Source: Candidatus Saccharimonadota bacterium
Lineage (GTDB): Bacteria > Patescibacteriota > Saccharimonadia > Saccharimonadales > Saccharimonadaceae
DNA length: 63,243 bases
Assembly (NCBI GenBank): GCA_017514905.1
Contig: JAFWIK010000026.1
Span: forward strand, 1 to 63,243
Direction: 5' to 3'
This document shows, one piece after another, positions 1 through 63,243 of the stretch (within the stretch, counting starts at the first letter, position 1; each line of letters opens with the position of its first letter). Under the pieces are notes generated by a model that saw nothing but the letters and a program-made list of their open reading frames with translations, made no database searches and had not been told where the DNA came from. The translations under genes and the position numbers were made by a program.

Positions 1-10
1 AAAAAGTAAT

Positions 11-637
11 ATGGGTCAAAAGGTTAATCCCATCTCTTACCGTCTCCAGGTCAGCAAGGACTGGTCGTCGAAGTGGTTTACACGGAAAGCGAACTTTCGT
101 CGTTGGCTAGCGGAAGACGACAAGATCCGAAAGACAATCGAAGAGCGCTACAAGAGTCGCCCGACGATTGCGAGAGTGAATATTGAGCGTTCGGCGAACC
201 TTACTACCATTACTATTGTGACAGCCAAGGCTGGAGCAGTGATTGGGAAGCAAGGCGCTGGCATTAATGAGCTAAAAAAGCAATTAGAAAAAACCATCGA
301 AGGACCGGTTCGTATTAACGTAGAAGAAGTGAAAAAACCAGAGCTCAATGCAAAATTAGTTGCAGAGAATATTGGTTTCCAGCTAGGCAAACGGATGAAT
401 TTCCGTCGAGCTGTAAAGATGGCGCTTCAATCTACGATGAATGCAGGTGCTAAAGGTGTACGCATCGAGGTGGCAGGCCGGTTGAACGGTGCTGAAATGA
501 GCCGTCGGGAGAAATTCATCGAAGGTTCAGTGCCTCTACATACGTTAAGAGCAGATATTGATTTTTACTGCTATCATGCGCCAACTATTGCTGGCATCGT
601 CGGTGTAAAAGTTTGGATTTATAAGGGGGAAAAGTAA
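11..637 (+). CDS. rpsC: 30S ribosomal protein S3
   Basis: S3 of the 30S head, at the mRNA entry channel. The 208-residue protein starts MGQKVNPISYRL, as the family does, and has a KH-type RNA-binding loop (GAVIGKQGAGINEL, about residues 76-89) followed by the C-terminal S3 domain (RLNGAEMSRREKF). The length is near the usual 210-230. Bases 1-9 read Lys-Lys-stop in the frame of an upstream gene, probably rplV by operon order, so the S10 operon continues to the left. rplP follows after one base, so the two are almost certainly co-transcribed and translationally coupled. Confidence 0.97.
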   Translation: MGQKVNPISYRLQVSKDWSSKWFTRKANFRRWLAEDDKIRKTIEERYKSRPTIARVNIERSANLTTITIVTAKAGAVIGKQGAGINELKKQLEKTIEGPVRINVEEVKKPELNAKLVAENIGFQLGKRMNFRRAVKMALQSTMNAGAKGVRIEVAGRLNGAEMSRREKFIEGSVPLHTLRADIDFYCYHAPTIAGIVGVKVWIYKGEK

Positions 638-638
638 A

Positions 639-1058
639 ATGGCAATATTAGTTCCGAGAAAAACACCGCACCGCAAAGTGCGTAAAGGTAAAAACGAAGG
701 TATTGCGACGCGTTGTAACACGGTGGCGTTTGGTGATTTTGGTTTGATGTCTCTAGACAACGAGCGAATCACTTCGCGTCAAATCGAAGCAGCACGTCAA
801 GCGATTACCCGTTATGTAAAGCGTGGTGGTAAAATTTGGATTCGGATTTTCCCACATACGCCAGTATCAAAGAAGCCACTCGATGTAAAGATGGGTTCTG
901 GTAAGGGTGAGCCACAATTTTATGTAGCAAAAGTGAAAGCTGGTACAGTGATGTTTGAAATCGCTGATGTGACTGAGGAACAGGCGCGTGAAGCCCTGAG
1001 ACTCGCTTCACACAAATTGCCGGTGAAATGTAAAATAATTAAGAAAGAGGAGTTTTAA
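639..1058 (+). CDS. rplP: 50S ribosomal protein L16
   Basis: L16 lies near the peptidyl-transferase centre and helps position tRNA. The 139 residues are standard length and contain the family blocks [20 protein letters not shown]-like at about residues 30-50 and [15 protein letters not shown] near residue 88. The ATG follows the rpsC stop after one base, with GGGGGAAAAG upstream as ribosome-binding site. The usual next gene, rpmC (L29), is missing: the rpsQ start is one base after the rplP stop. Confidence 0.97.
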
Positions 1059-1059
1059 A

Positions 1060-1455
1060 ATGGCACATTCGCTCATAGGTACAGTGACCTCAGACAAGCG
1101 TGATAAGACCATTACCGTCTCCATCGTTTCACGAGAAACACATCCGCTATATCGCAAACAGTATTCCAAAACTCGGAAATACACAGCGCATGATGCCAAA
1201 AACGAGGCAAAAGTGGGTGACCGAGTGGAAATCGCGATGACTAGGCCACTTTCTAAAACCAAGGCTTACACTTTAGTTAAGGTGCTAGAAAAAGCTCATA
1301 GCAAAGTGGAGCTAAAGGAAGATGTCAATGAAGTTGAGCTGCCAGAAAAGGTCGGCGCCGATCAAAAGGCGAAGGAAATGAAGGCAGCGGAAGCTGAGAA
1401 GGCAGCTAAGGCGGAAGATAAGAAAGCGGAGTCCGCTGAAGGGGAGGAAGCTTAA
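1060..1455 (+). CDS. rpsQ: 30S ribosomal protein S17 with long charged tail
   Basis: S17 binds 16S rRNA early in 30S assembly. The first ~85 residues are a normal S17 OB fold ([55 protein letters not shown]). The protein continues ~45 residues into a Lys/Glu/Ala-rich, probably disordered tail, giving 131 aa instead of the usual 80-90. Several other ribosomal proteins here have similar tails. It sits in the operon with one-base gaps on both sides. Confidence 0.95.
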
Positions 1456-1456
1456 A

Positions 1457-1825
1457 ATGATACAGCAAGAAACAAGACTCAAGGTAGCAGACAACTCGGG
1501 CGCTAAGGAACTTGGAGTAATTCGAGTACTTGGTGGGACGAGAGCACGCTACGCTAGAGTAGGCGATATCGTGACTTGCTCGGTAAAGGAAGCTTCGCCG
1601 ACTGGTAACGTCAAGAAAAAGGCGGTGGTGCGTGCAGTGATTGTGCGTACAGTAGCGCCAATTCGCCGGCCAGATGGTTCTACTATCCGGTTTGACGAAA
1701 ACGCAGCAGTTTTGGTTAATAACGATAAGACGCCGAAAGGAACGCGTGTGTTTGGCCCGATTCCTCGGGAACTTCGTGACCTCGGGTTTATGAAAATTAT
1801 AAGTTTGGCACCGGAGGTACTCTAA
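1457..1825 (+). CDS. rplN: 50S ribosomal protein L14
   Basis: L14 contacts 23S rRNA and takes part in the B5/B8 inter-subunit bridges. The 122-residue product has the standard length and start ([19 protein letters not shown]) and the conserved C-terminal block [16 protein letters not shown] followed by [12 protein letters not shown]. It is packed between rpsQ (one-base gap) and rplX (start immediately after its stop). Confidence 0.97.
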
Positions 1826-2122
1826 ATGGCACAGAATTTGAAAGTAAATGACAAAGTTTTGGTAATTGCCGGTAGTAATAAGGGTAAAGAAGCCAAAATT
1901 GTAGCAATTGACCGCGCAGCGGGCAAGGCGTGCCTTGAGGGCATCGGTATGGTAGAACGGCATATGAAGAAGTCGTATCTTAACCCGGCCGGCGGCAAAA
2001 AGACCGTCCATCTAGGTATTGATTTATCGAATCTGAAACTAGTTGAAGCGGCTAAGCACGAGAAATCGTCTAATAAAAAGGATGATAAATCCAAAAAGAA
2101 GCAAAAGAAAGGAGCTAAGTAA
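1826..2122 (+). CDS. rplX: 50S ribosomal protein L24
   Basis: L24 is an early assembly protein of the 50S subunit. The KOW motif is visible at residues ~8-30 (DKVLVIAGSNKGKEAKIVAI), followed by NPAGGKKTVH and a lysine-rich C-terminus. At 98 aa it is near the usual 100-105. Its stop overlaps the rplE start (TAATG), which suggests translational coupling. Confidence 0.95.
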   Translation: MAQNLKVNDKVLVIAGSNKGKEAKIVAIDRAAGKACLEGIGMVERHMKKSYLNPAGGKKTVHLGIDLSNLKLVEAAKHEKSSNKKDDKSKKKQKKGAK

Positions 2123-2781
2123 TGGCGGAAAAAACGGCTGCTAAGGCGAAGGCTACTAAACCAGCGGCAAAGCCAGCTGAAAAAACAGCGGCTAAGCCAG
2201 TGGTGAAAAAGTCTGAAGCTAAAGCACAACCACGCCTCAAGGCTCTTTATAATAAAGAGTACAAGGCAAAGCTCTTGAAAGAGCTAAATCTAGCTAATAT
2301 CAATCAGGTACCAGAACTCAAGAAGGTGATTGTATCTTCTGGTGTCGGCAAAAAGCGGGAAGACAAGAAGTTTACTGAAACAGTGGCTTTGACGCTCGCA
2401 AAAATTACTGGTCAGGCACCAACTTCGAGATTGGCTAAAAAGTCAATTGCGACCTTTAAGATTCGTAAAGGCATGGGTGCGCCAGTAGGCTATCTTGTGA
2501 CTTTACGTAATGATAAGATGTATGAATTTGTGGATAGGCTGATCAATATTGCTTTGCCGCACGTACGGGATTTCCACGGTGTACCACGTGATGCGTTTGA
2601 CAAGCAAGGCAATTATAATCTAGGGCTCAAAGAGCAAACTGTGTTTCCAGAGATTACCTTTGAGGATGCAGCAGCTCTGCACGGACTCGAAGTAACGTTT
2701 ATTATTAAAAATGGTTCAAAGGAAGGAAGCTATAAATTGCTAGAACTCTTTGGAATGCCGTTTCAAAAGGAGGTGAAGTAA
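2122..2781 (+). CDS. rplE: 50S ribosomal protein L5 with N-terminal extension
   Basis: L5 binds 5S rRNA in the central protuberance. The canonical domain begins near residue 40 ([18 protein letters not shown]) and contains the family signatures [21 protein letters not shown] and the [10 protein letters not shown] block. Ahead of it are ~37 residues of Ala/Lys/Pro repeats, giving 219 aa instead of ~180. The ATG shares one base with the rplX stop, and no later in-frame start has a better ribosome-binding site. Confidence 0.95.
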
Positions 2782-2782
2782 G

Positions 2783-3052
2783 ATGGCGAAAAAATCTGCA
2801 GTCCTCCGTGATGAAAAACGGCGTAAGATGTACGAAAAATATAAGGCCAAGCGCGAAGCTTTAAAGGCGGCAGGCGACCTAGAAGGTCTCCAGAAGTTAC
2901 CGCGTAACGCGAGCCCGACTAGACTAAAAAATCGCGATATGCTAGACGGACGTCCGCGTGGTTATATGCGCCGATTTGGACTTTCACGTATTAATTTCCG
3001 GGAAAAAGCAAGTAAAGGTGAAATTCCTGGTGTAACTAAGAGTAGCTGGTAG
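2783..3052 (+). CDS. rpsN: 30S ribosomal protein S14, zinc-free form
   Basis: S14 lies in the 30S head. The 89-residue protein is the long, cysteine-free (C-minus) form: it ends with the family block [21 protein letters not shown] but has no CXXC pairs. This agrees with loss of zinc ligands in other translation and transcription proteins in the window (rpmF, rpoC). The AGGAGG ahead of the start lies at the end of rplE. Confidence 0.95.
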
Positions 3053-3064
3053 GAAGGAGGAAAA

Positions 3065-3466
3065 ATGTCATTACAATCTACAGATCAAATTGCAGACTTA
3101 CTCACGCGGATTCGTAACGCTGTGTTAGTAGGCAAGACTGAAATTTTAGTTCCAACTTCCAAGCTAAAGATGGGCGTGGTAGACGTTTTAGCTAAAAACG
3201 GCTACGTGGCTGGCTACGAAGTGACGGACGAAAAACCGCGTGGAATTTTGAAAGTCAAAATTACTGAACCAGGCGAAAAAGCCAAAATTAACGAGATTAC
3301 GAAGGTTTCAAAACCAGGTCGGAGAGTTTATGCAGCAGTGGATGAACTTCCTACTGTAAAATCTGGCCGGGGAATGTTAATTGTTTCGACTTCTAAAGGC
3401 CTAATGACCGGACGTGAAGCAAAGAAAAATCGTCTCGGTGGCGAGATACTGGTGAAAGTTTGGTAA
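3065..3466 (+). CDS. rpsH: 30S ribosomal protein S8
   Basis: S8 binds the central domain of 16S rRNA and in many bacteria represses the spc operon. The 133-residue protein shows QIADLLTRIRNAVLVGK at the N-terminus and the C-terminal block VSTSKGLMTGREAKKNRLGGEILVKVW. GGAAGGAGG lies just upstream of the ATG. It is the last gene of this ribosomal segment: a terminator follows and rplF, normally next, is about 15 kb downstream. Confidence 0.97.
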   Translation: MSLQSTDQIADLLTRIRNAVLVGKTEILVPTSKLKMGVVDVLAKNGYVAGYEVTDEKPRGILKVKITEPGEKAKINEITKVSKPGRRVYAAVDELPTVKSGRGMLIVSTSKGLMTGREAKKNRLGGEILVKVW

Positions 3467-3490
3467 TTTCTCCTGAACTTGAATACAAAG

Positions 3491-3515
3491 ATAGCCCTTT
3501 TAACGGGGCTATTTT
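3491..3515 (+). terminator. Rho-independent terminator after rpsH
   Basis: ATAGCCC and GGGCTAT form a 7-bp stem followed by TTTTT. It ends the upstream half of the split ribosomal operon. Confidence 0.85.
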
Positions 3516-3534
3516 TGGTGGGAAATTGACTGTA

Positions 3535-3582
3535 TTTGAAATCGCGAAAGTCAAAAATTTTCGTGAGTTTCGCGATTTCAAA
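3535..3582. repeat. 15-bp perfect inverted repeat, 18-nt loop
   Basis: TTTGAAATCGCGAAA at 3535-3549 is exactly complementary to TTTCGCGATTTCAAA at 3568-3582. No T-run follows on either strand, so it is not an ordinary terminator. It lies in the 236-base gap between rpsH and the first polysaccharide gene. Confidence 0.8.
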
Positions 3583-3630
3583 ATAAAAAGGTCTTGAGCT
3601 TGTGGAAAAAGTGAGATAAAAATTCGAAAT

Positions 3631-3642
3631 AACGTTAACGTT
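3631..3642. promoter_or_regulatory. 12-bp palindrome, possible operator
   Basis: AACGTTAACGTT is a perfect palindrome. A TTGACT hexamer follows at 3647-3652 and TATAGT lies at 3665-3670, but their 12-nt spacing is too short for a standard promoter. The start point for the 3703 gene is therefore unresolved. The palindrome could bind a regulator. Confidence 0.35.
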
Positions 3643-3702
3643 TTTATTGACTTTTAAGCATGAGTATAGTAACCTAAATATTAGAAAGGATAGTACATAG
3701 GG

Positions 3703-4473
3703 ATGTCGTTAGGAGGTAATTTTGCTAACCAGGAGGTGGCAGCGATAGATTCTGCTTATGTGGTGGTGCCGGCGGAGGCGTATACTAGGGTGGGTTTTTT
3801 GCGGATTTTTTCCTATGGCGCTTTAAAACGAGGATTAGATTTGACATTGGCGGCTTTGATGCTTGTGGTTTTATCACCGCTTTTTCTGGTGGTGGCAGTT
3901 TTGATTAAACTTGATAGTCGTGGTCCAGTGTTTTTCCGTCAGACCAGGACTGGTAAAAGTGGTAGAGAATTTGAAATGTATAAGTTCCGAAGCATGACAG
4001 CGGATAATGATATGAATGATAAGTCGTGTGAAAATAAGATGACGCGAGTGGGGGCGAAGCTACGCAAAACTTCGATCGACGAGCTGCCACAGTTAATTAA
4101 TATTGTGAAGGGTGAGATGTCTTTCATTGGTCCACGACCTTGGGTGCCAGCTTACTGGAAGAATATGAATGCGCATGAGCGGAGGCGTGGCAGGGTACGT
4201 CCGGGAATTACAGGATTAGCGCAGGCGAATGGTAGGAATGGGCTTTCGATCCACGAACGAATCAACTATGATTTGGAATATGTGCAAAGGTATTCTCTCA
4301 AGATGGATATTACAGTGGTGTTACTCACGATTAAGACGGTGCTGAGCAAAACTGGAGCAGAAGCGGATAAGAGCCAACTGTTTGATGATATCTCAGAACT
4401 TAAGAGAGAGAATCGGCGAGTGCGACCAGCGACATCGATTTCGCTGCAAGAAATGGCGACGAAAGTCTTGTAA
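3703..4473 (+). CDS. Undecaprenyl-phosphate sugar-1-phosphate transferase (bacterial sugar transferase family)
   Basis: This enzyme starts polysaccharide synthesis by moving a sugar-1-phosphate onto the lipid carrier at the inner face of the membrane. The 256 aa contain one hydrophobic segment (about residues 46-68, after KRGLDLTLA), then RQTRTGKSGREFEMYKFRSM and RKTSIDELPQL with the expected catalytic Asp-Glu pair at 126-127, then FIGPRP. It is the short PglC/WbaP-C-terminal type, without the four-helix N-terminal half of PglB/WbaP forms. A terminator follows, so it is probably transcribed alone, ahead of the main glycan operon. The sugar specificity cannot be read from sequence. Confidence 0.9.
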   Translation: MSLGGNFANQEVAAIDSAYVVVPAEAYTRVGFLRIFSYGALKRGLDLTLAALMLVVLSPLFLVVAVLIKLDSRGPVFFRQTRTGKSGREFEMYKFRSMTADNDMNDKSCENKMTRVGAKLRKTSIDELPQLINIVKGEMSFIGPRPWVPAYWKNMNAHERRRGRVRPGITGLAQANGRNGLSIHERINYDLEYVQRYSLKMDITVVLLTIKTVLSKTGAEADKSQLFDDISELKRENRRVRPATSISLQEMATKVL

Positions 4474-4489
4474 GGTTTGGGAGTTTTGA

Positions 4490-4513
4490 AACGGCGCGGT
4501 GGCGTCGTTTTTT
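4490..4513 (+). terminator. Rho-independent terminator
   Basis: AACGGCGC / GCGTCGTT form an 8-bp stem with one G-U pair and a 4-nt loop, followed by a T-run to 4513. Confidence 0.75.
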
Positions 4514-4537
4514 GACGGATTTTGCGAGCTTGTAGCG

Positions 4538-4566
4538 TTGACCGTGACTGTTGGATGCGGTATAAT
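4538..4566 (+). promoter_or_regulatory. Sigma70-type promoter of the glycan operon
   Basis: TTGACC at 4538-4543, a 17-nt spacer, then TATAAT at 4561-4566. It lies 36 bases ahead of the glycosyltransferase ATG and probably drives the run of overlapping genes to 12839. Confidence 0.8.
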
Positions 4567-4602
4567 AAGAATAAGAAAAAAAGTAAGTGCGGGTAGATAT
4601 AA

Positions 4603-5430
4603 ATGGCAAAAAAATACGAGGATTATTCTGTTCTGATGTCGGTTTATGGGAAAGAAAAACCGGAGTTTTTGCGCGAGAGTATGCAAAGCGTGTATGATCA
4701 GACAGTGCCGACGAATGATTTTGTGTTGATTTGCGATGGACCTTTGACGGATGAGCTGGATAGTGTCATAAGTGAAATGCAGAAAAAGTTTGGGAAAAGG
4801 TTGAGAGTGATTCGGCAGAAGAAGAATATGGGATTGGGCTATTCACTGAATCATGGCGTGAAAGAGTGTAAGAATGATCTGATTGCGAGGATGGACTCGG
4901 ATGATATTTCGGTTAGGGATAGAATTGAAAAACAATTTATAGCGTTTGAAAAAAAAGGTGCTGACGTGGTGGGGGGTAATATTGTTGAATATGATGAGAA
5001 AATGAAAAAAATTACTGGAAGAAGGATAGTGCCAGAGCATCACGATGATATTGTCAAGAGAATGAAAAAGAGAAATGCCATGAATCACGTGACTGTAATG
5101 TATAAGAAAGGTGCCGTTATCGATGCGGGTAGTTATGTAGACATGCCTGGGTTTGAGGATTATTATTTGTGGATACGAATGATAAGAGGTAATAAAAGTT
5201 TTTATAATGTGCAGCACAGTTTAGTAAAAGTACGTTGTGGTAGCGGAATGATTTGTAGAAGGGGAGGTTTGGATTATATAAAGAATGTTAAAAAATTTGA
5301 GAAGGTGTTGTATGAGAGTGGCTTTATTAGCCGTGGTAGATATTTCTTGAATACTTCAGAACGAATTTTTGTTTCGATAATTCCTAATAGCGTAAGAACT
5401 GTAATATACGGGAAGCTGTTAAGGAAATGA
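4603..5430 (+). CDS. Glycosyltransferase family 2
   Basis: GT-A glycosyltransferase expected to add a sugar to the lipid-linked glycan in the cytoplasm. The 275-residue protein has the family N-terminus (YSVLMSVYGKEKPEFLRESM), the nucleotide-binding block LICDGPL, and the metal-binding DSDD at residues 98-101 (ARMDSDDISVRDRIEKQ), then PGFEDYYLWIRMI typical of the acceptor region. No membrane helices are evident. It is the first gene of the operon, and its stop overlaps the next start (ATGA at 5427). Donor and acceptor are unknown. Confidence 0.9.
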   Translation: MAKKYEDYSVLMSVYGKEKPEFLRESMQSVYDQTVPTNDFVLICDGPLTDELDSVISEMQKKFGKRLRVIRQKKNMGLGYSLNHGVKECKNDLIARMDSDDISVRDRIEKQFIAFEKKGADVVGGNIVEYDEKMKKITGRRIVPEHHDDIVKRMKKRNAMNHVTVMYKKGAVIDAGSYVDMPGFEDYYLWIRMIRGNKSFYNVQHSLVKVRCGSGMICRRGGLDYIKNVKKFEKVLYESGFISRGRYFLNTSERIFVSIIPNSVRTVIYGKLLRK

Positions 5431-6572
5431 GTGATTATATGGGCGAGAACAAAAATGATTTAGTGATTCTCCATGTTTGCGATGTTGATTATAATCAGTG
5501 TAGTGGTGTGTCATCTGTTGTGCCGAATTACTTTGTATATCAAAATAAATATGCAACTGTTGGTATATTTAATTGTTCTTCGGTTAGAGTTGAAAAATTG
5601 AAGGACGAAAAAAATGTTTTCTATTATGATGATTACAGAAGAATAAGCATGCTCCCAGAGCCGTTTGATAAACCAGATTTAATAGTATTTCATGAAGTTT
5701 ATAAACCAAAATATTTATTACTCTGTCACGAATTAAAAAATAAAAATATCCCTTACATCATTATTCCTCATGGGTGCTTGACGAAGTTGGCTCAGTCTCA
5801 TAAAAGAATTAAGAAAATAATTGGGAATAAGTTGTTTTTTGAGCACTTTATAAAAAACGCGGCATGTATACAATATTTGAGTAAAAATGAATATAATAAT
5901 AGTGCTTTTATTTATAAAAAATATTATATCCAAGGTAATGGGGTGAACGATATTCCCGGTAAAAATGAGTATTTGGCTAATTCCCGCAAGAGTAATAGTT
6001 TTAATTTTGTTTATGTCGGAAGATTTGATTACTATATAAAAGGATTTGATATATTATTTGATGCCTGCAGTGAAATTAGTGATTTTATGAAAAATAATAA
6101 TATAAATATTAAATTATTTGGTTATGGTGATGAAAAATTACTTAAGAGAAAAATTGCTTATTATAATCTTTGGGAAATAGTAAAGGTTTATGGTCCTGTT
6201 TTTGGCGAGAAGAAAAAAAATACCTTAACGAAAAATGATGTCTTTGTGCAGTTATCGAGGACCGAAGGCCAACCACTCGGTGTTATGGAAGCGATTGCTT
6301 TAGGTATGCCAGTGCTTGTTTCGAATGGTACTGGTCTCAAAAATATTGTTGAAAAATATAGGATTGGTGTGGTTGTTGATTCCGACAGATTTATTATATC
6401 AAGTATGATGCTGGATATGTTTTTGAACAAAAATGAATTGAATCAGTATTCACGAAACGCTTACGATTATGCAAAAAAGAACTACGATTGGGATGTTATT
6501 TCGAAAGAAGCCATAAAAAATTATTTTGATATTATTACACATAATACTAGCATGGTAGGGGATAAAAAATGA
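5427..6572 (+). CDS. Glycosyltransferase family 4 (GT-B)
   Basis: A 381-residue GT4-type enzyme. The C-terminal Rossmann half is clear: FVYVGRFDYYIKGFDILFDA, then LFGYGDEK, then the E-x7-E block RTEGQPLGVMEAIALGMPVL that binds the donor nucleotide sugar. The start overlaps the upstream stop by four bases, and its own stop overlaps the next gene in the same way. Base composition is visibly more A+T-rich than the ribosomal genes, as in the rest of this operon, which suggests acquisition by transfer. Confidence 0.88.
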   Translation: MSDYMGENKNDLVILHVCDVDYNQCSGVSSVVPNYFVYQNKYATVGIFNCSSVRVEKLKDEKNVFYYDDYRRISMLPEPFDKPDLIVFHEVYKPKYLLLCHELKNKNIPYIIIPHGCLTKLAQSHKRIKKIIGNKLFFEHFIKNAACIQYLSKNEYNNSAFIYKKYYIQGNGVNDIPGKNEYLANSRKSNSFNFVYVGRFDYYIKGFDILFDACSEISDFMKNNNINIKLFGYGDEKLLKRKIAYYNLWEIVKVYGPVFGEKKKNTLTKNDVFVQLSRTEGQPLGVMEAIALGMPVLVSNGTGLKNIVEKYRIGVVVDSDRFIISSMMLDMFLNKNELNQYSRNAYDYAKKNYDWDVISKEAIKNYFDIITHNTSMVGDKK

Positions 6573-7696
6573 ATTTAGGCGCGAGAATGTTTGGTGTTAG
6601 TCTTTATGTATTAGTTTTAGCTTTTTTTTGTATTATTGTCGGGAAGATTAGTAATAAAAAGCTCAAGACTGTATTAATGGTATATGCCATCATTCTTAGT
6701 ATAATGGGTTTCTTTTTTGTTCCAAGTATGGATAACGATCTATATAGGACATTTGAAATAATGGAGTATTATTCCAATATGCCTTTTGAAACTATTATTC
6801 GCGATTATGTTTCTATGTCAAATGCTCCCTTTGCCTTATTTTATTATTGGATAATTGGCCAGTTTGGTGTAAATAGTTTATTGCCTTTTATTACGGCGTT
6901 AATTTTTTATATCAATATTTTTTATATTTTTAGTGATTATGCAAATAAACAGAATATTTCAGGTAGAGCGTTGTCTTTAGGCTTGCTGATTATCATGTGT
7001 AACAGTTCGTTTATCGAAGTTATTAGTGGAATTAGAACTATGTTGTCTTTTTCTATAGTGTTAAGATGTATTTATAATGAAGTATATAACAATAAGTTTA
7101 TTATTAGAGATGTATTTTGGTATGTTATTGCGTCGCTAATCCACCCAGCTTCTCTAGTGCTAGTGATCTTTAGACTGATTTTTACTTTTTTCCAACGAAG
7201 TAAGTCCAAGAATAGAAAATGGGTTCTTGTCGTGTTGTCTATTGCATTATTTACATTATTAATCAATTATGGTGGTCGCTTTATTGAGGCAATGGCTGAT
7301 AAGGCTAATGTTTACATCTACGGTGATATGTATAGCTATATCTGGGGTTTTATAATAACATTTTTAATATTAGTGGCATTAGTTATAATACAAAATAAAA
7401 GCGCAAGCTTTAATAATGCTAATGATGAAGAAAGAATAAGTTTGAAAAATAATAGAACATTTTCAAGGATAATAGAAGCGACAATGATTGCCTTTATCTT
7501 TGAATATAGTATTTTTTCAAGATATGGAAATTTTAATTTATTGCTGAATATACCCATAATTCTTTATTATTCAGATTTACTGTTCAAAAAAGGCGATAGA
7601 GGACATAAAGTTGTGTATTTATATTTTCTTGGCGTATTATTCTTAACATGCGTTCGTGGGGATCTGTCTGCGCTGAAGTTTTGGGGGGGACTATGA
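6569..7696 (+). CDS. EpsG/Wzy-like polysaccharide polymerase
   Basis: Polytopic membrane protein (375 aa, roughly 10 hydrophobic segments) resembling the EpsG family of exopolysaccharide polymerases: the block SMDNDLYRTFEIMEYY after the second helix matches the typical D-x-D-L-x-R-Y/F region. It would join repeat units on the outer side of the membrane. It overlaps both neighbours by ATGA junctions. Wzy-type enzymes diverge strongly, so the assignment rests on topology, this motif and the adjacent Wzx flippase. Confidence 0.75.
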   Translation: MNLGARMFGVSLYVLVLAFFCIIVGKISNKKLKTVLMVYAIILSIMGFFFVPSMDNDLYRTFEIMEYYSNMPFETIIRDYVSMSNAPFALFYYWIIGQFGVNSLLPFITALIFYINIFYIFSDYANKQNISGRALSLGLLIIMCNSSFIEVISGIRTMLSFSIVLRCIYNEVYNNKFIIRDVFWYVIASLIHPASLVLVIFRLIFTFFQRSKSKNRKWVLVVLSIALFTLLINYGGRFIEAMADKANVYIYGDMYSYIWGFIITFLILVALVIIQNKSASFNNANDEERISLKNNRTFSRIIEATMIAFIFEYSIFSRYGNFNLLLNIPIILYYSDLLFKKGDRGHKVVYLYFLGVLFLTCVRGDLSALKFWGGL

Positions 7697-8724
7697 TAAT
7701 GAAACAGCAAAACAATAGGGATAGTTTAATTATTTGTTTCACTTATTACCATTTATTAATATCTATTATTAAAGTATTGCATAGTAAGAAACCAGTAGAT
7801 TTAATTATCGAAGATTTTACAACAGAGTCTGGTAGTATAGTGTTAAATGATATGGATTTAATTAAAAGAATAGAAAAGTCCGGTTTGTTTAGGAGTGTTT
7901 TGGTTTGCAATTATCGTGGTATTTTCAGTGATGATGTGAGCTTGTGGAAAAAAAGAATTAGAAGAGTGTTTTATATTAAAAGGGGTAAAAGGAAGAATGA
8001 TTATAATTTTGAATCATACAAAAAAATATTTGTTTTTGGTGCATCGTTGCTTCAAGGTGTTCTTGATGCGAAGAAAATTCATTACAATATTATAGAAGAC
8101 GGTACTGATTGCTATAAGAATAATTATAATATTATTAAACATTCCGGAATAAAATATTTAATAAGGCGTTATATTTTTCGTTTGTATTTTGTTGATGGAA
8201 GCTCCCCATATATTGATTCTATAGAAGTTAATGATAAGAGTGGTTTAAATATTAATGAAAAAACAATAATTGAAGTTCCCAAGAAAGAGCTTTTTGACTC
8301 TCTAACAAAAAAAGAAAAGAAAAAGATACTTGAAATATTTGTTCCTGATCTAGATCAAGAAAAACTAAAAGATGCTATTGTGCTAATAACGCAGCCATTG
8401 TCCGAAGATGGCATATTAAAAAACGAAGAGGATAAAATAGATTTATATAAGTCAATTATAAAAATGTATAATGGGAAAAATATAGTGATAAAAGTCCATC
8501 CTAGGGAGAACACTGATTATAGTAAGTATTTTTCTGATGGGTGCCAAATCATCAACAAAAAATTTCCTATTGAGCTTTTGGATTTTTACACGGACATAAA
8601 ATTGAAAAGTATCGTTACTATTTCATCGACTTCAATTGGTCTTATTTCAAACGTTGAAAAAAAAATATTTCTTGGTTGGGATTACTTGGAAGATTTTAAA
8701 AGAGGCAGAAAACATGACGAGTAA
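7693..8724 (+). CDS. Putative GT52-type (LOS) sialyltransferase
   Basis: Predicted glycosyltransferase of the GT52/polysialyltransferase kind, which use CMP-activated sialic acids. Visible features are SLIICFTYYHLLISIIKVL at the N-terminus (the family's TP/YYH-Q-like block), NIIEDGTDCYKNN in the middle, and IVIKVHPRENTDYSKYF with ISSTSIGLI near the C-terminus. I place the start at 7693: that ATG forms an ATGA junction with the upstream stop and has GGGGGGGA just before it; the longer reading frame from 7648 would overlap the polymerase by 49 bases. Genes for CMP-sugar activation and nonulosonate synthesis lie downstream, which supports the donor assignment. Confidence 0.65.
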   Translation: MIMKQQNNRDSLIICFTYYHLLISIIKVLHSKKPVDLIIEDFTTESGSIVLNDMDLIKRIEKSGLFRSVLVCNYRGIFSDDVSLWKKRIRRVFYIKRGKRKNDYNFESYKKIFVFGASLLQGVLDAKKIHYNIIEDGTDCYKNNYNIIKHSGIKYLIRRYIFRLYFVDGSSPYIDSIEVNDKSGLNINEKTIIEVPKKELFDSLTKKEKKKILEIFVPDLDQEKLKDAIVLITQPLSEDGILKNEEDKIDLYKSIIKMYNGKNIVIKVHPRENTDYSKYFSDGCQIINKKFPIELLDFYTDIKLKSIVTISSTSIGLISNVEKKIFLGWDYLEDFKRGRKHDE

Positions 8725-10168
8725 AATTGGGGTTTTGAAAAAAAATGCCATAAAAGCTGGCGTTTGGTATACAATTTCGAATTTCCTAGTTAAAGGTGTA
8801 ACCTTTCTAACGATGCCGATTTTTACTAGAATAATGAGCGAATATGATGTTGGTATGTTCTCCAACATTACTTCTTGGTTTAGTATATTGGCTATTGTTA
8901 CAACATTTGAGATATATTCGTCTGTTAATTTGGCACGGTTTGATTATAAAGAAAAGCTTGATGAATATATATCTTCATCCTTATTATTGGGCACGCTATT
9001 GACGCTGGTATTTTATGTAATAGTACTTATTTTTCATGGTGCATTTGAGTCTCTGTTTATGATGGACTTAAGAACGATTAATATTATTTTTATCTATTTG
9101 TTGTTTTATCCAGCAGTACAAATGTTTCAGATTAGAAATCAGATTAGATACAATTATCGTCCTGTGGTAATCGTATCAATCATCAGTGCGGTTGTTTCAT
9201 CTGTTTTTTCAATTTTACTGACATTATTTGCCAGTAATGCTTTGGAGGGGCGAATTTACGGTTACTTTATCCCACTTATTATCATTGCTATAGTGCTATA
9301 TATATATTTATTAAGGCAAGGTCATACTATTTCAAAAAAGTATTGGCGATATGCTTTAGCTATATCTTTTCCTCTTATTTGGCATTTGCTAGCTAGTTAT
9401 CTTTTAAACTCAGCTGACAAAATAATGATTACTGATTTGATTTCACCCGATGCTAACGCATTATACACTGTACCATATACCGCATCATTGGTTGTTTCTG
9501 TGCTGTGGGCATCAATGAATTCTGCATGGTCGCCTTGGGCATATGATAGAATGAAGCACGATGATTCAAGAGGACTACAAAAGGCAGTCCGTCCATATAT
9601 TTTCTTCTTCTTGACTGTTGTTTTTATTTTTATGCTTGTGGCTCCGGAAATACTTTATGTGATGGGCGGCGAAGTATATATGCAGGCGAAATATATAATG
9701 CCACCCGTAATGATAGCGTATATTTTTCAGTTTATTTATTCTTTGTATGTTAATATCGAATTTTATCATAAAAAACAGTTCTGGATTGCTATTGGGACTA
9801 TAATTGCCGCACTAACGAATGTTGGTTTAAATGCTATTTTTATACCGATGTTTGGATATGTAGCAGCAGCATATACAACTTTGGTTGGATATGCATTGTT
9901 ATTTTTAATTCATTTTATGTTTGTGAAGAAGATAAAGTGTACTTATTTATATAAGACAAGTTTCTTTGTGAAAGTAATATTATTATCTTTGTTGTTTGGT
10001 GGTGTTTGCCTATTCGCCTATTCATTGGATGTGTTGAGACATGCTATAATAGTTTTAATTGCTATAGTGGCTTTGGTATTAATTGTAAGAAATAGGGAAG
10101 CGACTAAACAATTAATTAAAACTCGTTCTTTTGGGAGTTTGAATAGAGTAAATAAAGGAAAGAAATAA
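8714..10168 (+). CDS. Oligosaccharide flippase (Wzx/MATE-like)
   Basis: Membrane transporter that would flip the lipid-linked repeat unit to the outer face. 484 residues with about 12-14 hydrophobic helices and the family start KNAIKAGVWYTISNFLVKG followed by TMPIFTRIMSEYDVGMFS. The start at 8714 (MTSKIGVL) is preferred over the in-frame 8636 codon because AGAGGCAG precedes it and the overlap with the sialyltransferase then shrinks to 11 bases. Confidence 0.88.
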   Translation: MTSKIGVLKKNAIKAGVWYTISNFLVKGVTFLTMPIFTRIMSEYDVGMFSNITSWFSILAIVTTFEIYSSVNLARFDYKEKLDEYISSSLLLGTLLTLVFYVIVLIFHGAFESLFMMDLRTINIIFIYLLFYPAVQMFQIRNQIRYNYRPVVIVSIISAVVSSVFSILLTLFASNALEGRIYGYFIPLIIIAIVLYIYLLRQGHTISKKYWRYALAISFPLIWHLLASYLLNSADKIMITDLISPDANALYTVPYTASLVVSVLWASMNSAWSPWAYDRMKHDDSRGLQKAVRPYIFFFLTVVFIFMLVAPEILYVMGGEVYMQAKYIMPPVMIAYIFQFIYSLYVNIEFYHKKQFWIAIGTIIAALTNVGLNAIFIPMFGYVAAAYTTLVGYALLFLIHFMFVKKIKCTYLYKTSFFVKVILLSLLFGGVCLFAYSLDVLRHAIIVLIAIVALVLIVRNREATKQLIKTRSFGSLNRVNKGKK

Positions 10169-10170
10169 CA

Positions 10171-11775
10171 ATGAGAATTCTCGCCGTTATACCGGCACGG
10201 GCTGGATCAAAAGGTATACCCAACAAGAATATTCGAATTATAAATGGTAGGCCAATGATTTATTATGTGATTTCTAATGGTCTGAAGTCGAAATTAATAA
10301 CTGATATAGTTGTGACTACTGATTCTCCAGAAGTTATTCAGATTGCTAAACAGATGGGAGTAAATTATAAAAAACGCAAGGCCGAATTATCCGGTGATAA
10401 TATCACTTTGGATGCCGTGGTGTTTGATGCAATACCTGAAGGAGAGGAGTATGACTATATAGTTACTTTGCAGACTACTTCGCCTACTTTGTCAGTAGAA
10501 ACTTTGGACAAGGCTATTGAATATACTATTTCAAATGGCTTAGATACTGTTATTTCGGCAGTCAACCATCCACATCTTTCTTGGAGGGAGCAGGACGGAA
10601 AAAAAGTGCCTAATTATAAGAAACGTTTGAATAGGCAATACTTGCCGCCATATTATCTTGAGGCTGGTGCGTTTGTGATTTCAAAAAGATCCGTTGTCAA
10701 ACCGGACAGTCGAATTGGCAAGAATCTTGATTTATTTGAAATATCCGATGACGAAGCGATAGATATAGATAATTTTGCTGATTTACAGCATGCAGCAGAT
10801 ATTTTAGCTAGGAAGAAAATAGCGATTTATGTTAATGGTAATAATAAACGTGGAATGGGGCATATATACAGAGCGTTAGAAATTGCAGATGAATTGTATT
10901 GTAAACCGGATATTATTTTTGATAAGAACCAAACTGATAAAAAATCGTTCGGGCGTACAACGCATAATTTGATACCGGTAGATGGAATAGGCGAGCTGTA
11001 TGAAAAATGCAAAAAGCAGCAATACAATTTGTTTATAAATGACATTTTGGCTACCAACAAGAAATACATGAATGGCCTAAGGGCTTCATTGCCGGGAGGA
11101 GCGAAGATTATTAATTTTGAAGATGATGGCGAAGGGAACAGTGAAGCGGATTTGGTTTTTAATGCATTATATAACGAGTCGAGCTCATCGAAGATAAAAT
11201 GTGGTGCTAAATATTACATTTGTGCAAAAACTTTTTTGATGTATAATCCAATAGCTATTTCTTCTAAAGTTAAAGATGTTTTAATTGCTTTTGGTGGTGC
11301 TGACCCTCAAAACTATACAGACAGATTGTTGAGAATAATTTCCAAACAAGAATACAAGAATTGCCATTTTAAGGTGGTACTTGGTCGTGCAAAAAAGAAT
11401 GTTAAATCTTTGTTAAAATATAACAATTGTGAAAATATAGATGTTTTGCATGATGTAAAAAATATGCCGGAACTAATAAGCACAACCGATATGGCGATAA
11501 CATCTCGTGGGCGTACGGGATATGAGCTTGCGCTATTAGGTGTGCCTACAATTGCTATGGCGCAGAATGCTAGAGAAGAAAAACACGGTTTTGTGAATGA
11601 CGATAATGGCTTTTCTTATATTGGACTAAACCCTAGCGATGAAGTGATTGAGGGTAATTTGCGAACGTACCTTAATTTGTCTCAAGAATCGAGACAAGAA
11701 TTACAGGATTTACTTTTGCAACACGATTTGAGAAATGGTCGAAAACACGTGATGAGTTTAATAAATAGCTTATAA
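10171..11775 (+). CDS. Fused CMP-nonulosonate cytidylyltransferase and PseG-like UDP-sugar hydrolase
   Basis: A 534-residue two-domain protein. Residues 1-~215 are a NeuA/PseF cytidylyltransferase: ILAVIPARAGSKGIPNKN nucleotide-binding loop, then VTLQTTSPTLS and an acidic ISDDEAIDIDN end. Residues ~217-534 form a GT-B/MurG-like domain of the PseG/SpsG type: IYVNGNNKRGMGHIYRALEI with the catalytic-loop GMGH, then IAFGGADPQNYTDRLL and SRGRTGYELALLGVP. PseG removes UDP from a 2,4-diacetamido-trideoxyhexose before condensation with pyruvate, so the fusion joins a pre-synthase and a post-synthase step. It precedes the neuB-type synthase. A pseudaminic/legionaminic-like product is more likely than plain Neu5Ac, but that is inference. 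Confidence 0.85.
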   Translation: MRILAVIPARAGSKGIPNKNIRIINGRPMIYYVISNGLKSKLITDIVVTTDSPEVIQIAKQMGVNYKKRKAELSGDNITLDAVVFDAIPEGEEYDYIVTLQTTSPTLSVETLDKAIEYTISNGLDTVISAVNHPHLSWREQDGKKVPNYKKRLNRQYLPPYYLEAGAFVISKRSVVKPDSRIGKNLDLFEISDDEAIDIDNFADLQHAADILARKKIAIYVNGNNKRGMGHIYRALEIADELYCKPDIIFDKNQTDKKSFGRTTHNLIPVDGIGELYEKCKKQQYNLFINDILATNKKYMNGLRASLPGGAKIINFEDDGEGNSEADLVFNALYNESSSSKIKCGAKYYICAKTFLMYNPIAISSKVKDVLIAFGGADPQNYTDRLLRIISKQEYKNCHFKVVLGRAKKNVKSLLKYNNCENIDVLHDVKNMPELISTTDMAITSRGRTGYELALLGVPTIAMAQNAREEKHGFVNDDNGFSYIGLNPSDEVIEGNLRTYLNLSQESRQELQDLLLQHDLRNGRKHVMSLINSL

Positions 11776-11795
11776 TAAATGGAAGGAAGTGTAAT

Positions 11796-12839
11796 ATGAA
11801 AAAGACAAAACCATATGTGATTGCAGAAATAGGAGTTAATTTTTATGATACGGCGAAGGAGCTCAATATTACACCACTTGAAGCCGCAAAATTGTATATA
11901 GAAAAAGTTGCAGAAGCGGGAATTGATTGTGCGAAATTTCAATCATATAAGGCAAATACAATTGTCTCGAAGAATTCGCCGGCATATTGGGATACGAAAA
12001 AAGAGCCCACAAAGACGCAATATGAATTATTTTTAAAATATGATTACTTTGGCGAAAAAGAATATAAGATACTCAGTGATTATGCCCATTCACTAGGTAT
12101 AGATTTTACATCTACGCCATTTGATTATGCTTCGGCGGATTATTTATATGATATGGTCGATTTTTATAAAATTTCCTCTTCTGATTTATCTAATTTGCCA
12201 TTTATCCGATATATTGGTGCTAAAGGTAAGCCGGTGGTATTATCTGTGGGCGCAGCCTATTTATCGGAAGTAGATGAAGGTATTCGTGCATTAAAAGAAT
12301 CTGGTTGTAAAGACATTACTATTTTGCATTGCGTGTTGTCGTATCCTACCGATCCAAAAAATGCTAATTTGCGTATAATTGAAACACTCAAAAATGATTT
12401 CCCGGATGTAAAAGTTGGTTTTAGTGATCATGTTGCTCCAGATTCTACTATGATGACTTTAGCTACGGCATATTTACTTGGTGCTGAAGTAATTGAAAAA
12501 CACTTTACGTTAAATAAGAAATTAGCCGGCAATGATCATTATCATGCTGGTGACCCAGAAGATTTTAAGAAAGCAATTACTAACTTCCGTTGGATAGATA
12601 AGATTTTAGGTTCGCCTGAAAAAACTGTGTTGAAGTGCGAGGAAATACCACGACGCGAAGCGAGGCGTTCGTTGGTCTTGACGCGTGACATGAAAGCCGG
12701 TGAAATAATTAAGGCAGAGGATTTAATGCCCAAAAGACCAGGGACTGGTATATCACCACGGTTCACTGATATTGTAATTGGGCGTTCGCTAAAAACCGAT
12801 CTTAAGGAAGATACTATTTTAACCTGGAAAGACGTTTAG
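11796..12839 (+). CDS. NeuB/PseI-type nonulosonic acid synthase
   Basis: Condenses phosphoenolpyruvate with a 6-carbon amino sugar to make a sialic-acid-like nonulosonate. The 347 aa contain the NeuB TIM barrel (YVIAEIGVNF; IDCAKFQSYKANTIV; DFTSTPFDYAS; YKISSSDLSNLPFI; VGFSDHVAPD; EVIEKHFTLNK) and a C-terminal SAF/antifreeze-like domain from about residue 285 (RRSLVLTRDMKAGEIIKAEDL; RPGTGISP). GGAAGGAAG precedes the ATG. Last gene of the operon. No UDP-sugar epimerase/dehydratase (NeuC, PseB, PseC, PseH) is present in the window, so the substrate must come from elsewhere in the genome or from the host. Confidence 0.92.
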   Translation: MKKTKPYVIAEIGVNFYDTAKELNITPLEAAKLYIEKVAEAGIDCAKFQSYKANTIVSKNSPAYWDTKKEPTKTQYELFLKYDYFGEKEYKILSDYAHSLGIDFTSTPFDYASADYLYDMVDFYKISSSDLSNLPFIRYIGAKGKPVVLSVGAAYLSEVDEGIRALKESGCKDITILHCVLSYPTDPKNANLRIIETLKNDFPDVKVGFSDHVAPDSTMMTLATAYLLGAEVIEKHFTLNKKLAGNDHYHAGDPEDFKKAITNFRWIDKILGSPEKTVLKCEEIPRREARRSLVLTRDMKAGEIIKAEDLMPKRPGTGISPRFTDIVIGRSLKTDLKEDTILTWKDV

Positions 12840-12882
12840 CTTTACGTTGTCAACAGTTAGTTAAATGTTAGAGAGAATGTTT

Positions 12883-13452
12883 TTATATATTATAGTATGG
12901 TGGGCCAATTTGTGGCGGATCGTATGATGGATCTAGCTTGCGAGCTTCAGAATCGCAAACGTATTTTACTTGGCCTTTGCTGTTAGTGCATTTATTATCG
13001 TTGTATGGATTTCTATCAAATGAGGTTGCGTCGGTACAGTGCCAGATGATTTTAGTGCCTTTTGCGATTACTTTTGTGATTGGTTTTTTTGTGGTTTCTT
13101 TACTAATTTGTTTGCGAGAGGTTTCTTTGCCATCTTCATACGTTACTTCGTATGTATATGTAATAATGCCGTCTGCGCCTTCGGTTGTGATTTTTGTTTT
13201 GCCATATTCTAGTGAATTATCTTCTACGGTTTTGACGTCATGGGAGATAGGTTCTGTGACGGTTTCGGTCTTCGTCTCGATTTTTGGGCTTTCTGATTCG
13301 GCCGTTTCTGTGACGGGCATATTATCATTAGAGGGCTTGTCGGAATTATTGCTGCTGTTTGTACTAGTAATGATTCCTATTACTGCAAAGGCGGCTGCAA
13401 CAAGAAGTAAGATTGATGAGATACGATCGAGTAGACTGGTTGACTTGTTCAT
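12883..13452 (-). CDS. Membrane-anchored G5-domain protein
   Basis: Secreted or surface-anchored protein of 189 aa: an uncleaved N-terminal membrane helix (about ILLLVAAAFAVIGIITS), a Ser/Asn/Glu-rich linker, and a G5-like beta domain (SLEYGKTKITTEGADGIITY ... KPITKVIAKGTK), then a cysteine-containing tail (WHCTDATSF, DNKCTN, KYVCDSEA). G5 domains are often linked to wall polysaccharide or N-acetylglucosamine binding. The start at 13452 is chosen over 13464 because GGAG lies 7 nt ahead of it. The gene points against the glycan operon. A second G5 gene lies 1.4 kb away. Confidence 0.75.
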   Translation of the reverse strand: MNKSTSLLDRISSILLLVAAAFAVIGIITSTNSSNNSDKPSNDNMPVTETAESESPKIETKTETVTEPISHDVKTVEDNSLEYGKTKITTEGADGIITYTYEVTYEDGKETSRKQISKETTKKPITKVIAKGTKIIWHCTDATSFDRNPYNDNKCTNSKGQVKYVCDSEARKLDPSYDPPQIGPPYYNI

Positions 13453-13477
13453 TTTTTGCTCCATTTATTATATATTT

Positions 13478-13511
13478 ATTATAGCATATTTTTTGTATTA
13501 TTGCAATAATA
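13478..13511 (-). promoter_or_regulatory. Promoter of the G5 gene with overlapping palindromic operator
   Basis: On the minus strand TTGCAA (13506-13501), a 17-nt spacer and TATAAT (13483-13478, preceded by TGC). A perfect 16-bp palindrome, TATTATTGCAATAATA at 13496-13511, covers the -35 box, a typical place for a repressor operator. Confidence 0.65.
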
Positions 13512-13616
13512 TGTTTTAACATAAATGAGACGATTTCTTGTTGTCGTTTGGCAGATTTTTGGTGCAGATTATTGGTGGGGGTTGAAGATTTGATGGGGAT
13601 GTGATAGGGTGATTGA

Positions 13617-14033
13617 ATGAAAATTATTGAGAGGAAAATGGTTTCTAGAAATAAGTATGGCAGAGTTATTTTTAATAACCAGGATTTGGAGGCACATGAA
13701 AAAAAGACAGTGTTTTATTTGTCTAGATTTGGTTTTGATGTAGAGACGCTTACTCCATCAAACGTTCCTAAAAGCAAAAATCCTGATTTGTTAATGTTGG
13801 GTACAATGTGGGAAATGAAGGGACCACGAGTATATAATGAAGCAACGATTCAAACTAAATTTCGTAAAGCATTAAAACAGTCGGGCGGTAGAGCCGTGTT
13901 TGATCTTAGAAATTTAAGAGATAATAGCGATAAAACTGAAAAATACATAATGAGATTATTTAGATTAACCAGAGGTATGAAGCGAATAATAATTATCAGA
14001 AAAAGTGGTCGGCTACTTGACATTTTTAAATAA
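13617..14033 (+). CDS. PD-(D/E)XK nuclease-like protein (CdiA C-terminal toxin type)
   Basis: Small basic protein of 138 aa. The order of an early Glu (E25), a beta-strand region RFGFDVETL, then NPDLLMLGTMWEMKGP (Asp57, Glu66, Lys68) matches the core of the PD-(D/E)XK nuclease fold and resembles the tRNA-nuclease domain found at the C-terminus of CdiA-like contact-dependent toxins and in mobile-element proteins. Here it stands alone, with no signal peptide and no obvious immunity gene beside it. Its start has only a weak GGGTGA site. It is A+T-rich. The nuclease assignment is from motif spacing; the target is unknown. Confidence 0.6.
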   Translation: MKIIERKMVSRNKYGRVIFNNQDLEAHEKKTVFYLSRFGFDVETLTPSNVPKSKNPDLLMLGTMWEMKGPRVYNEATIQTKFRKALKQSGGRAVFDLRNLRDNSDKTEKYIMRLFRLTRGMKRIIIIRKSGRLLDIFK

Positions 14034-14054
14034 ATAAGATAGCATTATAGCTAA

Positions 14055-14106
14055 TGAGGGCGACTTAGTTCTGAATTGAACTAGGCCAAGCCCTCATCTT
14101 TTTTTT
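14055..14106 (+). terminator. Rho-independent terminator
   Basis: TGAGGGC and GCCCTCA close a long stem with an inner TTAGTTC/GAACTAG helix, followed by TCTTTTTTTT. Confidence 0.85.
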
Positions 14107-14171
14107 GGTGATGATAAAAACGTATTTTGCCTAATAGGTGGTCATTAAGACTATTGAGCGGAGTAGTCTAG

Positions 14172-14831
14172 CTATAGCCATTGGCTGACGCCGCCGTGAT
14201 GTGAACAGGCGCCACGACCAGTGGCAGAGCTGCGCCAACCGTCTCTACAGATAGCACCGGTGCGATAACCGCTAGATTGAGGAGCTCTAGTAGTAGTTCT
14301 AGGAGCGTAAGTAGTGGTCCTAGGTGCAGTATATGTATACTCAGTCCAATGCGCGGTAGTGCCAGGATATTTGTCGTACCAACAGTTGAACTTTTTCTTG
14401 TCGGCGTTACATTCTTTGAGAGCCTTGTCTTTTTGAGCGGTCCATTTGATCTTTTTCTCGCATTCGTCGCGATCGTTGACATTGTCGAATTCTTTGCCGT
14501 TACTACACTTGTAGTATTTTTTCGTGCCTTCGACGACGATTTTGTTTTTGGCAGGCGTGACGGTCTTTTCGGATTTGACAGATCGATTGACTTCTTTATC
14601 GTGTCTATAAGTGACGGCATACGTGACTTTCTTGGTACCATCTTTGCCCTCTTGGTTGACCTTGGTAGTGCCTTCGCGCATGGTGTTATCATAGATGGTT
14701 TCGACGGTGTATTTGACCGGCTCTTCGACTTCTTCGTCCTTGGTGACAGTGGAATTTGCCTCTGAAATACCAAAAATCGCCATAGCACCGAGCACGGCTG
14801 AAGCAACGAATTTTGTCCCAAAACTAATCAT
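14172..14831 (-). CDS. Secreted G5-like protein with C-terminal DUF3761-type motif
   Basis: 219 aa with an N-terminal signal peptide (FVASAVLGAMAIFGISEA), a G5-like beta domain (residues ~38-105, REGTTKVNQEGKDGTKKV), a lysine/cysteine-rich middle (KYYKCSNGKEF, KKFNCWYDKYPG), a Thr/Arg/Pro repeat linker, and a C-terminal block ICRDGWRSSATGRGACSHHG then GVSQWL that matches the DUF3761 pattern (C-x-DG...ACS-x-HGGV). Probably surface-located. The promoter places the transcription start at the ATG. The paired G5 genes beside the polysaccharide genes suggest interaction with cell-wall glycan. Confidence 0.78.
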   Translation of the reverse strand: MISFGTKFVASAVLGAMAIFGISEANSTVTKDEEVEEPVKYTVETIYDNTMREGTTKVNQEGKDGTKKVTYAVTYRHDKEVNRSVKSEKTVTPAKNKIVVEGTKKYYKCSNGKEFDNVNDRDECEKKIKWTAQKDKALKECNADKKKFNCWYDKYPGTTAHWTEYTYTAPRTTTYAPRTTTRAPQSSGYRTGAICRDGWRSSATGRGACSHHGGVSQWL

Positions 14832-14837
14832 GCTTTG

Positions 14838-14866
14838 ATTATAGCATATTTTGTGAATATAGTCAA
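14838..14866 (-). promoter_or_regulatory. Promoter with leaderless start
   Basis: Minus strand: TTGACT (14866-14861), 17-nt spacer, TATAAT (14843-14838), then six bases and the ATG at 14831. Confidence 0.85.
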
Positions 14867-14960
14867 GTATAGACGATTTTTACAGATTTTTGAAAGATTT
14901 TCTAGTTTCTTTGATTATACTGAATAGACTCCCTTTAGATTTGGATTACATAAGTTTAGT

Positions 14961-14989
14961 TTGACAAACATTTACTAACTCAGTAAAAT
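14961..14989 (+). promoter_or_regulatory. Promoter of the LCP gene
   Basis: TTGACA at 14961-14966, 17-nt spacer, TAAAAT at 14984-14989. Transcription would begin near 14996, which leaves too short a leader for the GTG at 15005 and supports the ATG at 15044 with its GGAGA site. Confidence 0.85.
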
Positions 14990-15043
14990 GGAATAAGGTG
15001 GCCGGTGGGCGCTTGGAGTATTAATTTTGACGATTGGAGAATA

Positions 15044-16540
15044 ATGGAAAATCACGAAGAAGAACATCATCATCACCATCACTCAAGTCATAATAAAAGC
15101 ACTGGAGCTAAGATTTGGCGGTGGGCAGAAATACTCCTTACTGCAGTGCAGGGGATTGTGTCGCTGCTTCTCATTATTTCATTAATCAACACTGGTATTG
15201 TGGCGGTGTGGCTGATGATAATTTTGATAATTTTGCTGGCGGGGCTTCTGGCTCTCAATATTTGGATGCTTTTTATCAAAAAACACTCCTCGAAGGCGAT
15301 GAAGATCATTTGCCCGATTATTGCGGCGCTGATTGTGATTGGCGGAATTTTTGCTTTGCGCTATACGGACGCGTTCAATAGCTTTTTAAACAAAATTACT
15401 AAGCTGAATGCAGAGACCAAAGGCTATAGTGTAGTCGTAATGGATGAAAGTGAGATTAATGACCTGCAGGAGCTGTCTGGCAAAAGCATGGGATTTCTAA
15501 AAATTGATGAGCAGTCCGCGAAGGCAGAGCAGTATTTGCAAAACAAAGTGCAATTTGAAGCGGATTATTACGATGATTTAGATACTATGATGAGTGCGCT
15601 GAGTAAAAATATCACAGATGCGGTGGTGCTAGAGACGGATCGGCTGGAGATGCTAAAGGAAGAAGTCGAGGAAGAAATGGCCAAAACGCGCGTAATTTAT
15701 ACTTTTGAGATCGAAATTGATCAGGAACTTGAGGCTTCGGCGAAGGAAGTCACGAAGGATCCATTTATTACTTATATTTCTGGGAGTGATTCGCGGACCG
15801 GTATTAAAACGACGGCGCGGTCTGATGTGAATATCCTGGCGGTGGTAAATCCGAAACAGGGCAAGATCCTCCTAGTTTCGATTCCGCGCGATACTTACGT
15901 GCAGCTACATAATACGACTGGGCTTAAAGATAAGCTGACGCACGCCGGAGTGTATGGTATCGATATGAGCAAAAAGACGATTGAAGATTTCCTTGATACA
16001 AAGATTGACCATACTCTGAAGGTGAGTTTTGATACGGTGGTCAAAGTAGTGGACCAGCTGGACGGCATCGACATCACTTCAGACCAGGCGATGACGCTAA
16101 AAACCAATGGTAAAACTTGTGAGTTTATCGAGGGGACGCAGCATGTAGACGGGGATTGTGCGCTGAGGTTTGCTCGTGAGCGCAAGAAATACAAGACCGG
16201 TGATCGGCATCGGGGCGAAAACCAACAGCAGGTGATTACTAGCATCATTAACCGTTTGTCGGGTTCAAAGGATTACGTGCTGAAGCTACCGACCATTCTA
16301 GACATTGCGGCAGATTCGTTTGAAACATCGCTGAGCCGTGACGATATTACCTCGTTTATTCGGATGCAACTAGCAGATTCGATTGATTGGCAAGTAGAAT
16401 CGATTGCAGTGGATGGTACCGGTACGATGGAGCCGACTTATAGCATGGGCGCCAACCGTCCGCTTTACGTGATGATCCCATCGGAAGATTCGGTGAAAAA
16501 TGCCAAAGAAAAAATCGATGAATATTTACAGTCAGAATAG
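15044..16540 (+). CDS. LytR-CpsA-Psr family glycopolymer ligase
   Basis: LCP proteins attach lipid-linked polysaccharides to peptidoglycan outside the cell. This 498-aa protein has a cytoplasmic N-terminus with a natural His tract (residues 8-13), three hydrophobic helices (~25-110), an extracellular accessory domain as in pneumococcal CpsA (YSVVVMDESEINDLQELSGK onward), and the LCP domain from ~265 (VNILAVVNPKQGKILLVSIP; RDTYVQL; LRFARERKKYKTGDRHRGEN with the Arg residues that hold the pyrophosphate). I chose the ATG at 15044 over the GTG at 15005 because GGAGA precedes it and the promoter is very close to the GTG. It probably anchors the product of the glycan operon. Confidence 0.92.
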   Translation: MENHEEEHHHHHHSSHNKSTGAKIWRWAEILLTAVQGIVSLLLIISLINTGIVAVWLMIILIILLAGLLALNIWMLFIKKHSSKAMKIICPIIAALIVIGGIFALRYTDAFNSFLNKITKLNAETKGYSVVVMDESEINDLQELSGKSMGFLKIDEQSAKAEQYLQNKVQFEADYYDDLDTMMSALSKNITDAVVLETDRLEMLKEEVEEEMAKTRVIYTFEIEIDQELEASAKEVTKDPFITYISGSDSRTGIKTTARSDVNILAVVNPKQGKILLVSIPRDTYVQLHNTTGLKDKLTHAGVYGIDMSKKTIEDFLDTKIDHTLKVSFDTVVKVVDQLDGIDITSDQAMTLKTNGKTCEFIEGTQHVDGDCALRFARERKKYKTGDRHRGENQQQVITSIINRLSGSKDYVLKLPTILDIAADSFETSLSRDDITSFIRMQLADSIDWQVESIAVDGTGTMEPTYSMGANRPLYVMIPSEDSVKNAKEKIDEYLQSE

Positions 16541-16552
16541 TTTGATTTTTAG

Positions 16553-16580
16553 TTTACAATTTTTGGGCTTATGCTATAAT
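16553..16580 (+). promoter_or_regulatory. Promoter of the BY-kinase/phosphatase pair
   Basis: TTTACA at 16553-16558, 16-nt spacer, TGC-TATAAT ending at 16580. AAAAGGAG follows as ribosome-binding site. Confidence 0.85.
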
Positions 16581-16600
16581 AGAGGAAAAGGAGTTATTGA

Positions 16601-17974
16601 ATGGAAGAAATAAACATTAAGGATTTTTTTAACTACCTGAAGCACTATATTTTGGGTTTTATTATAGTGCTTTTTCTAGCAGTGTCGGGTGTGGTAGTCT
16701 ATGATTTGATGGTCAAAAAGCCAGTTTATCAGGCGCAAACGACGGTAGTAATTGCCAAATCTGATAACACAGAAATAGAGAACTCGGCGGCGACGCTAAA
16801 TGATATTAATGCCAGCCAGAAGCTAGTTTCGACTTACGGTGAGATTGCAAAAAGTGAGTTGGTCCTAAATCAGGTGATTGATAATCTAGGGCTAGACGAG
16901 AGCGTGACGGAGCTTAGTAAAAATTTGACGGTTAAACCGGTAGATGAGACGTCGATTCTGAGTATTTCGGTGCGTGATCCGAAGGCACGGCTCGCGGCGG
17001 CGATTGCAAATGAAATTGCGAAGGTATTTGAAAAAGAAGTGACGACAATTTACAAAGTGGAGAACGTAACGCAGCTGTCGGTGGCGGCAGAGCCAAGTGC
17101 GCCAGCTAATAATACGTTGGTGCGAGATATCATTCTAGCGATTGCGATTTCGATTCTCGTGGTAGCTGGGTTTGCCTTTATTCGTTTTTATCTGGATGAT
17201 ACAATTAAACATAATGACGATACTGAGAAAATGGTGGGTCTTCCGATCACCGGACGGATCCTTAAGAGCGAAACGAAGTTTAAGCGTTCTTCGAGCGAAT
17301 TGGTGGTAGATAAATCACCGAAGGCAATCGTGAGCGAAAATATCAAGAGCCTCAGGACGAACTTACAGTTTACTTCGGTGGATCAGGATATGAAAACGGT
17401 TCTTGTGACCAGTACGAATGCGGGTGAGGGCAAAAGTTTCGTGTCGGCAAACTTGGCGATTTCCTTTGCACAGGCCGAAAAGAGCGTGCTACTTGTAGAC
17501 TGTGATATGCGGCGAGGTCGGGTGCACCGGATGTTTAATTTGCAAAATACAATTGGTTTGTCTAATCTGCTTACAGGGGATTTGAGTGGTCTCGGTACTT
17601 ATATTCGCCCGACCAAGATTCCGTATCTAGATGTGATTACCTGCGGGACTTATCCGCCAAATCCAAGCGAGTTGCTTGCTTCTAAGAAAAACAAAAAGTT
17701 AGTGGGGATGCTGAGAGATCATTATGATATTGTAATCTTTGATGGAGCACCGGTAGGTGGTTTGGCTGATTCGGTGATTTTATCTGGCTTTGTGGATGAG
17801 ACTTTAATTGTGGTACGGGATGGTATGACGACGAAGGCCGATTTGATTACGGCGCGTGATGCGATGGAAAAGGTAGGCGCAAAGATTGCCGGTCTAGTTT
17901 TCAACGCAGTTAATCGTAAGTCGACTAAATATTATAATACTTATTATTATTACGGTGGTTCTCAGAAGAAATGA
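16601..17974 (+). CDS. Fused Wzz-type chain-length regulator and BY-family tyrosine kinase (CpsC-CpsD)
   Basis: Regulates polysaccharide polymerisation. One 457-aa chain holds both halves that are separate in most Gram-positives: an N-terminal Wzz domain between membrane helices at ~16-36 and ~175-195, and a cytoplasmic kinase with Walker A STNAGEGKS (271-279), Walker A' VLLVDCDMR (296-304), Walker B IVIFDGAP and a C-terminal tyrosine cluster (KYYNTYYYYGG, ~443-453) that is the expected autophosphorylation site. The overlapping downstream phosphatase gene is its usual partner. Confidence 0.93.
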   Translation: MEEINIKDFFNYLKHYILGFIIVLFLAVSGVVVYDLMVKKPVYQAQTTVVIAKSDNTEIENSAATLNDINASQKLVSTYGEIAKSELVLNQVIDNLGLDESVTELSKNLTVKPVDETSILSISVRDPKARLAAAIANEIAKVFEKEVTTIYKVENVTQLSVAAEPSAPANNTLVRDIILAIAISILVVAGFAFIRFYLDDTIKHNDDTEKMVGLPITGRILKSETKFKRSSSELVVDKSPKAIVSENIKSLRTNLQFTSVDQDMKTVLVTSTNAGEGKSFVSANLAISFAQAEKSVLLVDCDMRRGRVHRMFNLQNTIGLSNLLTGDLSGLGTYIRPTKIPYLDVITCGTYPPNPSELLASKKNKKLVGMLRDHYDIVIFDGAPVGGLADSVILSGFVDETLIVVRDGMTTKADLITARDAMEKVGAKIAGLVFNAVNRKSTKYYNTYYYYGGSQKK

Positions 17975-18684
17975 TAGATATACATTCACACATTTTGCCG
18001 GGTGTGGATGATGGAGCTAGGGATTTTGATGAAAGTATCGAAATCGCCAAGTGGTTGGCGCGTCAGGGTGTGACGGATTTGATTGCGACGCCGCATTATA
18101 TCGTAGAGAGCGATTTTATGTCGCCGCGGGCAGATAATTTGAAGCTTTTAAATGAATTGCAGCATAGATTAGATGCGGCCGGTGTGAAGCTGAGACTGTA
18201 TCTTGGAAATGAAATCTATATTAACAAATTTATTGATCGGCTAGTAGAGGCGGAGGAGATTTCGCCGTTAGCGAATAGTAAATATTTGCTGGTAGAATTG
18301 CCGCTGCATACGGAATTTTCGAATTACGAGGGGTATCTATGCGATCTCAATGCGAAGGGCTACCAGGTGATTTTGGCACATCCAGAGAGGTACGAGATAG
18401 TCCAAGAGGATTATCAAAAAGCGCGGGATCTTTATGAAGACGGGATTTTGTTGCAATGTAATCTGAGAAGTGTGGTGGGACATTATGGTAAAGAAGCGGA
18501 GCGCGTGGTAAAGCGGTTAGCGCGGGACAAAATGATTTTTACGTTTGGGAGTGATACGCACCGGGTTGGCAGTAGTTACTATTTGGTGCAGGCGCAAAAA
18601 AAGCTGACGCGCTATTATAATCCGCGAGAACTATCGATACTTCTAAGTATCAATATGAAAAAAGTTCTAAATAGTGGTTTTTAG
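17971..18684 (+). CDS. CpsB/CapC-type PHP-domain tyrosine phosphatase
   Basis: Metal-dependent phosphatase that removes phosphate from the BY-kinase tyrosine cluster. The 237-aa protein opens with MIDIHSHILPGVDDGA, whose HxH (residues 5 and 7) and Asp residues bind metal, followed by IATPHYI, LAHPERYE and FGSDTHRVG, all PHP-family ligand blocks. It overlaps the kinase gene by four bases (ATGA), so the two are translationally coupled. Last gene before the spc operon resumes. Confidence 0.92.
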   Translation: MIDIHSHILPGVDDGARDFDESIEIAKWLARQGVTDLIATPHYIVESDFMSPRADNLKLLNELQHRLDAAGVKLRLYLGNEIYINKFIDRLVEAEEISPLANSKYLLVELPLHTEFSNYEGYLCDLNAKGYQVILAHPERYEIVQEDYQKARDLYEDGILLQCNLRSVVGHYGKEAERVVKRLARDKMIFTFGSDTHRVGSSYYLVQAQKKLTRYYNPRELSILLSINMKKVLNSGF

Positions 18685-18695
18685 TAACAGAGGTG

Positions 18696-18724
18696 TTTAC
18701 TTTTGAAACTGGGTATGGTATAAT
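18696..18724 (+). promoter_or_regulatory. Promoter of the rplF-rplO segment
   Basis: TTTACT at 18696-18701, 17-nt spacer, TGG-TATAAT at 18719-18724. It gives the displaced half of the spc operon its own start. Confidence 0.85.
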
Positions 18725-18757
18725 GGTTTTGATATTAATTAAAAATAAGGGATAAAT

Positions 18758-19294
18758 ATGAGTCGTATCGGAAAACAACCCATCGAGATTCCGGCGGGAG
18801 TGACAATTACGGTCGGCGACAAAGAGATTACTGTCGTTGGCCCGAAAGGTCAGCTCATTGTGCCGGTCCAGCCTAAAACTAAGGTTTCTATCGATGGCAA
18901 CGTGGCTACTGTCACCCGCGAGGATGACGAGCCAAAGACCCGTGCTTGGCATGGGCTACAGAGGGCGCTTCTTAATAACGCCGTCATTGGTGTAACCAAA
19001 GGTTACGAGAAAAAACTTGAAGTAAATGGCGTAGGTTTTCGTCTATCTGGTGGTGGCCAGGAGATTGAGATGGCGCTGGGCTTTTCGCATCCAGTGAAAT
19101 ATCATGCTCCCGAAGGCGTGCAGCTAGCTACCAACAAGATGGAAATTACCGTTTCGGGCATCGATAAGCAAAAAGTCGGCCAGGTGGCAGCGGAAATCCG
19201 CGCATTGAAGAAGCCGGAACCATACAAGGGTAAAGGTATTAAATATGTCGACGAAGTGATCCTTCGTAAGGCAGGAAAGGCGGGTAAGAAATAA
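18758..19294 (+). CDS. rplF: 50S ribosomal protein L6
   Basis: L6 lies near the GTPase-associated centre. 178 aa, standard length, with SRIGKQPIEIPAGV at the N-terminus, GVTKGYEKKLEVNGVGFR in the middle and KPEPYKGKGIKYVDE at the C-terminus, the site contacting rRNA. TAAGGGAT precedes the ATG. First gene of the ribosomal segment displaced by the polysaccharide island. Confidence 0.97.
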   Translation: MSRIGKQPIEIPAGVTITVGDKEITVVGPKGQLIVPVQPKTKVSIDGNVATVTREDDEPKTRAWHGLQRALLNNAVIGVTKGYEKKLEVNGVGFRLSGGGQEIEMALGFSHPVKYHAPEGVQLATNKMEITVSGIDKQKVGQVAAEIRALKKPEPYKGKGIKYVDEVILRKAGKAGKK

Positions 19295-19623
19295 TGTTAG
19301 CAAAATTTAGAGCAAAAAGAACACGTGCCAAGATTCATGGTACTTCAGATAGACCGCGCCTTTCGGTGTATATTTCGAATCGCCACATTGTAGCGCAGGT
19401 AATTGATGATGATAAAAAAGTCACGCTTTGCTATGCTACGACTGTAGGTGAAAAGCTAGACGGGACGATGACCGAAAAAGCCGCCAAAATTGGCGCAGAG
19501 ATTGCAAAAAAGGCAAAAGCCGCAAAGATTAAGCGCGTAGTGTTTGATCGTGGTGCTAAATTATATGCGGGGCGGATGTCAGCTTTAGCTGATGCAGCTC
19601 GCAAGGAAGGATTGGAGTTTTAA
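19294..19623 (+). CDS. rplR: 50S ribosomal protein L18
   Basis: L18 binds 5S rRNA together with L5. 109 aa, slightly short because the basic N-terminal arm is reduced. Blocks seen: RPRLSVYISNRHIVAQVIDD and VVFDRGAKLYAGRMSALADA followed by RKEGLEF. The start overlaps the rplF stop (TAATG). Confidence 0.96.
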   Translation: MLAKFRAKRTRAKIHGTSDRPRLSVYISNRHIVAQVIDDDKKVTLCYATTVGEKLDGTMTEKAAKIGAEIAKKAKAAKIKRVVFDRGAKLYAGRMSALADAARKEGLEF

Positions 19624-19624
19624 G

Positions 19625-20476
19625 ATGGCAGAAACTGAGAAAAAGGCCCCGAGAGTAATCAACAAATCTGGTACTCTCAAGATGGACGACAAAACTGCCG
19701 CTACTCGGCAGGCGCGCGACATCGCTGGGCGCAAAATGGAGCGTAGGAGTCGCCGTGATCGTGGGCGTGGTGGTAATGCTGGTCCAAAGGAATTTGATGA
19801 AATTACTATTGCAGTGGATCGGGTTTCTAGAACCGTGGCTGGTGGCCGCAGAATGCGGTTTAAGGCACTCGTCGCGATGGGTGATCACAAGAATCGGATT
19901 GGCATTGGTGTAGCTAAGGGTAACGACGTGACGACAGCCGTTGCCAAGGCTGGCACGAAGGCCAAGAAGTCGATGATTACTTTTAAGACCGATGGCGAGA
20001 CGATTTGTCACGAGACTCGGACCAAGGTGACCGGTGCAGATGTTTTGATGAAACCGGCGGCACCTGGTACTGGGATTATCGCTGGTGGTACCGTGCGGGC
20101 AATTATGGGCCTCACGGGAGTAAAGAATTTGATTTCGAAGTCGCTGGGCTCGACCAACAAGGTAAACATTGCTTATGCAGTGCTCGAAGGTTTGCGTCAG
20201 CAAGTTAAAAGAAGCGAATGGGTCGGATCGAAAGCTACCGTTAAGCCGGCAGTAAAGGCTGAGGCTCCCAAGGCCGAGACGGCAAAGCCAGCCGCAAAGG
20301 CTGAAGCAAAAGTTGCAAAGCCAGTGACCAAAGCTGCAAAGCCAGCGGCTAAACCAGCTGTCAAGAAGCCAGCTGCAAAGCCAGCGGCTAAGTCGGCTAC
20401 GGCCAAGAAGCCAGCAGCGAAGGCTGCAAAGGCGGCTCCTAAAAAAGCGGCGAAGTCTGAAAAGGAGAAGAAGTAA
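19625..20476 (+). CDS. rpsE: 30S ribosomal protein S5 with long C-terminal tail
   Basis: S5 contributes to decoding accuracy and mRNA unwinding. The canonical part (about residues 50-205) has GPKEFDEITIAVDRVSRTV, GRRMRFKALVAMGDHKNRIG and GTGIIAGGTVRAIMGL. The last ~75 residues are Ala/Lys/Pro repeats, so the protein is 283 aa against the usual 165-230. Start at 19625 (MAETEKK), two bases after the rplR stop, rather than 19592, which would overlap L18. The rplO start overlaps its stop (TAATG): rpmD (L30), which normally lies between, is absent, a hallmark of CPR bacteria. Confidence 0.95.
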   Translation: MAETEKKAPRVINKSGTLKMDDKTAATRQARDIAGRKMERRSRRDRGRGGNAGPKEFDEITIAVDRVSRTVAGGRRMRFKALVAMGDHKNRIGIGVAKGNDVTTAVAKAGTKAKKSMITFKTDGETICHETRTKVTGADVLMKPAAPGTGIIAGGTVRAIMGLTGVKNLISKSLGSTNKVNIAYAVLEGLRQQVKRSEWVGSKATVKPAVKAEAPKAETAKPAAKAEAKVAKPVTKAAKPAAKPAVKKPAAKPAAKSATAKKPAAKAAKAAPKKAAKSEKEKK

Positions 20477-20943
20477 TGAAATACAATGATTTAGAGGTGA
20501 ACAAAAACGCTCGTCCGTCTCGCAAAGGCCGTGGCATTGCCGCTGGCCAGGGCAAGACGGCCGGACGTGGTACCAAAGGTCAGAAATCTCGGGCTGGTCA
20601 TCACAAGATGCCGGCAGGATTCATGGGCGGCCAACGTGCGATGATGCAAGCAGTACCAAAGCTCAAAGGATTTAAGTCTTTTCATCCGAAGGCTGAAGTG
20701 GTCTATACTGATCGTTTGAACGATCTTAAGGGTAAAATTGATAATTTTGCGCTGGCAAAAGCAGAACTGATCTCTACGCCTTTTGCTAAGGTCAAGGTGA
20801 TTTCACGCGGGGAACTTTCAGCGAAGATTAACCTAGAAACCCAGTTTGTTTCGAAGACTGCCAAGGCAGCAATTGAGAAGGCTGGTGGTTCGTTTAAGAA
20901 GGTTGAAGTTCCGAAAAAGCCTAAGGCCACTGAGCAAAAATAG
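20476..20943 (+). CDS. rplO: 50S ribosomal protein L15
   Basis: L15 assembles late into the 50S core. 155 aa with the glycine-rich family N-terminus (ARPSRKGRGIAAGQGKTAGR and KGQKSRAGHHKMPAGFMGGQ) and the C-terminal block ISRGELSAKINLETQFVSKT. A terminator follows directly, and secY, the normal next gene, is 40 kb downstream. Confidence 0.96.
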   Translation: MKYNDLEVNKNARPSRKGRGIAAGQGKTAGRGTKGQKSRAGHHKMPAGFMGGQRAMMQAVPKLKGFKSFHPKAEVVYTDRLNDLKGKIDNFALAKAELISTPFAKVKVISRGELSAKINLETQFVSKTAKAAIEKAGGSFKKVEVPKKPKATEQK

Positions 20944-20950
20944 ATAAGAA

Positions 20951-20975
20951 AATAACCCCGTAAGGGGTTATTTTT
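20951..20975 (+). terminator. Rho-independent terminator after rplO
   Basis: AATAACCCC / GGGGTTATT stem, 4-nt loop, T-run to 20975. A TATAAT at 20980-20985 directly downstream is the likely -10 of the next gene. Confidence 0.9.
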
Positions 20976-21008
20976 GTGGTATAATAATAGAAAATAAGTG
21001 GAGTTTAT

Positions 21009-21734
21009 ATGGACGAAAAAGAGTTAAAAACCAGTACCAAACAGAGGGTGTTCATTATTATCATCGCAGTGATTATGTTGGCGTCGATCATAGCAAGCTA
21101 TGCGGCGATTGTGATTTCTGGTAGCGTGAATTCTGGGGAAGAAGAATCTCAGATTGACGAGGCCAAAGTAGCAGAGTATCAGGCGGCTTACGACGCGAAG
21201 TTGAAGGAATTTCAAAAAGCAACGGACAGCGACTATAAGAAGTTTGTGAGCCATAAAGGTGATGTAGTAAAGGGTTACAACGAGGCGGCGGCAAATGAGA
21301 ATGGCTTAAAGACGAAAGATATTGAAAAGGGCTCAGGCGAAACTGTGTCGGAGAGTAATTACCTAGCCTATTACGTAGGATGGTGCGCAGATGAGTCGGT
21401 GTTTGATTCGTCATTTGATGATAATGATAAGCCGACTGGATTTCGGATAGCAATCGACCCTTCGGTGGGGATGATTGAAGGTTGGAATCAAGGAGTTAAA
21501 GGTATGAAAATGGGTGGCATTCGCGAGATTACGATTCCGGGGGAGCTAGCGTATGGTGAATCCAAAGAGATTTGTGGAGGTAAAAATAAGCCACTGAAGT
21601 TTATGGTGATGACAGTGGCTAATAAAGACCCGCTAAAAGCATTGGCAAAGGAGCTTGAAACAGCTACTATGAGATTACAGTATGCTTCCTTTGGCGTAGA
21701 TTATGACGAAATGATGAAAACTTCTGACCAATAG
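21009..21734 (+). CDS. Membrane-anchored FKBP-type peptidyl-prolyl isomerase
   Basis: Predicted folding helper for exported proteins. The 241 aa have one N-terminal membrane helix (residues ~14-37, VFIIIIAVIMLASIIASYAA), a charged coiled linker, and a C-terminal FKBP domain (~100-210) with the family block GMIEGWNQGVKGMKMGGIRE followed by ITIPGELAYG. GTGGAG precedes the ATG. It follows the ribosomal segment from its own promoter. Some FKBP active-site aromatic residues are not conserved, so isomerase activity is not certain. Confidence 0.85.
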   Translation: MDEKELKTSTKQRVFIIIIAVIMLASIIASYAAIVISGSVNSGEEESQIDEAKVAEYQAAYDAKLKEFQKATDSDYKKFVSHKGDVVKGYNEAAANENGLKTKDIEKGSGETVSESNYLAYYVGWCADESVFDSSFDDNDKPTGFRIAIDPSVGMIEGWNQGVKGMKMGGIREITIPGELAYGESKEICGGKNKPLKFMVMTVANKDPLKALAKELETATMRLQYASFGVDYDEMMKTSDQ

Positions 21735-21786
21735 GGAAGAAACAGATAACTTTAGTTTGTATTTAATTGTTTTTGTGCTGTTGATA

Positions 21787-21815
21787 TTGACATTTTATAC
21801 TGTTTGTGCTATAAT
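21787..21815 (+). promoter_or_regulatory. Strong promoter with long leader
   Basis: TTGACA at 21787-21792, 17-nt spacer, TGC-TATAAT at 21810-21815. A ~70-nt leader runs to the ATG at 21891, with GGGGGTTAGAG as ribosome-binding site. Confidence 0.88.
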
Positions 21816-21890
21816 TAGGTCATAGGTTGGAAAAAGGGGTCCAGCCTAAGCAATTATCATTATCTTCATAGTTTATAGGGGGTTAGAGAC

Positions 21891-22316
21891 ATGTTAGAAA
21901 TGATTAACAACTATTCATCTAAATTCTTCATCGTGTTTGTCATGAGTTGCGCTTTGATGGCGTATCTCGGATCAAAGCAGTATAAACTTCTTTCAAACGG
22001 TGACGTGAGAAGAGTGTTCAAAGATCGTTTTTACGAGATTTTGAGCGTGGTATTCTCCATCATCAACTGGCCTCTCTTCATGGTTCGTGAGAGTAAGGCT
22101 ATAGAAGCGCTGCAGAGAAGCGGTGTGAGTGAGGTTCTGCTGAATGTGGAAGAGGATAAGTCAATCGGCACGGTAGCGGTAATGCTGGTGCTATTCCCGA
22201 TTATCTTTTTCTGCTTCGGTAAGCTCGCTAGCCTGGTGAAGCTTGGTCGTTTTTACGACTGGGAAGAGCCGGCGGAAGACGTCGTTGAAAAAGATAAGGA
22301 GAAGGAGGATAAATAG
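21891..22316 (+). CDS. Small two-helix membrane protein, unknown
   Basis: Not recognised. The 141-aa product has a hydrophobic N-terminal segment (FFIVFVMSCALMAYLG, ~12-27), a cytoplasmic-looking middle (DVRRVFKDRFYEIL, then FSIINWPLFMVRESKA), a second helix (VAVMLVLFPIIFFCFGKLA, ~97-115) and a Glu/Lys-rich tail. It is monocistronic, between a consensus promoter and a terminator, with a long leader and G-rich ribosome-binding site, unlike the many leaderless genes here. The strong promoter suggests high expression. Confidence 0.75.
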   Translation: MLEMINNYSSKFFIVFVMSCALMAYLGSKQYKLLSNGDVRRVFKDRFYEILSVVFSIINWPLFMVRESKAIEALQRSGVSEVLLNVEEDKSIGTVAVMLVLFPIIFFCFGKLASLVKLGRFYDWEEPAEDVVEKDKEKEDK

Positions 22317-22321
22317 TTACA

Positions 22322-22356
22322 TCCCTCGGTGCATTAAGTACCGGGGGAATTTTTTA
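22322..22356 (+). terminator. Rho-independent terminator
   Basis: TCCCTCGGT pairs with ACCGGGGGA (one G-U pair) around a 9-nt loop, followed by a T-run. Confidence 0.85.
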
Positions 22357-22390
22357 TGAAAAAACTATTGTATTTGTGATTATGCTAGTG

Positions 22391-22396
22391 TATAAT
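22391..22396 (+). promoter_or_regulatory. -10 box with leaderless start
   Basis: TATAAT is followed by six bases (GAAATT) and the ATG at 22403; no ribosome-binding site fits between. Confidence 0.75.
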
Positions 22397-22402
22397 GAAA
22401 TT

Positions 22403-23878
22403 ATGTCAAAGAGGCAATTGCGCGGTTTTTGTAAAACGTTTCTAGGTGTCGGAGCGGGTGTTTTTGCGTCTGCTCTTTTTGCTAGTAGCTTAGCTTCCGC
22501 CGTCACCTATCAAGATAGCGTAGACGTTTCCTTTACCTTTAATCCTTCTATTTCCGTAGATCTCTCTACTTCAGAATTAGTCATTAGTGAACTCACTCCA
22601 GGCACCTCAGCTGATAGTAATGCTCTTACTGTTAGTGTCTCTACTAACTCAGCCTATGGTTACTATCTCACTGCTACTGCTGGTACTTCCTCTACTTCTT
22701 CTAATCTCGTCAATTCATCTAACAATAACTATGTCTTTTCTAGTATTGCTACTAATGCTGATTTATCCGCTTTAGCAGTTGATAATACTTGGGGCTATCG
22801 TACATCTTCTGATAATGGCACTACTTGGTCTAACTACTCAGGTCTACCTAGAGATAATAATGACAATGGCGAAACTGGTAAAGCTCTGATAGAAACTAAT
22901 GCTCCTACCGACAGTAGAACCCTCAAATTCAAAATCGGTGCTAAAGCCTCTGCCGACCAAGCTGCTGGTACATATACTAATACCATCAACTTCTATGCCG
23001 TAGCTCATGAGGCACCAGAACCACCAGTCGGCCCAGATCCTCCAGTTACTTGCAATACTCCAGTCCCAAACATCACTTATATGCAAGATATCACATCAAG
23101 CAATAGATCCACAGTTCTCGCCTCACTCACTGAAGAAGCTCCATATTACCTAAGAGACTCTCGTGATAACGAGCCTTACTGCGTATCTAAGCTAAAGGAT
23201 GGTAATCTTTGGCTTCTAGATAATCTTAGATTAGACTTAAGCGATGCTGATACATTAGCTTCTGTAGCAGAAACTAACACTAATGCTTCTGCTACGAGCT
23301 TAGGCTATCTCAAGAATGGCGGTGGTACATCAAGTGATAAATATGCCATCACAGGTGTAGTAGAATGGACTGATAGCCCAACCTATGCTTCAGACCACAG
23401 CTATTCAGATCCACTTATTGCTACCAGTGGTAGCGGTTGGTCTAAAGATACTACCACTACTAGCTATGGCAATGGTTCTGGTAAGATAGGTGTCTATTAC
23501 AATTATTGTGCTGCTTCTGCTGGTTCTTACTGTTATCCATCGAGTAGCAGTACTGGTGATGCCACCGAGGACCTTTGTCCAGCTGGGTGGAGAATGCCTA
23601 CAGGAAGCACTGCTGGTGAACATGGTATCTTATATAATATTTACAACACTACAACAACAGCTACTGATACTGCCTCATTACAATATAATCTTTCTACTCC
23701 TCTGTCGGGCTGCTTCTACTCTGGCTCGGCGTACAATCAGGGCACGTACGGCTTCTTCTGGTCTTCTACTCGGTACGATAACAGCTACACGTACTACCTC
23801 TACGCGAAATCGTCCGCTGCATACCCTACCTACAACGATCGCAGCTACGGTCGATCTATAAGATGTGTACTTAAGTAG
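22403..23878 (+). CDS. Secreted surface protein with C-terminal FISUMP domain
   Basis: 491-aa exported protein. A signal peptide (CKTFLGVGAGVFASALFASS, cleavage near ALASA) leads into a Ser/Thr-rich beta domain (VDVSFTFNPSISVDLSTSEL, ~35-205), a Pro-rich hinge (EPPVGPDPPVTC) and a FISUMP/C-type-lectin-like domain (~225-491: LKDGNLWLLDNLRLDL; LCPAGWRMPTG; FFWSSTRYDNSYTYYLYA; RSIRCVLK). FISUMP domains occur in large paralogous surface families. The start is set at 22403 by the -10 box six bases upstream. The last ~55 codons switch to C/G-ending codons, unlike the rest of the gene, which may mark a diversified or exchanged cassette. Confidence 0.82.
   Translation: MSKRQLRGFCKTFLGVGAGVFASALFASSLASAVTYQDSVDVSFTFNPSISVDLSTSELVISELTPGTSADSNALTVSVSTNSAYGYYLTATAGTSSTSSNLVNSSNNNYVFSSIATNADLSALAVDNTWGYRTSSDNGTTWSNYSGLPRDNNDNGETGKALIETNAPTDSRTLKFKIGAKASADQAAGTYTNTINFYAVAHEAPEPPVGPDPPVTCNTPVPNITYMQDITSSNRSTVLASLTEEAPYYLRDSRDNEPYCVSKLKDGNLWLLDNLRLDLSDADTLASVAETNTNASATSLGYLKNGGGTSSDKYAITGVVEWTDSPTYASDHSYSDPLIATSGSGWSKDTTTTSYGNGSGKIGVYYNYCAASAGSYCYPSSSSTGDATEDLCPAGWRMPTGSTAGEHGILYNIYNTTTTATDTASLQYNLSTPLSGCFYSGSAYNQGTYGFFWSSTRYDNSYTYYLYAKSSAAYPTYNDRSYGRSIRCVLK
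23700..23866 (+). repeat. Composition-shifted 3' segment, candidate variable region
   Basis: Nearly every tyrosine codon from 23730 onward is TAC, while TAT is common upstream. The segment codes the aromatic, Ser/Tyr/Asn-rich end of the lectin-like fold, where diversity-generating retroelements place their variable repeat. No template repeat or reverse transcriptase is in this window. Confidence 0.35.
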
Positions 23879-23957
23879 TCACACTTTCGGCAGGATTACC
23901 CTCTTCCTTACTTTCCTCTCTTTCTGCCCGCTGTATAAAAAATGGAAAAACTAAGCT

Positions 23958-23977
23958 ACCGCGCCTCAAAGCGCGGT
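23958..23977. other. GC-rich hairpin downstream of the FISUMP gene
   Basis: ACCGCGC / GCGCGGT form a 7-bp stem with a 6-nt loop about 80 bases after the stop. No T-run follows, so it is not a standard terminator. The rest of the 199-base gap shows only the sbcB promoter. Confidence 0.6.
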
Positions 23978-24042
23978 CGCGGGAAAGCCTAGCATCCGCC
24001 CCGCCTAGCAACCGTGAGCATGATTAATCGAACCTGGTGGGG

Positions 24043-24071
24043 TTGTAATTTGGGTGCGGTTGTGATATATA
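24043..24071 (+). promoter_or_regulatory. Promoter of sbcB, leaderless
   Basis: TTGTAA at 24043-24048, 17-nt spacer, TGA-TATATA at 24066-24071, then six bases to the ATG. Confidence 0.6.
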
Positions 24072-24077
24072 GGCTTA

Positions 24078-25439
24078 ATGATGGATAGGAAGACGTTTTT
24101 CTTTTATGATTTAGAGACTTCGGGGCTCCGAGCGCGAGAAGATCGGATTATGCAGTTTGCTGGGCAGCGGACGGATATGGATCTTAACCCAGTGGGGGAG
24201 CCAGTGAACGTGCTGGTGAAAATGACGGACGATGCTTTGCCATGCCCGTCGGCAATTAATGTGACGAAAATTACGCCGCAAGATACTCTGCGAGATGGGA
24301 TGAGTGAAGCGGAGTTTTGTAAATACGTAATGGAAGAAGTATTCGTGCCAGAAACAGTGGCGGTGGGTTATAACACGGTGCGGTTTGATGATGAGTTTAT
24401 GCGGGCGACGCTGTGGCGGAATTTCTACGAGCCGTATGAATGGGAATGGAAAGACGGTCGGAGCCGGTGGGATCTGCTGGATGTAGTGAGGCTGACGCGG
24501 GCTCTCAGGCCAGAAGGTATCGAATGGCCGTTTCGCGAAGACGGGGCGCCGACGAATCGGCTGGAATTAATCACGAAGCTAAATGGTGTATCGCATGAAC
24601 ATGCACATGATGCGCTGTCTGACGTATTTGCGACGATAGCAGTAGCAAAACTGGTTCGGGAAAAACAGCCAAAATTATTTGATTATTTATACAAAATGCG
24701 AGAAAAAAATGCGGTTAAAAAGTTAGTAAATCTAGACAATAAACAACCGTTCGTATATGCTTCTGGAAGATATGCAAATGAGTTTAATAAGACTACGGTA
24801 GCGGTTCCACTCACAGCGGGGCGGAATGGAAATGTACTAGTATATGATCTTCGATATAATTTAGAAGAAGTTTTGGAGCAGGAGACTAAATTAGATTCGG
24901 CTTCTCATTCTACGATGTTCCCGATTGTGAAAGAGTTGTGCTTCAATAAGTGCCCGGCGGTGGCGCCGATGAGTGTGTTAGATGAAGGCAATGGGTGGAA
25001 AAAGATTGGGTTGGATAAAGAAACGGTGGAGCATAATTTGCAGATTTTAATGAAGCATCCGGAGTTTGCGGAGGCTAAACGAGCAGAATATGAAAACAGG
25101 CCGGAGTTTCCAGCAGCGGTAGAGCCGGAAGGGGCACTTTATGACGGATTTTTAAATGATCATGATCGGATTAAGGTGGCTGCGGTGAGGAATGCTGAGC
25201 CGCGCAGATTAGCAGATTTTCATCCTGATTTTGACGATGAAAGATTGCCGGAACTACTGCTTCATTATAAAGGGCGGAACTTCCCAGAAACTTTGTCGGA
25301 ATCAGAAGCAGAGGCTTACGAAAAATATCGACAAGAACGCTTGAAGCGCCAAGAAGCGAACTTCATTAAAGAACTAGAATGCGTCAAAGATGACTTTATC
25401 AAAGACGAATTAATGCTTTATATGCAATCTTTGGTCTAG
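24078..25439 (+). CDS. sbcB: Exodeoxyribonuclease I
   Basis: 3'-5' single-strand DNA exonuclease used in recombination and mismatch repair. DEDDh motifs are intact: FFYDLETSG (Asp11, Glu13), GYNTVRFDDEFM, and HEHAHDALSDV with the catalytic His/Asp. After the exonuclease domain (~1-200) come the SH3-like and ExoI C-terminal regions (LYDGFLNDHDR; LPELLLHYKGRNFPETL). 453 aa compares with ~475 in E. coli. ATG at 24078 or 24081; the first is used because of its spacing from the -10 box. It converges on ldh across a long palindrome. Confidence 0.92.
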   Translation: MMDRKTFFFYDLETSGLRAREDRIMQFAGQRTDMDLNPVGEPVNVLVKMTDDALPCPSAINVTKITPQDTLRDGMSEAEFCKYVMEEVFVPETVAVGYNTVRFDDEFMRATLWRNFYEPYEWEWKDGRSRWDLLDVVRLTRALRPEGIEWPFREDGAPTNRLELITKLNGVSHEHAHDALSDVFATIAVAKLVREKQPKLFDYLYKMREKNAVKKLVNLDNKQPFVYASGRYANEFNKTTVAVPLTAGRNGNVLVYDLRYNLEEVLEQETKLDSASHSTMFPIVKELCFNKCPAVAPMSVLDEGNGWKKIGLDKETVEHNLQILMKHPEFAEAKRAEYENRPEFPAAVEPEGALYDGFLNDHDRIKVAAVRNAEPRRLADFHPDFDDERLPELLLHYKGRNFPETLSESEAEAYEKYRQERLKRQEANFIKELECVKDDFIKDELMLYMQSLV

Positions 25440-25440
25440 G

Positions 25441-25608
25441 AGCTTAAATTAGTATATTTGTTTTGTATTTGAGCAAACCCGAGAATTAAAAAATAATTTC
25501 ACAGATTTGAATCTTGTACTGTAATACAAGTGAAAATCTGCCTGAAATTATTTTTTAATTCTCGGCGTGCAGCGAGTTTACAAACAAATATACTAATTTA
25601 AGCTTTTT
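25441..25608. repeat. 164-bp nested palindrome between convergent genes
   Basis: Outer arms 25441-25463 and 25582-25604 match perfectly over 23 bp; inner arms 25479-25501 and 25543-25565 match perfectly over another 23 bp; a 7-bp stem (25502-25508/25534-25540) and a 6-bp tip complete the fold. TTTTT follows the right arm, so it can terminate sbcB transcription. It fills the whole gap between the sbcB and ldh stops. The right half contains TAATTCTCGG, also present in the GC-rich elements at 46158 and 62767. Confidence 0.9.
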
Positions 25609-25610
25609 AA

Positions 25611-26525
25611 CTAAAACTTGACGGACTTAATGGCCTTTTGTAAAGCATTGATGGACTTTTGTAGTTCGACTCCTTCGTGTTCGGAGAGCGGAAGGTCGAG
25701 ACGACGGATGATGCCGCGACGGCCGACGACTGTAGGCCAGCCAAAGGAAGTTTCGGAGAATTGATCATAAGACGAGACTGGCAGTACGCGCATTTCGTCG
25801 TTTAGAATGCAGTTTAGAATCTGGACGACGCAAGTGGCGATACCATAGTAGGTAGCGCCTTTTTTCTCGATAATGTCGTAGGCTTCGTTTTTGACGAAAT
25901 CAGAAATACCGTTACGGACGTCTTTTTTGAGTAGGTCATTCACTTTTTGGCCACCGAGATCAGCAAGAGACCATACGGTAAGCTCGGTGTCGCCGTGTTC
26001 GCCAATCTGATAGGCGTGGACGGATTTTGGATTAACGTCTAAGTAACTAGCGATACGGGTGCGGAGCCGGGCAGAATCAAGAACGGTGCCGGAACCGATG
26101 ACGCGTTCGGCGGGGAGGCCGGAGTATTTATAAGTGAGATAGGTAAGCACATCCATTGGATTAGTAACAACGAGAAAAATGCCATTGAAGCCGGAATCCA
26201 TGATTTGCTCAATCATGCCTTTCAAAATATTGGCGTTTTTTTCGAGTAGATCCATGCGGGATTCACCAGGCTTTTGGTTGGCGCCAGCGGTGATGACGAC
26301 CACGTCGCAATCTTTGGCGTCTTTATAAGTGCCGTTTTTGATTTTGACGTAGCTCGGTGCGACAGCCAGGGCGTCTTTTAAGTCCATGGCTTCACCTTCG
26401 GCGTCATGGGCGATAATGTCAGTAAGAATGATTTCGTTGATTGCGGTGCGCTGGTTTAAAATAGCAAACGCAATCGATGCGCCAACATTACCAGTCCCAA
26501 CAATCATGATTTTATGATTATCCAT
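25611..26525 (-). CDS. ldh: L-lactate dehydrogenase
   Basis: Reduces pyruvate to lactate, regenerating NAD+ in a fermentative cell. 304 aa from MDNHKIMIVGTGNVG: Rossmann GxGxxG at residues ~9-14, VITAGANQKPGESRMDLL with the Gln that marks lactate rather than malate specificity, VVTNPMDVLTYL, DSARLRTRIA, and the catalytic His in IGEHGDTELTVWS. The start at 26525 is preferred over 26561 because a TGC-TATAAT box lies six bases upstream, making the mRNA leaderless, and the longer start would fall in the promoter. It is transcribed divergently from the DUF2207 gene. Confidence 0.95.
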   Translation of the reverse strand: MDNHKIMIVGTGNVGASIAFAILNQRTAINEIILTDIIAHDAEGEAMDLKDALAVAPSYVKIKNGTYKDAKDCDVVVITAGANQKPGESRMDLLEKNANILKGMIEQIMDSGFNGIFLVVTNPMDVLTYLTYKYSGLPAERVIGSGTVLDSARLRTRIASYLDVNPKSVHAYQIGEHGDTELTVWSLADLGGQKVNDLLKKDVRNGISDFVKNEAYDIIEKKGATYYGIATCVVQILNCILNDEMRVLPVSSYDQFSETSFGWPTVVGRRGIIRRLDLPLSEHEGVELQKSINALQKAIKSVKF

Positions 26526-26531
26526 GTTTAC

Positions 26532-26585
26532 ATTATAGCATAAGCAAGATAAATGTGACAATAAAAAATGGTTTTGATGTATAAT
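26532..26585. promoter_or_regulatory. Overlapping divergent promoters of ldh and the DUF2207 gene
   Basis: Minus strand: TTGTCA (26561-26556), 18-nt spacer, TATAAT (26537-26532). Plus strand: GTGACA (26555-26560), 19-nt spacer, TATAAT (26580-26585). Both use the same central bases as -35, so the two start sites should compete. Confidence 0.7.
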
Positions 26586-26591
26586 AATGGT

Positions 26592-28475
26592 ATGAAAAGA
26601 GTAGGGATAATTATAAGTATATTATTAACTTTTTTGTTGACGCAGCCGGTAGGGGCGGCGAATACACAAAATTTTTATTTTGAAGATTTTACGGGAGATT
26701 ATTATTTGTCGAAGCGAGATGATGGTGTTTCGCATCTCAGAGTTAAGGAAAAGTTGACGGCGATTTTTCCGGATTATGATCAAAACAAAGGTATTTGCCG
26801 GATGATTCCGTTTACCAATCAGGGTGGCGCTAATGTAACTTTGCCAGATCTATCAAAAGACGACGTTAAACTTACTAGAAATGGTAAGGCTGAGCCGATT
26901 TACAGTATTGAAAAAACTGGCGACGAAGACAAGAATGAGGGATATTATACGGTGTGTACAGGTACGGAGGAATATGTACGTGGTAAACAAGTATACGAGC
27001 TGGAATACAATTTTGAAAAGGTAGTGACGGAGTTTGAAAAGGATGGTAAAAAATATCAGGAACTGTATTGGGATGCCAATGGTAATGGCTGGCAGCAAAG
27101 GTTTAATAAGGTAACGGCTAGACTGCATTTTGAAGACGAGAATGTATATGATGGACAAAGTTGGTGCTATGTAGGTAAATATGGGTCGAATAATCAGACC
27201 AGATGCAAAACTTCGGAACTAGGAGATGGTTTAGAATTTTCGACAGGACAGCTGGGCGTGACCGAGAGTTTGACTTTTGCAGTTCTAATTAAAGAAGGCA
27301 GTTTCGTGGTGCCGGAGCCAGATAAAGATTACATTTTTGTAATTGTTATGATTTTGACGGCGGTGCTTGCGGTAGGTTTGATCGTGTTTCTGTTCGTGCG
27401 TTTTATGAAGACGCGCGAGAAGGCGCATTACTATAAGGGGCTGTTTAATGAGCCGGAATATCAGCCGAGTAAAGATTATAGTTTGCCGGAAATGGCGGAA
27501 GTGTACCTAGGTAAGAAAAAAGACATGAAAGTAGCGATGCTACTAGATCTAGTAGTGAAGAAAAAAATTGAATTTCAAAAAGTTGATGATAAAAAGTGGA
27601 AGATACTAGTAAAAAATTTGAAGGATGTGAGCGGTGACTATATGGATCTTTTGTCGATTTTAAATGGTGGGTTGGCGCCGAAAGAGGGTGACGAAATTGA
27701 GCTGAAGAGCCGGACAGCGAATACCACATTGATTACCTTAAGATCAACTATGGAAAAGAAAATCGTGAATGCCTTGAAAGAAGATGAGCTGGTGGAAGAA
27801 AAATATCATTTTGGTGATAGCAAAAAACGGGGTGTTGGTAATGTGATTGCGATGGTGCTCATTGTGGTGCCGTTTTCAATTTCGCTGTTTGCTGTGATCG
27901 CGGGGATTCTAGAAAGTGTGACGGGCTTTGGAGGATTGTATGGTAAGGTGTACGTGGGAGTGGAAGCGTTTTATCCGGTGATGATGGGGATTGTCACGGT
28001 AACGACAATTATTGCGACGGCATTAGCCGATGCGGCGGCGCGCTATGCGAAACATACAATGAAGGGTCTAACGGCTTCGCATTATATGGAAGGGCTAAAA
28101 CTGTATATTGGTATGGCAGAGGCGGAGCGGATGAAAGTGCTACAAAGTGTCAAAGGCGCGGACACCTCGGCGGAGGGAATTGTGAAATTATACGAAAAAC
28201 TATTGCCTTATGCTGCGGTGTTTGGTCTAGAAGAGAGTTGGCTAAAAGAGATGAAAGATTATTGTAAAGTAGAAGAGGTGAAAGAGCCGGACTATTTGAT
28301 GGCAGGAATTGCGGCGTCAGACATTTCGCGGAGTTTGAATCGGGCGGCTAATATTGCTACAGCGTCGACAGTGATGTCGAGCTCGGGTGGTGGATCGTCT
28401 TCGGGATTTTCGGGTGGTTTCGGCGGTGGATTCTCCGGCGGCGGTGGAGGCGGTGGTGGAGGCGGCGGCCGTTAA
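26592..28475 (+). CDS. DUF2207-family membrane protein
   Basis: 627-aa predicted membrane protein of unknown function. Signal peptide (IIISILLTFLLTQPVGA), an extracytoplasmic beta-rich DUF2207-like domain (~25-240), a membrane helix (VIVMILTAVLAVGLIVFLFV, ~255-275), a cytoplasmic region (YLGKKKDMKVAMLLDLVVKK), two further helices (~420-485), and a Gly/Ser-rich end (GFSGGFGGGFSGG...) typical of this family. The start at 26592 lies six bases from TATAAT; the upstream ATG at 26568 would precede the transcription start. It is divergent from ldh and monocistronic. Confidence 0.88.
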   Translation: MKRVGIIISILLTFLLTQPVGAANTQNFYFEDFTGDYYLSKRDDGVSHLRVKEKLTAIFPDYDQNKGICRMIPFTNQGGANVTLPDLSKDDVKLTRNGKAEPIYSIEKTGDEDKNEGYYTVCTGTEEYVRGKQVYELEYNFEKVVTEFEKDGKKYQELYWDANGNGWQQRFNKVTARLHFEDENVYDGQSWCYVGKYGSNNQTRCKTSELGDGLEFSTGQLGVTESLTFAVLIKEGSFVVPEPDKDYIFVIVMILTAVLAVGLIVFLFVRFMKTREKAHYYKGLFNEPEYQPSKDYSLPEMAEVYLGKKKDMKVAMLLDLVVKKKIEFQKVDDKKWKILVKNLKDVSGDYMDLLSILNGGLAPKEGDEIELKSRTANTTLITLRSTMEKKIVNALKEDELVEEKYHFGDSKKRGVGNVIAMVLIVVPFSISLFAVIAGILESVTGFGGLYGKVYVGVEAFYPVMMGIVTVTTIIATALADAAARYAKHTMKGLTASHYMEGLKLYIGMAEAERMKVLQSVKGADTSAEGIVKLYEKLLPYAAVFGLEESWLKEMKDYCKVEEVKEPDYLMAGIAASDISRSLNRAANIATASTVMSSSGGGSSSGFSGGFGGGFSGGGGGGGGGGGR

Positions 28476-28513
28476 GGAACTGGCCTTTGATTTTGAGCGA
28501 GCAAAATTTGATA

Positions 28514-28542
28514 TTGATATTATGAAAAAGTTATGCTATTAT
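28514..28542 (+). promoter_or_regulatory. Promoter
   Basis: TTGATA at 28514-28519, 17-nt spacer, TGC-TATTAT at 28537-28542. GAAGGAA precedes the downstream ATG. Confidence 0.7.
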
Positions 28543-28590
28543 GTTTAGCATAAGCTTAATAATTAATTAATTAATTTTGAAGGAATAAAA

Positions 28591-29535
28591 ATGGATCCAA
28601 CTACTAACCCTACACCAACTCCTAATCCGACGCCAGGCCCGACGCCGGCACCTGCGCCTGCAGCACCGACGGCACCGGCTACACCAGAGCCAACAGCTCC
28701 GGTTGCACCAGCGCCAGCGACGCCTGCTCCTGGACCAGCTAATCCTGCACCGGTTAGTCCTGCTTTAGAAACGCCAGTGAATCCGATTGTGAATCCAACG
28801 GCTCCGGCGGGTGCTCCAGGTGCTCCAGTGAATCCAGCGAATCCAGTGAATCCTCCTGTGAATCCAGTGATTCAACCAAATGGTCAGGGTAGCGTGGCGG
28901 CGACGGATCCTATCATGATGCCAGAGGCTCCGACTCCTCCAGATCCGATTGAAGAAGAGTTGAAGGCGCCAATGAAAGCGGCAGACCCAGTTCCTGGTTC
29001 GATTGGTTCGGCAGTATCTGGTCCAGCTGGTACGCCGGCAGAAATCAATCCAGTGGAATCGACTGAAAATCCGTTTGCAAAACCAGGACAGACTCCGAGT
29101 GTGTCATTTGGTGACCCAGCTGGACAGCCAGCTGATCCAGCCGCGGGTGCGGATAAAAAACCGGATGCTAAAAAATTAACTGCTAATAAGAATACTCTGA
29201 TTGCCCTGATTGCTGTGGCGGCAGTGGTTGTAATAGCGCTTGTAGTGATGCTAGTTGTGGCATTAATGCCAAGTGGTAATAATAATGGTTCTAGCAATGG
29301 CAATACTGGCACTGAGACAACTATTGATAATGAAGAAGAGGATGACGAAACTGAACTAGAGGATTCTTCAAAGAAAAGCTCTTCAAACAGCAGCTCAAAT
29401 AAGACGACTGAAGAGGAAGAAGAAGAAATAGTAGAACCAGAAGAAGAATCAGAAGTAGAAGATGAAGAACAAGATTCTACCGTAGAGGTATTACCTGAGG
29501 AAGAGGAAGTCGAGACGATTGACATTGTCGAATAG
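28591..29535 (+). CDS. Pro/Ala-rich single-pass membrane protein, unknown
   Basis: Not assignable to a family. The 314 aa start with ~100 residues of Pro/Ala/Thr/Asn repeats (NPTPTPNPTPGPTPAPAPAA and similar), continue through a less repetitive region, then one membrane helix (LIALIAVAAVVVIALVVMLV, ~207-227) and an acidic Ser/Glu-rich C-terminus. There is no signal peptide, so the Pro-rich part is probably cytoplasmic and the acidic tail outside, or the reverse. The 3' end holds the -35 box of metG. Confidence 0.75.
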   Translation: MDPTTNPTPTPNPTPGPTPAPAPAAPTAPATPEPTAPVAPAPATPAPGPANPAPVSPALETPVNPIVNPTAPAGAPGAPVNPANPVNPPVNPVIQPNGQGSVAATDPIMMPEAPTPPDPIEEELKAPMKAADPVPGSIGSAVSGPAGTPAEINPVESTENPFAKPGQTPSVSFGDPAGQPADPAAGADKKPDAKKLTANKNTLIALIAVAAVVVIALVVMLVVALMPSGNNNGSSNGNTGTETTIDNEEEDDETELEDSSKKSSSNSSSNKTTEEEEEEIVEPEEESEVEDEEQDSTVEVLPEEEEVETIDIVE

Positions 29536-29547
29536 ATATTGTAAAAT
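29519..29547 (+). promoter_or_regulatory. Promoter of metG, leaderless
   Basis: TTGACA at 29519-29524 (inside the upstream coding end), 17-nt spacer, TAAAAT at 29542-29547, six bases, ATG at 29554. Confidence 0.88.
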
Positions 29548-29553
29548 ATTCTT

Positions 29554-30966
29554 ATGAAAAAATACGTGACTACGGCTATTCCGTATGTGAATGGTGCTCC
29601 GCATATTGGACATGCGGTAGATTATTGCTTGGCAGATACGGCGGCGCGTTATTTTCGCTTAAGGGGTGATGAGGTTAGATTCCAAGTTGGAACGGATGAG
29701 CATGGCAGTAAAATTTTTCAAAAGTCGGCGGCTGAAAATTTGCCAGTAGAAACATATGTTAAAAGGAACTCAGATACTTTTAAGACTTTTATCAGTAAAC
29801 TGAATATTTCTTATACGGATTTTATTAGGACTACAGATCCGGAGCATATTAAGAGATGCCAAGATATTTGGCGAAAGCTAAGTGATCATATTTACTTAGC
29901 AAAGTATGAAGGTTGGTATTGTACGGGTTGTGAGGCGTTTATTACAGAAAAAGAGTACAAAGAAAATCATGGTGTTTGCCCGGATCACCAGATTCCGTAC
30001 GAAAAAGTCAAAGAAGAAAACTATTATTTAAGGATTTCAGATTTTAAGGATCAAATTCGTGAAGCGATTTCTAGTGATAAAATGTTGATTTTGCCAGAGT
30101 TTAGGAAAAAGGAAATTTTGAAGCTTCTCGATGAGTCACCTGATGTTTCAATCTCGCGGCCGCGGGAGCAGTTGACGTGGGGCGTTGAAGTGCCAGGAGA
30201 TGCTTCGCAAGTGATGTATGTATGGATTGACGCGCTCTCGAATTATATTACGGTGTTAGGCTATCCAGATCAGGATATTAGTGATTGGTGGCCGGCGGCT
30301 GCACAGTTTGTGGGTAAAGATATTTTGAGATTTCATGCGATTATTTGGCCAGCGATGTTAATGGGGCTAGGCTTGCCATTGCCAAAAGTATTGGTCTCGC
30401 ATGGGATGATTTTGGCAGATGGCCAGAAGATGTCAAAGTCAATTGGCAATGTGGTGGAGCCGGTAGCAGTGATCGACAAATATGGATTAGATGCTTTTCG
30501 CTATTTCTTTTTGCGGCACGTTGATACTTTTGCTGATTCGGACTATACAGAAGCTAAATTTGAAGAAGCTTATAATAATGAACTAGCGAATGATTTAGGT
30601 AATTTAGTACAAAGACTTGCAACTCTAGCGAAGAAAAATGGTATAAAAAGAGAAGGCACTAGTGTTTTGAAGCTTTCTGATGGTTACTGTGAGTTAATGG
30701 ATCGATTTGAATTTAACAAAGCGTTTGATTATGCTTGGGAAAAAGTACAGAATTTGAACAAAAGAATTGATGATGAAAAGCCTTGGATGTTAGCAAAAAA
30801 TGGAGAAACAGATAAACTGAAAAAATGTTTGAATTCGTTAATTAAGGACTTATTACAAGTAAGTCTAGAACTAACTCCATTTATACCAGACGCTTGTGAA
30901 AAGATCACGAAAGTTTTTGAGAATCCGATTGCACCGCCGGAAACGCCCCTTTTCCCCAAAAAATGA
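29554..30966 (+). CDS. metG: Methionyl-tRNA synthetase
   Basis: Charges tRNA-Met. Class I synthetase of 470 aa with the HIGH motif in YVNGAPHIGHAVD (~8-20), a zinc knuckle of one pair (WYCTGCEAFITEKE ... GVCPDH, ~125-150), and KMSKS at DGQKMSKSIGN. A DALR-like anticodon domain follows (NELANDLGNLVQRLATLA). The C-terminal tRNA-binding/dimerisation domain of ~150 aa found in E. coli MetG is absent, as in many short bacterial forms. The zinc ligands are kept, in contrast to rpoC, rpsN and rpmF. Confidence 0.96.
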   Translation: MKKYVTTAIPYVNGAPHIGHAVDYCLADTAARYFRLRGDEVRFQVGTDEHGSKIFQKSAAENLPVETYVKRNSDTFKTFISKLNISYTDFIRTTDPEHIKRCQDIWRKLSDHIYLAKYEGWYCTGCEAFITEKEYKENHGVCPDHQIPYEKVKEENYYLRISDFKDQIREAISSDKMLILPEFRKKEILKLLDESPDVSISRPREQLTWGVEVPGDASQVMYVWIDALSNYITVLGYPDQDISDWWPAAAQFVGKDILRFHAIIWPAMLMGLGLPLPKVLVSHGMILADGQKMSKSIGNVVEPVAVIDKYGLDAFRYFFLRHVDTFADSDYTEAKFEEAYNNELANDLGNLVQRLATLAKKNGIKREGTSVLKLSDGYCELMDRFEFNKAFDYAWEKVQNLNKRIDDEKPWMLAKNGETDKLKKCLNSLIKDLLQVSLELTPFIPDACEKITKVFENPIAPPETPLFPKK

Positions 30967-30973
30967 TTAGGAC

Positions 30974-31006
30974 AAAAAAATAACTCCCGGAGGAGTTATT
31001 TTTTTT
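30974..31006. terminator. Bidirectional terminator between metG and aquaporin
   Basis: AATAACTCC / GGAGTTATT stem, 4-nt loop, with an A-run on the left and a T-run on the right so it can act on both strands. Confidence 0.9.
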
Positions 31007-31011
31007 GATTT

Positions 31012-31926
31012 TTATTCTTCGCCGCTGAGTTTGCTAGTGAACTCAGATAGGTAGAATCCGACTACGCCGCCGAGCATCGGCAGGATTGCGTAAAGTGAAA
31101 GAGCTTGGCAAATGCCACCAAAGACTTCGCCGAAATCAGCACCAGTGGTAGGGAAGATTTGAAGCATCATTGCTACGGCTGGGTTCATGATGAAGTTGTT
31201 GTTGAGGCCTAGGAAGGCAGCAGATACAACATATCCGATGAGAACCGCGATGCAGATACCGCCAGTAATAACTGCAGCAAATGTAAAGACGCTACGTTTG
31301 TAGCTGAGGGCGCGAGCATAGAAGAATGCAATAATTATTGCGCCAAGTAATTCGATCATTGCAAATAGCCAGAATTGGTTTTCGCCGACTGCGGTCATGG
31401 TTGGAAGATCGTAAGCGGTTTCGCCACCAGCTAGATGGAAACCGTTGAAGATGAGCCAGCCAATCCAGGCACCAATGACTTCAGCGATAATATACATAAC
31501 ACCGCGAATGACTGACATATGGCGAGTTGCCATCATGCCAACAGTAACGATAGGATTAAGGCAAGCGCCAGAAAAGGCGTAAACTGCAATTAATACTGCG
31601 ATTACTGCAAAGGCATAAGTTGCTAAGCTAGCGATGCCCATGAGTGAAACCGAAAAGAGCAGTAATGCGATTAGCATAGTGCCTAGGATTTCACCAAGTA
31701 AGGCTCCGTAGAACTTTGGAGTTTTGAAAACGGTGAAAACGCTTTCTTTTTCTTCATATTTTTTAGCAAAAAGTCCGGCTAGGCAGGATTTTTTGCTAGT
31801 AGTTACCACCGTGTTGGTTTTAGGAGCTGCGTGCTCTGTCTTTACTGTAGATTTTACAGTAGATTTGGATTTGGTCGTTTTGGTCTTTTCAGACTTAGTC
31901 GACGTTTTCGACTTTTTGGTCGCCAT
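31012..31926 (-). CDS. Aquaporin/glycerol-facilitator family channel
   Basis: Membrane channel for water or small polyols. 304 aa: a ~50-residue Lys/Thr/Ser-rich N-terminal tail, then six helices and the two half-helices of the MIP fold, marked by FSGACLNPIVTVGMM (an NPI variant of the first NPA) and NNFIMNPAVAMM (second NPA, without the following Arg of most family members). This mix does not decide between water and glycerol. AGGAGGA precedes the ATG. Divergent from the small gene at 32015. Confidence 0.9.
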   Translation of the reverse strand: MATKKSKTSTKSEKTKTTKSKSTVKSTVKTEHAAPKTNTVVTTSKKSCLAGLFAKKYEEKESVFTVFKTPKFYGALLGEILGTMLIALLLFSVSLMGIASLATYAFAVIAVLIAVYAFSGACLNPIVTVGMMATRHMSVIRGVMYIIAEVIGAWIGWLIFNGFHLAGGETAYDLPTMTAVGENQFWLFAMIELLGAIIIAFFYARALSYKRSVFTFAAVITGGICIAVLIGYVVSAAFLGLNNNFIMNPAVAMMLQIFPTTGADFGEVFGGICQALSLYAILPMLGGVVGFYLSEFTSKLSGEE

Positions 31927-31954
31927 TTATTCCTCCTTTAATAATATTACTATT

Positions 31955-31982
31955 ATTATAGCACAAAAAACTGTGTTATAAT
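31955..31982. promoter_or_regulatory. Divergent promoter pair
   Basis: TATAAT on the minus strand at 31960-31955 (preceded by TGC) serves the aquaporin gene; TATAAT on the plus strand at 31977-31982 serves the 32015 gene. Only 16 bases separate the boxes, so the polymerase footprints overlap. Confidence 0.65.
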
Positions 31983-32014
31983 AAAAAAGTAATAATTTAT
32001 TTAGGAATAACAAA

Positions 32015-32239
32015 ATGGGAATAATTGTAAATAAAGAAAATAGTCAGGATGAATTATCAAGAAGGATAAGTGCCGATTTGAAAGATCGGGCAGTGGAAAC
32101 TGATAAAACGGATGATGTGGACCTGGCGGAAGATGCGGAATACTTGAAGGATTTGAAAAAGTCAGGTGGGTTTTCCTGGATGTGGTTTGTTTTGATTGGC
32201 CTGGCAACTTTATCGGTCATTTCGATTATATTTTTCTAA
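32015..32239 (+). CDS. Small tail-anchored membrane protein, unknown
   Basis: 74 aa: a charged, Asp/Lys-rich soluble part (residues 1-50) and a C-terminal hydrophobic helix (WMWFVLIGLATLSVISIIFF, 55-74) that ends at the stop codon, the layout of a tail-anchored protein. TTTAGGAATAAC supplies a weak ribosome-binding site. The next gene's -10 box lies within 20 bases of its stop. Function unknown. Confidence 0.65.
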   Translation: MGIIVNKENSQDELSRRISADLKDRAVETDKTDDVDLAEDAEYLKDLKKSGGFSWMWFVLIGLATLSVISIIFF

Positions 32240-32256
32240 AAAAATCATAAGTGGTA

Positions 32257-32262
32257 TATAAT
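32257..32262 (+). promoter_or_regulatory. -10 box with leaderless start
   Basis: TATAAT followed by seven bases and the ATG at 32270. Confidence 0.7.
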
Positions 32263-32269
32263 AATATAT

Positions 32270-34981
32270 ATGGAAGACGACGATTACGACGAGCAGAATT
32301 CTGGTGACGGTTCAAATGAGGATGAACGTCGTGGTTGGCTCGGACGGACTTTGGAGAATGTACGCCCGGATTTTTTGGATACAAAAAATGTGATAGGTGG
32401 TGGTAAAACTGGCAAAGCGGCCGGTGCGGCTGGCGCAGCCGGTGCGGCTGGCGCAGCTGGTGCGGCGGCCGGTGCGGCTGGCGCAGCTGGTGGGCTGAAG
32501 GCAGCAGAGCAAGCGGCGGCTGGTAAAAACGTAGGAGCGGCGGCTTCGGGAACGGCAGCAGCACAGGCAGCAGAAAAATCGCCATCTGGGCTATATTCTG
32601 GTGGAGGTAAGGCTGAGTCAAAGAAAGGCAAATTTTCATTTGGAAAGCTTACTGCTGGAACCTTTATCGTAATTGTGGTGGCGATCATTGGAGTTGGTGT
32701 TGCTTTAATTGGCTCTCCAGTTTTTATGATTGGCATGCTAGATTATAATTTACAAAAGACTCTAGGATTTACTGGTACGGAAGCGATCCTTGAAAAGCAA
32801 GCTGAGTTTATTACTGGAGAAATGCTATCTAAAGGGAAAGTCCCAAATGAGTATGGCGATGATTTGGCGAAGGCGGGGATTAATGTAGGTCAGTTGACGG
32901 CAAATGGTGATTTCGTGCGTACTAATACTTTTATTGCAGATATCGATGGGAGGAAAGATATTGCTGCGATTGGCAGCGGGTTTCAAGTGGAAAATAGGGA
33001 TGGTGAACTAGCGGTTTTGTTTGATGACGAGGTGATTTTGGCGAGTGACTTTGTAGCTGCAGTAGAAGCTAATCCGAAGATGTATGCGGCTTATTCAAAG
33101 GCAGCTAATATTAAAGCAAAGTATTATTATAGCCAAGAAGTCGGAGAAATTTATGCAGAAATGGGGCTGTCACGCCATGCTTTCCATGGTTATGAGAGCA
33201 CTGGTGATGCCGAAAAAGATCGAGAGAGGTATAATGAGATTTTGGAGACTGTATTAGACAAGAACTCTGATGTTAGTATGAGTGGGTTTCCAATCGAGGA
33301 AGGCGGGACTCCGTTTACGGCTGAGGCAAAAGGCGAAGCGAGTGATATTATTGATGATGTTTATGACGGAACTAAGGGTACTGATGCCACAGAAAAAGCA
33401 GCACAACTTTTAAATTCAGCAGTTTCGGCGAATGAGCCATACAAGGCAGCGGCGGCTTTTATGGCAGTAGAAGTGCCGGTTCAGCAAGCTAGGATTCAGG
33501 GTGATGGCCCTGTGAATGAAGCTATGAATGTATTATATGAATCGACTGAATTTACTTATGTTGATGTGAATACAGGGGAAAAAGTGACAAAGGATTTATC
33601 AATTATCGATACACCGAATTTTTCGGCGGCGGCTTCGGAAGGTCAATTTTCTAAAGAAGAGGCTGCAAATTTTGCAAGAGACAGAGTCTTGAAATCGACA
33701 AAATCTGCTAAAAAGAATGTTATTTTAGATACAACGGTCTCTAATGATGGTCAAAAGGGTGCAAGTACTGTGCTAGGAATTGGACTCTTTCTGGACGCAG
33801 ATAAAGATACACTAGACAAGGCGACCAATAATATAGAAGTAGCGATGACAGCAAAAAATTCAGAATACTTTAAGAGTGAATTGGGCGGTAATCGAGCAGT
33901 CGAGGGTGGTGCTTTTATTTCTTCATCAATTAATTCAAGCGTGATTGCAGCGCTTCCCTCGGATTCGGATGCGGTGCTTGTTTATAATCATGAGATGAAT
34001 GAAGCGATCGCTAGAAAGGAAGCGGCGGAGCGGGCGACCAAAAGTCCATTTGATATTTCTTCACCGAATACTTTTCTAGGTAGCATTGCGCATAGTTTTG
34101 CGGCAGGTTTGACGCGAAACCGGCAGTTTTTAAATACTACTTCAATGGTTTCGGCAGTTGGTTCGATTGCGAGTGTAACGAGTGATTCGCTAAATGGGAT
34201 GTTTGGCGGTGCAATTGCAGATGGCGAGGACAGTAATTATTTGACTACTTTCGGTGATGATTGTGAGACTACGGCTGGAGTGGGTTCTAAGGCGGATATT
34301 TATTGTTCTCAGACGACGACAATAACTACTAAATATATGGAAAAGGGTTCGGACTATTGGGATAAAGAAATAGATCCAGACAAGTATGAGGAAGATTTTG
34401 TGTTGCCGGCGATGGATCGAAAATCTACAGTGGGAGTAGAAGACGCGAACGTGTGTGAAAAAATCGCAGGAGATAAGAATTTGATTGAATCAATTGCTGA
34501 TGTTTTTGGACTCTATAGTGCCTGTAAAGCGGTGGAAGATCATGGTGATAAGGGTAAAGCTACGGGTGAGGATTATGTGATTTCAGGTAATAATGGCAAG
34601 AAAGCCGAGATAGAGAAGTATGCTGGTTTTGCGTTGTATGATAAGGTTTCATCGTTACTCGAAGGCGGAGAAACCACAGCATATCGGATTAAAAAGAACT
34701 ATTATGCAAAACATCCAGTAGATAATTCTGCTTCTGGAATTATTTCTAGGCGTTCTGGCATGACAAAGACGGATGCGCAGATTGCACTAAACTATGGAGC
34801 ATATCTAGCGAGGATTGCTAATTATGATCCTACAGAAAGATTTGCGTTTGGTGAGAAAATGGTATTTGAAGAAAAGACAGTCTTAGAAGATCATTCAAAT
34901 CATATAGCTTTGAACTATTATGCAGTTAAGAGAGATGGGGTGGAATATGATAATATTAGAAGTAAAAGCTTTGCGGTTTAG
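32270..34981 (+). CDS. Large single-pass surface protein, unknown
   Basis: 903 aa, not recognised. An acidic N-terminus is followed by an Ala/Gly repeat tract (~48-75), a basic stretch and one membrane helix (FIVIVVAIIGVGVALIGSPV, ~133-152). The remaining ~750 residues should lie outside the cell, since they carry cysteines in spaced pairs (DDCETTAGVGSKADIYCSQT; ANVCEKIAGD ... YSACKAVEDH). No catalytic motif is visible. It is the longest non-RNA-polymerase gene here and could be an adhesin or a secretion-machine component; there is no direct evidence for either. Confidence 0.7.
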   Translation: MEDDDYDEQNSGDGSNEDERRGWLGRTLENVRPDFLDTKNVIGGGKTGKAAGAAGAAGAAGAAGAAAGAAGAAGGLKAAEQAAAGKNVGAAASGTAAAQAAEKSPSGLYSGGGKAESKKGKFSFGKLTAGTFIVIVVAIIGVGVALIGSPVFMIGMLDYNLQKTLGFTGTEAILEKQAEFITGEMLSKGKVPNEYGDDLAKAGINVGQLTANGDFVRTNTFIADIDGRKDIAAIGSGFQVENRDGELAVLFDDEVILASDFVAAVEANPKMYAAYSKAANIKAKYYYSQEVGEIYAEMGLSRHAFHGYESTGDAEKDRERYNEILETVLDKNSDVSMSGFPIEEGGTPFTAEAKGEASDIIDDVYDGTKGTDATEKAAQLLNSAVSANEPYKAAAAFMAVEVPVQQARIQGDGPVNEAMNVLYESTEFTYVDVNTGEKVTKDLSIIDTPNFSAAASEGQFSKEEAANFARDRVLKSTKSAKKNVILDTTVSNDGQKGASTVLGIGLFLDADKDTLDKATNNIEVAMTAKNSEYFKSELGGNRAVEGGAFISSSINSSVIAALPSDSDAVLVYNHEMNEAIARKEAAERATKSPFDISSPNTFLGSIAHSFAAGLTRNRQFLNTTSMVSAVGSIASVTSDSLNGMFGGAIADGEDSNYLTTFGDDCETTAGVGSKADIYCSQTTTITTKYMEKGSDYWDKEIDPDKYEEDFVLPAMDRKSTVGVEDANVCEKIAGDKNLIESIADVFGLYSACKAVEDHGDKGKATGEDYVISGNNGKKAEIEKYAGFALYDKVSSLLEGGETTAYRIKKNYYAKHPVDNSASGIISRRSGMTKTDAQIALNYGAYLARIANYDPTERFAFGEKMVFEEKTVLEDHSNHIALNYYAVKRDGVEYDNIRSKSFAV
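32417..32492 (+). repeat. 18-bp tandem repeat coding Ala/Gly
   Basis: Units GGTGCGGCTGGCGCAGCY at 32423, 32441 and 32471, with a 12-bp partial unit between, encode the (GAAGAA)n tract. Copy number is likely to vary among strains by slippage. Confidence 0.85.
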
Positions 34982-35012
34982 TGCAAACTTATGACTCTAT
35001 TATAGCATAATT

Positions 35013-35040
35013 TTGTGATTTTGTCAATGTGGAGTATAAT
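35013..35040 (+). promoter_or_regulatory. Promoter of pheST
   Basis: TTGTGA at 35013-35018, 16-nt spacer, TATAAT at 35035-35040, ten bases before the pheS ATG. Confidence 0.6.
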
Positions 35041-35050
35041 GAGAGCAGAT

Positions 35051-36007
35051 ATGGACGAGTTAGAAAAGCTAAAAAATGAGCTGAAAAATATAAGTCAGGA
35101 AGCTTCGAAAGTGCGAGATTTGCCGCCAGAAAAACGGGCAGATTTTGGACGTGAGATTAATGCAAAAAAGACAGCGATTTTGGCGCGAATTGCAGAAGCG
35201 GAGAGGGCTTTACTAGATCAGGCGGTGGAGCCGCTAGATATTACGGCGTGGTCGGGGGTAAATGAGCCTTTGCCTAAGTTTTATGCGACGGAACTTGGTT
35301 CGAAACACCCTTTGATGACGGAGCTTGACTTAGTGGCGGCGATTTATCAAATGATGGGTTTTGATATTATGGAATCGCGACAGTTAGATGATGAGTTTCA
35401 TATGTTTGATAGTTTGAATTTTCCAAAGGAACATCCAGCGCGGGATGGGTACGATACTTTTCGGACGGAAGAAAATTTGATCCCGCCGGCGCACACTTCA
35501 ACAATGCAACATCGGGTTTTGAAAAAATATAAATCTCGGTTAGATGAAGGTAAGGCAATTGCGGTAGCAGTGCCAGGTCGAGTATATCGTAACGAAGATG
35601 TGGATGCGACACATGAGCATACTTTTTATCAGTGCGAGGGTGTGTATGTGTCACGTGATTGCACGATGGGACAAATGCTCGGAATCCTAAAAGACTTTTT
35701 TGAGAAATACTATGGGCAAGAATTGAATATTCGGACTCAGCCAGGGTATTTTCCGTTTACGGAGCCTTCGCTTGAACTCCTGATAGAAAAGCCTAAGAAT
35801 ATTGGCGGTAAAAAGGGTGATTATCTTGAGATGCTAGGTTGTGGAATGATTCATCCGAATGTTTTGAAGATGGCTGGGATTGATCCGACGGTTTATCATG
35901 GTTTTGCCTGGGGTGGAGGAATTGACCGTTTGGTGATGCTAAAATATGGTCTGTCGGACGTGCGGAATTTTGAAGCGGGTAACTTAAGTTTTTTGAGGGA
36001 GTTTTAA
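35051..36007 (+). CDS. pheS: Phenylalanyl-tRNA synthetase alpha subunit
   Basis: Catalytic subunit of the (alpha-beta)2 enzyme that charges tRNA-Phe. 318 aa from MDELEKLKNELKN: short coiled-coil N-terminus, then class II motifs: motif 1 near GSKHPLMTELDLVAAIYQMM, motif 2 at GRVYRNEDVDATHEHTFYQC, motif 3 at GFAWGGGIDRLVMLKYGL. The start at 35051 is used because in-frame ATGs at 35015 and 35039 lie upstream of or inside the -10 box. pheT begins two bases after the stop. Confidence 0.95.
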   Translation: MDELEKLKNELKNISQEASKVRDLPPEKRADFGREINAKKTAILARIAEAERALLDQAVEPLDITAWSGVNEPLPKFYATELGSKHPLMTELDLVAAIYQMMGFDIMESRQLDDEFHMFDSLNFPKEHPARDGYDTFRTEENLIPPAHTSTMQHRVLKKYKSRLDEGKAIAVAVPGRVYRNEDVDATHEHTFYQCEGVYVSRDCTMGQMLGILKDFFEKYYGQELNIRTQPGYFPFTEPSLELLIEKPKNIGGKKGDYLEMLGCGMIHPNVLKMAGIDPTVYHGFAWGGGIDRLVMLKYGLSDVRNFEAGNLSFLREF

Positions 36008-36008
36008 A

Positions 36009-38486
36009 ATGCGGATTTCTCTAAATTGGCTAAAACAATATGTGAAAATACCGATTTCGGATGAGGAATTGGTGCGGTTAATTGGCGCGCGACTGGTGGA
36101 AGTTGAGGAGGTGATCGATGAAACACATAAATATGACAATATATATATAGTACGAGTTGAAAAGGCTGAGAAAATTCCGGATACGCATTTGACGCTTTGC
36201 CAGATTAACGTGGGCGACATAGAAATTCCGAAGGTGGAGAAAAATGCGGAAGGACTGGTACAGGTGGTGTGTGGTGCGCCGAACGTGCACGAGGGAATGT
36301 TAGCGGCTTGGATTGCGCCAGGTGCAATTGTACCGGCTTCAGTGCATGAGGCAGCACCGTTTGTAATTGGTAAAAGAAAAATGTTAGGCCAATATGAATC
36401 TAACGGAATGCTCTCCGCAATGGACGAGCTAGATCTTGGCGACGATCACGAGGGGATTGTCGAAATCGATCCAGCGATGGCACAGCCCGGAGATTTATTA
36501 GCAGCTGTATTTGATTTAAAAGATTTGATCTTGGATATCGAGAATAAGTCTCTCACTCATCGACCAGATACGTTTGGATTGATTGGGTTCGCGCGAGAAG
36601 TTGCTGGAATTTTGGGGCAAAGATTTTCCGAACCAGTCCTTTCTTCAGCGGAAGTTTTGGGGCAAAAATTCGGAAATGACCTTTCTCGGGACGGGTCGCT
36701 CGCGCCCGTCGTCACGGGGACCAAGCCCTCATCCTCGGTTGGCCTTCGGCCATTCGCGTCCCAAGGGGCGAGCGTAACCTCCGGAAGCCCTCGAAAGGTA
36801 CATTCCGAATTTTCGCCAAACATTACTATCGCTGACTCGAAGATCTGCTCAAGGTATTCGGCGGTGGTGCTAGAGAAGCATGGCGAGATCAAGAAGAAAT
36901 ACTTGAGTTTGCAAGATACGCTCCTCGCGAAGGCCGGAATGCGGCCAATTGATCCTATCGTGGATGCGACGAATTATTTAATGTTACTTACTGGTCAGCC
37001 ACTGCATGCTTTTGACTATGACAAGTTTGTAAAAGTTGGTGGGTCGGAAACGCCAAAGGTGATTGTACGTTTGGCACGAAAAGGCGAAAAGCTGACGCTT
37101 CTTGATGATGAAGAAGTAGAACTAAATGAAAATGATATCGTGATTACTTCGAATGATAAGCCAGTGGCTTTGGCAGGTGCGATGGGTGGTAAGTCGACTA
37201 TGATTGATGAAAATACGAAGAATATTTTGATCGAATCGGCTACCTTTAGCTTATATAATTTGCGTAAGACGCAAATGGCGCACGGAATTTTTTCGGAGGC
37301 TATTACTAGATTTACCAAAGGCCAGCCGGCTTATCAGACGTTGACGGTGGCACTCGAGTGCGCTGATCGGCTGAAAGATGGTTTTATAATTAAGGGTATA
37401 GCAGATGAGAAACCGGAAAAAGAATTAGTTAATGTTGTAAAAATTACAACAAAAGAGATTAATGATCTTCTAGGTACAAATTACGAAAAAGATTTGATTG
37501 TAAAAACGCTTACGAATGTGAGCTTTACGGTTGAAACTGAAGGAGATTTATTAACAGTAACGGCACCTGCTTGGCGAACTGATATTCTTATTAAAGAAGA
37601 TATCATTGAGGAAATTGGTAGGCTCCTTGGATTTGACAACATTGAACCAGTTTTGCCATTGCACGGTACGGCCGAAAAGAATGATTTGTTTGAATTAAAG
37701 AAGTATATTCGAGACCTCCTAAGCCGATATGGTGCTAACGAGCTTCTGACTTACAGCTTCGTGAGTGGACGCTTATTGGAAAAAGCGGGGTTAGATTTAA
37801 AGAATTCGTATCGAATTGTGAATTCGATTTCGCCGGAATTGCAGTATGTGAGACAATCGATCGTGCCAAGTTTATTAGAAAAAGCGTTTATAAATGAAAA
37901 GATTCCGATTGATCAATTTGCAATTTTTGAGATGAATAAGGTTTATCGGAAAGATTTAGATTTTAATGATGAAAAGGTTCCAGCAGAGAAAGTTTCACTT
38001 GGATTTTTGGTAGCGGAGCGCAAAAATGATCAAACGGCGTTTTATTTAGCGAAGAAGTATTTGAACTTATTGTTAGAAAAACTTGATATCGGGGCAGAAT
38101 ATGTGCCGATTAAGCAAGATAAGTTAGCGGAAATTAGGCCATTTGAGAAAAAACGTGCAGCCGAAATATATGTAGATGGCGAATATATAGGGGTAGTGGG
38201 CGAATTCAAGAATTTAGTGCGAAATGACTTTAAGTTGGCGCCCTACTTAGCTGGTTTTGAATTAGATTTAATGAAGGTGCTAGAAAAAGCTTCGTATAAG
38301 AAAACAATTTGCTTTGGTCAGAAAAAGATAGAGGATTTGACGGTAACGACGGATAAATCTTATGCGGAAACTTTGAAGGAAGTGCAAGCAAAATATCCGG
38401 GTGCGAGGATTTTACCGGGTACGATTTATCAAGCCGAAGGACAAAAAACGCGAAATATGACATTTCGTATAGAACTTATGCTATAA
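36009..38486 (+). CDS. pheT: Phenylalanyl-tRNA synthetase beta subunit with in-frame palindromic element
   Basis: 825 aa. Order: B1 region, tRNA-binding OB fold (~40-155; VQVVCGAPNVHEGM), B3/B4 editing region, B5 (TKEINDLLGTNY), catalytic-like domain, and a C-terminal FDX-ACB anticodon domain (IEDLTVTTDKSYAETLKEVQ). Between AREVAGILGQ and SPNITIADSKICSRYSAVV lie ~55 residues unrelated to PheT (DLSRDGSLAPVVTGTK ... SGSPRKVHSE), encoded by a palindromic element at 36655-36820. The frame is kept, so the enzyme is probably functional with an inserted loop. Its TAA stop forms part of the ftsE -10 box. Confidence 0.95.
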   Translation: MRISLNWLKQYVKIPISDEELVRLIGARLVEVEEVIDETHKYDNIYIVRVEKAEKIPDTHLTLCQINVGDIEIPKVEKNAEGLVQVVCGAPNVHEGMLAAWIAPGAIVPASVHEAAPFVIGKRKMLGQYESNGMLSAMDELDLGDDHEGIVEIDPAMAQPGDLLAAVFDLKDLILDIENKSLTHRPDTFGLIGFAREVAGILGQRFSEPVLSSAEVLGQKFGNDLSRDGSLAPVVTGTKPSSSVGLRPFASQGASVTSGSPRKVHSEFSPNITIADSKICSRYSAVVLEKHGEIKKKYLSLQDTLLAKAGMRPIDPIVDATNYLMLLTGQPLHAFDYDKFVKVGGSETPKVIVRLARKGEKLTLLDDEEVELNENDIVITSNDKPVALAGAMGGKSTMIDENTKNILIESATFSLYNLRKTQMAHGIFSEAITRFTKGQPAYQTLTVALECADRLKDGFIIKGIADEKPEKELVNVVKITTKEINDLLGTNYEKDLIVKTLTNVSFTVETEGDLLTVTAPAWRTDILIKEDIIEEIGRLLGFDNIEPVLPLHGTAEKNDLFELKKYIRDLLSRYGANELLTYSFVSGRLLEKAGLDLKNSYRIVNSISPELQYVRQSIVPSLLEKAFINEKIPIDQFAIFEMNKVYRKDLDFNDEKVPAEKVSLGFLVAERKNDQTAFYLAKKYLNLLLEKLDIGAEYVPIKQDKLAEIRPFEKKRAAEIYVDGEYIGVVGEFKNLVRNDFKLAPYLAGFELDLMKVLEKASYKKTICFGQKKIEDLTVTTDKSYAETLKEVQAKYPGARILPGTIYQAEGQKTRNMTFRIELML
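36610..36670 (+). repeat. 16-bp direct repeat ahead of the pheT element
   Basis: TTTTGGGGCAAAGATT at 36610-36625 recurs as TTTTGGGGCAAAAATT at 36655-36670, 45 nt (15 codons) apart, producing ILGQRF and VLGQKF in the protein. It may be a by-product of insertion. Confidence 0.7.
36655..36820. repeat. Palindromic element, copy A (inside pheT)
   Basis: Imperfect inverted arms (CAAAAATTCGGAAATGACC... and ...GGTACATTCCGAATTTTCG) flank a GC-rich core with CCCGTCGTCACGGG at 36705-36718, a GACGGG/CCCGTC hairpin, a TGGCCTTCGGCCA hairpin and CGTAACCTCCG. Core motifs are shared with copies at 44876, 46100 and 62701; the arms are not. Confidence 0.85.
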
Positions 38487-38487
38487 T
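38482..38487 (+). promoter_or_regulatory. -10 box of ftsE overlapping the pheT stop
   Basis: TGC-TATAAT contains the TAA stop of pheT. Six bases separate it from the ftsE ATG, so this start is leaderless. Confidence 0.75.
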
Positions 38488-38493
38488 GGTATT

Positions 38494-39261
38494 ATGATTC
38501 TGCTCGATTCTGTTACAAAGAGATATCCGGGCGATACTGAGCCAGCACTTGACCACGTTTCGCTGCATATTGAACCGAATGAGTTTGCTTTTTTGGTAGG
38601 AAAATCTGGTGCCGGCAAGTCTACGCTAATGAAAATGATTACGAAGGAAGAGAATCCGGATTCGGGTAAGATTATTATTGGTGGAATTGATCTAGAGTAT
38701 GTAAAAAAGCGTCATATTCCAGGTTATCGACGGAGGCTTGGAGTAGTTTTCCAAGACTTTAAGTTGTTGCCTCGAAGGACGGTTTATGAGAATGTGGCCT
38801 TTGCACTAGAGATTGCCGGGATGAGTGGTAAGGAAATTCGAAGGACAGTGCCGAAGGTTCTAGAACTGGTAGATTTGCTCGATCAGGCGAAAAAATTTCC
38901 GGATCAATTGTCTGGTGGTCAGCAGCAGAGAGTATCGATCGCAAGAAGTGTAGCGCGTCAGCCAAAGATTTTGATTGCAGATGAGCCTACGGCAAATCTA
39001 GACAAACTGACGACGCAAGAAATCATTCAGCTTCTTAAAAAGATTAATGATTTTGGCACGACGATTTTGGTGACGACGCATAATGAAAATATCGTGAATA
39101 ATTTGCAAAAGCGAGTGATCACTTTGAAAGATGGTAAGATTGTGAACGATCAAAAAGCGAATGGTATTTATAAATTGGATGAGACACCGGTACCAAAGAC
39201 GCCGGTAAGAAAAGTACAGACGCCAGGTCATGCTCTCAGACCTAGAAGGGTGGTGCAATGA
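38494..39261 (+). CDS. ftsE: Cell-division ATP-binding protein FtsE
   Basis: ABC-type ATPase that with FtsX activates peptidoglycan hydrolases at the septum. 255 aa: Walker A GKSGAGKST (36-44), Q-loop VVFQDFKLL, signature LSGGQQQR (139-146), Walker B ILIADEPTANLD (159-170), H-loop VTTHN. A ~30-residue C-terminal extension (TPVPKTPVRKVQTPGHALRP) exceeds the usual ~225 aa. It overlaps ftsX by ATGA. A coiled-coil CHAP hydrolase, the usual FtsEX client, lies immediately after ftsX. Confidence 0.94.
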   Translation: MILLDSVTKRYPGDTEPALDHVSLHIEPNEFAFLVGKSGAGKSTLMKMITKEENPDSGKIIIGGIDLEYVKKRHIPGYRRRLGVVFQDFKLLPRRTVYENVAFALEIAGMSGKEIRRTVPKVLELVDLLDQAKKFPDQLSGGQQQRVSIARSVARQPKILIADEPTANLDKLTTQEIIQLLKKINDFGTTILVTTHNENIVNNLQKRVITLKDGKIVNDQKANGIYKLDETPVPKTPVRKVQTPGHALRPRRVVQ

Positions 39262-40292
39262 GCAAGAGTCCAGAAGCTGAGAAAGAGAAGAAGCTAAAGA
39301 AAGCTTCTAAGAAGAACCTGCATACAATGCAAAAGACGCGAAAACGTCATATTGTGCGAGAGAGAGTACGAATTGTGAAATATGGTACGCGCGGTTTTAC
39401 GCGGAATATTTGGCTTTCTAGTGCAGCAACTGCAGTGATGGCGATTACGTTGATGATTCTATTCGTGACGATTGTGGCGAGCGTGATTCTAACTAGCACG
39501 GCCGAAATGATGAAAGATAAAATTGATATTACGATTTATTTCAAACCTAACACGTCGGCAGAAGAACTTAGTATGTTGACGAATGAGATTTCAAAAGACG
39601 CAAATGTTAAGCATGTAGAAACTTCGACTTCGGAGGAGGAGTACGAAAAGTTTTTGGAAGAGAATCAAGGTAGTGATGATATTTTGAACATTCTCGATGA
39701 AGACATGAAAAAAATGATGATAGACAAAATGCAAGCGACGATGCGAATTAAAGTGTATGACGTAGATAATTTGGATAGTATCAAAGAAATTGTGGAGGAA
39801 GGTGAGCTATTCCGGGGATATACCGACAAAGAAATGGTGCCGACTTACGATGTGAATCGGGCTGAAATTGCGACGATTACGTCTTGGGCGAGAATTGCAA
39901 GAACGGGTGGGATGATCCTGGCTGCAGTATTCTTGGTGATTTCAATTTTGATTATTTTCTCGACAATTCGGATGGCGATTTTCTCTAGGCGCGAGGAAAT
40001 TTATATGATGAAACTTGTGGGGGCAGATAAAAGCTTTATTCGTGGACCGTTTATTATCGAAGCAGAGATCTGTGGAATAATTGCCGGTTTAATTGCAGCA
40101 ACTGCGTCGTATTTTGGCTTTAGATTTTTGGCACCGAAGTTAGTTAATTATGGAATTAACGTGGATGTGATTAATAACGTGCTAGAGTCAAATCAATTGC
40201 TGTTCGTTTTTCTAGCCTTTATTATAGCTGGGGTTTTGATTGGTAGTATTTCGGCAAGACTAGCGGTCTCGAGATATTTGCACAAGGCCTAA
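39258..40292 (+). CDS. ftsX: Cell-division protein FtsX
   Basis: Membrane partner of FtsE. 344 aa: a ~55-residue Lys/Arg-rich cytoplasmic N-terminus, helix 1 (TAVMAITLMILFVTIVASVI, ~56-77), an extracellular domain with the family block DITIYFKPNTSAEELSM, then three more helices with RMAIFSRREEIYMMKLVGAD between, the conserved FtsX cytoplasmic loop. Start overlaps the ftsE stop. The extracellular domain would contact the downstream coiled-coil hydrolase. Confidence 0.93.
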   Translation: MSKSPEAEKEKKLKKASKKNLHTMQKTRKRHIVRERVRIVKYGTRGFTRNIWLSSAATAVMAITLMILFVTIVASVILTSTAEMMKDKIDITIYFKPNTSAEELSMLTNEISKDANVKHVETSTSEEEYEKFLEENQGSDDILNILDEDMKKMMIDKMQATMRIKVYDVDNLDSIKEIVEEGELFRGYTDKEMVPTYDVNRAEIATITSWARIARTGGMILAAVFLVISILIIFSTIRMAIFSRREEIYMMKLVGADKSFIRGPFIIEAEICGIIAGLIAATASYFGFRFLAPKLVNYGINVDVINNVLESNQLLFVFLAFIIAGVLIGSISARLAVSRYLHKA

Positions 40293-40318
40293 ATTTGCAT
40301 AAAACTAGACAATTGTGG

Positions 40319-40324
40319 TATAAT
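40319..40324 (+). promoter_or_regulatory. -10 box of the CHAP hydrolase gene
   Basis: TATAAT, six bases before the ATG at 40331. TTGCAT at 40295-40300 with an 18-nt spacer is the likely -35. Confidence 0.75.
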
Positions 40325-40330
40325 AAGCTT

Positions 40331-41497
40331 ATGGTTAGATTTGAACATAAAAAGATAAAAATTTGGACTTTAATTTTAGCAGTTACGACTAGTTTTCTGG
40401 GTTTAATGATCAACTTTACAGCGGACGCTTATATTTGTAAAAAAGGTGATACGGAATGTGAAGAGGCGAAACAAAAGATGCAAGATAATCAAAAAGCGGC
40501 GAAGAATTATGCCGATAAAGCGGATTCAGTAGGTGAAATTATTGAGCAACTAAGTGGCGAGATCAGTGATATGAACAAGATAATTGCGAGCAACGAGGTC
40601 AGAATTAAAAGGTTAAATAGAGAAATTAAAGAAACTGAGCAAAAACTTGAAGATGAACAGTCGGCTTTGGCGGAGTTATTAGTAAATATGCATTTTGAAT
40701 CAGATGCGGAACCGATTCGGATTCTCGCGGGTGCTACATCAATTTCTGATTTGGCAGAAAAAGCTGCTCGTGAAGAGGTGGTGAAACAAGAGATTGCGAC
40801 GGCAAGCGAGAAAGTAAAAGAAGCAAAGGAAAAATTGAACCAAGAGAAGGCTGAAGTTGAAGCGACTCTGAAAGAAAATGAAGAAAGTCGGGCGGTTTTA
40901 GCGCAAAAGAAGTCTGACCAAAAGGAGCTGAAGGAACAATATGAGAAAGACGCTGATGATGCAGAGGCTGTAGCGGCATATTGGGAAAAGCAGGTAAAGG
41001 CGATGGCTTGGACGCCGCCTTCAAACACTTCGGGATACGGTAGCCGCTGGACGGGTGCAGGAAATTCGTATCCTTATCAAAACGTTTGTAATTCAGATTA
41101 TGTTTACGCTGGCAGCAATATTAAATATCCGTACGGCGGATTGATTTGCCAGTGTACGGATTATGCTAGTTACAAGGCGAAGGAAGCTTGGGGAATTACT
41201 AATAACTGGGGTGGTCATGCTTATGCATATGGTAATGGGGCTGGAAAGAAGGTGCCAAGCAATGGCGCGACTACCTATGTAGATTATAGTCCGGCGCCAA
41301 AGACCATTGCAATTTGGCCAGCTACTGGGACATCGCCATATGGGCACGTAGCTTGGGTAGAAAGTGTGAATGCAAATGGTTCAATTAATGTTTCAGAATA
41401 CAACGTAAACTGGCCGTCGATTGGCTGTTATACAAAAGATTTCTGTTCACGTAATGGTGTAGGCTCGGCGGGTGTAAAATTCTTGCATTTTGAGTAA
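40331..41497 (+). CDS. PcsB-like coiled-coil CHAP peptidoglycan hydrolase
   Basis: Predicted secreted wall hydrolase of 388 aa. A signal peptide (IWTLILAVTTSFLGLMINFT), a long coiled coil (~45-225; EIIEQLSGEISDMNKIIASN onward, Glu/Lys heptads), then a CHAP domain with nucleophile Cys in ICQCTDYASYKAKEAWGI and His in PYGHVAWVESVNANGS. This is the domain order of pneumococcal PcsB, which FtsEX activates, and the gene follows ftsEX. The start at 40331 is set by the -10 box; a longer frame from the TTG at 40295 begins inside the -35 element. Confidence 0.9.
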   Translation: MVRFEHKKIKIWTLILAVTTSFLGLMINFTADAYICKKGDTECEEAKQKMQDNQKAAKNYADKADSVGEIIEQLSGEISDMNKIIASNEVRIKRLNREIKETEQKLEDEQSALAELLVNMHFESDAEPIRILAGATSISDLAEKAAREEVVKQEIATASEKVKEAKEKLNQEKAEVEATLKENEESRAVLAQKKSDQKELKEQYEKDADDAEAVAAYWEKQVKAMAWTPPSNTSGYGSRWTGAGNSYPYQNVCNSDYVYAGSNIKYPYGGLICQCTDYASYKAKEAWGITNNWGGHAYAYGNGAGKKVPSNGATTYVDYSPAPKTIAIWPATGTSPYGHVAWVESVNANGSINVSEYNVNWPSIGCYTKDFCSRNGVGSAGVKFLHFE

Positions 41498-41537
41498 AAC
41501 GTAAACAATTTGAGTAGGTCAGTGAGGATTTTTGTGG

Positions 41538-41543
41538 TAAAAT
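41538..41543 (+). promoter_or_regulatory. -10 box of ctpA, leaderless
   Basis: TAAAAT followed by seven bases and the ATG at 41551. No clear -35. Confidence 0.6.
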
Positions 41544-41550
41544 GGTAGTT

Positions 41551-42747
41551 ATGAATGACGAAAAGCCCATGGAGTGGAAGGAAAAACGAGTTAGTCTTGG
41601 TAACGCGATTATTTCTTGTGTAGTGGTGGGAATTGTTCTTTTTGCGGTTGGACTAAATTTTAACGGGTGGTTTGGTAAATACTTACCGTATCTAGGTTTT
41701 GATGCAGGGGGAGATCCAGATTGGTCGGAGTTAAATGAAATTTATGATAAATTGGCGACGACCTATAATGGAGATATTTCTAAAGAGCAGGCAGTTGAGG
41801 GAGCTAAGAAAGGTTTGACAGAATCGCTCGGTGATGTCTACACAGTTTATATGGATGCGAAGGAAGCAGAACAGTTTGAAGACGATTTACATGGTAACGT
41901 GGGGGCAGGCATTGGTGTAGAGATGGGGCTTCGAGATGGTTATGTGCGAGTACTTCGGACTTTGCCAGATAATCCCGCGCGGAAAGCTGGGATATTGGCT
42001 GGCGATATTTTGTATAAAGTCAATGGAGAGGAAGTTTATAATTTGACTACCGATGAGATTACGAACAAGGTGCGGGGTGAGGTTGGTACAGATGTGGAAA
42101 TAACGGTGGTGCGTGATGGCAAAGAAAAAACTTTCAAGATGAAACGGGAAACCATCAATAATGTATCGGCTTATGTAAACTACAGTGGTAAGACTGCGAT
42201 TGTGACGTTGACGCGGTTCGATGAAGATACGGGGAGATTAGTTGAAGGCTTTACAAATGATTTTAAAGATAAAGGTGTGAATAAAATAATTCTTGATTTG
42301 CGTGGTAATGGCGGAGGATATGTGACAGCGGCGCAAGATTTGCTAAGTTTGTGGCTAGATGGTGATAATATTCTACTCCAAAAATCTAAACATTTTGGGG
42401 ATAGTGATATGAAGGCTAGAAACGGAAAGGCAATACTGAAGGATATGAAGACGATCGTGCTAGTGAATGGCTCGACGGCTTCAGCTTCAGAAATTGTGGC
42501 GGGTGCTTTACAAGATTATAAGAAGGCGACAATTGTGGGCGAAAAAACATATGGGAAAGGTGTAGTGCAGAATTTGTATAATATTTCAAACGGGGCTAAG
42601 TTAAAAGTGACGACTGCTGCATGGTATACACCGAAGGACCGTTCGATTAATGGGACGGGGATTACGCCTGATGTTGAAGTCGAGCGTACTTTCGAAGATA
42701 TTAATGCTATGCGAGATCCGCAGATGGACAAAGCGAAGAAACTATGA
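41551..42747 (+). CDS. ctpA: C-terminal processing peptidase (S41)
   Basis: Serine protease of the CtpA family, acting outside the membrane. 398 aa: N-terminal helix (IISCVVVGIVLFAVGLNF, ~22-39), PDZ domain (~115-200; RTLPDNPARKAGILAGDILY), and the S41 core with KIILDLRGNGGGYV, nucleophile Ser in VLVNGSTASASEIVAGAL and the general-base Lys in GEKTYGKGVVQ. The ATG at 41551 is chosen over 41542, which lies inside the -10 box. CtpA enzymes process wall hydrolases, which fits its place after the CHAP gene. Confidence 0.94.
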   Translation: MNDEKPMEWKEKRVSLGNAIISCVVVGIVLFAVGLNFNGWFGKYLPYLGFDAGGDPDWSELNEIYDKLATTYNGDISKEQAVEGAKKGLTESLGDVYTVYMDAKEAEQFEDDLHGNVGAGIGVEMGLRDGYVRVLRTLPDNPARKAGILAGDILYKVNGEEVYNLTTDEITNKVRGEVGTDVEITVVRDGKEKTFKMKRETINNVSAYVNYSGKTAIVTLTRFDEDTGRLVEGFTNDFKDKGVNKIILDLRGNGGGYVTAAQDLLSLWLDGDNILLQKSKHFGDSDMKARNGKAILKDMKTIVLVNGSTASASEIVAGALQDYKKATIVGEKTYGKGVVQNLYNISNGAKLKVTTAAWYTPKDRSINGTGITPDVEVERTFEDINAMRDPQMDKAKKL

Positions 42748-43991
42748 AGGTTGTAATTGCTACCGCTGTATACTACCCACAAATTAATGGGGTCGCGGTG
42801 TTTTCGCATAATTTGGCGTGTGGGCTGGCTAAACGGGGCATCGAAGTAATGGTGCTGTGCCCGTCTCAGACTGGAAAATCTTATACTAGGTCGGTAGATG
42901 GAGTAAAGACGGTTTATTTAAGATCGGTGGAGGCGAAGGTCTATCCGGATCAGATTCACAAGGTGCCGGAAAAGAAGAAAGTCTTGGGCTTGAAATGGCC
43001 GCGGATTCTATATAAGAATGGGTTTAGAGTTTCGGTATTCCCACAGATAGAAGTGAAGCGTGCGCTGGATGAGTTTGAGCCAGATGTGGTGCACGTGCAG
43101 GTGTCGGATCCGATTGGGCTTTCGGTAGTTTCTTACGCGCGGAAAAAAGGGATTCCAGTGGTAACGACGGAGCATAACCAGCCGGAGGTTTTGACGGAGC
43201 CTTTGCATGTGCCGGGGTTTGTGAAAAAACCAACCAATGCATTGCTCTCGGCTTATTTTCGAAATCGGCAGAGTAAAAGTGATTTTGTAACGATGCCGAC
43301 AGAAATGGCGATTTCGAATTTGATCCGAAATGGCGCGAAGTTTCCGGTACCGGTAGCGGCGGTTTCAAATGGGGTAGATTTGGCGCATTTTAAACCTGGG
43401 AGGGCGAAGACGGAATTGTTTGAGAAATACGGTCTAAATCCGCATTATAGGACGGTGTTATATTTAGGCAGGTTAGATCCAGAGAAAAAAGTAGGAGTCT
43501 TAATTGAGGCTTTTCTGAAGGCGGAACAAAAGCTTTCGGATATACAGCTTTTGATTGTGGGGGATGGCGTAGACAAAAATCATCTGATGAAGATGGCAGA
43601 GGGACACACCAACATTCATTTCTTGGGACGGATTTTGCCGCCAGAACTGTATCAGGTTTATCAGCTGGGTGATATATTTGCAACGGCTTCGGAGATTGAG
43701 ACGCAGGGAATTGTGTTAATTGAGGCGGCAGCGTGCGGAATGCCGTTAATTGCGGTGGATAGAGGAGCGGTAGCAGAGGTGTGCCGAGACGGAGAGAATG
43801 GATTTTTGTGCGAGCCAAGATCGGTAGAGGAAATTGCGGCGGCAATAGTTCGATTGCTTTCGGATGATAAAATGCGGTTGAGATTTTCAAAGAAATCGCT
43901 TGAAATTGCTAAAGAACATGATTTTGAACGAACACTAGATAAATTTATTAACATATATAAAAAAGTAACGACTGATAAGACAGCTGAATAA
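42744..43991 (+). CDS. GT4 glycosyltransferase (glycolipid-synthase-like)
   Basis: 415 aa. N-terminal GT-B half with VVIATAVYYPQINGVAVFSH (acceptor-side loop of alpha-monoglucosyl/mannosyl-lipid synthases) and VTTEHNQPEVL; C-terminal half with VLYLGRLDPEKKVGVLIEAF and the E-x7-E region SEIETQGIVLIEAAACGMPL. The pattern is closest to diacylglycerol glucosyltransferases and PimB-like enzymes, suggesting membrane glycolipid synthesis, though the acceptor is not proven. It overlaps ctpA by ATGA. Confidence 0.85.
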   Translation: MKVVIATAVYYPQINGVAVFSHNLACGLAKRGIEVMVLCPSQTGKSYTRSVDGVKTVYLRSVEAKVYPDQIHKVPEKKKVLGLKWPRILYKNGFRVSVFPQIEVKRALDEFEPDVVHVQVSDPIGLSVVSYARKKGIPVVTTEHNQPEVLTEPLHVPGFVKKPTNALLSAYFRNRQSKSDFVTMPTEMAISNLIRNGAKFPVPVAAVSNGVDLAHFKPGRAKTELFEKYGLNPHYRTVLYLGRLDPEKKVGVLIEAFLKAEQKLSDIQLLIVGDGVDKNHLMKMAEGHTNIHFLGRILPPELYQVYQLGDIFATASEIETQGIVLIEAAACGMPLIAVDRGAVAEVCRDGENGFLCEPRSVEEIAAAIVRLLSDDKMRLRFSKKSLEIAKEHDFERTLDKFINIYKKVTTDKTAE

Positions 43992-44159
43992 TTGTTGTAA
44001 AAATTACAATAACTGTTTTTTGCCTCAGTTTTTGTGCCATTTTGTTAGCGTTACTTATGCTCCTAACTGTATTTTTTGATTTGCTCTAGTTTAAACTAGT
44101 TTTTTATCGTTAAGGGTAAAGTTCCCTGATAAGAAGAACGCTTAAAGTCACGAATATGA

Positions 44160-44165
44160 TATAAT
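44160..44165 (+). promoter_or_regulatory. -10 box of leuS, leaderless
   Basis: TGA-TATAAT, seven bases before the ATG. The 181-base gap upstream also holds the dyad GTTGTAA-AAA-TTACAAT (43994-44010) and a short CTAGTTTAAACTAG-TTTTTT hairpin near 44088 that may terminate the previous operon. Confidence 0.75.
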
Positions 44166-44172
44166 ATAGTCT

Positions 44173-46647
44173 ATGGATAGATATGAACCACTGAAAATAG
44201 AGCAGAAATGGCAAAAAATTTGGGAAGAAACAAAACCTTTTGAGGCAAAAGAAGTGAAAGGTCAACCCAAAATGATGATTGCGGAGATGTTCCCGTACCC
44301 ATCTGGAGCGGGGCTTCATGTAGGACACGTTAGGAATTTTACGATAGTAGATGTACTGACTCGGTTTTATGAGCAACAGCGATTGAATGTAATGCGGCCG
44401 TTTGGTTATGACACTTTTGGGCTACCAGCAGAGAATTATGCAATTAAGACTGGTACAGCACCACAAGAAGTGACGAAGACTAATATTGAGAATTTCAGAA
44501 AGCAAGCCAAGAGGCTTGGCTACGCAATTGATTGGTCGCGCGAGATTAATACTTCGGATCCAGAGTATTATAAATGGACGCAGTGGTGCTTCTTGCAGCT
44601 ATTTAAGAAGGGGTTAGCTTATCAAAAGGAGTCTTACCAATGGTGGTGCCCAGTAGATCAGACGGTGCTCGCGAATGAGCAAGTGGAAAACGGTAAGTGC
44701 TGGCGGTGTGGGCATGAAGTCGAAAAGAAGAAGATGAAGCAGTGGTTCTTTAAGATTACGGACTATGCAGATGAACTACTAGAAGATATTGATGCACTGG
44801 ACTGGCCAGAAAAGATTAAAACGATGCAACGGAATTGGATCGGGCGAAGTAGTGGAGCGGAGATAGAGTTCACGATTGCGAATGCCACTGAAGTTGCTTT
44901 TGCGAGCATTCGCGACAACGGGAGCGAACGACGAAGCGCCGCCCGTGACGACGGGCCGGCGCGAGGAGGCGAGCAAAAACAGCTTCATGGCAGTCGCAAG
45001 GTCACTGTCTTCACGACGCGACCCGATACGATTATGGGTGCGACGTTTTTGGTGTTGGCGCCGGAGTATCCGGGACTGGATTATATCGTTACGGATGACG
45101 CGAGAGATGCCGTGATGGCTTATAAGGCGGCGGCGATTAAGAAGTCGGAGATTGAGCGGCAGGAGAATAAAGAGAAAACTGGCGTATTTACGGGTGCCTT
45201 TGCGATTAATCCAGCGACGAAGGAAAAGATTCCAATCTGGGTGGCAGATTATGTGCTAGCGGGCTATGGTACAGGTGCAATTATGGGCGTGCCGGCGATG
45301 GATGACCGTGACCATGAGTTTGCGGAGAAGTTTGATTTGCCAATTGTGGAGACGGAACTAGTAGACCGTGACCAATATGGCACACCAAAGGTGACCTACA
45401 AGATGCGAGATTGGCTGATTAGTCGTCAGCGCTACTGGGGCTGCCCGATCCCGATTGCCTATGATAAAGAAGGTAATCCGCACGCGATTCCAGAGGATCA
45501 ATTGCCAGTGATGCTACCAGAAATTAAGGATTATCAGCCAGACGAATCAGGACGTTCAGCGCTTGCGAAAGCAGAAGATTGGTTGAAAGTCAAAATTCCA
45601 GTGAAAGATCCAAAGACTGGCAAAGCTCACATGGAAGAAATGACACGGGAAACTGATACGCTGGACGGCTATGCCTGCTCTTCGTGGTATTTATGGCGGT
45701 ATGCTTCACCGCATGACAAAAAAGCGGCTTGGAATCCCGAAGCAATTAGGTATTGGGAACCGGTGGATATTTACGTGGGGGCAGACCATGCAGTTGCACA
45801 TCTACTTTATGTGAGATTTTGGTGTAAATTTTTTGCGGACCTCGGGTATTTGCCTTTCCGAGAGCCGATTAAGAAGTTGATTTACCATGGTTATATCAAT
45901 GCGCCAGATGGGAAGAAAATGAGTAAGTCAAAAGGTAACGTAATTGATCCTTTGGATGTGATTAATGATGGTTATGGCGCTGATACTTTACGTACTTATG
46001 AAATGTTCATCGGTCCGGTGGAGCTAGACGCGGCGTGGGATCCGCGCTCGGTAGGTGGCGTGTATCGCTTCCTCAATAGATGTTATTCGTTACTTACGAC
46101 ATTAGAATCCAATTCGGGGCCGCGTCCGGCCGGCCCGTCGCCACGGGCGGCCGGCGCTAATTCTCGCGCTGCCGCGCTCCGAAATGCCCCGAATTCGGAT
46201 TCTAATGCCGCCATTAGAAATAAAACGATTAAGAAAGTGACGACGGATATCTACAAGTGTCAGTTCAATACGGCAGTGGCGGCGCTGATGGAATATGTGA
46301 ATGAACTGTATAAGATTGGGGTGGAAAAGGAAGACTTGGTGACGCTCGCGAAATTATTGAAGCCGTTTGCGCCACATCTGGCTTCCGAAATGCTAGAGAA
46401 ACTCAGTGCTGATGATGAATGGCCGAAGTGGGATGAAAAATATCTAGTCGCGGATACGGTAGAAGTGGTGGTGCAGATTAATGGTAAGCTGAGAGCAAGG
46501 CTCAAAGTAGATGTGGACGATTTGAACGAGGAGAAGGTGCTGGGACTTGCGAAGGCGGAGCCGGCCGTGCAAAAACATTTGACTGGTGAGATTAAAAAGA
46601 CGATCTTCGTGCCGAAGGCGAGAATATTAAATATTGTGGTAAAATAG
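44173..46647 (+). CDS. leuS: Leucyl-tRNA synthetase with two in-frame palindromic elements
   Basis: Charges tRNA-Leu. 824 aa: HIGH-type motif PYPSGAGLHVGHVRN, zinc module WWCPVDQTVLANEQ ... GKCWRCGHEVEKK, CP1 editing domain with VFTTRPDTIMGATFLVLAPE, KMSKS at GKKMSKSKGN, anticodon-binding helix bundle, C-terminal domain. Two stretches do not belong to the family: residues ~236-276 (IRDNGSERRSAARDDGPA...) at the edge of the editing domain, and ~643-679 (GPRPAGPSPRAAGANSRAAA...) after YRFLNRCYSLLTTLE. Both coincide with palindromic elements and keep the frame. Confidence 0.96.
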   Translation: MDRYEPLKIEQKWQKIWEETKPFEAKEVKGQPKMMIAEMFPYPSGAGLHVGHVRNFTIVDVLTRFYEQQRLNVMRPFGYDTFGLPAENYAIKTGTAPQEVTKTNIENFRKQAKRLGYAIDWSREINTSDPEYYKWTQWCFLQLFKKGLAYQKESYQWWCPVDQTVLANEQVENGKCWRCGHEVEKKKMKQWFFKITDYADELLEDIDALDWPEKIKTMQRNWIGRSSGAEIEFTIANATEVAFASIRDNGSERRSAARDDGPARGGEQKQLHGSRKVTVFTTRPDTIMGATFLVLAPEYPGLDYIVTDDARDAVMAYKAAAIKKSEIERQENKEKTGVFTGAFAINPATKEKIPIWVADYVLAGYGTGAIMGVPAMDDRDHEFAEKFDLPIVETELVDRDQYGTPKVTYKMRDWLISRQRYWGCPIPIAYDKEGNPHAIPEDQLPVMLPEIKDYQPDESGRSALAKAEDWLKVKIPVKDPKTGKAHMEEMTRETDTLDGYACSSWYLWRYASPHDKKAAWNPEAIRYWEPVDIYVGADHAVAHLLYVRFWCKFFADLGYLPFREPIKKLIYHGYINAPDGKKMSKSKGNVIDPLDVINDGYGADTLRTYEMFIGPVELDAAWDPRSVGGVYRFLNRCYSLLTTLESNSGPRPAGPSPRAAGANSRAAALRNAPNSDSNAAIRNKTIKKVTTDIYKCQFNTAVAALMEYVNELYKIGVEKEDLVTLAKLLKPFAPHLASEMLEKLSADDEWPKWDEKYLVADTVEVVVQINGKLRARLKVDVDDLNEEKVLGLAKAEPAVQKHLTGEIKKTIFVPKARILNIVVK
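44876..44999. repeat. Palindromic element, copy B (inside leuS)
   Basis: Arms 44876-44907 and 44968-44999 are imperfect inverted copies (TTGCGAATGCCACTGAAG... against TTGCGACTGCCATGAAG... on the other strand). The core holds CCCGTGACGACGGG at 44942-44955, the reverse complement of the shared 14-mer. Encodes ~41 in-frame residues. Confidence 0.82.
46100..46207. repeat. Palindromic element, copy C (inside leuS)
   Basis: Arms 46100-46120 and 46186-46207 match over 21 of 22 positions (CATTAGAATCC-AATTCGGGGC). The core holds CCCGTCGCCACGGG at 46134-46147, CTAATTCTCG and CTCCGAAATG, the last two also in copy D. Encodes ~36 residues, in frame. Confidence 0.88.
46640..46645 (+). promoter_or_regulatory. 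-10 box of the glutaredoxin gene, leaderless
   Basis: TAAAAT sharing its last base with the leuS TAG; six bases to the ATG at 46652. Confidence 0.65.
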
Positions 46648-46651
46648 TGCT

Positions 46652-46864
46652 ATGATTACGATTTATACTACGCCAACTTGTGCTTATTGTCATGCCTTGA
46701 TGGAATGGCTAGATGAAAAAGGCATTGAATATCAAGAAAAAAGCGCCATGGATGAGCCTGATATTACAGCGGTTCCGGTGACGGAGATTGATGGTAAGAG
46801 AATCGAAGGTTTTGACCGTCCAGGGATTAAGCGTGCCCTCAAAGATGCAGGTTTATGGAAATAA
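46652..46864 (+). CDS. Glutaredoxin-family protein
   Basis: 70-aa thioredoxin-fold redox protein. CAYC active site at residues 10-13 (TIYTTPTCAYCHALMEWLDE), the cis-Pro strand AVPVTEIDGKRIEGFDR (TVP-like) and a C-terminal helix. This is the short NrdH/glutaredoxin-like form. It may keep ribonucleotide reductase or other thiol enzymes reduced; the partner is unknown. The next gene starts inside its last codons (10-base overlap). Confidence 0.88.
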   Translation: MITIYTTPTCAYCHALMEWLDEKGIEYQEKSAMDEPDITAVPVTEIDGKRIEGFDRPGIKRALKDAGLWK

Positions 46865-47361
46865 CTTTAGTATTAGATAATATTAGATCGTGCTATAACG
46901 TGGGAGCGATTCTCCGGACGGCAGAGGGATTTGGCGTTCACAAGGTGATTTTGTCGGGTTATACGCCGAGGGTGCATGATCAGAATTTATTGCCGTATTT
47001 GAGAGAAAAACTGGATAAAGAAATACACAAGACTGCACTTGGCGCGGAAGATATGCTAGATATTTATTCATCTGATGATATAATGTCTGAATTAGAAAAA
47101 CTGCATCAACAGGGATGGCAGATTGTTGGGCTAGAAAATAATATCAAAAACGTACCGATTTGTGCCTTGAACGAGTCAGATTTGAAGAGGAAATTGACAG
47201 ATAAGGTGGCGCTAGTATTAGGGGAGGAAGTGCACGGGATTGATTATGCACTTTATGATATAATTGACCTGTTTTTGGAAATACCGATGAAAGGCCAGAA
47301 GGAATCCTTTAACGTGTCAGTGGCGGCAGGGATTGCAATGTATGCGCTATGTCTAAATTAG
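46855..47361 (+). CDS. SpoU-family RNA 2'-O-methyltransferase
   Basis: 168-aa SPOUT methyltransferase using S-adenosylmethionine. The three SpoU motifs are present: NIRSCYNVGAILRTAEGFG (1, ~8-26), VALVLGEEVHGI (2), and IPMKGQKESFNVSVAAGIAM (3), which form the knotted cofactor site. The size fits the catalytic core only, as in TrmL; no separate RNA-binding domain. The substrate (tRNA or rRNA position) cannot be told. It overlaps the glutaredoxin gene by 10 bases. Confidence 0.9.
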   Translation: MEITLVLDNIRSCYNVGAILRTAEGFGVHKVILSGYTPRVHDQNLLPYLREKLDKEIHKTALGAEDMLDIYSSDDIMSELEKLHQQGWQIVGLENNIKNVPICALNESDLKRKLTDKVALVLGEEVHGIDYALYDIIDLFLEIPMKGQKESFNVSVAAGIAMYALCLN

Positions 47362-47368
47362 CATTAGC

Positions 47369-47397
47369 TTGACAAAACTCTAATTAATTGCTATAAT
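47369..47397 (+). promoter_or_regulatory. Strong promoter
   Basis: TTGACA at 47369-47374, 17-nt spacer, TGC-TATAAT at 47392-47397. The leader contains CGTTCTTTAAC (47419-47429) and AAGGAGGGG. Confidence 0.88.
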
Positions 47398-47456
47398 AAT
47401 AGAGAAGGATTGTTTCTTCGTTCTTTAACGTTTGGGACCTATAAGGAGGGGAAGAA

Positions 47457-48020
47457 ATGGAAATGACATTCTTTTATGGGATGATTGCTGTTTTGTCGGC
47501 GACTGTCATTGGCGCGATAATAGCGCACATTGTATTTAACTGCGATTTACCTGGTAGTCATACTAAGATACTAGGGACTAGATATTATAGAATATCTTTA
47601 AAGTGTCCTGATGACATTGACGAATATGGCTTCGACGATCCTTCTCAGCTTGAGAAGTTTAAATATATCGTTGAAAAGATAGTTGATCACATATCATTGA
47701 ATGAACTGGTTAAGCTTTATTGGACCAGAATGTATGTTCAGAGTTTAGCTGACAGCTATTATAGCAATCTTAGCGCGGTATATGTGATGTATAAAGAATA
47801 TAAGCGTAAGAAGGTCGGTATAGTTGATTATGAGAGAACACGAGCTGGCCTGGAAAAAGAAAATGCAAAGATTATAAAGAAGCTGAGGCAGTTTAATCAG
47901 GAAGTGGTAAACTATATCAATTATATAGAAGACGATGATGATGATCGTATAAAGAGTGAGCTTCGTGACTCTGAATATGATCTATCTGGAGTCGGAGAGT
48001 GTTTAAAGGATATAATTTGA
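47457..48020 (+). CDS. Membrane-anchored protein, unknown
   Basis: 187 aa, not recognised. One N-terminal helix (FFYGMIAVLSATVIGAIIAH, ~4-25) then a soluble, Tyr/Lys-rich, mostly helical region (YIVEKIVDHISLNELVKLYW; AGLEKENAKIIKKLRQF) and an acidic segment (EDDDDDR). It has a consensus promoter, a ~55-nt leader, a strong ribosome-binding site (AAGGAGGGG) and a terminator, so it is monocistronic and probably well expressed. Its leader shares an 11-mer with the next gene. Confidence 0.72.
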   Translation: MEMTFFYGMIAVLSATVIGAIIAHIVFNCDLPGSHTKILGTRYYRISLKCPDDIDEYGFDDPSQLEKFKYIVEKIVDHISLNELVKLYWTRMYVQSLADSYYSNLSAVYVMYKEYKRKKVGIVDYERTRAGLEKENAKIIKKLRQFNQEVVNYINYIEDDDDDRIKSELRDSEYDLSGVGECLKDII

Positions 48021-48034
48021 TTCCCCAAACGTGA

Positions 48035-48062
48035 TACCCTGCGAGTAATTGCAGGGTTTTTA
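48035..48062 (+). terminator. Rho-independent terminator
   Basis: ACCCTGC / GCAGGGT stem with an 8-nt loop and a T-run. Confidence 0.88.
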
Positions 48063-48063
48063 A

Positions 48064-48092
48064 TTGACAAAAATCTTATTATGTGGTATTAC
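48064..48092 (+). promoter_or_regulatory. Promoter
   Basis: TTGACA at 48064-48069, 17-nt spacer, TGG-TATTAC at 48087-48092. The leader repeats CGTTCTTTAAC (48105-48115). Confidence 0.75.
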
Positions 48093-48133
48093 TGTTAGTA
48101 GAGACGTTCTTTAACAGTAAAGGGGGTGAAAAA

Positions 48134-48787
48134 ATGTCTTTATTAGAACCTAATGAACGAGATATCAAAAAGTTGCACTATGATGCGGAGATGTCTTGTC
48201 CGAAATGGAACAATAATAGACCTTCACGCGATTTTAGGCGTTCGCTTTATCTTTATGAGGCACAGAGGTATTCTGAAAAAGCTGAGTTTAAGGAAAAAAT
48301 TTTGGAATATCAAAAGCTTCATGCAGAATGTGTGGACGTAGATGAAGGGAAGTTTTGTTATAAACTTTTTGACACCTATCTTTGGCCGTATTCTGATCCT
48401 GAGTTTATCGACTGGGAATATACCAGTAAAGATACATTAGTCTATGATCAGAGCCATTGCGTTGTCAAAGAGGACACGAGCTATGTCGCTTCGAAAATCG
48501 CTCAAATAACTGGAGCTTGGCCACATAAAACCGATTTGGATTATATTGGTCCAGAGGATTATGGTGATTTCTTGGCTGAGTCTGGGTTTAAAGAAATAAC
48601 AGCCCGACCTAATGATAATGGCTACTATGTCGGTATCAATTTAGATATCGGCAAGAATGGGATGATAGTTTGGTATGAAGGTACTGTAAAAGATAAGAAA
48701 ACCGTCATTATTTCTACCTATTTAAATAGGTCTTATATGATAAAAGCATATCGTCCAGAACTTTTTAGTTGGATTAAAATTAAATGA
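48134..48787 (+). CDS. Soluble protein, unknown
   Basis: 217 aa, not recognised. No signal peptide or membrane helix. Tyr/Asp/Lys-rich with several aromatic clusters (YKLFDTYLWPYSDPEFIDWE; NGMIVWYEGTVKDKKTVIIS). The start at 48134 follows AGGGGGTGAAAA; a longer frame from 48083 begins inside the promoter. Monocistronic with its own terminator. It shares leader features with the unknown genes at 47457 and 50919, suggesting common regulation rather than sequence homology. Confidence 0.72.
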   Translation: MSLLEPNERDIKKLHYDAEMSCPKWNNNRPSRDFRRSLYLYEAQRYSEKAEFKEKILEYQKLHAECVDVDEGKFCYKLFDTYLWPYSDPEFIDWEYTSKDTLVYDQSHCVVKEDTSYVASKIAQITGAWPHKTDLDYIGPEDYGDFLAESGFKEITARPNDNGYYVGINLDIGKNGMIVWYEGTVKDKKTVIISTYLNRSYMIKAYRPELFSWIKIK

Positions 48788-48799
48788 CGTCTCTTTTAG

Positions 48800-48821
48800 C
48801 CCGGGCTTTGCTCGGGTTTTT
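48800..48821 (+). terminator. Rho-independent terminator
   Basis: CCCGGGC / GCTCGGG (one G-U pair) around TTT, then TTTTT. Confidence 0.85.
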
Positions 48822-48848
48822 GCTATTGCGGGAAGTGGAAAAACGTGG

Positions 48849-48854
48849 TAAAAT
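48849..48854 (+). promoter_or_regulatory. -10 box of rpmF
   Basis: TAAAAT, 34 bases before the ATG, with AAAAGGAGAAAG as ribosome-binding site. Confidence 0.5.
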
Positions 48855-48888
48855 GAGTAAAATTATCTATTAAACTAAAAGGAGAAAG

Positions 48889-49047
48889 ATGCCTGAACCT
48901 AAGAAACAAAGTAGCCCAAGAAAGACCGGGCTTCGCAGGAGTCATCTTAGATTGAAGTTGGCACGGAGTGTAAACAAGGTTTCGCCCGTGAAGGCTTTTG
49001 AGACTAAGAAAAAGACGCCAAATTTAAAAGTTAAAACTAAGAAATAA
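48889..49047 (+). CDS. rpmF: 50S ribosomal protein L32, zinc-free
   Basis: 52-aa basic protein: MPEPKKQSSPRKTGLRRSHL start, then LKLARSVNKVSPVKAFETKK. The Pro-Lys-Lys start and the RRSHLRL block fit L32, and the size is right. The two CXXC pairs of the common form are absent. AAAAGGAGAAAG precedes the ATG. It begins a cluster of RNA-related genes (nusB, Nudix, rnc). Confidence 0.82.
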   Translation: MPEPKKQSSPRKTGLRRSHLRLKLARSVNKVSPVKAFETKKKTPNLKVKTKK

Positions 49048-49060
49048 GAGAAGATTAAAA

Positions 49061-49591
49061 ATGGCAAGTAATCGACATTTAGGTAGAGTAATTGTTCTGC
49101 AGAGTTTATACGAGTATGAATTAAGGACTTTAGCGGGTGATGGAAGCGTCGATTTGGACATTATCGTGGCAAAAAATATCGAGCCATACGAGAAAGCACT
49201 GGGCGATACGGAGTTTGTGTATAACCTAGCGCATAAGGTAGCAGAGAATTTTGACGATCTAGATAAAGCACTGGCACCAATGGCGCCAGAGTGGCCGATT
49301 GAATCGATTGCGGCGATTGATCGAAATGTCCTGAGGATGGGGCTTTATGAACTTTCGGAATGTCGGGACACGATCCCGCCGAAGGTGGCCATTAATGAAG
49401 CCGTAGAGCTAGCAAAGGCTTTTGGGAGTGATAATTCCTCAAAGTTTGTTAATGGCGTGCTAGGTACGGCTTATAAGAAATTAGGTATTACCGAAGAGAA
49501 AGATCATGGACCAAAAGGCAAGACCGTCGCAGGAGCCGACGGCAAGAAGGGCTCTGAAGGTTCCAGAAGCACTGCCGACGGAAAGGATTAA
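49061..49591 (+). CDS. nusB: Transcription antitermination factor NusB
   Basis: Helical RNA-binding protein that acts with S10 in rRNA antitermination. 176 aa: LGRVIVLQSLYEYELRTLAG at the N-terminus and IESIAAIDRNVLRMGLYELS with PPKVAINEAVELAKAFGSDN and SSKFVNGVLGTAYKKLG, the NusB signature. The last ~30 residues (Gly/Lys/Ser-rich) are an extension that overlaps the next gene by 86 bases in another frame. Confidence 0.92.
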   Translation: MASNRHLGRVIVLQSLYEYELRTLAGDGSVDLDIIVAKNIEPYEKALGDTEFVYNLAHKVAENFDDLDKALAPMAPEWPIESIAAIDRNVLRMGLYELSECRDTIPPKVAINEAVELAKAFGSDNSSKFVNGVLGTAYKKLGITEEKDHGPKGKTVAGADGKKGSEGSRSTADGKD

Positions 49592-50087
49592 AGAGTCAGC
49601 TCTTGATAAAATTAAATCAGCTGTTTTTCACCGTAAAGCGGCGATTCAGGAAATTGTCAGAGAACCAACTTCAGGTGGTATCATTTTTCGTTTTACTAGA
49701 GACCAAAAAGATATTGAGATTTTGCTAATTCAGGATTCAAAAGAGCGTTGGACAATTCCAAAAGGTCATATTGAACCGGGCGAGACGGCTAAAATGACGG
49801 CGCGACGGGAAATTGAGGAGGAGACTGGGTTAAAAAACGTTTCGATTTTGGCTTGGCTTGGCAAAATCCATTTCAAATATCGGAGACTAGATAAACTAGT
49901 TTTGATGACGACGCAGATTTATTTAGTGCAGTCTCTAGACAAACATGAGATGCCGACGCCTGAAAAGTGGATGAAGGGGATTCGATGGTTCCCGTTTGCT
50001 GAAGCGCTTGAGGTGATCGAGTATGAGGACATCGAGAAATTAATGCTTATTGCTAAGAAGAAGATTCGTGCCGGTGAATATAATTAA
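49506..50087 (+). CDS. Nudix hydrolase
   Basis: 193 aa with a complete Nudix box GHIEPGETAKMTARREIEEE followed by TGL, plus WTIPKGHIEP ahead of it and IRWFPFAEALEVIEYEDIEK after. These enzymes hydrolyse nucleoside-diphosphate-linked compounds; the WTIPKGH start resembles diadenosine-polyphosphate hydrolases. The N-terminal ~30 residues overlap the nusB end. No in-frame ATG lies between 49506 and the domain, so the overlap is probably real. Confidence 0.88.
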   Translation: MDQKARPSQEPTARRALKVPEALPTERIKESALDKIKSAVFHRKAAIQEIVREPTSGGIIFRFTRDQKDIEILLIQDSKERWTIPKGHIEPGETAKMTARREIEEETGLKNVSILAWLGKIHFKYRRLDKLVLMTTQIYLVQSLDKHEMPTPEKWMKGIRWFPFAEALEVIEYEDIEKLMLIAKKKIRAGEYN

Positions 50088-50106
50088 TTTTTGAGAAAGG
50101 ATTTTT

Positions 50107-50811
50107 ATGGACGTAACGCCCTATGAAGAGTTTGCAAAGGAAAAATTAGGAATTAAGTTTAATGATATTGGGCTTTTGGTAACAGCTCTTACGCACCGGA
50201 GCTATGTGAATGAGCATAAAAATACGCATGAACATAATGAAAGATTAGAATATCTGGGTGATGCGGTGCTGGAGCTAGTTTCATCAGATTTTTTGTACCG
50301 GCATTATAACGAACCGGAAGGTGTGATGACAGCAGTGCGAGCAGCACTGGTGAGAACGGAGTCGATTGGTGAAGCGGGCAAGGAACTAGGTTATGAGCCG
50401 CTAGTGCGGATGTCTAGAGGTGAGCAAAAAGGAACCGAGAGGGCACACGATTCGATTCTTGCGGATTGTTTTGAAGCTGTGCTAGGTGCAGTATATTTGG
50501 ACCAGGGATACGAAGCGGCGCGTAAAATTGTGAATGATCACATTTTGTCAAAGGCCGACAAAGTGATGGAAGAAGGTTTGTGGCGGGATGCGAAATCTTA
50601 TGTTCAAGAGTTAGCACAAAAATATGATGGCGTAACGCCGACTTACCGTACACTTAAAGAAGAGGGACCAGACCATGACAAAAAGTTTACAGTTGGCATT
50701 TATGTAAATGATAAACTGAAGGGAACTGGCACTGGACATTCAAAGCAAGAAGCGCAGACTGAAGCGGCGCGAGAGGGAGTGAAGAAATATCGCGCGGAAT
50801 ATTTGAAATAG
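50107..50811 (+). CDS. rnc: Ribonuclease III
   Basis: Cuts double-stranded RNA in rRNA and mRNA maturation. 234 aa: signature NERLEYLGDAVLELVSSDFL with the catalytic Glu/Asp, second acidic site at DSILADCFEAVLGAVYLDQG, and a C-terminal dsRNA-binding domain (KSYVQELAQKYDGVTPTYRT; GTGHSKQEAQTEAAREGV). GAAAGGAT precedes the ATG. It ends the rpmF-nusB-Nudix-rnc run. Confidence 0.96.
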   Translation: MDVTPYEEFAKEKLGIKFNDIGLLVTALTHRSYVNEHKNTHEHNERLEYLGDAVLELVSSDFLYRHYNEPEGVMTAVRAALVRTESIGEAGKELGYEPLVRMSRGEQKGTERAHDSILADCFEAVLGAVYLDQGYEAARKIVNDHILSKADKVMEEGLWRDAKSYVQELAQKYDGVTPTYRTLKEEGPDHDKKFTVGIYVNDKLKGTGTGHSKQEAQTEAAREGVKKYRAEYLK

Positions 50812-50842
50812 CCCTATAGCTAAGTTTTAGATAGTCTTATGC

Positions 50843-50871
50843 TTGATTTTTTTGGTATTTTGTGGTATAAT
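50843..50871 (+). promoter_or_regulatory. Promoter
   Basis: TTGATT at 50843-50848, 17-nt spacer, TGG-TATAAT at 50866-50871. Confidence 0.8.
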
Positions 50872-50918
50872 GAAAGTATGAGATATTGCTGCTATTACTC
50901 AAGAATGGGGGTGAAAAG

Positions 50919-51503
50919 ATGGCAGAGGAACTTAGAGGTATAAGAGAGATTTACGAGGAGCTTTTCAAGGGGCCACATGCCGCGCTTTTAACATATAAAA
51001 ATATGCGTCAGGTACAGCGAGAAATGAAGCTGTATCGCGACTATGGTTATCCGTTGTCAATGGTGAAAGCCGGCTGGAAGAAGAAGTTTTCGGATGACTT
51101 CTTAGGTGGCAAGCCGATTAGCTTTGCCTCTGAAGCAGAGATGAAAGAAGCTTACACGAGGCTAGACCATGCCGTAAGGGATGGTTGCCATAAGAGATGT
51201 TACCGTCTGGTAGAGGAGTTAAAAGCGGCCTATCAGGAGTTGGGAGTCGAAACGAATTTCGATACTGAGAAATTTCTCAATTTGATGACGTTTGACTTCT
51301 TCTCGCCCTTGATGAGCGACGGTCAGCCTTATCTGGAACCAGGATATGGCTTTCCGGTCCAAAACTTTGTGGATGACAAAAACCGCAAGGATTTTTGGCA
51401 AGAAACTAGTAAAATCTTGCGCGCTAAGAAGATAATGTCTGTTTCAGACATTTGGAGACGCGTAATGACCAATCGCCGAGCTGTTGATTTACCAGTTCAC
51501 TAA
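50919..51503 (+). CDS. Soluble helical protein, unknown
   Basis: 194 aa, not recognised. Helical and charged with no membrane segment (GIREIYEELFKGPHAALLTY; EAEMKEAYTRLDHAVRDGCH). The start at 50919 follows ATGGGGGTGAAAAG, nearly the same ribosome-binding sequence as the 48134 gene; a longer frame from 50886 lacks such a site. Monocistronic between a promoter and a strong terminator. Confidence 0.72.
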   Translation: MAEELRGIREIYEELFKGPHAALLTYKNMRQVQREMKLYRDYGYPLSMVKAGWKKKFSDDFLGGKPISFASEAEMKEAYTRLDHAVRDGCHKRCYRLVEELKAAYQELGVETNFDTEKFLNLMTFDFFSPLMSDGQPYLEPGYGFPVQNFVDDKNRKDFWQETSKILRAKKIMSVSDIWRRVMTNRRAVDLPVH

Positions 51504-51532
51504 CAGCCAGTGGCGATTATACCTCCTTTCTG

Positions 51533-51570
51533 AAGGGGGAGACTAAGGTCTCCCCCTTTTCTTTTGTTTT
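51533..51570 (+). terminator. Strong Rho-independent terminator
   Basis: AAGGGGGAGAC / GTCTCCCCCTT, 11-bp perfect stem with a 4-nt loop, followed by a T-rich tail. Confidence 0.92.
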
Positions 51571-51614
51571 GAATTATGCTATAATGGTTGAAATTAATAA
51601 TTTAAGGAGAAAAT

Positions 51615-52037
51615 ATGCTAGCGATTCGCATGCAACGTAATGGCCGGGCGCATTATCCTACGTACCGGATAGTCGTCCAAGAATCACAGCGTCATCCGCT
51701 TTCGGGACGCATTGTGGCTGAGGTCGGCAATTATAATCCCGCAACTAAAGCTCTTACTTTAGATAAGGAAGCGGTAGAAAAATACTTGAAAAATGGTGCT
51801 CAGCCGTCGAGCCGAGTGGCATTTATTTTAAAGAAAAATGGTGTGAAATTACCGAAATGGTATAAAGAGCCGAATGCTAAAAAAGTAGCGGCAAAGCATG
51901 CTGATAAACTACGTAAGAATCAGCCAAAGGAAGAAGCTCCAGCGGAAGCTCCAGCAGCAGAGTCTGAGGCACCAGTTGAAGCTCCGGCTGAGTCTGAAGA
52001 AAAGCCAGCAGAAACTGACGCTTCAAAAGAGGCTTAA
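51615..52037 (+). CDS. rpsP: 30S ribosomal protein S16 with acidic tail
   Basis: S16 supports 30S assembly. The S16 domain fills residues 1-~85 (MLAIRMQRNGRAHYPTYRIV; AEVGNYNP; LKNGAQPSSRVAFILKKNGV). The remaining ~50 residues are Ala/Glu/Pro repeats, giving 140 aa instead of 80-90. TTTAAGGAGA precedes the ATG. A terminator separates it from khpA, its usual neighbour. Confidence 0.95.
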   Translation: MLAIRMQRNGRAHYPTYRIVVQESQRHPLSGRIVAEVGNYNPATKALTLDKEAVEKYLKNGAQPSSRVAFILKKNGVKLPKWYKEPNAKKVAAKHADKLRKNQPKEEAPAEAPAAESEAPVEAPAESEEKPAETDASKEA

Positions 52038-52055
52038 AGGCTAAAAGAATTAAAA

Positions 52056-52084
52056 TCCCCCTGGAGTGCTGGGGGAGATTTTTT
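52056..52084 (+). terminator. Rho-independent terminator
   Basis: TCCCCC / GGGGGA stem with a 9-nt loop and a T-run. Confidence 0.82.
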
Positions 52085-52155
52085 GAAATAATGGTTAATT
52101 TTTTAAAATATGATATAATTATTATAGGCAAACAGTAATCTAAAAAGGAGAAAAA

Positions 52156-52623
52156 ATGGCTACTATTGACCAGCAATTTGTAGAATATATCGTAAAAACC
52201 TTAGTCAATAATCCCGATAGTGTAGAAGTTGAGCGTAAAATTGATGAAAAAGGCGTGCTTTTATCTCTTACAGTGGATCCGAGTGATGTGGGGCGCGTGA
52301 TTGGCAAACGTGGCGTGACGGCACAAGCAATTAGGGTATTACTCCGAGCGCTTGGCACTAAACAGGACGCTAGATATAATTTGAAGATTGTGAATACTGA
52401 TGAAGGTGAAGATAAGGAGGTTACTCCAAAATCTGATAAGTCAGAAAAAAAGGCCGAAAAAGAACTTGAGACAGAGGAAACAGTAGAAGAACCTAAAGAT
52501 GATGCTGAAGAAGAGGTAGAGGATGACGAGGAAGATGAGTCTGAAGAAGAATCAGAAGAGTCATCGGATTTGGCTGAAAAAACTCGGGCGGAAATGGCAG
52601 ATTTAGACGATTTAGACTTGTAG
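52156..52623 (+). CDS. khpA: KH-domain RNA-binding protein KhpA with acidic tail
   Basis: Small RNA-binding protein, partner of KhpB in Gram-positives, linked to cell-size control and ribosome assembly. Residues 1-~80 are the KhpA KH fold (QQFVEYIVKTLVNNPDSVEV; VGRVIGKRGVTAQAIRVLLR with the GXXG loop GKRG). A ~70-residue Glu/Asp tail follows, so the protein is twice the usual ~76 aa. AAAAAGGAG precedes the ATG. The rpsP-khpA order is conserved in many bacteria. Confidence 0.92.
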   Translation: MATIDQQFVEYIVKTLVNNPDSVEVERKIDEKGVLLSLTVDPSDVGRVIGKRGVTAQAIRVLLRALGTKQDARYNLKIVNTDEGEDKEVTPKSDKSEKKAEKELETEETVEEPKDDAEEEVEDDEEDESEEESEESSDLAEKTRAEMADLDDLDL

Positions 52624-52643
52624 AATAATACATAATACAGAGT

Positions 52644-52678
52644 TCTCGGAAAGTTTATAAAATTTTCCGAGATTTTTT
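52644..52678 (+). terminator. Rho-independent terminator after khpA
   Basis: TCTCGGAAA / TTTCCGAGA 9-bp stem and TTTTTT. Confidence 0.88.
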
Positions 52679-52709
52679 ATAAATTTTGAAAAATTATTTA
52701 AAAAATGCT

Positions 52710-52737
52710 TGACAAGCTAGTTCTAAAGCGTATAATT
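52710..52737 (+). promoter_or_regulatory. Promoter in the khpA-rpoB gap
   Basis: TTGACA at 52710-52715, 16-nt spacer, TATAAT at 52732-52737. Transcription should start near 52744. Confidence 0.85.
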
Positions 52738-52743
52738 AAACAT

Positions 52744-52836
52744 AAGCTAACTAACTGCGAGTCGGCTTTCGGAATCACAAGTTGAGAGATTTATCTATGT
52801 CTAAAAAGTCCCTTTGCGTTGAGAAGGGATTTTTTG
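52744..52836 (+). ncRNA. Candidate ~90-nt small RNA or attenuated rpoB leader
   Basis: A consensus promoter is followed after ~65 nt by a strong intrinsic terminator: TCCCTT / AAGGGA (52809-52814/52824-52829) extended by A5/T5, then TTTTTT. The transcript would be about 90 nt. No known RNA family is recognised. A 34-codon frame (52797-52901) runs through the terminator. Confidence 0.45.
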
Positions 52837-52901
52837 GTCAGTTTGATTTTGATTTGGAAGAATCTATTGAAAAGCCGATATGGTGGTCGAGATTAGAGTG
52901 A
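52797..52901 (+). CDS. Possible 34-aa small protein
   Basis: ATG to TGA in frame, starting MSKKSLCVEKGFFGQFDFDL and ending in an aromatic stretch (PIWWSRLE). The ribosome-binding site is weak (GAGAG) and the frame crosses a terminator-like hairpin, so it would be translated only from read-through transcripts. It could be a leader peptide or chance. Confidence 0.25.
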   Translation: MSKKSLCVEKGFFGQFDFDLEESIEKPIWWSRLE

Positions 52902-52977
52902 ATTCTATTTTGATTTTTTAAAAAAAGTATTGAATTAATTACAGCAATATGTTAAACTTTTAATTAAGAAGTAGTGT

Positions 52978-53095
52978 GACCTGTTTTTGTAACTTTGTGG
53001 AAGCTGGCGACTTCCAGGGGGAAGACAGGCAGTAATCTTCGGCGCTGAGACAATTTGTGACGCAGAGCTTAGTTTCTCTTTGCTGGAAATTGTCT
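52978..53095 (+). promoter_or_regulatory. Structured RNA leader ahead of rpoB
   Basis: Two stem-loops can form. First: CCTGT (52980-52984)/ACAGG (53025-53029) enclosing GGAAG/CTTCC (52999-53003/53011-53015). Second: GACAATTT (53049-53056)/AAATTGTC (53087-53094) enclosing GCAGAG/CTCTTTGC (53062-53067/53078-53083), with an asymmetric internal loop (GTGAC opposite TGG). The leader ends ~35 bases before the rpoB ATG. A weak promoter (TTGAAT 52930, TTAAAC 52952) lies upstream. Confidence 0.5.
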
Positions 53096-53129
53096 ATAAG
53101 ATTAATAACACTAATAAAAAAGAGGTAGG

Positions 53130-56100
53130 ATGGCTACAAAACCAAAGTCAGGTGAAAGAGTTTTTTTCACTGAAGGTGACCAAGCCTTGCCAATTCCGGA
53201 TCTGACAGCACACCAAAAAGATTCGTGGGCAGACTTTGTCAAAAATGGACTGAGGGAGGTTTTTGCTGAGTTAAATCCAATCGATGATTACACTGGGCAA
53301 AAATTATCCTTACGGTTCAAAGATTATTATTTCAAAGAGCCAAAGGAGACTGAGCAGGAAGCGAAGTATAATTTGGCGACTTATGAGGCTCCGCTACATG
53401 TGATTGTGGAGCTCGAAAACAAAACTAATGGTCAGAAAAAAGAGCAGGATATTTATTTTGGTGATTATCCTTGGATGACTGACCGGGCGACTTTTATCAT
53501 TAATGGTACAGAGCGGGTGATTGTTTCGCAGTTAATTCGTTCAGCTGGCGTCTTCTTTAATGCCACGACGATTGGACTTCGCAATTATTACGGTGCCAAG
53601 GTAATTCCGAGTCGAGGCGCTTGGTTAGAGTTTGAAACGGCGATTTCAGGTGCGATTTATGTGAAAATCGATCGCCGTCGTAAGATCCCAGTGACGACTT
53701 TCCTGCGTGCGCTTGGCATGTCTCAGTCTGAGATTAAAAAACAATTTGAAAAAGTTGATAACGGTGAGAAGAGTTACATTGAAGCGACCCTAGAGAAGGA
53801 TACGACTTCGACTCAGGGTGAAGCATTACTTGAAGTCTACCGAAGGTTGCGTCCGGGTGATCTTGCAACGGTTGAAAATGCGAAATCAATGATCGAGAGG
53901 ACTTTCTTTGATCCGAAACGTTATGATTATTCAGATGTGGGACGATTTAAAATAAACCGTCGGCTCGGGTTTGATACGCCAAATAAACCAGAGTTTAGAA
54001 CTTTGCAGATGAAAGACGTGACGGCAATTGTGGCGGAAATAATTCGTTTAAACAATACGCAGGAAGCTCCAGATGATATTGATTCACTAAGCAACCGTAG
54101 AGTAAAACTAGTAGGTGAATTGGTCCAAAGACAATTTCGTTTGGGGATGCTTCGTTTGCAACGTAATATTCTAGACCGGATGTCAATGGCAAGTCTTGAT
54201 GATGTCACGCCTTCACAACTTCTGAATTCGCGTCCAGTAGTGGCAGCCGTGAAAGAATTCTTTGCTACCTCACAACTTTCACAGCTGATGGATGAGGTAA
54301 ATCCGTTTTCGGAATTGGCACACAAGCGTCGTCTAAGTTCGATGGGCCCTGGTGGTCTAACTCGTGAACGTGCTGGATTTGATGTACGTGATGCTCACCC
54401 GACTCATTATGGCCGGATTTGTACGGTTGAAACGCCAGAAGGTGGCAACGTGGGTCTGGTGTTAAATTTTGCGACTTATGCCAGAATTAACCAATATGGA
54501 TTTATCGAAGCACCGTATCGCGTGGTGAAAAATGGGAAGGTGACTGATGAAGTGGTTTATATGGACGCAGACACCGAAAATGATATGATTATTGCAGATG
54601 CTTCGGTGAAACTAGATAAAAACGGTAAGTTTGTTGAAGATTGGGTTTCGGCTCGGGTGCACGGGGCGCCGGCACAAGTCGAGGCTAAAAAAGTGACGCA
54701 TATTGATGCGGCACACAAGGAAATTCTAGGTGTTTCAGCTTCTCTTATTCCATTTGTAGAGAAGAATCGTGTTGACCGGTCGTTGATGGCCTGCGCTATG
54801 CAGAAGCAGGCAGTACCGCTACTTAGACATGATAATCCGGTGGTCGGTACTGGTATCGAGAGAGAAATTGCCAAAAATACACCTCAACTCGTCATGGCTG
54901 CTGGAACTGGTGTGGTGAAAAAGGCCGATGGTGAGAGCGTAATTGTGACTTACGATAAGGGTGGTGATAAGGAATATAAATTACAGCATTTTGAAAAAAC
55001 CAATGACGATCGTTGTTACAATCAGCATTGTGTGGTAGCCCGTGGCCAGAAAGTTAAAAAGGGTGATGCTTTGATTGAGGGCGCTTCCATTAACGATGGT
55101 GAGCTAGCACTCGGTCGCGATTTACTCGTAGCTTTTATGCCATGGCGTGGTTACAATATGGATGACGCAATAGTGATCTCGAACCGCTTGGTTAAGGACG
55201 ACACGCTAACTTCGATTAACATTCAAGATTTTGATGTAGAAGTTAGGGAAACTAAACTTGGTCCGGAACAGGTGACGCGGGATATTCCAAATGTTTCTGA
55301 ACATTCTTTGCGGCATTTAGGTGAAGATGGTATCGTAATGGTTGGCTCTGAAGTAAAAAATGGCGATATTCTAGTAGGTAAAATTACGCCAAAGGGTGAA
55401 CAAGAGCTAAGCTCTGAGGAAAGATTGCTCCGCGCGATCTTTGGCGAAAAAGCAAAGGATGTACGCGATACTTCGGTTAGGATGAATGGTTCATCGACTG
55501 GTAAAGTAGTGGACGTCCGAGTTTACACACGCGAGCAAGGCCATGAGCTTAAAGCGGGCGTAATTAAACAAATTAAGATTTTTGTAGCCGAGATGCGTAA
55601 GATAGGCGTAGGTGATAAACTTTCGGGTCGTCACGGTAACAAAGGCGTGGTTTCGAGAGTATTACCGGTAGAGGATATGCCATTTATGGAAGATGGTACT
55701 CCGATTGATGTGATTTTGTCACCAATGGGCGTGCCTTCTCGTATGAACTTGGGGCAGTTATTTGAGATTCACTTAGGTATGGCTGCGAAGGCTTTAGGCT
55801 ATAAAGTGGCAACGCCATCATTTAATGGTGTACCGGATGAGAAAATTTCGGAAGAGCTTGAGCGAGCAGGATTTAGCCGTGATGGTAGAGTTCAGCTCTA
55901 TGATGGTCTCACTGGCGAGCCATTTAATGAGAGGACTTCAGTTGGTGTGATGCATATTTTGAAATTACATCACATGGTAGAAGATAAGATTCACGCTCGT
56001 TCGACCGGTCCGTACACAATGGTGACGCAACAGCCACTCGGCGGTAAAGCACAAAATGGTGGTCAGCGTTTCGGTGAGATGGAGGTTTGGGCACTCGAAG

Positions 56101-56510
56101 CTTATGGTGCTGCAACCACACTTCAGGAAATGCTTACCATTAAATCTGATGATGTCTATGGTCGTGCGAAGGCTTATGAATCGATTATTAAGCATGAACC
56201 GATTGAGGGGCCAAAGCTACCAGAAGGCTTTAATGTCTTGGTAAAGGAGCTTCAAGGTTTAGGCCTCAAAGTAGATTTACTCGATCACGGTGAATCAGCC
56301 GATGCTGGTGATGCGATCGAAAAGACTTCAAAGGATATTGAAACTGACAAGGATGATCAATCCATCTATGATCAACATAAAAAAGAGACTGAGCCGCAAA
56401 TTCTAGACCTCGATGATTCAGAGGCCGAGGCAATGCTTGCGGATGAGGGGATCGAAATAAAAGAGATTGACGAAGACGATGGTACCGTTGATCTTGGAGA
56501 GGAGTTCTAA
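53130..56510 (+). CDS. rpoB: RNA polymerase beta subunit
   Basis: 1126 aa. The protrusion, lobe and fork regions include the rifampicin region (FFATSQLSQLMDEVNPFSEL ... HKRRLSSMGPGGLTRERAGF), then GYNMDDAIVISNRLVKDD, GDKLSGRHGNKGVVSRVLP with active-centre lysines, and RFGEMEVWALEAYGAATTLQ. Rifampicin-contact positions read as wild type apart from a leucine-to-methionine type change in the cluster (QLMDEVNP). The C-terminus adds an acidic extension (DLDDSEAEAMLADEGIEIKE). AAGAGGTAGG precedes the ATG. rpoC starts one base after its stop. Confidence 0.97.
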   Translation: MATKPKSGERVFFTEGDQALPIPDLTAHQKDSWADFVKNGLREVFAELNPIDDYTGQKLSLRFKDYYFKEPKETEQEAKYNLATYEAPLHVIVELENKTNGQKKEQDIYFGDYPWMTDRATFIINGTERVIVSQLIRSAGVFFNATTIGLRNYYGAKVIPSRGAWLEFETAISGAIYVKIDRRRKIPVTTFLRALGMSQSEIKKQFEKVDNGEKSYIEATLEKDTTSTQGEALLEVYRRLRPGDLATVENAKSMIERTFFDPKRYDYSDVGRFKINRRLGFDTPNKPEFRTLQMKDVTAIVAEIIRLNNTQEAPDDIDSLSNRRVKLVGELVQRQFRLGMLRLQRNILDRMSMASLDDVTPSQLLNSRPVVAAVKEFFATSQLSQLMDEVNPFSELAHKRRLSSMGPGGLTRERAGFDVRDAHPTHYGRICTVETPEGGNVGLVLNFATYARINQYGFIEAPYRVVKNGKVTDEVVYMDADTENDMIIADASVKLDKNGKFVEDWVSARVHGAPAQVEAKKVTHIDAAHKEILGVSASLIPFVEKNRVDRSLMACAMQKQAVPLLRHDNPVVGTGIEREIAKNTPQLVMAAGTGVVKKADGESVIVTYDKGGDKEYKLQHFEKTNDDRCYNQHCVVARGQKVKKGDALIEGASINDGELALGRDLLVAFMPWRGYNMDDAIVISNRLVKDDTLTSINIQDFDVEVRETKLGPEQVTRDIPNVSEHSLRHLGEDGIVMVGSEVKNGDILVGKITPKGEQELSSEERLLRAIFGEKAKDVRDTSVRMNGSSTGKVVDVRVYTREQGHELKAGVIKQIKIFVAEMRKIGVGDKLSGRHGNKGVVSRVLPVEDMPFMEDGTPIDVILSPMGVPSRMNLGQLFEIHLGMAAKALGYKVATPSFNGVPDEKISEELERAGFSRDGRVQLYDGLTGEPFNERTSVGVMHILKLHHMVEDKIHARSTGPYTMVTQQPLGGKAQNGGQRFGEMEVWALEAYGAATTLQEMLTIKSDDVYGRAKAYESIIKHEPIEGPKLPEGFNVLVKELQGLGLKVDLLDHGESADAGDAIEKTSKDIETDKDDQSIYDQHKKETEPQILDLDDSEAEAMLADEGIEIKEIDEDDGTVDLGEEF

Positions 56511-56511
56511 G

Positions 56512-59500
56512 ATGGCTTGGATGGATAACTTTATTAGTGCATCTGACTTCGATTCAATTCGTTTATCAGTGGCGAGTCGTGATGATATTTTGAATTGGAG
56601 CTATGGCGAAGTCACAAAACCAGAGACGATTAACTATCGTACTCAAAAACCAGAACGTGATGGTTTGTTCTGCGAAAGAATTTTTGGACCAACTAAGGAT
56701 ATTAATCCGCATGATTCGAAACTAAAAGGCGTGAGAAGTCGTGAAGCAGCAGTAGACAAAGAAGGTAACCTGGTCACTAAATCGATTGCAAGGCGTGAAC
56801 GTATGGGGCATATCGCTTTAGCGGCTCCTGTAGCTCATATTTGGTTTATGCGAGGGATCCCCTCCGCTCTGTCGCTACTTCTAGATATTTCGGTTAAGAA
56901 TATCGAAAAAGTTGTGTATTTCGCTACTTATCTTATTACTGATGCAAAGACTGATGAAGTCAATAAGCATCTAGAAGAGTTGGAAAACCAAACGATGGCT
57001 GCTCGAGAGGCAATTAAGATTCGCTATCAAAAGGAAGCGAAGGTTAAAGATGCTGACGTGAAAGCTTTGGCTGATGCTCAGACTAAGGAAATAGATGAGC
57101 TAGAAGCTGATTATCAAGCGAAAAAAGCTATGCTCGAATCGTTTGTAAAAGGCGGTGTGATTACTGAAGTACAATATCGTAATTTGCCAGAAGAGTATGA
57201 AGATTTGATCGAAGTAGAGATGGGCGCTACAGCAATTAAGAAACTGTTAGACGACATCGATCTCGATGCTTTGATTGAAAAACTTCGGACAGAAGAGCAA
57301 AAAGTCAAAGGTCAAAAAGAGAAGCGGATTCAAAAGCGTTTGAAGACGCTTGAAGGTATGCAAGCGGCGAATATTCGCCCAGTTGATTTGATTTTGACGG
57401 TGATTCCGGTGATTCCACCAGATCTTCGTCCGATGATTTCACTACCTGGTGGGCGATTTGCAACTTCAGATTTAAACGATCTATACCGTCGCGTGATTAA
57501 CCGAAATAATCGTTTGAAGAAGCTAATAGATTTGAACGCGCCTGAAGTAATTTGTCGCAATGAGATGCGAATGTTACAAGAGGCGGTAGATGCTTTGATT
57601 GATAATTCGGCTACACATGGTTCTCGAGGTGCAAACTCGACGAACGGTCGTCGCAAATTGAAGTCTTTGTCTGATCTTCTTAAAGGTAAGCAAGGTCGTT
57701 TCCGTCAAAACTTACTTGGTAAGCGGGTGGATTACTCTGGTCGTTCAGTGATTGTAGTAGGCCCAGAGCTTAAACTCAACGAATGTGGTCTGCCTAAACA
57801 GATGGCACTCGAGCTCTTTAAGCCATTCGTGATTTCTTGGCTTATTAGTAATGAATATGCTAATAATATTAGAGCTGCCTCAAGACTTATTGAGGCGAAA
57901 GAAACGGTGGTTTGGGATGCGCTAGATGATGTGATCAAAGGCAAATATGTGCTTCTAAACCGTGCACCGTCGCTACATAGACTTTCGGTGCAGGCGTTCC
58001 AGCCTAGATTAATTGACGGTAAAGCGATTAAACTTCATCCATTAGTAGCTTCGGGCTTTAACGCAGATTACGATGGTGACCAGATGGCAGTTCATCTACC
58101 GCTTTCTGATGCAGCTCAAGCTGAGGCGAGGGAATTGATGGCTTCAAACAAGAACTTGCTCAAGCCAGCCGATGGTTCGCCAGTATTAGCAATTTACCAG
58201 GATGTGGTGCTTGGTGCTTATTATCTGACTTATGATAAGCCGGGTACAGATCAGGGTAAGCCAAAAGCATTTTCGAGTGTTTATGAAGCAGAAATGGCTT
58301 ATGACAATGGCATTATTGCGCTTCAGACGCCAATTCGAGTTTTTGCTAAGAAAGAAATTAGGAATACTACACTGGGTCGAGTGATTTTCAACGAAATTCT
58401 TCCTGAAGATTATCCTTACGATGATGGTGTACAGACTAAGAAGCACCTTTCTAAGGTGATGGCTGATATCTTTGACCTATATGGTCCAGAGGTCACAGTA
58501 AAGACTGCGGATGCTTTGAAGGATTTGGCATTCGAATATGAGACGATTGCTTCGATTTCTACGGCTAAGGACGATTATCCAACTTACGATGAAATCGATG
58601 ATTTCATCGCGGAAGGTGATGCCAAGACTGCTTTGATTCAGCAACAATTTAATGACGGTTTGGTCACTGAGGATGAGCGTTACAAACTTACGATTGCAAA
58701 CTGGCGAGATATTGATAAAAAGATCTCAGACTTTCTGCAAGATAAGTTATCTGAAATGGATACCGACATTGCCGTGATGGTGAACTCGGGTGCACGTGGT
58801 AATATTTCCAATATTAAACTTGCTTCAGCTGAGATTGGCATTATGGTGGATATTAACAACAACGAGATCGAGCTCCCAGTAAAGTCTTCATATAAGAAAG
58901 GCCTAAATACACTAGAATCCTTTATCGCGACACGAGGCGCACGTCAGGGTCAGGTGTCTACGGCTTTACGTACTGCAGACTCTGGTTATCTCACACGTCG
59001 TCTTGTAGATGTATCACAAGATGTATTTACGACAGATGAAGTGGCAGAAGATCCTGGGTTTACGGTTTATCGTAACGAGACAGAAGCTTCTGGTATTGAG
59101 TTTAGCGCCAGAATCGCTGGTCGTTATACAGCTGAAGCGGTGCCAGGTTATCTTGAAGCAGATGAACTAATTACTAAGGAAATGGCTGAACAAATTGAAG
59201 CTGACGAAAAAATTGATAGCGTCAAGATTCAATCAATCTTGTCGACTACGGCGGTAAATGGAATTCCACGCAAGGCTTATGGTGTGGATATGTCTACGCG
59301 TTCGCTAGTGGCGGCAGATGAGCCAGTCGGTGTGATTGCGGCACAGTCTCTAGGTGAGCCGGGCACTCAGCTCACACTTGATACTAAGCACGGTTCTGGT
59401 GTAGCAGGTTCTGGTGCAATTGCTCGAGGTCTTCCTCGCGTAGAGGAGTTACTTGAGGCTCGCACACCAAAAGGTCAAGCCTTTGTTTCGCCAATTGACG

Positions 59501-60345
59501 GCGTAGTGGAAGTTTGGGAAGATGGCAACCATTATGTGGTTCAAATCGCAGCACAATCCGGCGTGATTGAGCGGATTCCACTAGAAGGCCGTAAACCGGC
59601 TAAGAAAGACGGTGAGTCCGTCAAAGCTGGTGAAGTATTGATTGAGAAGGATGATAAAAAAGCTGCTGTAAAGGCTAAACAAAAGGGTATCGTGGAATTA
59701 GTTAAGGACGCGATTATTCTAGTAGCGGCTCCTTCTGCGGCAGCAAGAATTGAGATCCCAGGCGATGCTGAATTAGTTGTAAAGTCAAATGACACCGTGA
59801 AGGCGGGCGATAGATTAACGACTGGTTCTCTGAATCTACAAGATCTTCTTAAATATAAGGGCACTGAGGCGACAGAACGTTATATTATGAACGATGTACT
59901 TAGTGTCTATGCAGCACAGGGTCATGAGATTTCGCCAAAGCATCTTGAAATCTTGGTACGTCAAATGTTTTCAAGAGTTCAGATCAGTGATCCAGGTGAT
60001 TCATCCTTTGTGTCTGGTGATATCACCTCAAAAGCTGCGGTAATTCTGGAAAATAAGGAATTGGAAGCAAACGGTAAGAAACCAGCGACTTATACTAATT
60101 TGTTGCTTGGCATTACAAAGGTTTCGATCTTTTCGGATTCGTTCCTTTCGGCAGCTTCATTCCAGGATACCACGAGAGTACTTATTAATGCGGCAATTAA
60201 TGGTCGAGTTGATCATCTACGTGGTCTTAAGGAGAACGTAATCATTGGTCGTAAGATTCCGGTAGGAACTGGTGTACGGCCGATCGAGGACTTTGAAGTT
60301 TCCGACGCGAAGGTGCCAACTGAAGCAGACCTGGAAAATTTGTAA
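56512..60345 (+). CDS. rpoC: RNA polymerase beta' subunit, zinc-site-free
   Basis: 1277 aa from MAWMDNFISASDFDSIRLSV (an in-frame ATG at 56467 lies inside rpoB). The catalytic NADYDGDQMAVH keeps all three Asp. The N-terminal zinc ribbon between CERIFGPTKD and RRERMGHI (residues ~61-92) has no Cys, and the second zinc site (around 833-850 and 907-924) has lost all four Cys (SILSTTAVNGIPRKAYGVDM). The trigger-loop start reads GTQLTLDTKHGSG, where most bacteria have GTQLTMRTFHIGG: the His is kept, the Arg is replaced by Asp. GGAGAGGAG precedes the start. Confidence 0.96.
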   Translation: MAWMDNFISASDFDSIRLSVASRDDILNWSYGEVTKPETINYRTQKPERDGLFCERIFGPTKDINPHDSKLKGVRSREAAVDKEGNLVTKSIARRERMGHIALAAPVAHIWFMRGIPSALSLLLDISVKNIEKVVYFATYLITDAKTDEVNKHLEELENQTMAAREAIKIRYQKEAKVKDADVKALADAQTKEIDELEADYQAKKAMLESFVKGGVITEVQYRNLPEEYEDLIEVEMGATAIKKLLDDIDLDALIEKLRTEEQKVKGQKEKRIQKRLKTLEGMQAANIRPVDLILTVIPVIPPDLRPMISLPGGRFATSDLNDLYRRVINRNNRLKKLIDLNAPEVICRNEMRMLQEAVDALIDNSATHGSRGANSTNGRRKLKSLSDLLKGKQGRFRQNLLGKRVDYSGRSVIVVGPELKLNECGLPKQMALELFKPFVISWLISNEYANNIRAASRLIEAKETVVWDALDDVIKGKYVLLNRAPSLHRLSVQAFQPRLIDGKAIKLHPLVASGFNADYDGDQMAVHLPLSDAAQAEARELMASNKNLLKPADGSPVLAIYQDVVLGAYYLTYDKPGTDQGKPKAFSSVYEAEMAYDNGIIALQTPIRVFAKKEIRNTTLGRVIFNEILPEDYPYDDGVQTKKHLSKVMADIFDLYGPEVTVKTADALKDLAFEYETIASISTAKDDYPTYDEIDDFIAEGDAKTALIQQQFNDGLVTEDERYKLTIANWRDIDKKISDFLQDKLSEMDTDIAVMVNSGARGNISNIKLASAEIGIMVDINNNEIELPVKSSYKKGLNTLESFIATRGARQGQVSTALRTADSGYLTRRLVDVSQDVFTTDEVAEDPGFTVYRNETEASGIEFSARIAGRYTAEAVPGYLEADELITKEMAEQIEADEKIDSVKIQSILSTTAVNGIPRKAYGVDMSTRSLVAADEPVGVIAAQSLGEPGTQLTLDTKHGSGVAGSGAIARGLPRVEELLEARTPKGQAFVSPIDGVVEVWEDGNHYVVQIAAQSGVIERIPLEGRKPAKKDGESVKAGEVLIEKDDKKAAVKAKQKGIVELVKDAIILVAAPSAAARIEIPGDAELVVKSNDTVKAGDRLTTGSLNLQDLLKYKGTEATERYIMNDVLSVYAAQGHEISPKHLEILVRQMFSRVQISDPGDSSFVSGDITSKAAVILENKELEANGKKPATYTNLLLGITKVSIFSDSFLSAASFQDTTRVLINAAINGRVDHLRGLKENVIIGRKIPVGTGVRPIEDFEVSDAKVPTEADLENL

Positions 60346-60424
60346 TAATGTCACATGAATTTCTTAAAAAGCGCAATGTGATTTAGATCAGAATTGTTTG
60401 CGTGAAAGGTGCAGCTCAGTAACG

Positions 60425-60466
60425 AAAAAATCTCCCCAGCCCGAAGGGCGAATAAGGAGATTTTTT
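60425..60466. terminator. Terminator after rpoC
   Basis: AAAAAATCTCC / GGAGATTTTTT, 11 bp, with an inner GCCC-GAA-GGGC hairpin. The A and T runs make it work on both strands. The rest of the 264-base gap holds TCACAT/ATGTGA (60351-60378), CCTGT/ACAGG (60472-60496) and GCTCT/AGAGC (60508-60521) hairpins and the secY promoter. Confidence 0.88.
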
Positions 60467-60556
60467 CTTGACCTGTGTTGTGATTTTTACAGGCGAACAA
60501 TTCCAAGCTCTTTCCAGAGCCTAATGCGACTTATTGATAATTTTCTAGATTTGGGG

Positions 60557-60585
60557 TTTAAAATTTTAGGATCATGTGATATACT
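60557..60585 (+). promoter_or_regulatory. Promoter of secY
   Basis: TTTAAA at 60557-60562, 17-nt spacer, TGA-TATACT at 60580-60585. Confidence 0.65.
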
Positions 60586-60609
60586 AGATGTAGTTACTAA
60601 GAGGTTTTT

Positions 60610-62040
60610 ATGCATTTCAAGAATATTTTCAAGTCATTAAAGAATAAAGACATGCTGAAGCGGGTGATGATTATCTTTGGTATTTTGGTGGCGTATCGTT
60701 TACTCGCACAAATTCCGGTTCCGATGGGAGACGCAGCAACATTTAAGGAGGCTGTGACTAATCTTCTTGATAAATCTGACTTTTCGAGTTTTTTGAACAT
60801 GATTTCTGGTGGTGGGCTGGCTTCATTTAGTATCATTTTAGTAGGTCTTTCACCTTATATTACTGGGTCTATTATTATTCAGTTGATTACGAAGGCAATT
60901 CCTTCCTTAGAGGAACTTTCGAACGATGGTGAGGTGGGTCGTCGTAAGATTAACCAATGGACTCGGATATTGACAGTGCCGCTTGCAGTTGTACAGTCGA
61001 TTGCCTATATATTTATTCTATACCAATCAACTTTAGCGGCTAATATTGCTTCTGACTTTACACCAACATTTAGTGATTGGGCACTTTCAGTGACTGCGAT
61101 GACTGCTGGCTCGGTCATTTTGATGTGGCTTGGCGAGCTTATTACTGAGCAGGGCATCGGTAATGGTATTTCAACTTTGATTTTTGCCTCGATTATTTCA
61201 CAGCTTCCGTCGATGATTGGATCGCTTACGGCGAGACTTTCAATTATCGATGAGGCAAATCTGAATATTTTTGGTATGGAGTTTCCGATTCAAGCTTCGA
61301 TATTCTGGGGTTATGTTGTATTTGCTATAATCATGTTAATCGTTATTTTCTTCTTGGTGAAGTTGAATGAAGCGCAGCGGATTATTACGATTAATTATGC
61401 AAAGAGAGTACATGGTAATTCTTCGTATGGCGGTATTAAATCAATTCTGCCAATTAAGATGATTGCGGCAGGTGTGATCCCCGTAATTTTTGCGACGGCT
61501 TTCTTATCGTTACCGGCGTTAGTTGGGCAGGTTATTACGACGTTTGACACTGAGAATGAGATCGGTAAAACTTTGACTACTGTTTTTTCGGCGCCTTCGG
61601 CGAGTAACTTTGCGTCTTTATATCCGGATGGAATTACGGCCCAATGGTTTGTTTATCCAGCGCTTTATTTTCTACTAGTGTTTATGTTTACTTACTTTTA
61701 TACTTCGATTATCTTTAATACAAAAGAAATTGCAGATAATTTGCAGAAACAGGGTGGTTTTATTGAGGGCGTGAGGCCGGGTATTAGTACAGCTAAATAC
61801 CTTGGTAAGGTAGTAAATCATTTGGATCTATTTGGTGCTCTTGCTCTTGGTACGATTGCAATGTTGCCATTTATCTCAGATTATATCTTTATTATGACGA
61901 CTGGTTCGCCACTTGGTCTTTCGATCTCTGGTACCGGGCTTCTCATTGTAGTGACGGTGGCGCTTGAGAATCTACGGTCGATAGATTCTAGGGCTTTGAT
62001 GGTAACTTACGACGATTTTGGCGATGAGCTTGAAAATTAG
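60610..62040 (+). CDS. secY: Protein translocase subunit SecY
   Basis: Channel of the Sec translocon. 476 aa with ten hydrophobic helices, the plug region after helix 1 (FSSFLNMISGGGLASFSIIL), ITGSIIIQLITKAIPSLEEL in helix 2, and conserved cytoplasmic loops AQRIITINYAKRV and GGFIEGVRPGISTAKYL. It belongs after rplO in the spc operon but is 40 kb away here, still followed by infA and rpmJ. adk and map, usual neighbours, are absent, and a sortase gene takes their place. Confidence 0.96.
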   Translation: MHFKNIFKSLKNKDMLKRVMIIFGILVAYRLLAQIPVPMGDAATFKEAVTNLLDKSDFSSFLNMISGGGLASFSIILVGLSPYITGSIIIQLITKAIPSLEELSNDGEVGRRKINQWTRILTVPLAVVQSIAYIFILYQSTLAANIASDFTPTFSDWALSVTAMTAGSVILMWLGELITEQGIGNGISTLIFASIISQLPSMIGSLTARLSIIDEANLNIFGMEFPIQASIFWGYVVFAIIMLIVIFFLVKLNEAQRIITINYAKRVHGNSSYGGIKSILPIKMIAAGVIPVIFATAFLSLPALVGQVITTFDTENEIGKTLTTVFSAPSASNFASLYPDGITAQWFVYPALYFLLVFMFTYFYTSIIFNTKEIADNLQKQGGFIEGVRPGISTAKYLGKVVNHLDLFGALALGTIAMLPFISDYIFIMTTGSPLGLSISGTGLLIVVTVALENLRSIDSRALMVTYDDFGDELEN

Positions 62041-62710
62041 GGGTTGGCGAAAAATTGCAACTTGGGTTTTTTGGGCGGTCCTGGGTCTGTTCATTTTGAT
62101 TTTCTTGATCCGTGTTGTTAGTTTTGAAAATAGCTATTATGATGAAAAAGAAGGCAGTGAACGGGCGGCGGCTGTGCAAAATGATGCTCCAGATGACTTG
62201 GATGAAACAGAGCCCACAGAAGAGGTGGTAGAACAATACAATGTGCCACCAGATCGGCCACGTTATTTGACAGTTGAAAAACTAGGTATTAAGAATGCTA
62301 GAGTTTTGGCTATGGGCGTAAATACTAGGGGAGAGCTTGATACTCCAAATAATATTTTTGATGTGGGATGGTATAACGGTTCAGGCAAACCTGGACAAGG
62401 TGGTACTATGATTATTGATGGACATAATGGGGGTCCGACCAAACAGGGTGTTTTTAAGAGATTGCCTGAACTTTCTTATGGTGATATTTTAAAGGTAGAA
62501 CGTGGTGATGGTGTGATTTTCAACTATAAGGTAGTAGAAAACAATGAGATATCGTTATCTGATTCAGACAATTATATGGCGACTGCAGCTAATTCTCCTG
62601 AAGAAGGAGTGGAATCATTAACTTTGATTTCATGCACTGGTGAGTGGTCACAACAGAGACAAACATATCTTTCAAGACAATTTGTCAGAGCCGTAATTGT
62701 ACAAGACTAA
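62024..62710 (+). CDS. Sortase
   Basis: Membrane transpeptidase that attaches surface proteins to the wall or to each other. 228 aa: N-terminal helix (ATWVFWAVLGLFILIFLIRV), acidic linker, sortase barrel with catalytic His in IIDGHNGGPT, Cys in LTLISCTGEWSQQRQTYLS and Arg in RQFVRAVIV. The class is uncertain (D/E/F-like). The ATG at 62024 overlaps the secY end by 17 bases. Its stop lies inside the left arm of palindromic element D. No LPXTG-type protein is evident in this window, so the substrates lie elsewhere. Confidence 0.92.
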   Translation: MSLKIRGWRKIATWVFWAVLGLFILIFLIRVVSFENSYYDEKEGSERAAAVQNDAPDDLDETEPTEEVVEQYNVPPDRPRYLTVEKLGIKNARVLAMGVNTRGELDTPNNIFDVGWYNGSGKPGQGGTMIIDGHNGGPTKQGVFKRLPELSYGDILKVERGDGVIFNYKVVENNEISLSDSDNYMATAANSPEEGVESLTLISCTGEWSQQRQTYLSRQFVRAVIVQD

Positions 62711-62820
62711 AACACCGTATTTTGGGACACGGGTCGCTCGCTCCCGTCGTCACGGGGCTCGCGCCCTAATTCTCGGTCGTAACCTCCGAAATGTCCCAAG
62801 ACACAGTGTTTTAGTCTTGT
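62701..62820. repeat. Palindromic element, copy D (intergenic, after the sortase)
   Basis: Arms 62701-62729 and 62792-62820 are inverted copies, perfect over the outer 15 bp (ACAAGACTAAAACAC). The core has CGGGTCGCTCGCTCCCG, CCCGTCGTCACGGG (62743-62756), CTAATTCTCGG and CGTAACCTCCGAAATG. It begins in the last sortase codons. Confidence 0.9.
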
Positions 62821-62847
62821 CAGCTATAAAATCTGTACGTTTTGGGC

Positions 62848-62876
62848 TTTACAAAGCTTCTTTTGTATGATAAAAT
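62848..62876 (+). promoter_or_regulatory. Promoter of infA-rpmJ
   Basis: TTTACA at 62848-62853, 17-nt spacer, TGA-TAAAAT at 62871-62876. The leader would be about 7 nt. Confidence 0.82.
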
Positions 62877-62889
62877 TGAACAGTAATTT

Positions 62890-63114
62890 ATGGCTAGTCA
62901 AAAGGAAGTGATTAAGCTCACGGGTAGTGTTGTTGAAGCGCTGCCGAATACCCAGTTTCGGGTTGAACTCGAGAATGGTCATATTATTGTTGCCCATATG
63001 AGTGGGAGGATGCGAAAAAACTATATTCGTCTCGTCCCGGGTGACAGAGTTGAGGTTGAGTTAACCCCTTACGATCTTACAAAGGGTAGAATCAGCTTTC
63101 GGCTCAAAGATTAA
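62890..63114 (+). CDS. infA: Translation initiation factor IF-1
   Basis: OB-fold factor that binds the ribosomal A site during initiation. 74 aa, normal length, with [40 protein letters not shown] and [13 protein letters not shown]. The very short leader with no ribosome-binding site suggests near-leaderless translation. rpmJ follows after a 95-base gap that holds two hairpins. Confidence 0.96.
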
Positions 63115-63121
63115 TATTAAT

Positions 63122-63167
63122 TGTTGTGATTTTCACAACACTTTAGCTTATTTGCAAAAAGCTAAAG
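63122..63167. other. Tandem hairpins between infA and rpmJ
   Basis: TGTTGTGA / TCACAACA (63122-63129/63133-63140) and CTTTAGCTT / AAGCTAAAG (63141-63149/63159-63167). Neither is followed by a T-run. They may stabilise or regulate the rpmJ message. Confidence 0.65.
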
Positions 63168-63209
63168 AGCGTGGATTCGCAACTTAACAGGAAAGGATAT
63201 TTTGACACT

Positions 63210-63243
63210 ATGAAAGTACGTGCAAGTGTTAAAAAAATCTCCC
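63210..63243 (+). CDS. rpmJ: 50S ribosomal protein L36, 5' end only
   Basis: The frame reads MKVRASVKKIS and is cut by the window end. MKVRASVKK is the invariant L36 start and infA-rpmJ is the usual order. The next residues in common L36 are M-C; here they are I-S, so the first zinc-ligand position is already changed, in line with rpsN, rpmF and rpoC. AGGAAAGGAT precedes the ATG. Confidence 0.88.
   Translation, partial: MKVRASVKKIS

Follow-up and report, generated by a model that had tools for sequence, protein, structure and literature searches.

Saccharibacteria have very small genomes and live on other bacteria, and the CPR lineage is reportedly enriched in diversity-generating retroelements (DGRs), an observation said to go back to Paul and colleagues in 2017. 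Patescibacteria are described as DGR-enriched by Roux et al. (2021), with one clade of reverse transcriptases (RTs) restricted to them and with CPR clade-2 targets that typically have no recognisable conserved domains; by its own account, this contig-based survey would not detect remote targets (PMC8144416). Targets of the latter kind are described in other systems. The TvpA DGR of Treponema denticola combines one template and RT with up to seven scattered targets, and some strains retain leftover targets without RT or template (PMC4891356). Cyanobacterial DGRs act on remote C-type-lectin genes at their 3' ends, the CLec paralogues being dispersed (PMC7517822), and Fib_succ_major is the domain of nine DGR targets listed from human microbiomes (PMC4159848). 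In the literature searched for DGRs together with Saccharibacteria, TM7, or FISUMP, the portions of text available describe no DGR system of Saccharibacteria with a set of FISUMP targets.

The stretch of DNA analysed here, referred to as the window, is a contig of 63,243 nucleotides (G000:C12) from the assembly GCA_017514905.1 of a Candidatus Saccharimonadota bacterium (G000; 700,269 bases in 26 contigs, 86.8% complete). It carries a FISUMP-domain gene whose 3' end is, in our reading, the variable region (VR) of a trans-acting DGR, with the window copy perhaps retired; we put the probability of this reading at about 0.88. The features of the locus, in window coordinates, are as follows.

22403..23878, + strand: FISUMP-domain gene, proposed remote DGR target; 491 aa, N-terminus hydrophobic and signal-peptide-like (by eye)
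23051..23875, + strand: FISUMP / C-type-lectin-like C-terminal domain, predicted from an AlphaFold2 model (mean pLDDT 93.0) and structure matches
23696..23875, + strand: probable DGR VR, from A-bias against congener templates, the codon switch, and the own-genome family
23696..23767, + strand: 5' part of the VR, still template-like (differences in 0/55 non-A and 9/17 A-type columns)
23768..23875, + strand: 3' part of the VR, off the inferred template (non-A changes 4/22, 6/18, and 7/20 in successive blocks); one codon shorter
23049..23985, + strand: probable domain-level exchange segment, much of its length resembling a non-syntenic paralogue of the sister species, the flanks resembling the syntenic orthologue

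The gene has an alternative start, GTG at 22376, and its named relatives come from Candidatus Saccharibacteria MAGs, many of ruminant gut origin. The FISUMP identity named by the original prediction holds by homology: of five full-length paralogues scanned in the own genome, three pass TIGR02145 (46.6, 44.4, and 55.5 bits; the other two score 41.1 and 39.8), while the window protein itself lies below the curated cut-offs of both PF09603 (25.9 bits vs. 33.9) and TIGR02145 (35.7 vs. 41.65). In the N-terminal half, residues 68-201 (22604-23005) weakly resemble NF058581, a Pam pilin domain of CPR bacteria; this match (E 0.0085) was rejected, as it falls short of the cut-off and was not seen in nine related proteins scanned. 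Elsewhere in the window, nested inverted repeats at 25425-25620 (39 nt, 82%; inner 23 nt, 100%) sit between an exonuclease gene and a lactate/malate-dehydrogenase-like gene, the latter named by eye.

A Foldseek search with the AlphaFold2 model of the C-terminal domain gave no matches at E <= 0.001. The ten best VIA-align matches, with Z-scores from 5.0 to 6.9 and every one below 8, are largely C-type-lectin-like domains, headed by the C-terminal domains of Legionella Lcl (Z 6.9) and Bdellovibrio Bd2740 (Z 6.0); seven of the ten (Z 5.0-5.9) are, judging by their names, presumably snake-venom or immune-receptor C-type-lectin-like domains. The model places the VR at the C-terminal end of such a domain, and agreement of the predicted fold with the usual fold of DGR targets is modest evidence for the assignment.

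The codon switch that had been noticed at the end of the gene is borne out by counts. Of the 59 codons between 23700 and the stop, 39 have C or G in the third position, compared with 123 of 432 earlier (Fisher one-sided p = 2.7e-8), and 39 is the joint highest count of any 59-codon stretch in the gene. Tyrosine is encoded by TAC in 11 of 11 cases in the last 59 codons and in 7 of 26 earlier (p = 3.7e-5).

Sequence searches of the own genome, combined with fetched stretches, place the VR in a family. A DNA search with 23700-23878 yielded 11 places at E <= 10, eight of them (the window included) better than 1e-6; the seven further matches of this quality lie at dispersed loci, and a ninth, diverged copy is located on contig C23. 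Reading frames at the matching places finish in the same FISUMP tail. Contigs C24 and C13 each start inside a copy of the gene, and the contig end G000:C18:1-65 is identical to the initial 65 nt of C13, hence the repeated gene is a point at which the assembly breaks. The copies on own contigs C18, C7, and C23 are decayed.

Compared over 330 nt, C24 and C13 differ at 27 positions, all within 142-300, and are identical in the 141 nt before and the 51 nt after this variable stretch. With the template of the congener G004 as reference, the differences occupy 24 of 57 template-A positions and 3 of 126 others (p = 1.7e-11), and just 1 of the 27 is at a third codon position. Thus, related copies whose differences lie mainly on A-derived positions, proposed earlier as a check on DGR origin, do exist in this genome. 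Larger divergence with the same contrast is seen between C24 and C3 (30/59 A-sites and 10/124 other sites differ) and between C13 and C3 (27/59 and 9/124), C24 and C13 matching C3 at 79 of 103 aligned columns in the 120 nt upstream of the VR (upstream identities of VR pairs are gapped values, the ungapped ones being misleading at indels). The window differs from C24 at 32/58 A-sites and 18/122 other sites, and the expected excess of changes at A-derived positions is present with each of the five congener templates tried (p between 1.1e-5 and 1.4e-3), e.g., at 27/57 A positions and 22/114 others for the template of G051. For the diverged copies on C7 and C23, the A-bias appears only with codon positions 1 and 2 taken alone. 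As a control, 15 paralogue pairs were pooled upstream of the VR with the G051 gene as pseudo-template; there, 998 of 2401 A positions (0.42) and 1983 of 5516 others (0.36) differ, an A excess that is at most slight and far from the VR contrast.

The copies on C24, C13, and C3, as well as the sister-species orthologue, have in common a 3' end extending beyond the stop codon, a putative DGR 3' homing sequence. Some 80 nt past the FISUMP stop codon, at 23958-23977, the window has a GC-rich hairpin, ACCGCGC-NNNN-AAGCGCGGT, which occurs once in the window; among 310 loci, exact copies follow the FISUMP genes of the window, own contig C16, and the sister-species orthologue (8 overlapping loci) and are found nowhere else. 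The fold of this hairpin is ordinary relative to shuffled sequences (z -1.68), and it is a putative terminator or homing element.

Congeners carry the machinery that accompanies such VRs. Among the 174 genomes searched (own included), a match to the window VR at E <= 0.001 is present in 54 and RVT_1 over the cut-off in 96; 12 regions with a VR match and RVT_1 together were fetched, and ten repeat pairs were compared. Complete cassettes are present in the same genus, in the order target, accessory ORF, RT, template, with the last of these often inverted. Over nine of the ten cassettes, 206 of 214 template-to-target substitutions are at template A: 18/18 in L068, 25/29 in L069, 24/24 in L070, 19/20 in L071, 36/37 in L072, 21/22 in L074 (T on the compared strand, 3 gap columns aside), 19/20 in L077, 18/18 in L078, and 26/26 in L079. 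The tenth, L076 (G111), whose two copies differ at 44 positions with 9 gap columns, lacks the A-bias and stands outside this total. No long template/target pair was found inside the fetched regions of L073, which contains a masked stretch, and L075.

The accessory ORF upstream of the RT is about 250-340 aa long, and three of these ORFs have no Pfam family over the cut-off. A motif scan, which itself required a related motif, listed 36 RT ORFs (some being the same gene in overlapping loci), 31 of them with IGNx(T/S)SQ. In 14 aligned RTs, I240, G241, N242, S245, Q246, Y272, V273, D274, and D275 are invariant (IGN..SQ and Y.RYVDD-type); IGNxxSQ is what we take to be a mark of DGR RTs. No close viral source of the RT was found among the 80 listed of its 237 IMG/VR relatives, whose best-segment identity is at most 40%, compared with 40-70% between the first row of RT alignment A1 and the others. 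Several other RTs were seen in passing. The genomes G020 and G090, of about 0.8 Mb, have five RVT_1 matches each, several RTs for so small a genome. The RTs of L038, L039, and L040 (323-328 aa), with the best RVT_1 scores in the genus, are outside the motif list and possibly retron-like.

One template with many targets is observed in the congener G051, where the template and RT on its contig C7 are accompanied by 15 other VR-like places over eight contigs. All 14 aligned places are A-biased (C7:118113, where no reading frame was found, was omitted), and their other-site divergence ranges from 1/124 to 38/124, the gradient to be expected from frequent rewriting of some targets and its cessation in others.

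In the own assembly, at 86.8% completeness, no RT was found by the Pfam RT profile, by one congener RT, or by a 14-row DGR-RT profile; no accessory ORF was found with one congener accessory protein as query, and no template with three DNA queries against the 700 kb. A template near the gene was rejected as well, the sole VR repeat in window 20000-28000 being a 27-nt, 78% match. The earlier remark that neither template nor RT was visible thus applies to the whole assembly and not just to the stretch first shown, and the search proposed there succeeded only in congeners, which have both with the same target family.

Such absence is not confined to this genome. The DGR-RT profile was run on 20 VR-bearing genomes without RVT_1 and on the controls G068 and G051. 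Both controls and G082 were positive and the 19 others negative, 11 of these being at least 95% complete. As G082 has no RVT_1 row and yet an RT by profile, the RVT_1 negatives are weak and the DGR profile is preferred. That 19 VR-bearing genomes have no DGR RT by this profile implies either that assembly loss is common or that targets often outlive the RT. Either the cassettes dropped out during assembly, or RTs are acquired and lost by lineages that keep their targets. In G084 (95% complete, no RT found), a VR pair differs at 30/59 A-sites and 2/124 others, with 97 of 117 aligned columns identical upstream. The sister species G068 has its only detected RT next to a different template family (L088, G068:C7:13000-20000); its window-type targets, too, seem to be without a template in a 97% complete assembly. 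In G051, a contig end is no more than 1.5 kb away from 8 of the 15 places (p about 4e-7 with 11 contigs and 4e-6 with 15, genome size and contig number being rounded). The corresponding count for the own genome, 2 of 8 (p = 0.22), is no such excess; therefore, cassette loss by assembly is supported in G051 only.

The window copy has a composite history. Compared with the inferred own template, its VR has no non-A changes in the first 72 nt, whereas all 17 such changes fall past this point, and in the 3' part alone the A-bias is not clean. The 3' end common to C24, C13, C3, and the syntenic orthologue is missing. This orthologue (L122), from the sister species, is collinear with window 16545-29792 and retains a VR that is full-length and has a 3' end of the C24 type. 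Within the window gene, 23049-23500 is closer to the non-syntenic paralogue L123 (81-94%) than to L122 (60-74%), with 94% and 60%, respectively, at 23350-23500; 23879-23930 is 76% identical to L123 and 46% to L122; neither is clearly the closer one at 23500-23690 and 23930-23985; and from 23985 on the window is back to L122 (85-97%). The simplest account of these identities is an exchange of the FISUMP domain and its VR with those of a paralogue, in either of the two species, followed by drift of the end. Because the last part has non-A changes and the common 3' end is missing, the window copy may have been retired and may now be rewritten rarely or never. The evidence supports writing of the gene tail by a DGR at least in the past; of the proposed remote DGR target, the A-bias and the congener cassettes uphold the origin, while these two features of the 3' end leave present activity doubtful.

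The mechanism we favour would be as follows. An RT would copy the template repeat, misreading adenines, and the cDNA would replace the matching 3' ends of several scattered FISUMP genes, the outcome being a set of C-type-lectin-like proteins with differing binding faces. The own RT and template would be in the unassembled 13% or so of the genome, or would have been lost recently. The proteins would probably be situated at the cell surface and have the host, a partner, or a phage as binding target. Recombination, moreover, seems to carry the entire domain, together with the VR, from one paralogous locus to another.

Gene conversion between paralogues, named in the original prediction as the main alternative, does seem to have occurred, on the scale of the whole domain (23049-23985), as indicated by the mosaic of L123-like and L122-like segments. 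As the only source of diversity, with no reverse transcription involved, it is nonetheless very improbable: conversion copies blocks, which does not concentrate differences on template-A positions, any A excess in the upstream control is slight, and the complete machinery is present in congeners, where the changes are nearly A-only. Ordinary positive selection on the lectin surface together with biased codon use would also act at the end of a C-type-lectin-like fold, where the variable positions are and where new binding would be selected. It appears less probable still, since the C24/C13 pair has its single third-position difference and just three off the template-A columns, and selection is blind to the base carried by the template of another species.

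A different question is the present state of the family, which might be a relic, the DGR having been lost from the lineage so that the VRs, that of the window among them, only drift and recombine. The absence of RT and template from the own assembly, the 17 non-A changes of the window VR, the decayed copies on C18, C7, and C23, the spread of other-site divergence in G051, and the leftover RT-less targets reported in T. denticola (PMC4891356) are all compatible with such a loss. The identical flanks of C24 and C13 and their 3/126 non-A differences argue that rewriting was recent, and G084, with no RT found, has its own A-specific pair; we consider complete loss unlikely, if far from negligible, as a sub-case of DGR origin.

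Taken over the genus of gut Saccharibacteria, a tentative picture, less likely than not, is that a single DGR serves up to about 15 lectin-like genes of graded age, some freshly rewritten, some drifting after loss of the homing end, and some with swapped domains. This would be a renewable archive in the form of a gene family; in many lineages, the set of targets would endure through gains and losses of the RT, or with an RT provided from outside. Trans-acting mutation of a lectin-like set would let Saccharibacteria track changing partners or phages. On the practical side, remote targets of the kind missed by a contig-based survey (PMC8144416) are recognisable by comparison of paralogues, even where no RT or template has been assembled.

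Remote DGR targets are a known kind of system, to which the FISUMP set of Saccharibacteria adds a member. As in the TvpA system of T. denticola (PMC4891356), a single template and RT go with dispersed remote targets in the congener G051, but the phylum and the target family are different, the latter being FISUMP here, with 15 VR-like places in G051. The present set resembles the cyanobacterial CLec DGRs in its dispersed paralogous targets with a lectin at the 3' end, and differs in that CLec targets are often joined to signalling domains (PMC7517822). The Fib_succ_major example from human microbiomes, a lipoprotein from stool, carries an Mfa2 domain, and TM7 goes unmentioned in the available part of that report (PMC4159848), whereas the targets described here are dispersed and belong to Saccharibacteria. 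Finally, in contrast to the Patescibacteria DGRs surveyed before (PMC8144416), the targets in this genus are FISUMP genes and often remote.
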